Below, one piece after another: positions 1 through 23,579 of a DNA stretch of 23,579 nucleotides. Position 1 is the first letter of the stretch. Each line of letters starts with the position of its first letter. Under the pieces are notes generated by a model. That model had not been told where the DNA came from, ran no database searches, and worked only from the letters and a program-made list of their open reading frames with translations. The translations under genes were made by a program, and so were the position numbers. Origin of the DNA: a virus. The stretch is from positions 1-23,579 of the IMG/VR virus record IMGVR_UViG_3300040960_001763; one strand, given 5' to 3'.

Positions 1-319
1 AATTACTTCCATTACTGTTACCACCACCACCGCCTACGACGACCGCATAACTCCCGGCGGCGAAATTAGACAAGTTTCCCTGACGAACACCTCCAGCGCC
101 TCCGCCTCCTCCAGAAAACCCAGATCCTGCTCCGCCGCCACCAGCTACAACTAGATACTGAACAGTAAAGCCAGGTGGTGGATTCTCAAGCACGAAAGTA
201 CCACTGCCGGTAAACGTGTGTACCGTGTCAGCGCCATCTGTTGTGATTGTGCCGCCGGTTGCAGAGAATGGGGGGACATCACTAAAGCCGCCCCCCAGCA
301 GCATTTCCTGGTTAGACAT
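1..319 (-). CDS. Glycine-rich tail protein, partial (C-terminus beyond window)
   Basis: The reading frame starts at ATG 319-317 and stays open to base 1, giving about 106 residues of a longer protein. It opens MSNQEMLLGGGFSDVPPFSA, then a short beta-type stretch (residues about 25-55), then 'QYLVVAGGGGAG' and runs of Gly with Ser and Ala. This pattern, a hydrophobic 'YLVVAGGG' strand leading into polyglycine, is typical of glycine-rich domains in phage tail fibres and adhesins, where the Gly stretches pack as polyglycine II helices at the receptor-binding tip (family knowledge). The start codon overlaps the stop of the upstream fibre gene by one base (TAATG), so it is probably translated by coupling and works with that fibre. 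Receptor binding is inferred from domain type and position. The end of the gene cannot be seen. Confidence 0.7.
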   Translation of the reverse strand, partial: MSNQEMLLGGGFSDVPPFSATGGTITTDGADTVHTFTGSGTFVLENPPPGFTVQYLVVAGGGGAGSGFSGGGGGAGGVRQGNLSNFAAGSYAVVVGGGGGNSNGSN

Positions 320-2793
320 TAGGTGATACCTGTACCAGTGATCACAAAGGTGTCTGCGGCGACGCAGAGAATTGTGGCAACGCCGTAATTAGCCAACGTT
401 CGATTGCCCGTGGTTGTCTGCCCGCCAGTGCGCAGTGTAACCCCGGCGCCTTGTGTGATCTGCTGGTTGGCTGTTGAATTATTGAATATGGTGACGTTAT
501 CGCCAATGCCGAAGACAGAAGCTGGAACAGTTACACCTCCAGTTGTGATGCTGATGTGTTTGCCAACGTCGCTCACAGTGAGTGTGTAAGCAGCGGATTG
601 AGCATTTTGGGGAATACGACGGATAGGGCCGGAGGCGTCAAAGATAGTTCCGCTAGTTGATATGTTTCCACTGGTGCTCACTGAGGTGGCTCCTGAAATA
701 GTCCCACTGGTTATGGAATCGCCGCTTACTTTTCCCGGAGTGTTGATTGTTGCCAACTTTGTGTCAACAATAGCGGCTGATGCATTAATGTCGGAATTTT
801 GGATAGAGTTGCTAACGTTTAACTTGCTGTAGCTAATGCCTGCCGAGGCGTTGATATCTGCATTTACGATGTTGCCTGTGATATTTAACTTACTGTATGT
901 AATAGCCGCGCTTGAGCTAATATCCGCGTTTGAGATTGAGCCAGCAAGGTTGAGTTTGCTGTAGTTGATGCCAGCAGCAGCGGCAATGTCAGTGTTTACG
1001 ATTGAGCTAGCTAGGTTTAGCTTGCTATAAGCAATGCTCCCGGCAAGCATGCTGTTGGTTACTGATGCAGTGCTACCAGTTGTAATTACGGTGCCGCTTA
1101 TATTTGGTAGCGTGATTGTGCGGTTTGCTGTTGGGTTGGCAACCGTAAGCGTTGTTTTGTTTGAGTTGGCAGTCGTGCCATCAAAGAGAAAACTGCCAGT
1201 AGCACCGATCTCGAGTGCGCCAGTAATTGTTGCGCCAGTTGTCCTTACGCTTTCGTTGTAAACCTCTTCGACCGCCGCTTGAACGTCGGTGGCTTGAATA
1301 AGGCTAAAAGGCGTAAATGTAATGTTTGAGGCCGTGTTGCCTGTGATTGTCCCAGAAATATCGACAAGTTGCCAAGCTGCACTTACTCCGTCAGAAAGCA
1401 ACTGATCTGGAGCGTTAAGAGAAACATTGGGAACAGTCGGTCCCGAGCCTGTTCCGCTATTAGCTACAACAAAATAGTATTGGTTATTTTGGGTGCTCGG
1501 TGTAGGTAGCGTGTCTCCGGCGCTCAGTCCCAAGCCGGCGCCGGCTGCGCTAAGTGATTCAATGTTGTTTGCTGCCGCGTCGTAGATGCCGGCAAAGATA
1601 AGCTCGCCGCTGGTTACTGTTACTGGAATCCAAGCGGAGCCATCCCAGATGTAGAGGTCACCCCTGCCAACGTCGTAGAAAAACTGACCTTTGAAATCTG
1701 CGCTAGGGAAGATTGTGACTTGCGCAGTTGTTCCAGGGCCGCCAAATTGAGTTATCGCGGCGTCCGCAATGGCGGAACCAGGCACTGTATTGGTGCCGAA
1801 TACGGCTGAAGCCAGCACGCCCGAAGTCAGTTTTTCGGCTGGAATATCGGGGATGTCGTCTTCTGTCAGCGTGCCGCCATTGGTTACATGGCCTTGCGCG
1901 TCAAACGTAATCTTGGTTCCAGTGCCAGCTGTGACTGCATTTGTGTGGTTTAGTACGCCAGCGTTGGTGACACTCAGGCCAGTGCCGGGCTGAACTGCAC
2001 CGGTTGCGCTAGCTGTTGCGCTGGGCAGATCGGCAGCGGTAATTGCGCGACTGCCGTTTACCAGACCTTTCGCGTTATGAGTGACGACAGAAAAGATATT
2101 GGTTGCGGTGACATCGTTGTCAAGTTCCAGTGTTTCGCCGTCTACTCGCAGACCTTCGCCGTTCACAATGACGGCGCCCTTAGCGGTGTTGCTTGCAGTT
2201 GGTAGATCGGAGCCGACAATTGCTCGCCCGCTTACTTCACCCCCACTACCTGCAGGACCAGCTAAAAAGATCCCGCCGCTTGGTGTGGCTTGTGGATTTA
2301 CGGAAAGGGTTGCTGTGTCGCCAACCGTCGAAACAGAAATGCTGATTGGACCAGCAGTAGTAGCAACCAGCTGGTTGATTGATCCTGCAGCCTTAAAGCT
2401 GACCCAGCCGCTACCGTCCCAGACGTAGGCTTTATTGGTGGATGTTTCAACTGCAAGCTGCCCGGCAAAAACGCCTGACGCGGGGAGAGCAGTGACAAGC
2501 TGACCACTTGAATTATCTGCCAGCTTGGTTGAATCAACTGCATTGGAGGCAATTTGATCGCTGCCAACGGCGCCATTTATAAAGGCGCCGCCAGGGATTG
2601 TTTGTGTACCAAATAGAATCTTTGCGCTTGGGATTACGTCATCTGAGATTTGCGTAACTGCTTTGTTGAGAAAATCAACTACCGTGATTTTTTTGGTTTC
2701 GCTTGCAGAGGTGTCCGCTACCGGCAGAAGGTCGTTTGAAGCTAAGTCGGCAGACGCCAGACTGTTTAGCTCGCTAATCCGAAGGTCTGCCAC
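319..2793 (-). CDS. Long tail fibre protein with tandem 22-residue repeats
   Basis: An 824-residue protein, probably a trimeric tail fibre at the distal tail. The start is GTG (2793-2791) behind a GAGGTA ribosome site five bases away. Residues 1-45 (MADLRISELNSLASADL) look like the fibre attachment domain seen in cyanophages. Two copies of a module that begins 'FGT.T.PG' and ends 'WDGS.W' lie at about residues 58-130 and 330-388. A 'TLTVANPTANRTITLPN' module near residue 550 is a common cyanophage fibre element. It is followed by four 22-residue repeats (YSKLN...) and by a beta-rich C-terminal domain (last 100 residues, 'TVSDVGKHISITTGGVTVP'). Composition is rich in Ala, Thr, Ser, Asn and Gly with almost no Cys, normal for a fibre. 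The next gene overlaps its stop by one base. Fibre identity is well supported; the receptor is unknown. Confidence 0.85.
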   Translation of the reverse strand: MADLRISELNSLASADLASNDLLPVADTSASETKKITVVDFLNKAVTQISDDVIPSAKILFGTQTIPGGAFINGAVGSDQIASNAVDSTKLADNSSGQLVTALPASGVFAGQLAVETSTNKAYVWDGSGWVSFKAAGSINQLVATTAGPISISVSTVGDTATLSVNPQATPSGGIFLAGPAGSGGEVSGRAIVGSDLPTASNTAKGAVIVNGEGLRVDGETLELDNDVTATNIFSVVTHNAKGLVNGSRAITAADLPSATASATGAVQPGTGLSVTNAGVLNHTNAVTAGTGTKITFDAQGHVTNGGTLTEDDIPDIPAEKLTSGVLASAVFGTNTVPGSAIADAAITQFGGPGTTAQVTIFPSADFKGQFFYDVGRGDLYIWDGSAWIPVTVTSGELIFAGIYDAAANNIESLSAAGAGLGLSAGDTLPTPSTQNNQYYFVVANSGTGSGPTVPNVSLNAPDQLLSDGVSAAWQLVDISGTITGNTASNITFTPFSLIQATDVQAAVEEVYNESVRTTGATITGALEIGATGSFLFDGTTANSNKTTLTVANPTANRTITLPNISGTVITTGSTASVTNSMLAGSIAYSKLNLASSIVNTDIAAAAGINYSKLNLAGSISNADISSSAAITYSKLNITGNIVNADINASAGISYSKLNVSNSIQNSDINASAAIVDTKLATINTPGKVSGDSITSGTISGATSVSTSGNISTSGTIFDASGPIRRIPQNAQSAAYTLTVSDVGKHISITTGGVTVPASVFGIGDNVTIFNNSTANQQITQGAGVTLRTGGQTTTGNRTLANYGVATILCVAADTFVITGTGIT
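766..1029 (-). repeat. Four tandem 66-base repeats inside the fibre gene
   Basis: Units lie at 1029-964, 963-898, 897-832 and 831-766 (minus strand). Each encodes 22 residues of the pattern Y-S-K-L-N-x3-[SN]-I-x-N-x-D-I-x-A/S-x-A-x-I-x. A degenerate fifth unit follows (DTKL). The bases differ between units mainly at third positions, so the repeat is kept at protein level and is not a fresh duplication. Such repeats usually form one coil each of a fibrous beta structure. Confidence 0.85.
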
Positions 2794-2839
2794 GGTTTAC
2801 CTCGTGCGGGCCAGTTGATAGGTAGCCACAGTCTAGCCC

Positions 2840-3730
2840 TTAATCGTTCTCGTCTATAGCCAGCTTGCCGCCCTGCTCCAGCAGGATGAAGTCGCCATCC
2901 TCTTGAAGAAGCTTAGCGACCACAGTTGTTCGGGCTTTCAACCTAACCGGACCCGTCGTAACAAAACTGATTGTCGATAGCACGATCTGATCTGGACTAA
3001 AGTTCGTGGCGCTGTTTGTTATTAAAGCGTCGAACTCCCACCAAAGAGAATCGTTGATTTGTGCTTGATCGTAAGTGCCGCTTATGGGGGTACTGTCTTC
3101 ACTTTTAATGTAAAATTTTGCACCGAAAATCCCGCCAATTTCTGTGCGTAATACCAATTGCATTAGGTAGTTAACGGTTTCTTGGTCTTCTTTGTTCTTG
3201 TAGTCCCATTGGGCGATCAGCTGGCCGCTGCCTGTGATAAGTGAGCTGTATTGCTCTCTGTAGCTGTCCGAAAGCGTTGTTACGTCAATTGCTTCTCGGT
3301 TTGTGTTTAGTTCATATTCGGATACCGATCCGAGAACCTTGCCGGTACTGTCTTTTACTGTTACAGATATTGCGATATTACTTGTGATTGCAGTCAGTGT
3401 TACTGCGGATGCTTTTGCGCCTTCTAAGCTTTCGTTAAAAGTGTTGTAGAGGCGGATGCCGCCGATTTCGTCGACAAAGATGTACCAGTTGCCGCTGGAG
3501 TGGACGTTGCCATCGCGCCAGCCGTCAGTGCCGATAAAGGAAAGTGGTACACCGTCGGTCGAGGTGATTGTGATGAAGTCGCCAGTTAGAAACGTACCAA
3601 CGTCAAAATCGAAACTGAATCTTTTCCGGGTTACGTTTACGTCGTCCGGGTTTACTACAGATAGTTTTTCTTCTTGAAGAGACTTGCGAATAAGCTCAAT
3701 GCTTCCCGCGTTTCCGAGGTAGACAGCCAT
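2840..3730 (-). CDS. Tail-tube-fold protein with an N-terminal insertion
   Basis: A 296-residue protein. Its N-terminus (MAVYLGNAGSIEL) and the block 'NREAIDVTTLSDSYREQY' followed by 'GSGQLIAQWDY' match the same positions in the 143-residue neighbour (MAKFYTGRDGSLLL; 'LETLETTTLGESHRSY', 'GASGSATLLYY') and in the major tail protein at 14245-15015 ('AEIDVTTIGQTPGQYVPF'). It is therefore read as a third member of one tail-tube family. Residues about 20-130 form an inserted beta-rich domain ('TGDFITITSTDG' ... 'GAKASAVTLTAI') between the first strand and the conserved block. The ATG overlaps the preceding stop by one base (TAATG). The role is not certain: it could be a tube-like ring at the tail tip or a fibre-collar protein. 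No enzyme motif is visible. Confidence 0.6.
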   Translation of the reverse strand: MAVYLGNAGSIELIRKSLQEEKLSVVNPDDVNVTRKRFSFDFDVGTFLTGDFITITSTDGVPLSFIGTDGWRDGNVHSSGNWYIFVDEIGGIRLYNTFNESLEGAKASAVTLTAITSNIAISVTVKDSTGKVLGSVSEYELNTNREAIDVTTLSDSYREQYSSLITGSGQLIAQWDYKNKEDQETVNYLMQLVLRTEIGGIFGAKFYIKSEDSTPISGTYDQAQINDSLWWEFDALITNSATNFSPDQIVLSTISFVTTGPVRLKARTTVVAKLLQEDGDFILLEQGGKLAIDEND

Positions 3731-4161
3731 TACAAGCTTGCCTCAGTCAGTTGACCTGTGACTTGAAAATTAACCTGCGCGGAAGCAACTTCACCGACAT
3801 TTGAAGCAAGGCTTGCCGAAGTAATGTAGGCCGTGAATTTGATGTCGTTAAAGTTAGTGCCGCTGGCATACCGCAAAGTGAAAACTACAGTGTCTGTTTC
3901 TGTGATCCCCTCGGGATCTGTATGGATCAGTTTCTTTAGCAGTGCCCCAGCGTCGTTGCTACCGTCGTCTGCTTTGTAATACAGAAGCGTTGCGCTGCCG
4001 CTGGCGCCCTGGACTCCGGGAGTGTACGAGCGGTGGGACTCGCCCAGTGTCGTGGTTTCTAGCGTTTCTAGGTCAGACGAAAATGACCACGAGGTCACCT
4101 TGGCCTGGGTCACGCCGTCCAGCAGCAAACTGCCATCACGACCGGTGTAGAACTTAGCCAT
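3730..4161 (-). CDS. Small tail-tube-fold protein
   Basis: A 143-residue protein read from ATG 4161-4159, behind the best Shine-Dalgarno sequence in the window (AAGGAGGT). It aligns by eye with the major tail protein of this phage: a short N-terminal strand (MAKFYTGRDGSLLLDG), then 'SWSFSSDLETLETTTLGES' against 'DWSFEITRAEIDVTTIG', a 'GSATLLYY' strand, and a C-terminal 'FTAYITSASLASNVGEVASA' against 'FDAVLTSASMNVNPDDAQS'. It looks like the plain tube fold with no insertion. Tail-tube proteins stack in hexameric rings. A second tube-type protein after the tip gene may form a distal ring or adaptor, which is inference. The strong ribosome site suggests high copy number. Confidence 0.65.
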   Translation of the reverse strand: MAKFYTGRDGSLLLDGVTQAKVTSWSFSSDLETLETTTLGESHRSYTPGVQGASGSATLLYYKADDGSNDAGALLKKLIHTDPEGITETDTVVFTLRYASGTNFNDIKFTAYITSASLASNVGEVASAQVNFQVTGQLTEASL

Positions 4162-4165
4162 GGCT

Positions 4166-4173
4166 ACCTCCTT
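4166..4173 (-). promoter_or_regulatory. Strong ribosome binding site
   Basis: AAGGAGGT on the minus strand, four bases before ATG 4161-4159. It is the closest match to the full anti-Shine-Dalgarno complement that I noticed. Most other genes here have weak or no such site, so it suggests that the small tail-tube-fold protein is made in quantity independently of upstream translation. Confidence 0.75.
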
Positions 4174-4182
4174 GGGGCTATT

Positions 4183-5226
4183 CTATACAACACTGATTAG
4201 CCGCACACGAGCGTTGCTAACACCAGGGCGAACGTTGGTGATGTCCGGTGGCTCTGCGTAACGCCAAGATCCAATCGGCAGCAGCCTATCTGCAGCGCGG
4301 CTTGCAACTGTATTTGTCGTGGGTATGTAAGACGTTGCTGCAGATCCGTTTTCTAGCTGCGCACCCCAGATGTAGATGGAACCAGCTGAAAGATTGCGCA
4401 ACGGAAAGCCCACATTAATTAAACCATTGGCGTTGGCCAAGAAAGTTGCTTGCAGGCGATACCAACCGTCTGCCAATGGTTCGATTGCCGCATTTGTACA
4501 TATACCTTGGACGCGCACTAGCTGTTGTGCAGCTTTCAAGTCAAAATCAGCAAAGCCCGTTTGTTGGAATGACCTAAGCCTGATGAAACCAGAACTTAAA
4601 GGGAAAAGCTTTACATACACGGAAAAGGTGTAGTTGTTAAACTGATCAAAAGTAAAGGGTTGGTAAATATAAGCTTGATTTGAAGTCGGCTCAAAAATTT
4701 TTACTTCAGTGGCACCGTCAGGCGCCAGTACACCACTGTTGTCAAGCAGGTCGCTTCTCCGTATGCGCCAGGGGAAAGCAAAAGTTTCGCTGTACAAGGC
4801 ACTGTTTTCGGCTGCTTCTTCTAAAAACAATCCGCTGCTTGCTCCAGTGAGGCCGTCGAACTGGAAACGTGTCTCATACGGTTCTGCTGTCTGCACTTGG
4901 CCCTGCTGGTCAGTGTAAGTAGCTGTTGTGTTTCGTTGGTTTTTATAGGCTCTATCTAAAAGGCGGCTTGATCCATCCCAGCCTTCGATCACGCGCAAAG
5001 GCAATGTAAAAGTTCCGTAAGTGCCTTTTAGATTATCGTAATGACCGAGAAATGTTTGTGCGTTTTTGTCGGTGATGTTTTGATATTGAAGCTCCAGTGT
5101 GGCACCAAACCTACTGTCGCCGTAAAGAATGCGGCTTTCAGCTCCAGACTGAGCCCGAAATGTTCGGACGGCGTAGTCGCCCGAATTGTAATTGCGGGAT
5201 GACGGTACCAATGCCGGGAAATCCAT
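4183..5226 (-). CDS. Distal tail protein carrying an inserted carbohydrate-binding-like domain
   Basis: A 347-residue protein starting at ATG 5226, two bases after the stop of the tip protein gene. Residues 1-95 (MDFPALVPSSRNYNSGDYAV ... 'FLGHYDNLKGTYGTFTLP') and the last 27 residues (from WRYAEPPDI) look like the two halves of one small tail protein of about 120 residues. Between them, residues about 105-318 form a beta-rich domain with 'YTFSVYVKL', 'GWYRLQATF', 'IYIWGAQLENG' and 'ATSYIPTTNTVASRAADRL'. That last signature is typical of concanavalin/CBM-like domains attached to phage tail and virion proteins (family knowledge). The inferred role is contact with host polysaccharide. The split host protein is inferred from the abrupt change of character at both edges; a close homologue without the insert would prove it. 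Confidence 0.65.
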   Translation of the reverse strand: MDFPALVPSSRNYNSGDYAVRTFRAQSGAESRILYGDSRFGATLELQYQNITDKNAQTFLGHYDNLKGTYGTFTLPLRVIEGWDGSSRLLDRAYKNQRNTTATYTDQQGQVQTAEPYETRFQFDGLTGASSGLFLEEAAENSALYSETFAFPWRIRRSDLLDNSGVLAPDGATEVKIFEPTSNQAYIYQPFTFDQFNNYTFSVYVKLFPLSSGFIRLRSFQQTGFADFDLKAAQQLVRVQGICTNAAIEPLADGWYRLQATFLANANGLINVGFPLRNLSAGSIYIWGAQLENGSAATSYIPTTNTVASRAADRLLPIGSWRYAEPPDITNVRPGVSNARVRLISVV

Positions 5227-5228
5227 GG

Positions 5229-8200
5229 TTAACCCTCAACGATGAAGCTGGATGGACTGAGTACGTCCTGCACGATCAAGCTGTTAAACGTACTGCTGGT
5301 TGGAAACTCAGTTGCCAGCACTTCAACCAGGCCTTCGCTGTCCAACGTTAGCTGCTCCACTGCATAGGTGTTACTGGAGACTGTTGGAGAGTCGATTGTG
5401 AAAATTATGCTGAATAGGTCCGGATCAACCGCTTTGCCGTTTGTTACCGTCAGTTCTCCGGTCTGTACCTCCTCGTTCGAGGAAGTGACGTACAGAATCT
5501 TGTAACGGCCATCTACCAAGGTGGTAGCTGCTGTAATTGTTCCATCGGCGCCAATCACACCGTTGTTGGCGGGCTGATAAGGACTGGCTTCGGTAAGCAC
5601 TCGAATGTAGTCGCCGGGAGACAGAGCTATACCGTAGGGCGTAGTTTTGAAACGGACCGAATGAGTAATGCGGCGGCGAATGCTCATGAAGTAACGCGCC
5701 ACCAAAAATGCGTGCTCGCGTGAGGTGCAGAACTGGGTTAGGTCAAAGGATTCAATCGGGTAAGTATCGCTTCCAGCTTCAGCCCAGCGAACACTCAATG
5801 TCGCTTCCTCGGACAACTGGTTTTTCTTTTCTTTGCGGTAACGCACAATTGCTTGGAAGTCTTTTCGCTCCTCTGTCTGCAGGTAATCGACAGCAAACGA
5901 GTCTTCCAAGATGTTGCCCGAGGTGAACAAGCCGTTTACCTCGATGGGCTTGTCAACAATGTCTCCAGCGGGACCGCAAGGAAGTGCAGGCACCAGGCTA
6001 AATTTACCGTTGCTAATTACGAAAGAGCACAGAAAGTAAGGAGCGGTGTCTGCGATAAATTGACGCAAATTTGTCGGTGAGTCGATCGCGCCATCAAAGA
6101 AAAGCTTGTTTTGCTCCAGGAAGGTGGCCGTCCTTGCAAGCTCTGCTGTTTCGATCAAGTTGGCGCTAACCACACCACCCGCACCAGCTGTTTTATCTGT
6201 GAGCAGGTAATACACGAGGTCAGTGAATTTGTTGCTGGAGTCAATGGTTCCAGCCTCTGATGGAAGGAAACGTTGGACTTCAATGCCTTCGCCTAACCAG
6301 CAGCGGATTTGATCGATTGAGGTAAAGTTTTGGCTGGCTTTTAGTGAGAGGCCCGCCAAGGAGAGGTTGCTGTACTGAGGTGGCGTTTCATTTGCGATTG
6401 TTTCGTTGACGTAGACAATCTCGTGTTCTGGGCTGCTCTCGTTGCTTTTGCTAAGTAGGGAGTTGTAGAAACTGAGGTCGGCGACTTGGCTATTGGCCTC
6501 AAAGATACGTTCGGCGGTACGAGATTCGGGGATGTTTACTGTTTGGATGCCGAGCGTGCGCAGGCGAACGCCAACGTCTGTGCCAGGCTTTCTAAAAGGG
6601 TTGTCGCTGCTTACTGTTGCGGTGATAGTCACGTATTCACCCTTACTCCATGTGCCCTCAGTCCCTTCTGGCACAACGGTGTAGGTAACGTCTTCCCAGG
6701 CTTTTGTTTGGCCCGGGAATTTCTTGAGGCTGTCACCTCCGCGCGCTTTGATTACGCCTTGTACTCTAATTTCAATTGCATTACCTGCTTCTGAAACCCC
6801 TGAAATAATCGCTGAGTTTGTATCGCCGGAAGCGTACTGCTCTTGATCCCCAAGGATTTCGTATTCCCAACCAGACTGACGGCCTTTTGGCGGAATGTTT
6901 TGACTGGTGTTTTTGACTTGCAGCCGAACGCCACATGTAGTCAGCCCGTAGGGTTGAGCGCGAGGGTTATCAGGCGATACGTCCAGCTGAACGTTGAAAA
7001 TTTGTGAGGTGTTAAAACCGCCGCTGCTGCTTTCTACTTTGATGCTTTGGAAGCTCCAGGCGCGGAAGCCTGGGAAAAATGGGTGGTTGGCTGGGTATGT
7101 TCGGTCAACGACGCCGGTAAACAAGATGGTCGCGGATCTGCCATCACCCAGATTTACTGTTCGGCGGTAGGTGCGGACTAAGCCAGCCTGAGATGCTTTG
7201 CCGAAAAACTCGTAGTAGGTTGCGCCAGCTCGGCCGGTGCTTACTCCGTCAGGTAGCCAGTCGAAAAATGCGACTTCAGTGACCGTGGCATCTGCGCCTT
7301 CAATGTCTGGGACGTAGTTCTCAATTTCAACCGAACTTGGAATTGTCGCGTCGACTCGCTCCTCCGTCACTCTGGCGTCGGTGGCCATCTGACGATTAAA
7401 CTTGACCGACCCAGCGGTCGTGTATTCGCCGACTGTATTGAGCGTAAAAGTTCCGTATGGGGTTTGATACTGTTCGCCGATTGGGCCGCCGTTTTTGGCG
7501 TTTAGCAGCAAGAGTCGGTCTTCGTCATTAAAACGTCTTGCGATGTCTGCGCCGGGGTTTGGTACAAATCTATATTCAAACTGCGCTTGCTCTGGATGTA
7601 CCAGTCGTAAGTAGTTGAACTGGTCCTGCGGGATGCGGCCGCTGATACAAAATGTTTGCCCGAGTGGTTCCCAGGCATACTCGTTGCCTTGAGCATCCGT
7701 GCCAGCTGGGCGGAGAAATAGAGCAAATGCCGAGGTGCGGCGCATGTAGTTGCTCATCGTGCCGCTTTGAAGTGACACTTGATTTGCTTCTGCACGGCGC
7801 AGTTCTTTCGGGCTCGGTAGAGATGCAAAATTGCAAAGGCCGTTTGACTTCTGCCAGACCTGACTGCGAATGCCGATTTCGGTGCTATCGCATGCACGGT
7901 TGTTGCGAACCACGCCGATAGCAAAACGCAGCACTGGGTAAAAGTTTGTACCTGCGTTCAGTCCCAGGCCGTTGCGTGCATTGGTTTTGCCGTTGTCGTC
8001 GTTGTAGATACCGCGTCGGATCATGCGCGGGCTGATCAGACCGATTGATGCGCTCAGTGGTCCTTTACCAAAAATTTCAATGCAGCGAAGCGTGATCTCT
8101 TGTTGTTCGCTGTCATCCCTGCCACGGAAAATATCCAGTGCTCTGTTTTCGACGACCCAGACAGTTCGGCCGATCATGAAAGTTTCGCCGATCTGCATTG

Positions 8201-9425
8201 CGTCGTCGGCTTCCTTCTGCCCTTCAAATACTTCTGTATTGATGTCGTCTACCTGTGTGCTTTTTGTTTGCTTGAAGTAATAGGTATTGGTTGATAGCCG
8301 CCCTTTCTCGATACGAAAAACTGCTCGATCGCCGACAGCAACTTGGCGCACCTCTGTTTCGCCGCTGGTTACTTTTACCCCGTTGATTGAAATAATTCCC
8401 ATGCGGCGGCCATAATTTCGGCCAACTCCTTTCTGGCCTGACTTGAGCACCTCTACCCATTTGGGTGTGCTGCCGTCTCCAGTAAGTCCATAGTCGCCCG
8501 CGATTTTGATGCGCTCCAGCAGCAGAGCGCGGCCTGGGTCGTTGTCTGGGTCATCCCTGTTATTGCCTTCTAAAACTGGAACAGCAATTACTTTCCAGTT
8601 GACTCGATAGTTGGTGCCGTTGGCAATCGCCGAATAGACGCCAAATTGTGTCGTGCTACTTGGTGTATAGGCTTGACAGAAGCCAGTGTCTTGAGCTGCG
8701 TTACGAGTCGGGCACAAGTACACATCATCTGCTTGCTCGATGTCACCAGAATCTGCGCTTCCTCTAGTGCCATACAGAAGGTTGCTGCCTTTTACGCGAG
8801 CAATGCTATTTGAGTTGCGCTTCCAGTAAAAAGCAAAGGTGTGGTCGAAAACTGCATCCAGCGGTGTAGTGCCGAGGAAAATGCCAGTTAGATCTGGGGC
8901 CTTGATGCCTTCGCCTAATCCTTGCTCACCGACAACGAACAAAAGCTTTACGGATTGCTGAGAGCCGAGGCTGAAAGCGCGGGACCAAACCAGCCTGGGC
9001 GCCACAAGCATTCCGCCTGTTGTGCCGGTGTATTTGCCGAAAATGATGGGGATTGGATCGCCGTAGTTTGCTAGTTCGGCGATTGAATCGAAGCCGCTGG
9101 TGGCAAGGAAGCGATCGCTGCCTTTACGTCCGCGTAGCTGTCGCTGTCTAGTTTCTCGTACTTCAGATGGAGCTTTCGGTTTAGGCGTCAGCAAATAGCT
9201 GACTGCTGTAAAAGCAAGACCAATTGCGAGATTAACAAGAATACCAGTTGTTACTGGATCACAAACAATATCAGGGATATTGTCGTAGGCAGCCGGGCGG
9301 ATTGCGGCGCGGCGGGCTGCTTCGTAGGTAAATTTTCGGTACTCTTCTTCTGTGCAACCAAGAGTTGCGATTAACTGCTTTTCATACGGAAGCAGCGGTA
9401 CGCGCTTAACTGACGGAGCGAACAC
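5229..9425 (-). CDS. Tail tip attachment protein J-like (host specificity)
   Basis: A very large tip protein of about 1399 residues. A hydrophobic helix ('GILVNLAIGLAFTAVSYLL') lies at about residues 58-78 and is followed by 'PKPKAPSE', a feature of the N-terminus of many siphovirus tip proteins. Next come 'YGDPIPIIFGKYTGTTGG' and a long beta-rich middle. The C-terminal third has 'DLVYYLLTDKTAGAGG' (about residue 1063) and 'FCTSREHAFLVARYFM', as in J-type central tail-hub proteins that hold the fibres. Start choice: the frame is open to a TTG at 9494 (1421 residues), which would overlap the upstream gene by 124 bases. GTG 9425-9423 is preferred because AAAGGTGA lies just before it and the overlap falls to 55 bases; ATG 9476 is a third option. 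The tail-hub role is well supported; the exact start is not. Confidence 0.8.
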   Translation of the reverse strand: MFAPSVKRVPLLPYEKQLIATLGCTEEEYRKFTYEAARRAAIRPAAYDNIPDIVCDPVTTGILVNLAIGLAFTAVSYLLTPKPKAPSEVRETRQRQLRGRKGSDRFLATSGFDSIAELANYGDPIPIIFGKYTGTTGGMLVAPRLVWSRAFSLGSQQSVKLLFVVGEQGLGEGIKAPDLTGIFLGTTPLDAVFDHTFAFYWKRNSNSIARVKGSNLLYGTRGSADSGDIEQADDVYLCPTRNAAQDTGFCQAYTPSSTTQFGVYSAIANGTNYRVNWKVIAVPVLEGNNRDDPDNDPGRALLLERIKIAGDYGLTGDGSTPKWVEVLKSGQKGVGRNYGRRMGIISINGVKVTSGETEVRQVAVGDRAVFRIEKGRLSTNTYYFKQTKSTQVDDINTEVFEGQKEADDAMQIGETFMIGRTVWVVENRALDIFRGRDDSEQQEITLRCIEIFGKGPLSASIGLISPRMIRRGIYNDDNGKTNARNGLGLNAGTNFYPVLRFAIGVVRNNRACDSTEIGIRSQVWQKSNGLCNFASLPSPKELRRAEANQVSLQSGTMSNYMRRTSAFALFLRPAGTDAQGNEYAWEPLGQTFCISGRIPQDQFNYLRLVHPEQAQFEYRFVPNPGADIARRFNDEDRLLLLNAKNGGPIGEQYQTPYGTFTLNTVGEYTTAGSVKFNRQMATDARVTEERVDATIPSSVEIENYVPDIEGADATVTEVAFFDWLPDGVSTGRAGATYYEFFGKASQAGLVRTYRRTVNLGDGRSATILFTGVVDRTYPANHPFFPGFRAWSFQSIKVESSSGGFNTSQIFNVQLDVSPDNPRAQPYGLTTCGVRLQVKNTSQNIPPKGRQSGWEYEILGDQEQYASGDTNSAIISGVSEAGNAIEIRVQGVIKARGGDSLKKFPGQTKAWEDVTYTVVPEGTEGTWSKGEYVTITATVSSDNPFRKPGTDVGVRLRTLGIQTVNIPESRTAERIFEANSQVADLSFYNSLLSKSNESSPEHEIVYVNETIANETPPQYSNLSLAGLSLKASQNFTSIDQIRCWLGEGIEVQRFLPSEAGTIDSSNKFTDLVYYLLTDKTAGAGGVVSANLIETAELARTATFLEQNKLFFDGAIDSPTNLRQFIADTAPYFLCSFVISNGKFSLVPALPCGPAGDIVDKPIEVNGLFTSGNILEDSFAVDYLQTEERKDFQAIVRYRKEKKNQLSEEATLSVRWAEAGSDTYPIESFDLTQFCTSREHAFLVARYFMSIRRRITHSVRFKTTPYGIALSPGDYIRVLTEASPYQPANNGVIGADGTITAATTLVDGRYKILYVTSSNEEVQTGELTVTNGKAVDPDLFSIIFTIDSPTVSSNTYAVEQLTLDSEGLVEVLATEFPTSSTFNSLIVQDVLSPSSFIVEG

Positions 9426-9739
9426 CAGCTCACCTTTTGCAGTTCGGTGTTGATGTAAAGGACTCCGCTCAGCCATACGACGGCAAATGCCCAAGTGCCT
9501 TGGGTCATCAACAACACGTCTCCATCGTACTCAGGACGATCAACCCTCACGCCCCAGCGCAGTAGATCGCGCAAAACCTTATAGCTGGAAGCGCTGTACC
9601 AGTCATCGTTGAATTCAGGCCTAGCAATGTCCAGGCGTTCCAGCACTGTGTAAACAAGGTGAATGCAGTCGATTTCGCCGTCGCTGCCGTCCGCGCCGAG
9701 CCTGTATCGCAGTCCGACAAGATCAGCGCAGTCGGACAT
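9371..9739 (-). CDS. NlpC/P60-like tail assembly protein
   Basis: A 122-residue protein starting at ATG 9739 (MSDCADLVGLRYRLGADG). The frame extends to a TTG at 9763, but the ATG gives a smaller overlap (17 bases) with the upstream gene. The order 'L.G..Y.LGADG', 'IDCIHLVY' (Cys25) and 'YDGDVLL' matches NlpC/P60 cysteine peptidases of phage tail tips, which lie between minor tail proteins and protein J as here (lambda K-like position). These enzymes cut peptidoglycan cross-links during DNA entry. Oddly, the strand that normally carries the catalytic His after 'GDVLL' reads 'TWAFAVVWLSGVLYIN', and the only His in the protein is H27 beside the Cys. The enzyme may be inactive and structural, or use another residue. 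Confidence 0.65.
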   Translation of the reverse strand: MSDCADLVGLRYRLGADGSDGEIDCIHLVYTVLERLDIARPEFNDDWYSASSYKVLRDLLRWGVRVDRPEYDGDVLLMTQGTWAFAVVWLSGVLYINTELQKVSWCSLRQLSAYRCFRMKSS

Positions 9740-10190
9740 TTGCCGAGGTTGGGATGTTGCCAATTAGTGATTGCGTCAGGCGGCGCAGAGGCACGTCCGA
9801 GCCAACGGCGTCCAAAATCGTATTCAGGCTCAGCGTCAAGCTGGTTTCATCCCATTGGCCGGCTGCGACTTCGCCGTTGTACTGGTGCATCAAGGTGCCG
9901 ACGCTGGTGTCTTCTGGGGCAAGTGCCATCACATAAACGCGGGCGAGCCAGCGCTGTTGCACTGCAGTCAATGCCCAAGCCCTGGTCAACTCGTTGTTTG
10001 GGAAAACTAAGGTGGCCTCGGTGTTGTCACCGCTTCGGTTGACGGTTACGCCACTGAAGCCGTAAGGCACAAAGGTGTACTCGTCGCCCTGGAAGGTGGA
10101 CGTGGACTGGATAAAGAAGTTTTGGAAATAAAAGCTGGACGTTCCTTTTTGGTTTTGAAGGCGCAGGTAGTTGCCAAGTGCGATCTCCAT
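9723..10190 (-). CDS. Minor tail protein (lambda L / DUF1833-like position)
   Basis: A 155-residue protein whose ATG shares one base with the stop of the tape measure gene (TGATG). The sequence (MEIALGNYLRLQNQKGTSSF ... 'ATLVFPNNELTRAWALTAV', 'ARVYVMALAPEDTSVGTL') is beta-rich without enzyme motifs. It sits between the tape measure and the NlpC-like protein, where siphoviruses encode the distal tail protein (lambda M/L). The assignment rests mainly on gene order and general character; a DUF1833-type family is possible but unchecked. It probably helps form the base of the tail tip on which the hub protein assembles. Confidence 0.6.
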   Translation of the reverse strand: MEIALGNYLRLQNQKGTSSFYFQNFFIQSTSTFQGDEYTFVPYGFSGVTVNRSGDNTEATLVFPNNELTRAWALTAVQQRWLARVYVMALAPEDTSVGTLMHQYNGEVAAGQWDETSLTLSLNTILDAVGSDVPLRRLTQSLIGNIPTSANVRLR

Positions 10191-13100
10191 CAGATTCCAA
10201 GCCTCCGGCGGGTGGTGACTGATTGCTGCAGGCGGCGCAGTGCCAGCTGCTGGCCACGTTCAGCTCCTTGGCTGGCAGCTTGCTGCAGGCCGGCTTGGAA
10301 CTCTTGGTTGGTGACGTAATCCACGTTGTTGATGCGTTCGACGTTGTAGCGAACGTCGATGGCTGCTGGTGCCATTGTCGCCGTGCCGCCGCCGGATGTC
10401 TCGTCGCCGCCGGAAAGAACAGCGTTTCCGCGTGCTCCAGATGCATAACGATTCATCGCCGACTTCATCTTGCTAGCCGGAATTACATACTCCGACTCGC
10501 CGCCCTCGCCGATGATCGCATTGGTCGGTTTAGTTACATAGCCTCCTTCTGCAAGCAAGGGAGGAAGACTGAAACCTTGCGCGAAACCGTTACCACCTGG
10601 TAAAGCAGCAGGGCCGGCTCCGCTAAAACTAAAGGGTGTACCTATAGCACGTAGGACAGTAAGCACTAGCTGCTGGGCAAGTATTTGCGCCCCTAGATCA
10701 ATAAAAGCTGCACCAATCTTCTCAAACATGGCGCTAAACGCCTCACCTATAGTTTCGGTCCCGGTTACGACTGCTGCTACGGCTTGCCCAATACCTTGGG
10801 TGAAATTATCCGCAAATGTTTTAGCCGTAAACGAGGCAAGACTTTGCTTACTTAAAAGTTCATCTAACTCTCTTTGTAGCTTGTCTATATTTTCTCCTTC
10901 CGTAATGCTTTGGTCAGTTATGAAGGGCACTGCATCCGCTCTGCTTACCCGAGCTGCGGCAGCATCTCCAGCTTCTCTACTCAGCCCAACTCGTTCAAAC
11001 AACTCATCGTTTATGAGTTTGAGGGATCTGAGTTCCTGTACTCTGAGAGCCGCAGATTCAATTTGTGTGTTGAAAGTTTTATCTTGAAGTTCGTCTATCT
11101 GCTGAAAAGTTTTAGCGGTATCCAAGTTAATGCGCACATTTTCTTTATCGAATTTATTCTTAGCTTCTAAAAGTGTAACTTGCTCAAACAGAGTATCGTA
11201 TAAATCTAAAGCAGTTTTTCTGTTTCTTTCGGCTTCCTTAGCTGCTCTTTCGGCCTCTCGGGCCGCTTTTTCCTGTGCGCGGGTAAATTCTTCCTGCCTC
11301 TTACGCTGCAGTTCCAGTAGGGCTAGCTTCTTATTAAGTTGTGCGACGCTGGCAGATTCTCCGCTATTTATGGCTTGCTGTAGTTCTGCCTCAAAGCGTT
11401 TTTGGATAAGAATTTTCTCTAGGGCAAAAACTCTGCTGTCAGTAAGTTCTCCAGATGTTTGTGCCAGTGCAATCTCAGTTTGTAGGACAGCTTCTTGCTG
11501 TTTTCTGTTGTCTTTTATCTCCTTAGTGACTTTTAATTCTTTTTCTACTGCTGCTTCAATTTCTCGCTGTCGTGCAAGAATTCTGTCCCTGACTTCATCG
11601 TAATTTGAACCGAAACTTCTACCTAAGCGCTGGAAATTTTCTCTTTGTTGGGGATCAGAAGATCTCTGGGCACGTACAAAAAGATTACGTTCAGCTGTTA
11701 CTCTGGCTAAAGTACCTATTACTCCTCCAAGTACATCCGATATAAAGACACTAAATTCACTAGAAAGCTGCTGTAAAGAATTACTTAGCTCAGTGCTTAC
11801 ATCGTTGAAGTTCCTCAGCGAAACTACTCCGCGATCTCCAACTGCCCTGGCTAATGCTTTTGTGGCTTCCTCGTAAGCCTCCTGTTCTCTGCCTGCATCT
11901 TGCAAAGCTTGTATGTTCTTTTCGGCGACAGTCCCAAGGATTCCCGCAGCCGCACTCAAATTTTCTACGCTTTCTGTGGTTGCGGCAGCTTTTCGAGCTA
12001 CATCTTCTAAGGATTGGCCGATTGCAGTACCTAAAATCTGACCGCCAAAACCTGTCTTACCGGCAAAAGAACCAACGAACGAACCGAGAGTGGCTCCAGC
12101 TCCTGCGCCAAAAGCGAGCGGGAAGCCGACACCTAGAGATAGCGACTCTGTTCTTGCTCTGATCGCTTTGATACGCTCTGCTTGGTTTTTCTCGAAAGCT
12201 TGTATTCGTACAAGTCTTTTCTTCGCTTCGACTTGAGCATTAGTGGAACTAAGTACCCTCTCGGTGAAATTACTGATTGTCTGTAAAACTTGTACGTCCT
12301 GCTGGAGCCAGCTATTACCCCTTTGCAGCGCTTTAGCCCAAGATTCGGAAACACTTGAGTTATCACGCAGTTTTGTGTTTGTTTGTCCCGTAAGAGTAAG
12401 GTTTGTGTCAGTGTAGTTTGCGAGTCTGCGATTTTGCTCTTCCAGTTTTTGGTAGAATCTTGTACCCCTTTGTAGGCCCTCTGGCAAAGAATTGAGAACG
12501 TTTTTTGTGGTTTCTAATTCCTGTCTTTGTTTTTTAGTTGTATCTAATACCTCTAGGTAACCTTTGCTCAGCTGCTGAAGACCTCGCTCCTCAAAAGCGG
12601 GTAGTGCCAGCTGAGGCGGTGCTGCTTGCAGATCGCTCTGGATCTGCTGCCGTACACGCTTTGATGCGGCTATAAGCTTTTCTTCTTGACGGCGTATGGC
12701 TTTATCAATAGCGGTTTGTTCACCGGCTTCTACACTAAAAGCTTTGAAACCGCTATCTTTTCTTGCTCTTTCACTTAGTTGTACATTGCGTCGTACTCTT
12801 TCTGCAATAGCTACTTGAGGGCCTCGCGCCAGTTGCTCGACTGCTCTACGTTCTGTTTCTAGATCTCTTAGAAGATTGGTGATGCGGATAATCTCTTGCT
12901 CAATGCCTAGACCTGCAAGGGAGGATGGTTCGACAAGACCTCTAATGCGAACCAGCTCTTCGTAGTATGCCTTTACTGCTGCGGTGGTTCTGGGTACGTC
13001 TTTACCGAGCTTCTCGAAGAATCCGGCACCTAGTTTACCGCCTTCAATGTCTACACCTCTACCAGTAATGTTTTCGCCATAGAGCTTACGAAGAGCTTCA

Positions 13101-13570
13101 AAAGTTTTGAATGTTGATGTAAGTAGTTTGTCTTGCGCGGCTTGCACACCTTGTACATAATCTTGAAATCTAGCCTCGGCCGGATCTATATTTGCCGCTA
13201 AAAATTGAAAGGCTGCAGCTTGCTCGCGCAAAGCCTGCGTATTTTTAGCTAATGCAGTGGTTCCTTTAGTTGTAAGTCCGTCAAAGAATTTGTCTGCTTG
13301 AGTGGCAGCTACACGAATCTTGTCCGCAAAGTCACCCCTACCGGGTGCATCAATCCTTCTGATGTTTGTTTTAAGGGTTGCAACTGCTTCATTCAAATTT
13401 CGTATACTTAGTAGTGTTTTATTTAAGTTTGCTTGCGATACTATATCCTTAAATTTTACACTAGAAGCAGTATCGCTAAGTTCCGATACCTTACGGTTAA
13501 TTTTCTCTAACGCTCTTTCCGCAGAAGAGGCCTGGACATTTACCTTGATATTGGCGTTGTAATCGGCCAC
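10190..13570 (-). CDS. Tape measure protein
   Basis: At 1126 residues it is the second-longest gene here, between the tail chaperones and distal tail genes, as expected for the ruler that sets tail length. GTG start at 13570 with no clear ribosome site. The N-terminal 470 residues are helical and rich in Glu, Gln, Arg and Ala. Residues about 478-520 form a Gly/Ala hydrophobic segment ('FPLAFGAGAGATLGSFVG') that may enter the membrane on DNA injection. Residues about 670-795 are a strongly charged coiled coil ('REAERAAKEAERNRKTA'). Near residue 930 is 'FTQGIGQAVAAVVTGTETI', and near 1008 the typical tape-measure ending 'AEGGYVTKPTNAIIGEGG' and 'EYVIPASKM'. At about 0.15 nm per residue the tail would be roughly 170 nm (inference). 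Codon use looks more AT-rich than in the head genes. Confidence 0.92.
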   Translation of the reverse strand: MADYNANIKVNVQASSAERALEKINRKVSELSDTASSVKFKDIVSQANLNKTLLSIRNLNEAVATLKTNIRRIDAPGRGDFADKIRVAATQADKFFDGLTTKGTTALAKNTQALREQAAAFQFLAANIDPAEARFQDYVQGVQAAQDKLLTSTFKTFEALRKLYGENITGRGVDIEGGKLGAGFFEKLGKDVPRTTAAVKAYYEELVRIRGLVEPSSLAGLGIEQEIIRITNLLRDLETERRAVEQLARGPQVAIAERVRRNVQLSERARKDSGFKAFSVEAGEQTAIDKAIRRQEEKLIAASKRVRQQIQSDLQAAPPQLALPAFEERGLQQLSKGYLEVLDTTKKQRQELETTKNVLNSLPEGLQRGTRFYQKLEEQNRRLANYTDTNLTLTGQTNTKLRDNSSVSESWAKALQRGNSWLQQDVQVLQTISNFTERVLSSTNAQVEAKKRLVRIQAFEKNQAERIKAIRARTESLSLGVGFPLAFGAGAGATLGSFVGSFAGKTGFGGQILGTAIGQSLEDVARKAAATTESVENLSAAAGILGTVAEKNIQALQDAGREQEAYEEATKALARAVGDRGVVSLRNFNDVSTELSNSLQQLSSEFSVFISDVLGGVIGTLARVTAERNLFVRAQRSSDPQQRENFQRLGRSFGSNYDEVRDRILARQREIEAAVEKELKVTKEIKDNRKQQEAVLQTEIALAQTSGELTDSRVFALEKILIQKRFEAELQQAINSGESASVAQLNKKLALLELQRKRQEEFTRAQEKAAREAERAAKEAERNRKTALDLYDTLFEQVTLLEAKNKFDKENVRINLDTAKTFQQIDELQDKTFNTQIESAALRVQELRSLKLINDELFERVGLSREAGDAAAARVSRADAVPFITDQSITEGENIDKLQRELDELLSKQSLASFTAKTFADNFTQGIGQAVAAVVTGTETIGEAFSAMFEKIGAAFIDLGAQILAQQLVLTVLRAIGTPFSFSGAGPAALPGGNGFAQGFSLPPLLAEGGYVTKPTNAIIGEGGESEYVIPASKMKSAMNRYASGARGNAVLSGGDETSGGGTATMAPAAIDVRYNVERINNVDYVTNQEFQAGLQQAASQGAERGQQLALRRLQQSVTTRRRLGI

Positions 13571-13607
13571 TTACTTGCTGCACCAGCGTAAAAACAGTCT
13601 ACGACGT

Positions 13608-13632
13608 AAAAAGCCGCCGGGTTAGCGGCGGC
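13608..13632 (-). terminator. Intrinsic terminator between tail chaperone and tape measure genes
   Basis: On the minus strand GCCGCCG and CGGCGGC form a perfect 7-bp stem around the loop CTAACC, followed at once by TTTTT. The loop contains the stop codon (TAA, 13624-13622) of the frameshifted chaperone reading frame, and the 5' arm encodes its last three Arg codons. It lies 37 bases before the tape measure start, so tape measure expression would need read-through or an unseen promoter. Confidence 0.8.
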
Positions 13633-14154
13633 GTTTGGCCTTTTCCATTGCCTTTTCCTGGTCCTCATTCAGGATCTGGAAATAGGCGCTCCAGCCGAGA
13701 AGTTCTTCGGCGGTCATCTTGGTCCGAACTTCGCTAAGGGTTAGTCCCAGCTCTTTGGCGACTCCGAATTGGAGGAGGAGCCAGTTGTCCTTGCGAATCT
13801 CGGCGCTCAGGATTTTGGGTCGATTGGCTCTGCGTCGTCAGTCAAAATTGCCAGCATCAGAGATTGCAGGTCTCTGTCCTTGACTTCTTCCTTGAGAACG
13901 TCGATTTCGCCGGGGCTGAACAGCTTTTTACCTGATTCGTCGAGTGCTTTTGCGATCAGCAGCTGCAGTGCGAAGGCGTTTGCGTCGTCGGACTTGGCTT
14001 GCTTTTGAGCGCGTTCGCGTTCGGCTGCAGTCAGCGGGCTGACCCACATCTCGAAGGTGCTGCCGTCAGAAAGTTCGACTACTCGTTTGGTGGGCTCCAG
14101 ATTGGCTGCCTTGCGGAGGCGGTCAATCGCACGCACTGGAATCGAGGCGGGCAT
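13622..14154 (-). CDS. Tail assembly chaperone, -1 frameshift extension product (lambda GT-like)
   Basis: The minus-strand frame that begins at 14154 can shift by -1 at the heptamer C-CCA-AAA (13819-13813), four codons including the stop before its normal end. It then continues for 63 codons ('ILSAEIRKDNWLLLQFGVAK' ... 'EKAMEKAKRRR') to TAA 13624-13622, giving about 177 residues. The extension has no start codon with a ribosome site of its own; in the -1 frame a stop lies just before it. It shows the Trp/Leu-rich helical character of T domains ('EELLGWSAYFQILNED'). In lambda and most siphoviruses this low-level product bridges tape measure and tube subunits during tail assembly. Position directly before the tape measure gene fits. 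Frameshift efficiency cannot be known from sequence. Confidence 0.85.
13807..14154 (-). CDS. Tail assembly chaperone, unshifted product (lambda G-like)
   Basis: A 115-residue acidic, mostly helical protein (MPASIPVRAIDRLRKAANLE ... 'VLKEEVKDRDLQSLMLAIL', 'DDAEPIDPKS') from ATG 14154 to TGA 13809-13807. No ribosome site is evident. It lies between the major tail protein and the tape measure, the fixed place of the G chaperone in siphoviruses. It is not part of the finished virion in known systems but coats the tape measure to keep it soluble. The block 'STFEMWVSPLTAAERERAQK' resembles tail chaperones of the kind that hold a short beta N-terminus and a helical core. Most ribosomes should make this form; a minority should shift to the longer product. 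Confidence 0.85.
   Translation of the reverse strand: MPASIPVRAIDRLRKAANLEPTKRVVELSDGSTFEMWVSPLTAAERERAQKQAKSDDANAFALQLLIAKALDESGKKLFSPGEIDVLKEEVKDRDLQSLMLAILTDDAEPIDPKS
13813..13819 (-). promoter_or_regulatory. Programmed -1 ribosomal frameshift site CCCAAAA
   Basis: The heptamer is read GAC-CCA-AAA-TCC-TGA in the zero frame and fits the X-XXY-YYZ rule (X=C, Y=A, Z=A). After a -1 slip the tRNAs re-pair on CCC and AAA. The zero-frame stop is one codon downstream, and the -1 frame is open for 63 further codons. This is the usual arrangement at the end of phage tail chaperone genes. Confidence 0.88.
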
Positions 14155-14191
14155 GTAATCTTGGTGTTCTGTTTCTAATGTAGCGCATTAG

Positions 14192-14220
14192 AAATAAAAA
14201 ACCCCGACCGAAGCCGGGGT
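14192..14220 (-). terminator. Intrinsic terminator after the major tail protein gene
   Basis: On the minus strand ACCCCGGC and GTCGGGGT pair over eight positions (one G-U) around a TTCG tetraloop, followed by TTTTTATTT. It starts 24 bases after the major tail protein stop and lies 37 bases before the chaperone ATG. UUCG-capped GC stems with a U tract are strong intrinsic terminators, so the chaperone genes probably depend on partial read-through. Confidence 0.9.
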
Positions 14221-14244
14221 GGTTGAATCCGCACCAGTGGATTA

Positions 14245-15015
14245 TCAGCTGGTAGCAAGGTCGAAGGTTGGGGTGCTGGCAGGACGGAAGTTGACGGTCA
14301 CAGATTGAGCGTCGTCTGGGTTGACGTTCATGCTGGCCGAAGTCAGCACAGCGTCGAATGCGATAGAGCGGCTCAGGGTGTCGTTCAACACGCCGCCGCT
14401 AAACACGCGATCGGTGTAGAGCTTGAAAGAAGCACCGGTCTGCTGGCGCTGAAGCACGTCCTCGATAAGGCGGTTGGACAGTGCCAGCTCTTCGTCGGTC
14501 ATGTATGCGGTGGCCGATCCAGTGCCGTCGCCGAAGCCAGGGATGTAGCTACGGAAGGGTACATACTGGCCGGGGGTTTGACCGATCGTGGTTACGTCGA
14601 TCTCGGCACGGGTGATCTCAAAGCTCCAGTCGCGGACTTGGCCGACCACTGCGTAGTCCGCGTATTCCACTTGGAAACGGTTGGAACCTGTGGCGATGCC
14701 GTCGTCGGTGATCGTGATGGTTGAGCCACCCTCGGTTTCCGAGACTTGCAGCACGCCTGTCGCTGCGGCGTAGGCAATGACGTAATAGGTGGTCCCGGCA
14801 GTAATTCCAGCAGGGAGGGTGCCGGTGCCGGCGCCGCCAGTCTGGGTGTTCACCACGCTGAACTTGACTGGATCGCCAACCCGGAAGTTCAGGTATGTAG
14901 CGATCGTGATCTCGTTGGCTACGGTGTCCACATTGGATTCACCGAACGTTCCGAGGGTTCCAGCGGGTTTGTAGTAGAGGGCGCCGGACGTGCCGGACAG
15001 TACGGTAGTTGCCAT
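14245..15015 (-). CDS. Major tail (tube) protein
   Basis: A 256-residue protein that forms the tail tube rings. The frame is open to a GTG at 15048, but ATG 15015 (MATTVLSGTSGALYYKPAG) is preferred because it matches the N-termini of the two paralogues; its ribosome site is weak (GGTAAG). After the first strand comes an inserted domain of about 80 residues (from 'FRVGDPVKFSVV' through 'LPAGITAGTTYYVIAY' and 'TGVLQVSETEGG'), a module I recognise from many phage structural proteins. The tube core then resumes: 'DWSFEITRAEIDVTTIGQTP', 'GSATAYM', 'FDAVLTSASMNVNPDD'. It sits between the tail terminator and chaperone genes, as in other siphoviruses, and is closed by its own terminator, consistent with high expression. 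Confidence 0.88.
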   Translation of the reverse strand: MATTVLSGTSGALYYKPAGTLGTFGESNVDTVANEITIATYLNFRVGDPVKFSVVNTQTGGAGTGTLPAGITAGTTYYVIAYAAATGVLQVSETEGGSTITITDDGIATGSNRFQVEYADYAVVGQVRDWSFEITRAEIDVTTIGQTPGQYVPFRSYIPGFGDGTGSATAYMTDEELALSNRLIEDVLQRQQTGASFKLYTDRVFSGGVLNDTLSRSIAFDAVLTSASMNVNPDDAQSVTVNFRPASTPTFDLATS

Positions 15016-15088
15016 GGGCTTACCAAAATGGACGTTGTGGGCGGGCACTGCCCGGCTTATTACAGGTTAGCGCCCTTCTTTACCATTA

Positions 15089-15520
15089 TTACGAAAGCAC
15101 AGTTGCAACGTAAGAGGTGTCAATTCGACCCACAAAGTGCGGAGCGTTCTCTGTGGCAGAAAAGGTCGGACCGTTGATTTCTCCGACCTTAAAGTAAACG
15201 CCGCTTGTGCTTTTGGTGGAATTGTTGAGTGTCTCCAGCACATTTACTGCCGTTGTTAAGAGTTGTTGGTTGCGGGCGGGACCACGCCCCTTTTCCGTAA
15301 AAATTCGGATAACAACTGCGCCCCGCGCATTATCAACGCTAGACGTAAGCGTGGGCTGGTTGGTAATGCCGAAAGTAACATTGACGCGAACGTACTCAGT
15401 AGTGGAGTTAGCCGGAACTGCTGTGATGTTGTCAAAGTAAACGGGCACCGCCGGTACTAGGTTATTGAATGCGGTGAGTAGTGGCCCCTCAACTGCAGCG
15501 CGAATAGCTTGGTAGTTCAT
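15089..15520 (-). CDS. Tail terminator protein (DUF4128-like)
   Basis: A 143-residue protein (MNYQAIRAAVEGPLLTAFNN ... 'EYVRVNVTFG', 'RGAVVIRIFTEKGRGPARNQ'). An N-terminal helix followed by strands and the 'G.v.i.If...g.G...' strand-loop pattern is that of phage tail terminator proteins (lambda U fold, DUF4128). These cap the tube once the tape measure length is reached and join it to the head. Its position, last in the neck block and directly before the major tail protein, is the standard one. The ATG overlaps the upstream stop by four bases (ATGA), and AGAGGG lies about nine bases before it. Confidence 0.78.
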   Translation of the reverse strand: MNYQAIRAAVEGPLLTAFNNLVPAVPVYFDNITAVPANSTTEYVRVNVTFGITNQPTLTSSVDNARGAVVIRIFTEKGRGPARNQQLLTTAVNVLETLNNSTKSTSGVYFKVGEINGPTFSATENAPHFVGRIDTSYVATVLS

Positions 15521-16083
15521 TGGCCAAACCCTCTACCCGGAACCCTACCGCCGCTTGGGCCTTGGCGGAACCCAATGCGCACACCGTTTCCTAGGTCTCT
15601 TTGCATCGCACCACCATTGGTGTATGTGACGTACCAGTCCAGAGGTGCGGTGCTTACAGCAAAACCCGGGCCGCTACTTACCTGGCCGCGTAGCTGACCT
15701 GTGCGACTTCCGATATTTACAGGGTCTTTCACAGGTTCGAGAATATCGCCATTGCTGTCGTACTGAGTCCGAAAAACACCTTCTTCTAGATCCAGTGCTT
15801 GGGGAGCATAGTCTGCTCCATTGACAATCTCGTAGTAGGTGCCCGACTTAAAGCGGGTTGCGGGTACGTTTCGCAGGTCGTACTTATAGAGGTTGGTGCC
15901 GCTTGAGCGCGGACCGCCTGGTGCGGTGCCGGGTTCTACCGCGTACCAAGCAGATGAAAATTGGCCGGAGTAGCCGGGGCCGGCTGCCACTAGGCCGTTC
16001 ATGATCTCTACAGAAGCCTGCCTTGCTGATTGAGCGACAAGATCTTTTAAGTCCTTTGAGAGGTCTTTGAAGTCGCGTGCCAT
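15517..16083 (-). CDS. HK97 gp10-like neck / tail completion protein
   Basis: A 188-residue protein (MARDFKDLSKDLKDLVAQSA ... 'AGPGYSGQFSSAWYAVEPGT', 'YYEIVNGADYAPQALDLEEG'). A leading amphipathic helix, a 'sG.f..sW' segment and a 'v.N.a.YA..ld.eeG' segment are the marks of the HK97 gp10 / tail completion family. It sits between a head-closure gene and a tail terminator gene. The Gly/Pro/Arg-rich end (GPSGGRVPGRGFGQ) is unusual and may be disordered. The ATG shares a base with the upstream stop (TAATG). The protein probably sits at the head-tail junction. Confidence 0.75.
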   Translation of the reverse strand: MARDFKDLSKDLKDLVAQSARQASVEIMNGLVAAGPGYSGQFSSAWYAVEPGTAPGGPRSSGTNLYKYDLRNVPATRFKSGTYYEIVNGADYAPQALDLEEGVFRTQYDSNGDILEPVKDPVNIGSRTGQLRGQVSSGPGFAVSTAPLDWYVTYTNGGAMQRDLGNGVRIGFRQGPSGGRVPGRGFGQ

Positions 16084-16460
16084 TACTGGGGCCTCACAAT
16101 AAGGGAGTGGTAGACCGGTTCGTCGCCGCGGTAGGTTCTGATTGCAATGATTTTGGCCTCGCGGGTTGCCCCAGCCTCGGTGTATTGGATGCGGTCGGCC
16201 TCGGTTGGGTAGTAGGTGCCGAGTTCAGTCGTCCCAATGAGGATGCGGAGGTCTGTGGTTTGGTACAGACCTTCGGATTCCTGTGGATCGAGGCGGAGGA
16301 TTACTCCCTTTAGCGGAACTGGTGTGTCGCCGCCTGTCACCTCGCCGGTGGCTGGATTGTATGCCCGAGGGGTTGTGGTTTTGATGTACGTGAGGTCTTG
16401 GCCCCACTGTGGCATCAGGGTTTTGGGGATAGGCGCAAATATGCTGTCGATTAAGCCCAT
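16083..16460 (-). CDS. Head closure / head-tail joining protein
   Basis: A 125-residue beta-rich protein (MGLIDSIFAPIPKTLMPQWG ... 'VPLKGVILRLDPQESEGLYQ', 'DLRILIGTTELGTYYPTEAD'). The 'KGVI..l...e..g..q..D...lI......' order is that of SPP1 gp16 / HK97 gp7-type head closure (stopper) proteins, which plug the portal after packaging. Its ATG begins one base after the upstream TGA, with an AGGT just before it. The assignment is by fold pattern plus location in the neck block. Confidence 0.68.
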   Translation of the reverse strand: MGLIDSIFAPIPKTLMPQWGQDLTYIKTTTPRAYNPATGEVTGGDTPVPLKGVILRLDPQESEGLYQTTDLRILIGTTELGTYYPTEADRIQYTEAGATREAKIIAIRTYRGDEPVYHSLIVRPQ

Positions 16461-16461
16461 A

Positions 16462-16992
16462 TCAACCTCGGAATAGGCGGACTGCGTAATTGGTGGCTCC
16501 GCCGATGCAGTAGGCGCCTAAATAGGTTTCCAGCCAGGGGTAAACGTCGAAGATGTTGTTGATTAGGCCTGGGGTGGTGGAGCTGTCCTTGTATTTGACT
16601 TTCAGTTCGCCCAGTTCCACCTCGTCGTAAAGGCCGCTGGTGCCGCTTGTTCCAGTGATGGAGTCCGTGTCGTTGGCGAAGGCGCGGGCTAGTTCGTATG
16701 TGGCGACCTTGACCTGTTGCGGGATCAGCGTGCACACCAGCTTGATGCCGTCAACTTTGTAGTCCTCTCGTGGCCACTTCAAGGCTTGGGTTTCGGTGCA
16801 GCGGTCGCCGTAGAAGCTCAAGGCGTCGATCCAGCGCGTCGCGGAAATCAGGGCGCGGTTTTTCTGGTCGTCGGTCTTGTCGGTCCAGGTTGCAGAGTCG
16901 GGAACTGTCTCGAAATATGCGTCTGCTTCGGCCAACGTCACGTAGCTGTTGGCCGACGCGCCTTGCAGAGTGGCATCAATAGTCGCGGCCAC
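16462..16992 (-). CDS. Head-tail connector, DnaT_2-like
   Basis: A 176-residue protein beginning at GTG 16992 (MAATIDATLQGASANSYVTL). 'ANSYVTLAEADAYFETV', 'WTDKTDDQKNRALISATRWI' and 'ALKWPRE' match the pattern of the phage family annotated as DnaT-like ssDNA-binding (DnaT_2), which in structural operons takes the place of the HK97 gp6/SPP1 gp15 head-tail adaptor. The family name is thus misleading: the role expected here is an adaptor ring bound to the portal, not replication. It begins two bases after the upstream small gene ends, without a visible ribosome site, so translation is probably coupled. Confidence 0.78.
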   Translation of the reverse strand: MAATIDATLQGASANSYVTLAEADAYFETVPDSATWTDKTDDQKNRALISATRWIDALSFYGDRCTETQALKWPREDYKVDGIKLVCTLIPQQVKVATYELARAFANDTDSITGTSGTSGLYDEVELGELKVKYKDSSTTPGLINNIFDVYPWLETYLGAYCIGGATNYAVRLFRG

Positions 16993-16994
16993 AG

Positions 16995-17189
16995 TTAATA
17001 CGATCTTTTTCTGAGTTTAGCCCTTACACGTCGTGTCGATGTTTTGGTCTGTACTTGCAGTATTGATGCGTGGTAAATGGTCGCTCCCTCCATCTGAAGC
17101 TCGGCACTTCGCTCTAGGTGGTCCCCATACGCTATGTCCTCGTGCCACTGGCGACTATTGTGTGAGACGTAAAGACGTACCAGTTTCAT
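16995..17189 (-). CDS. Small basic protein of unknown function before the connector gene
   Basis: A 64-residue protein from ATG 17189 (MKLVRLYVSHNSRQWHEDIA ... 'GATIYHASILQVQTKTSTRR') to TAA. The open frame continues upstream to 17336, but that part mirrors the plus-strand helix-turn-helix gene and has low-complexity Ser/Arg, so it is not credited. The gene stops two bases before the connector GTG, which supports it being real and coupled. No family is recognised. The C-terminus is strongly basic (TRRVRAKLRKRSY). It would be the first gene transcribed after the capsid terminator and the opposite-strand gene. Confidence 0.6.
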   Translation of the reverse strand: MKLVRLYVSHNSRQWHEDIAYGDHLERSAELQMEGATIYHASILQVQTKTSTRRVRAKLRKRSY

Positions 17190-17256
17190 GCCGCTTCGTA
17201 AATCTTCCGGTGCTGAGGGCAGCGTAAAGCTTGCAACACCAAAAGAGGACCCCGTG

Positions 17257-17472
17257 ATGCCCGGTAAGCAGATTCGCAAACTAGAAGATGTCGCGCTCGA
17301 AATTCGACGCCTTCGGGAAGAACAAAATCTCAACATTATGGAAATTGGTGAGAAGCTCCAGGTGAGTTATGACGTGATCAATCAGTTGATCCTGCAGTCC
17401 TACAAAAGCACTATGAATACTCCCGTTGTTTTTGAGAGGCAGGAGAAGATTCGGCTGGGGATTGATTATTGA
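17257..17472 (+). CDS. Small helix-turn-helix protein on the opposite strand
   Basis: The only convincing plus-strand gene. The 71-residue product starts at ATG 17257 with AGAGGA seven bases upstream; the frame extends to ATG 17188 but without such a site. Residues 12-26 are a charged helix ('VALEIRRLREEQNLN'), and residues 27-46 ('IMEIGEKLQVSYDVINQLIL') fit a helix-turn-helix: hydrophobic at 27, 30 and 34, Val-Ser-Tyr at the turn into the second helix, Ile41 and Leu44 buried. This suggests DNA binding, perhaps as a small repressor, though the protein has no further domain. It lies between the capsid terminator and the connector block, convergent with the capsid gene and divergent from the 64-residue gene. 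No good promoter or plus-strand terminator is visible. An accessory 'moron' or a late-gene regulator is inferred. Confidence 0.65.
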   Translation: MPGKQIRKLEDVALEIRRLREEQNLNIMEIGEKLQVSYDVINQLILQSYKSTMNTPVVFERQEKIRLGIDY

Positions 17473-17475
17473 CAT

Positions 17476-17499
17476 AAAAAAGGCCCCCATGAGGGGGCC
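17476..17499 (-). terminator. Intrinsic terminator after the major capsid gene
   Basis: On the minus strand GGCCCCC-TCAT-GGGGGCC forms a perfect 7-bp stem, followed by TTTTTT. It begins 20 bases after the capsid stop codon. In the plus direction there is no T tract after the stem, so it serves the capsid transcript and not the small plus-strand gene, whose stop codon lies three bases away. Confidence 0.9.
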
Positions 17500-17519
17500 A
17501 TGTTGATGCCTGGTTTGGA

Positions 17520-18632
17520 TCAGGTGTAGGCGGTGGGATCGAAAGGTGTGTTCACCAGCAAGCGGGCCACAGGGACCATCTTGGCGGTGCTGAACACCAG
17601 GTTCCAGCTGGCGATGTTGGCCAGGTTGCCGGTGGTGGCGGCGTTGGTGGGGTTGTCGCCCGAGGCGGCCCACTTGGTGCCGGTCACGTGGTAACCGTAG
17701 TGGTAGTCCACTGCCAGCACATCCTGCATGGACAGGATGTTGCGGTCAGCGGCAAGACGCAGGTCTTGCTGGATGCCCTCGGACACCACGCCGGAGCGGA
17801 ACAGATAGACCGGGTACTTGACTACGTCGCCGGCATCGCCGCCAGTCAAGTAGGTCAGCTGGTCGTCAATCACGACCCGCATACCGGCGAAGAACGGTAC
17901 GTCGGTCGAACGTACGCCAACGCCGCCTGCGCCCCAGGTCACTGCGCCAGCGGCGGCCAGTGCAGAGGTGCTGAAGGTCAGCATGCCTACCTGCTGCAGG
18001 TAGTAGGCGACGTTCGAGTGCATAGCGATGCTATCGAGGTCGTCGCCGCGCTCGCCCAACACGGACTTGGCGGCAATCACGTTGGCAGCCGTCAAGTAGT
18101 TGGCCTCGGTCATCGAACCAGGCACACCGTCAAAGCTCTTGTCGGTTTGGTTGGCACCCAGGACGCCGTTGCCGGTGATGCCGCCGAACAGGCCCAGCAG
18201 GTGGTTCGACAGGGTGGCGGTCTTCAGCTTGTTGATCGCAGCGGTCAGCTGATCGCGCACGTGGCTCAGAGGATCGGAACCAGTGCCCAGCTTGCTGAGA
18301 TCGTCGGCTGCGTATGCGAAGCCGCGGTGCAGAATCGTCATGATCTGCTCGTCGGCGGTCACGTTCTGAGGAACGAGGTAGCCGCCGCCACCGCCCCAGG
18401 TGGCGTTGCTGAGAATTTGGGTCTCAGTCGGGGCGATGGGGTCGAAGAAAGGTACGCGCACGCGGGTGCCGCCAGCGCGGGCATCAAGTGCAGCGTTGCG
18501 CTGGATGATGCCGCTCTGGATCCACTTCGATTGCTCGAAGATGCCCTCAGAGGTGTACTGGAGAAACTCGGGGCGGGTAACCAGATCGGAGAGGAAAGTA
18601 CCTCCGCTCCAGTTGCCGTTAAAGGAAGACAT
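17520..18632 (-). CDS. Major capsid protein
   Basis: A 370-residue protein from ATG 18632 (MSSFNGNWSGGTFLSDLVTR), with GGAG seven bases upstream. Features of a phage coat protein: an early 'RPEFLQYTSEGIFEQSKWIQ' segment, 'GGTRVRVPFFDPI', a run 'GGGGGYLVP', 'DDLSKLGTGSDPLSHVRDQL' and, near residue 200, 'SIAMHSNVAYYLQQ', a block typical of the A domain of HK97-fold coat proteins. It resembles the Gp13-like capsid families used with DUF4055 portals (tentative). It follows the scaffold gene and is closed by a strong terminator, both expected for the most abundant virion protein. Codons are visibly GC-rich compared with the tape measure gene. Confidence 0.88.
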   Translation of the reverse strand: MSSFNGNWSGGTFLSDLVTRPEFLQYTSEGIFEQSKWIQSGIIQRNAALDARAGGTRVRVPFFDPIAPTETQILSNATWGGGGGYLVPQNVTADEQIMTILHRGFAYAADDLSKLGTGSDPLSHVRDQLTAAINKLKTATLSNHLLGLFGGITGNGVLGANQTDKSFDGVPGSMTEANYLTAANVIAAKSVLGERGDDLDSIAMHSNVAYYLQQVGMLTFSTSALAAAGAVTWGAGGVGVRSTDVPFFAGMRVVIDDQLTYLTGGDAGDVVKYPVYLFRSGVVSEGIQQDLRLAADRNILSMQDVLAVDYHYGYHVTGTKWAASGDNPTNAATTGNLANIASWNLVFSTAKMVPVARLLVNTPFDPTAYT

Positions 18633-18639
18633 GATGTAG

Positions 18640-18643
18640 CTCC
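18640..18643 (-). promoter_or_regulatory. Ribosome binding site of the major capsid gene
   Basis: GGAG on the minus strand, seven bases before ATG 18632. It fixes the capsid start. The preceding scaffold gene has a GTG start without a visible site, so the pair is set for much more coat than scaffold. Confidence 0.6.
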
Positions 18644-18678
18644 GGTGGAGTCGTTGTTAGCGGTTGCCCCACAGGGGC

Positions 18679-19383
18679 TTAGCGGCCAGCCTCCGCCTTC
18701 AATAGACGGGCGCGATCGGGATCGCTGCTCATGATCATCATCTGCTCGGTAAAATTCCAAGCATCTTTTGACCATGGGTTGGACTGGCCGGGGAGGGCGT
18801 TGGCGCGGGCACTACCTGCGACACCCATGCCGGCGCGGTTGCTAGCAGCAAAATGATGCTCGTAACCGCTGCCGGGATTTTTCAAGTTGGCGATATACTC
18901 GCCAACCGGAACTTCGACGCCGCCAACAACAGCCACAGGCTGACCATCTTTGGCGCGAAGGTTGTCTTGCACTAAACGATACAGCTGATCTGGTGCAAGT
19001 GCACCAGCTTGAGAAAGTTGGGCGATTGCTCCAGCCTTTAGTTGTTCTTGTGTGAAGGATGTCTCCATTGAGGAGATCTTTGCCTCGCGTTCAGCTAGTT
19101 GCTGCTTTAGGTCGGCAACTGTCTCCTGGGCTTGCTCCCACAGGGCCTTAAACTCCCCTGATTCAGCTAACTTCTGTGTTTGAGCGCTTTTTTGTGCGCT
19201 CTGGAGTTCGTCTAGTTGTTTCTGCAAGGAATCTCGGTTATCTCGGTCTTTACGCCGCTCTGCAATAAGCTCCGCGTTTTTTGCTTTCAGCGCTTCTAGT
19301 TGGGCGGCCAAATTGGAGCTTTCAACCACAGGTTGAGGGGCAACATTCTCCACAGGAGGTGTTGCTTGCTGTTCTTCGGGCAC
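18679..19383 (-). CDS. Capsid scaffold protein
   Basis: A 234-residue protein from GTG 19383 (MPEEQQATPPVENVAPQPVV). After a Pro/Glu-rich disordered N-terminus, residues about 25-115 form a long coiled coil ('LAAQLEALKAKNAELIAERR', 'VADLKQQLAEREAKISSME'). Then comes a short helical part ('AGALAPDQLYRLVQDNLRAK') and a basic tail. This layout, between portal and major capsid genes, is that of siphovirus scaffolding proteins, which template procapsid assembly and leave or are degraded afterwards. No protease motif is seen in it or beside it, so processing is unknown. No ribosome site is visible, which fits lower expression than coat protein. Confidence 0.85.
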   Translation of the reverse strand: MPEEQQATPPVENVAPQPVVESSNLAAQLEALKAKNAELIAERRKDRDNRDSLQKQLDELQSAQKSAQTQKLAESGEFKALWEQAQETVADLKQQLAEREAKISSMETSFTQEQLKAGAIAQLSQAGALAPDQLYRLVQDNLRAKDGQPVAVVGGVEVPVGEYIANLKNPGSGYEHHFAASNRAGMGVAGSARANALPGQSNPWSKDAWNFTEQMMIMSSDPDRARLLKAEAGR

Positions 19384-19418
19384 GGTAATGTGTTACATGA
19401 ACGTATTTAGAATAGCAT

Positions 19419-20822
19419 TTAAGAATTGACCTCATCGGGTTGCTCTTCCATTGCTGGGGTTCCAGCGGCGGCCAGCTCTTCGTCGATCTTGATGTTGTCC
19501 GGCAGGATTTCGCCGCGTCGCAAAATCTCCAGCAGCATTTGGTCGCTGATTTTGCCGAGCTGGTTGAGTTGGGTGATGACGGCGATGTCTTGGCCGATTA
19601 GGCGGTAGTAGTCGAAGTCACGGTCGATCTTGACCTCTGGTGGTTCGATGCCGACGTACTGGGCTGCAAAGCCGAAGGCTTGGTTTAGGGCGCTCTCCAG
19701 TTCTTGGCTGATGATCGAGAGCACACTGTTGGATTGGGCTTGGTCGATGCGCTTGGCCTCGGCGGATTCGGCTACGAACTTTTGGCCGAAGAGTTTGGTG
19801 ACGCCCAAGGTGGACATCTGTTGCTCCAGGGATTGGAGTTCGGCCATTTGTGCGTCGAAGCTTGTGGCGTCGGCTTGGACGTAATACGCCTTGTTGCCTG
19901 GCTGCATGGCGATGGCGTAGTTCACGCCCATCGTTGCGCTGCCGGTTGTGTCGTCCCAGCCCTCTAGGACAAGGGTCGGCATGGCGGCAATATGTAGGGC
20001 GTGGATTAGGTCGGCTTGGCGTTGGTAGTGGGTGATGTTCAGGTTGGCGATGTCCAGTAGCGGTGGCAGCGAGCGGAGCATGCCCCGGCGGTTGCTATAA
20101 ATCGGTACCAGCGGGATCTCGTCCAGGCTGTAGCCGCCTGTTTGCGTGAACTCAACTACGTCTTCGCCGAGTGTGTAGAGGTCGTAGCGGCCTGGGTAGA
20201 TCACCCGCATTTGCTCGATTTGCTCTTCGCCGAAGTCGTTTAGGGGGCGGGTGGTGTACTCGTGGATGCGGACTTGGGTTAGAGGGGAGCCGGGCATGGT
20301 ATCGGCTTGGCGCCAGCCCCAGATCTGTGGGGCGTCAACGTGGACGAAATAGGGGCGGCGGCCTTGGGCGCGTTCTTCCGCCAGATTCATGGCACCCATT
20401 GCAGCTGGGTAGTCCACCAAAATGGCGCTGTGGCCATAGGTCATGCTGCTTACTAGGGCGCGGCGGGCGTACTCGTTGATGTTCGAGCCGATGCCGTCGA
20501 TGTTCTCGCTTAGCTCCAGCCAGTAGGGGTCGCCCTCGATGTGGATTGGTTTGCGGAGTATGGCGCCAGCGGCGGTTTCGATTAGGCGGCTGGTGTAGGG
20601 GCTTAGGACGCTGCGGTCAATGCGGGTTTGGTAAGCGTCGTCGTCTTCGCGGGGTTCTTGGGGGAGGTATTTCTCGCTCATGTCGCGCAGGTAGTTCGTG
20701 CCGCGCGTTACTGCTGCCATTACGCTCCAGTCGGCCATCATTGCGATGACTTCTAGGTTGCGAACAAACGGGGATTCGCTTACTACAGCCCCGACCGGGG
20801 GGATATTACCGCTGTAAACCAC
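19419..20822 (-). CDS. Portal protein (DUF4055-like)
   Basis: A 467-residue protein from GTG 20822, with AGGAG six bases upstream. The N-terminal part ('GTNYLRDMSEKYLPQEPRED', 'YQTRIDRSVLSPYTSRLIET', 'AAGAILRKPIHIEGDPYW') matches the DUF4055 group of phage portals. In the middle are 'YFVHVDAPQIWGWRQ' and 'LVPIYSNRRG'; the C-terminal half has long helices ('SLEQQMSTLGVTKLFGQKFV', 'ESAEAKRIDQAQSNSVLS') that would form the stem and clip. Length is normal for the family. A portal forms the dodecameric DNA channel at one capsid vertex. The usual partner upstream, the large terminase, is absent from the window. Confidence 0.9.
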   Translation of the reverse strand: MVYSGNIPPVGAVVSESPFVRNLEVIAMMADWSVMAAVTRGTNYLRDMSEKYLPQEPREDDDAYQTRIDRSVLSPYTSRLIETAAGAILRKPIHIEGDPYWLELSENIDGIGSNINEYARRALVSSMTYGHSAILVDYPAAMGAMNLAEERAQGRRPYFVHVDAPQIWGWRQADTMPGSPLTQVRIHEYTTRPLNDFGEEQIEQMRVIYPGRYDLYTLGEDVVEFTQTGGYSLDEIPLVPIYSNRRGMLRSLPPLLDIANLNITHYQRQADLIHALHIAAMPTLVLEGWDDTTGSATMGVNYAIAMQPGNKAYYVQADATSFDAQMAELQSLEQQMSTLGVTKLFGQKFVAESAEAKRIDQAQSNSVLSIISQELESALNQAFGFAAQYVGIEPPEVKIDRDFDYYRLIGQDIAVITQLNQLGKISDQMLLEILRRGEILPDNIKIDEELAAAGTPAMEEQPDEVNS

Positions 20823-20828
20823 ATTAAA

Positions 20829-20833
20829 CTCCT
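20829..20833 (-). promoter_or_regulatory. Ribosome binding site of the portal gene
   Basis: AGGAG on the minus strand, six bases before the GTG at 20822. It decides the non-ATG start: the overlapping ATG one base away is out of frame. Confidence 0.65.
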
Positions 20834-20901
20834 ACTTTGTACCTATTCTGCCACGGCTACGGCTGCTGCTTACGGTAAATGGGGTGTCCGGTAGTTGGTC
20901 C

Positions 20902-20976
20902 TCACGCGGTGCCAACCTCGCCGCAGCCGGACTCTACGGACGCTTCCGATCCCTCGTTGAAAGATTGCTCGCGCAT
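20902..20976 (-). CDS. Possible 24-residue peptide in the gap before the portal gene
   Basis: The 179-base stretch 20823-21001 holds no sure gene. One short frame runs from ATG 20976 to TGA 20904-20902 and encodes an acidic peptide (MREQSFNEGSEASVESGCGE, then VGTA). It has no ribosome site. A second minus-strand frame through the same bases is open without an ATG, very basic, and ends 'RVRTNYRTPHLP' about 20866. One of the two may be a remnant or a real tiny gene; neither has a recognised family. No convincing promoter or terminator was found in the stretch. Confidence 0.2.
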   Translation of the reverse strand: MREQSFNEGSEASVESGCGEVGTA

Positions 20977-21001
20977 ACTAGCGAATTACGGCGGGGTGGG
21001 C

Positions 21002-21235
21002 TTAGCCGTCCAGCTCTTTTACAAGCGTCTTGAGCGCTTTGTACTGTCCCCATGTCAGGCAAAAGCGTTGTTCGCCATTGCTGTTAAGGATGACATCAAA
21101 GCCCTCACCGTTGTGCCACAAGGACATCTCCATGAAGTCGTCGCCTTTGATGGTTACGTCGTAGTCCGCCAGGGATACAAAGGCTGCTTCGAGCTTGTAA
21201 CGCTCGATTTTCTTGGATGATTTTTTGTCTGACAT
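21002..21235 (-). CDS. Hypothetical 77-residue protein
   Basis: A small gene from ATG 21235 (MSDKKSSKKIERYKLEAAFV) to TAA. The lysine-rich start is followed by a compact alpha/beta-like stretch ('YDVTIKGDDFMEMSLWHNGE', 'FDVILNSNGEQRFCLTWGQY') and a C-terminal helix (KALKTLVKELDG). No signal peptide or membrane segment. It begins 14 bases after the upstream gene ends, in the same direction. I do not recognise a family. Coding looks real because codon use and composition match the neighbours and no competing frame is as good. Confidence 0.6.
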   Translation of the reverse strand: MSDKKSSKKIERYKLEAAFVSLADYDVTIKGDDFMEMSLWHNGEGFDVILNSNGEQRFCLTWGQYKALKTLVKELDG

Positions 21236-21249
21236 AGAAGTGGAAGCGA

Positions 21250-21780
21250 CTACTTGTGGTCGGGAAGCTGTTCAAGGGCGCGGCGGATGATGGACAAAGC
21301 GTTGTCGTCTAGGTAGTCGCCTTGAGGATCAGTACACTCGTCGATCAGGGCAAGCGCCTGCTCCTTCAAGCTCGGCGGCTTGGGGCGGCGGGCGGCACGG
21401 AGAGCGTCCGCTGTTTCAACGTCAGTCCACTCACGCACAAACCACTCACAGCACGCCTCCAGCTCCTGGTCTGCACCGTACTGAGCAGCGAGGACGCAAA
21501 TTTGTTGCTCTAGATCAGCAGGGTACGCACCGATGCAGTCGTCAGATCTTGTGCTTTCGATCCACTGCTGCACCAGCTCTGGAGGTGGCGTGATGTCGGA
21601 ACTCCTAATTTGGAGATTATTAGGAGATGATTTGGAGTTCAGCGCCCAGTCAATGCAGAGCTTCGCAAACGTCTTGTAGTAGCCGGGGCGTCCGCGCTTT
21701 TGACTGTCCTCTCGTGCTTGCTCGGAGAACTTTTTGAGCAGGTGCGGCGGTGGCACCTTGGAGTAATCTTCGTTGGTCAT
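21250..21780 (-). CDS. Hypothetical protein with two 'PPP-x-L' helical units
   Basis: A 176-residue soluble protein from ATG 21780 (MTNEDYSKVPPPHLLKKFSE) to TAG. It contains two related units, 'VPPPHLLKKFSEQARED' (residues 9-25) and 'ITPPPELVQQWIESTRSD' (about 63-80). Each is followed by a second helix ('YYKTFAKLCIDWAL' and 'LEQQICVLAAQYGADQEL'). 'PPPELVQQW' is a motif I have seen in small uncharacterised cyanophage proteins (recollection, unchecked). A C-terminal helical part ends 'ALSIIRRALEQLPDHK'. No known domain, signal or membrane segment. It lies between the receptor-side genes and the portal gene. No ribosome site is evident. Function unknown. Confidence 0.65.
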   Translation of the reverse strand: MTNEDYSKVPPPHLLKKFSEQAREDSQKRGRPGYYKTFAKLCIDWALNSKSSPNNLQIRSSDITPPPELVQQWIESTRSDDCIGAYPADLEQQICVLAAQYGADQELEACCEWFVREWTDVETADALRAARRPKPPSLKEQALALIDECTDPQGDYLDDNALSIIRRALEQLPDHK

Positions 21781-21835
21781 GGTTTCTAGGGAACTGTGGC
21801 CAGGGCAGGGTGTTGACGCACGCCAAGGTTAATAG

Positions 21836-22792
21836 TCATTGCAGTACGCCATTTAGAGTAATCGTCCAGCCACGAGACTTGAGATTGCTGACAGCGGTAG
21901 AGATGTCGGGTGTACCACTGGCTGCGTTGTAATCAATGGTGATGTCTGGACCAAATGCAGGTGCTGATTGACCAGAGGTGTCAATGCTGTTGAGGATGTT
22001 CTCTACGGATGTGGCGGTGAGGGAGGTGCAGGTGAGCCAAGTACCAAAAAGGCAGTAATTTACTGGTGTACCAGTCCAAGAGTCAAAGAAGTTGGCGGGG
22101 AAGGTAGTGAGGTTGGTGCAGCCACGCCAGGATTGCTCGAATTTTGTAGCCCTTGAAATGTCGATTGACGGAAAGCTAGTTAGGCCTGTGCAGTTATTCC
22201 AAGCAGAGCCAAAGGTAGTCCCGATTGAAGTGTCGATCAAGGGGAAGCTAGTGAGGCCTGAGCAGTTTTGCCAAGTATTGCTAAAGCTAGTCACGCTTGA
22301 AGTGTCAATCAAGGGGAAGCTTGTAAGGCTTGAGCAGTCACGCCAAGTACTGGTAAAGTTAGTCACACCAGTAGTAGCACCAAAAGCAGCGTTAAACTCG
22401 GTCATGTTGTTTGCACCATACCAAGCACTCGTAAGGTTAGTACCTACATCAAGGTCACTAACAAGTGCAACCGACGTAATCTGGTCTTCATCCGTGCTGT
22501 TGTTAAAATACGGAACATATTGCTGAGCAGTTCTAATCTTCAACACATAGCTACCAGCAGCATAAGTATGTGCCAGTGTATTGGACGTGCTACGTTCTAC
22601 CGTGCCATCACCCCATTCCACTTCATAATCTACAGTGCCAGTAGACCTAAGGTTAAATACGCCACCAGTGCTTGTAATGCCGTAGGTGATCTGTGCATCG
22701 CCAGCAGGGTTACGTTGGTCGTTTACTAAGATTAACTTAGAAGCCGTTGGTGACTGAAGAATAAGGTTTCCAGGAATTGCAGTTGGGCTCAT
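21836..22792 (-). CDS. BspA/DUF285-type repeat protein, probable receptor-contact protein
   Basis: A 318-residue protein whose ATG overlaps the upstream stop by four bases (ATGA). Residues 1-35 resemble short attachment segments of phage virion proteins. Residues about 45-95 look like a PKD/Ig-type domain ('VDYEVEWGDGTVERS', 'AHTYAAGSYVLKI'). Then come leucine-rich-like repeats of the BspA/DUF285 kind: 'WRDCSSLTSFPLIDTSSVTS' and two closely similar 24-residue units, then more degenerate ones. A C-terminal segment ('NILNSIDTSGQSAPAF', 'SNLKSRGWTITLNG') is a usual ending for this family. Such proteins occur in bacterial surface adhesins and in phage and virus tail genes. Binding to the host surface is inferred from the family and its pairing with the gene before it. 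Confidence 0.78.
   Translation of the reverse strand: MSPTAIPGNLILQSPTASKLILVNDQRNPAGDAQITYGITSTGGVFNLRSTGTVDYEVEWGDGTVERSTSNTLAHTYAAGSYVLKIRTAQQYVPYFNNSTDEDQITSVALVSDLDVGTNLTSAWYGANNMTEFNAAFGATTGVTNFTSTWRDCSSLTSFPLIDTSSVTSFSNTWQNCSGLTSFPLIDTSIGTTFGSAWNNCTGLTSFPSIDISRATKFEQSWRGCTNLTTFPANFFDSWTGTPVNYCLFGTWLTCTSLTATSVENILNSIDTSGQSAPAFGPDITIDYNAASGTPDISTAVSNLKSRGWTITLNGVLQ
22130..22345 (-). repeat. Three tandem 72-base repeats encoding BspA-like units
   Basis: Units at 22345-22274, 22273-22202 and 22201-22130 (minus strand). Each encodes 24 residues of the pattern W-x2-C-x2-L-T-S-F-P-x-I-D-x-S-x3-T-x-F-x3. A diverged fourth unit starts at 22129 (WRGCTNLTTFP). The first two units share long identical base stretches, which points to recent duplication or gene conversion. 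Confidence 0.85.
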
Positions 22793-23579
22793 GGTATGGC
22801 TGCTCCGATAGCTGTGATTAGGTTAGACACGCGGGTGTCAAGGGCGGCGAGATCGAGGGATTCTCCGATGCTGTAGAAGGAAAGGCGGGCGTTGGAGCGA
22901 GAAGACACCAAGCCGTTAGCGTTTTCCGCGAAAATTACGACATTGATGCTTGACGCGGCACTAGACGTATTGGATAGAGGACCAGCATTGGTCTGCGCTG
23001 CTCTTCCTGTGAACTCAGCACTGGATGCTCTATTCGTTGCAATAAATCCCGTAGAGTCCTTGCCGGCAATATCCAGCCTGCTGAATCCTCCTCTGTTGTA
23101 TGCGGATACCGAACTAAGGCCGCCGGCAGCTGCAAAGGCGTTATACCTGTACAGAGCCCGAAAGGAGTTTAAGTTGTTACCGGCTCCTGCGTAGGCTCTG
23201 AATGTATTTGCGCCGGCCGTATCGGCCGTGGATACATAGACGCTTAAGTGGGCGCTATTTTGCGGGTCTGCATTGTCGGCCCTATTGCTATCCAGATACT
23301 TCGTACTACCATCACCAACTAGACCTGTCTCTCGGTCATAATCCGCAGAGACAAAGTTATTATTTGTCGGAGCACCACCCACTAGCGGCACCAGCGCTCC
23401 ATCAAGCGTTCTAGCACCAGCAAGGATGCAACTAGCTTTAATTGCATCCCAAATCTCATCCTGCTTACAACCAAGAACAAAGTCGTTGATTGCAACACGG
23501 ACGCCAGTTTCTAGTGCTTGACCATCAGCAGTTTCTACTGCATCAATATAAGTTGAAGCATCAGAGTCAAAACTGTAAC
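22789..23579 (-). CDS. Virion-associated protein with C-terminal sugar-binding-like domain, partial (N-terminus beyond window)
   Basis: The frame is open from the right edge (first full codon at 23577) to TGA 22791-22789, about 262 residues. There is an internal GTG at 23391, but the coding pattern clearly continues upstream of it: 'TYIDAVETADGQALETGVRV', 'LGCKQDEIWDAIKASCILAG', 'ARTLDGALVPLVG'. These helical segments precede a jelly-roll-like part ('GDGSTKYLDSNRADNADPQN', 'AHLSVYVST', 'NARLSFYSIGESLD') that resembles LamG/concanavalin-type modules in tail proteins of aquatic phages. The short end 'ALDTRVSNLITAIGAAIP' is a helix. It overlaps the next gene by four bases, so the two are probably assembled together. 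Role in adsorption is inferred. Confidence 0.78.
   Translation of the reverse strand, partial: YSFDSDASTYIDAVETADGQALETGVRVAINDFVLGCKQDEIWDAIKASCILAGARTLDGALVPLVGGAPTNNNFVSADYDRETGLVGDGSTKYLDSNRADNADPQNSAHLSVYVSTADTAGANTFRAYAGAGNNLNSFRALYRYNAFAAAGGLSSVSAYNRGGFSRLDIAGKDSTGFIATNRASSAEFTGRAAQTNAGPLSNTSSAASSINVVIFAENANGLVSSRSNARLSFYSIGESLDLAALDTRVSNLITAIGAAIP

Follow-up and report, generated by a model that had tools for sequence, protein, structure and literature searches.

A conserved terminator-type hairpin overlaps the frameshifted stop of a tail chaperone gene and probably marks a transcription-unit boundary in cyanobacterial-type tailed phages

The DNA analysed here is a viral stretch of 23,579 nt (IMG/VR record IMGVR_UViG_3300040960_001763; hereafter the window). 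Based on ORFs, PHROG matches and synteny with Cyanophage S-2L, a tail assembly chaperone gene lies between the genes for the major tail protein and the tape measure protein. The features of this region, in the direction of transcription, are as follows.

14245-15048, minus strand: ORF of the major tail protein gene, presumably highly expressed (phrog_158 major tail protein, weak match, E=0.003; synteny with Cyanophage S-2L)
14201-14220, minus strand: intrinsic terminator of the major tail protein gene, located 24 nt beyond the stop
14177-14182, minus strand: TACATT, a -10-like box, 28 nt upstream of the ATG of the chaperone gene (TACATT, TACAGT or TACACT conserved in relatives)
13807-14154, minus strand: tail assembly chaperone G, zero frame (phrog_20784, E=2e-30; phrog_344 tail assembly chaperone, E=8e-6)
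13813-13819, minus strand: slippery heptamer CCCAAAA, by sequence, in the X_XXY_YYZ register
13622-13819, minus strand: -1 frame extension (the T part of GT), stop included, from the sequence and relatives (phrog_337 tail protein, E=3e-5)
13613-13632, minus strand: terminator hairpin GCCGCCG-CTAACC-CGGCGGC (5´ arm 13632-13626, Arg codons; loop 13625-13620, stop inside; 3´ arm 13619-13613)
13608-13612, minus strand: U-tract TTTTT, by sequence
13596-13601, minus strand: TAGACT, a -10-like element of a candidate promoter, 31 nt upstream of the tape measure GTG, conserved in the hairpin-bearing clades and in many hairpin-less relatives
10190-13570, minus strand: tape measure protein gene with a GTG start (phrog_2854 tail length tape measure protein, E=4e-6)

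The chaperone ORF extends on the minus strand from an ATG at 14154 to a zero-frame TGA at 13809-13807. Counted from the CCC of the heptamer, the -1 frame has 65 codons, 63 of them beyond the heptamer, and its product ends in KAKRRR before a TAA at 13624-13622. A sequence-only reading of this DNA had placed CCCAAAA at 13819-13813, given the -1 frame 63 codons and put the unshifted stop at 13807, about 175 bases before a stem, and these coordinates and counts are correct. The heptamer, as CCCAAAA or CCCAAAG, was present in 89 distinct relatives. By its position, family match, in-register heptamer and conserved -1 extension, the gene is a lambda-type G/GT chaperone, for which a fusion protein is predicted. 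It shares with lambda the location between the major tail protein and tape measure genes, the heptamer register and a short -1 extension, which would be read by a minority of ribosomes, but differs in that a terminator and a -10-like box stand between GT and the tape measure gene. We know of no terminator described at the end of the lambda GT gene. No stimulating structure was detected at the slip site of the window, where the 91 nt around the heptamer fold no better than shuffles (z -0.5).

Slip sites differ between groups of relatives, with -1 shifting at CCCAAAR in the clade of the window, A_AAA_AAC in KBS-S-2A and a +1 shift in a clade with AAA AG[CT]. The +1-frame extension at the conserved AAA AG[CT] was seen in 30 loci (L122, L126, L136, L137, L145-L161 and others) and, as judged from these motifs, the direction of frameshifting has switched inside one chaperone family. 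Another 18 loci (L010, L018, L022, L036, L051, L056 and others) carry a conserved GAC CCC AAG AAY TAR instead of a standard heptamer, with the -1 extension intact. Since full re-pairing would be possible for the Pro tRNA only (C_CCC), these loci may use an uncommon type of -1 site with a single slipping tRNA.

At the end of the -1 frame, a GC stem of 7 bp encloses a 6-base loop with the frameshifted TAA inside. The stop in the loop, the 7-bp stem, the TTTTT and the Arg-coding 5´ arm had all been described in the sequence-only reading and hold base for base. The 37-nt hairpin stretch has a minimum free energy of -14.9 kcal/mol, with a z of only -1.4 relative to shuffles, a modest value that reflects the GC-rich composition. 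Similarly, a simple scan for terminators in the window returned 17, little in excess of the 13.1 ± 3.8 expected by chance. The hairpin alone is thus unremarkable for GC-rich sequence, and comparison with relatives was needed.

Viral contigs were therefore scanned with the chaperones of the window, of KBS-S-2A and of L122 and with an alignment, and phage records were added, giving 164 distinct gene ends; these were sampled by similarity to the queries, such that the proportions are not population frequencies. With a strict criterion (a stem of six or more pairs, four or more of them GC, and a T-tract), a terminator-type hairpin was found at the gene end in 108 of the 164 distinct relatives, compared to 3.9% with shuffled downstream sequence. 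The stop-to-stem distance was between -16 and +6 nt in every one of the 108, and stop and stem thus always overlap or abut: 91 have the stop in the loop and 10 have it across the stem edge, in four it lies in the 5´ arm and in three it precedes the stem by 5-6 nt. The frameshift is universal in the family. The sequence-only reading had suggested checking relatives for joint conservation of heptamer, stop in loop and stem; a hairpin at the frameshifted stop is widespread, but enclosure of the stop in the loop is not general and 56 of the 164 relatives have the frameshift without a hairpin by the strict scan. A few further L122-type relatives have a hairpin with one stem mismatch, which the strict scan misses. 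When one mismatch was allowed, registers became ambiguous, four calls were doubtful and lacked a box, and some of the distances at the major tail protein gene came out wrong; the results of this search were kept out of the distance counts. One contig carrying this phage tail module, L217, is filed under a gammaproteobacterial metagenome bin, probably a binning error.

The pattern of substitution indicates that the stem is maintained. For the window-type hairpins, third-base variation is very low in the last three Arg codons (entropy 0.26, 0.33 and 0.08 bit), whereas two further Arg codons in this frame give 1.22 and 1.41 bit. Paired stem changes were found in L185 (C-G to T-A) and L202 (G-C to A-T), while L136 and L137 have different stems altogether with the stop still in the loop. 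The 108/164 conservation, the synonymous freezing and the compensatory changes together rule out a chance hairpin. We also considered whether the hairpin is a by-product of conserved Arg codons. This was ruled out by the KBS-S-2A relatives, which have KRRR with CGG codons and no hairpin. More generally, hairpin-less relatives keep the Arg tail with other codons or without the 3´ arm, and L163, L167 and L175, with CGC-type Arg codons but neither 3´ arm nor hairpin, show that the coding arm can exist on its own. A stop strictly in the loop was rejected as the conserved feature, since most stops in the +1-shift clade lie beside the hairpin and not within it, at the stem edge or at most 6 nt before the stem. 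On a quick tree with many weak forks, the hairpin occurs in two separate clades, with four changes of hairpin state. Collectively, the comparison confirms the hairpin as a real conserved element, the case resting on conservation. By its GC stem, short loop, U-tract and conservation it is an intrinsic-type terminator, at which polymerase is predicted to stop.

Between the U-tract and the tape measure start, we noted a TAGACT at 13601-13596 that was absent from the sequence-only reading. A box of this kind lies behind the hairpin in all 108 hairpin-bearing relatives, typically 7-16 nt from the stem end, as a strict TA[AG]ACT in 102 and as a TACAAT-, TAGAAT-, TAAAAT- or TACACT-like sequence in the other six; no hairpin without a box was found among the 108 strict-scan hairpins. 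The box is often present where the hairpin is missing and, in hairpin-less KBS-S-2A relatives, is often superimposed on the GT stop codon (CGG TAGACTG). L110 and L118 are among the few relatives without box and hairpin; there the genes almost touch, with ~9-12 nt between them. Such boxes are enriched 16-60 nt before gene starts, with 17 TA[ACG]A[ACG]T seen and 3.4 expected in KBS-S-2A (p=4e-8) and three TA[AG]ACT seen and 0.2 expected in the window (p=9e-4), and in both they mostly lie ~27-35 nt from the start codon. Other TA[AG]ACT boxes in the window, at 2835-2830 and 17019-17014, are ahead of genes starting at 2793 and 16992. We read TAGACT as the -10 element of a candidate sigma-70-type tape measure promoter. 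Against this reading, no -35 hexamer was recognised, as a consensus scan did not list the site, although the host RNA polymerase may or may not require one. The related phage KBS-S-2A encodes a product annotated as the RNA polymerase sigma factor RpoD (CPKG_00011, L218 7779-8708), which could act on these -10 boxes. Because such a box intervenes in all of the hairpin-bearing relatives, the tape measure gene is probably served by a promoter of its own, and its transcription probably starts afresh downstream of the hairpin.

A strong 3´ stem-loop can protect an mRNA, and the conserved stem and arms would suit a hairpin that serves mainly as a stabiliser or processing site at the 3´ end of the chaperone mRNA rather than as a polymerase terminator. 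We consider this improbable given that a U-tract follows directly behind the hairpin in nearly all relatives and that the promoter-like box comes behind the U-tract, as at other terminators of these phages.

The junction between the major tail protein gene and G, in the window (14220-14177) and in relatives, shows the same order as the junction between the chaperone and tape measure genes, namely terminator, -10-like box and start, and the terminator-then-box arrangement also occurs at other KBS-S-2A junctions. The two junctions differ in the clearance between stop and terminator. In 85 relatives both hairpins are present; the major tail protein stop is 16-29 nt from its stem, whereas the GT hairpin has no clearance, and within the window the clearance is 20 nt for the major capsid gene and 24 nt for the major tail gene. 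For the E. coli terminator tR2, termination was ~90% with a stop 28 bp away and <10% with a stop 5 bp away, an effect that was lost without translation (PMC4824070). Fully translated genes thus keep a clearance that the frameshifted gene does without, as would be expected if such overlap is acceptable only at stops that few ribosomes reach. Elsewhere in the window, a perfect GCCCC-TGT-GGGGC hairpin at 18678-18666 directly follows the scaffold gene stop ahead of the major capsid gene and has no T-tract. A 94-codon ORF on the opposite (plus) strand at 17188-17472, between the capsid terminator and the next gene, has a helix-turn-helix look by eye and had no match in Pfam or PHROG.

We therefore favour, with a probability of roughly 0.7, the reading that the junction between the chaperone and tape measure genes is a compact transcription-unit boundary, terminator then promoter, in cyanobacterial-type tailed phages. 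The terminator would borrow its 5´ arm from the Arg codons of the frameshifted gene end, carry the stop of that gene in its loop and end transcripts arriving from the major tail protein and chaperone genes, and a sigma-70-type promoter with the -10 box TAGACT right behind it would initiate the tape measure transcript. Most ribosomes would end at the unshifted TGA ~175 nt upstream, with a few percent shifting, and the terminator would rarely be covered by ribosomes, making the overlap cheap and allowing the spacer kept by other genes to be dispensed with. Most likely, the terminator insulates the tape measure gene from the major tail protein/chaperone unit, and the overlap is probably tolerated as few ribosomes reach the frameshifted stop. 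One point against the boundary is that overlap or abutment is seen in 108 of 108 relatives and in two separate clades, while pure tolerance might give some longer distances.

The same point favours the interpretation put forward in the sequence-only reading, that shifted ribosomes stopping in the loop cover the hairpin and admit polymerase to the tape measure gene, such that frameshift frequency helps set the level of its mRNA. In all 108 relatives the terminator is within reach of a ribosome stopping in the frameshifted frame, while the major tail protein terminator stands further off, and in E. coli a ribosome stopping 5 bp before tR2 reduces termination from ~90% to <10% (PMC4824070). Frameshift-dependent read-through at the hairpin is physically plausible, and the clearance contrast, which also fits this interpretation, does not separate it from the boundary. 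However, the conserved -10-like box between hairpin and tape measure gene argues against dependence on read-through, and the frameshift persists without the hairpin in the 56 relatives lacking it. In addition, with a lambda G:GT ratio of about 30:1 (PMC5009743), read-through would rise by no more than ~3 percentage points, which is less than the ~10% that leaks through a terminator like tR2. With regard to ribosome-polymerase coupling, cyanobacteria went unmentioned in a runaway-transcription paper, and an S. elongatus paper contained no direct measure for the question. We consider control by shifted ribosomes unlikely, and slightly more so the version in which each GT-making shift opens the terminator for one polymerase, with read-through mRNA matched to GT output and the downstream promoter providing a basal level. 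Thus, a conserved terminator does overlap the frameshifted stop, within the range where a terminating ribosome disables tR2, but the claim that frameshift frequency sets tape measure mRNA is unsupported, and the simpler option offered alongside it, a terminator overlapping a gene end, is the better one, to which the promoter-like box is now added.

The nearest anatomical precedent is T7 gene 10B with Tphi. As here, the stop of a -1 extension abuts an intrinsic terminator (9 nt) and unshifted ribosomes stop far upstream, but the T7 gene encodes the capsid, is transcribed by T7 RNA polymerase and has its stop before the stem rather than in the loop. As with the terminator region downstream of T7 gene 10, an influence in the reverse direction is conceivable, with the hairpin region increasing frameshifting; PMC5009743 describes for T7 an effect on frameshifting of a terminator CCCC >200 nt away, and TAACCC or TAACCCC lies ~190 nt from the shift site here. 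Many relatives, some with the same heptamer, nevertheless have frameshift genes without the hairpin, and we regard this explanation as very improbable. The tR2 study (PMC4824070) likewise concerned a terminator within ribosome reach of a stop, which in these phages is reached only after a programmed frameshift. In pyrBI-type attenuators, too, a ribosome near the terminator could block the hairpin, but here there is no leader peptide with regulatory codons and a promoter-like box is downstream of the terminator.

Each component has precedents, namely tail chaperones made by frameshifting, gene ends overlapped by intrinsic terminators and promoters located behind terminators. The conserved package of a coding 5´ arm, a stop in or at the hairpin and a -10 box behind was not found in a limited literature search, with most subscription journals outside its range. 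If shifted ribosomes did open the hairpin, a recoding event would regulate transcription of the next gene and would have been selected separately in the -1 and +1 clades; the junction is a clean place for testing whether programmed frameshifting affects transcription. As a boundary, it would show how a packed phage genome can separate tail genes whose products are required in very different amounts, by a part-coding terminator and then a promoter, and the contrast in clearance, none here and 16-29 nt at the major tail protein gene, may be a natural gauge of the numbers of ribosomes reaching each stop.
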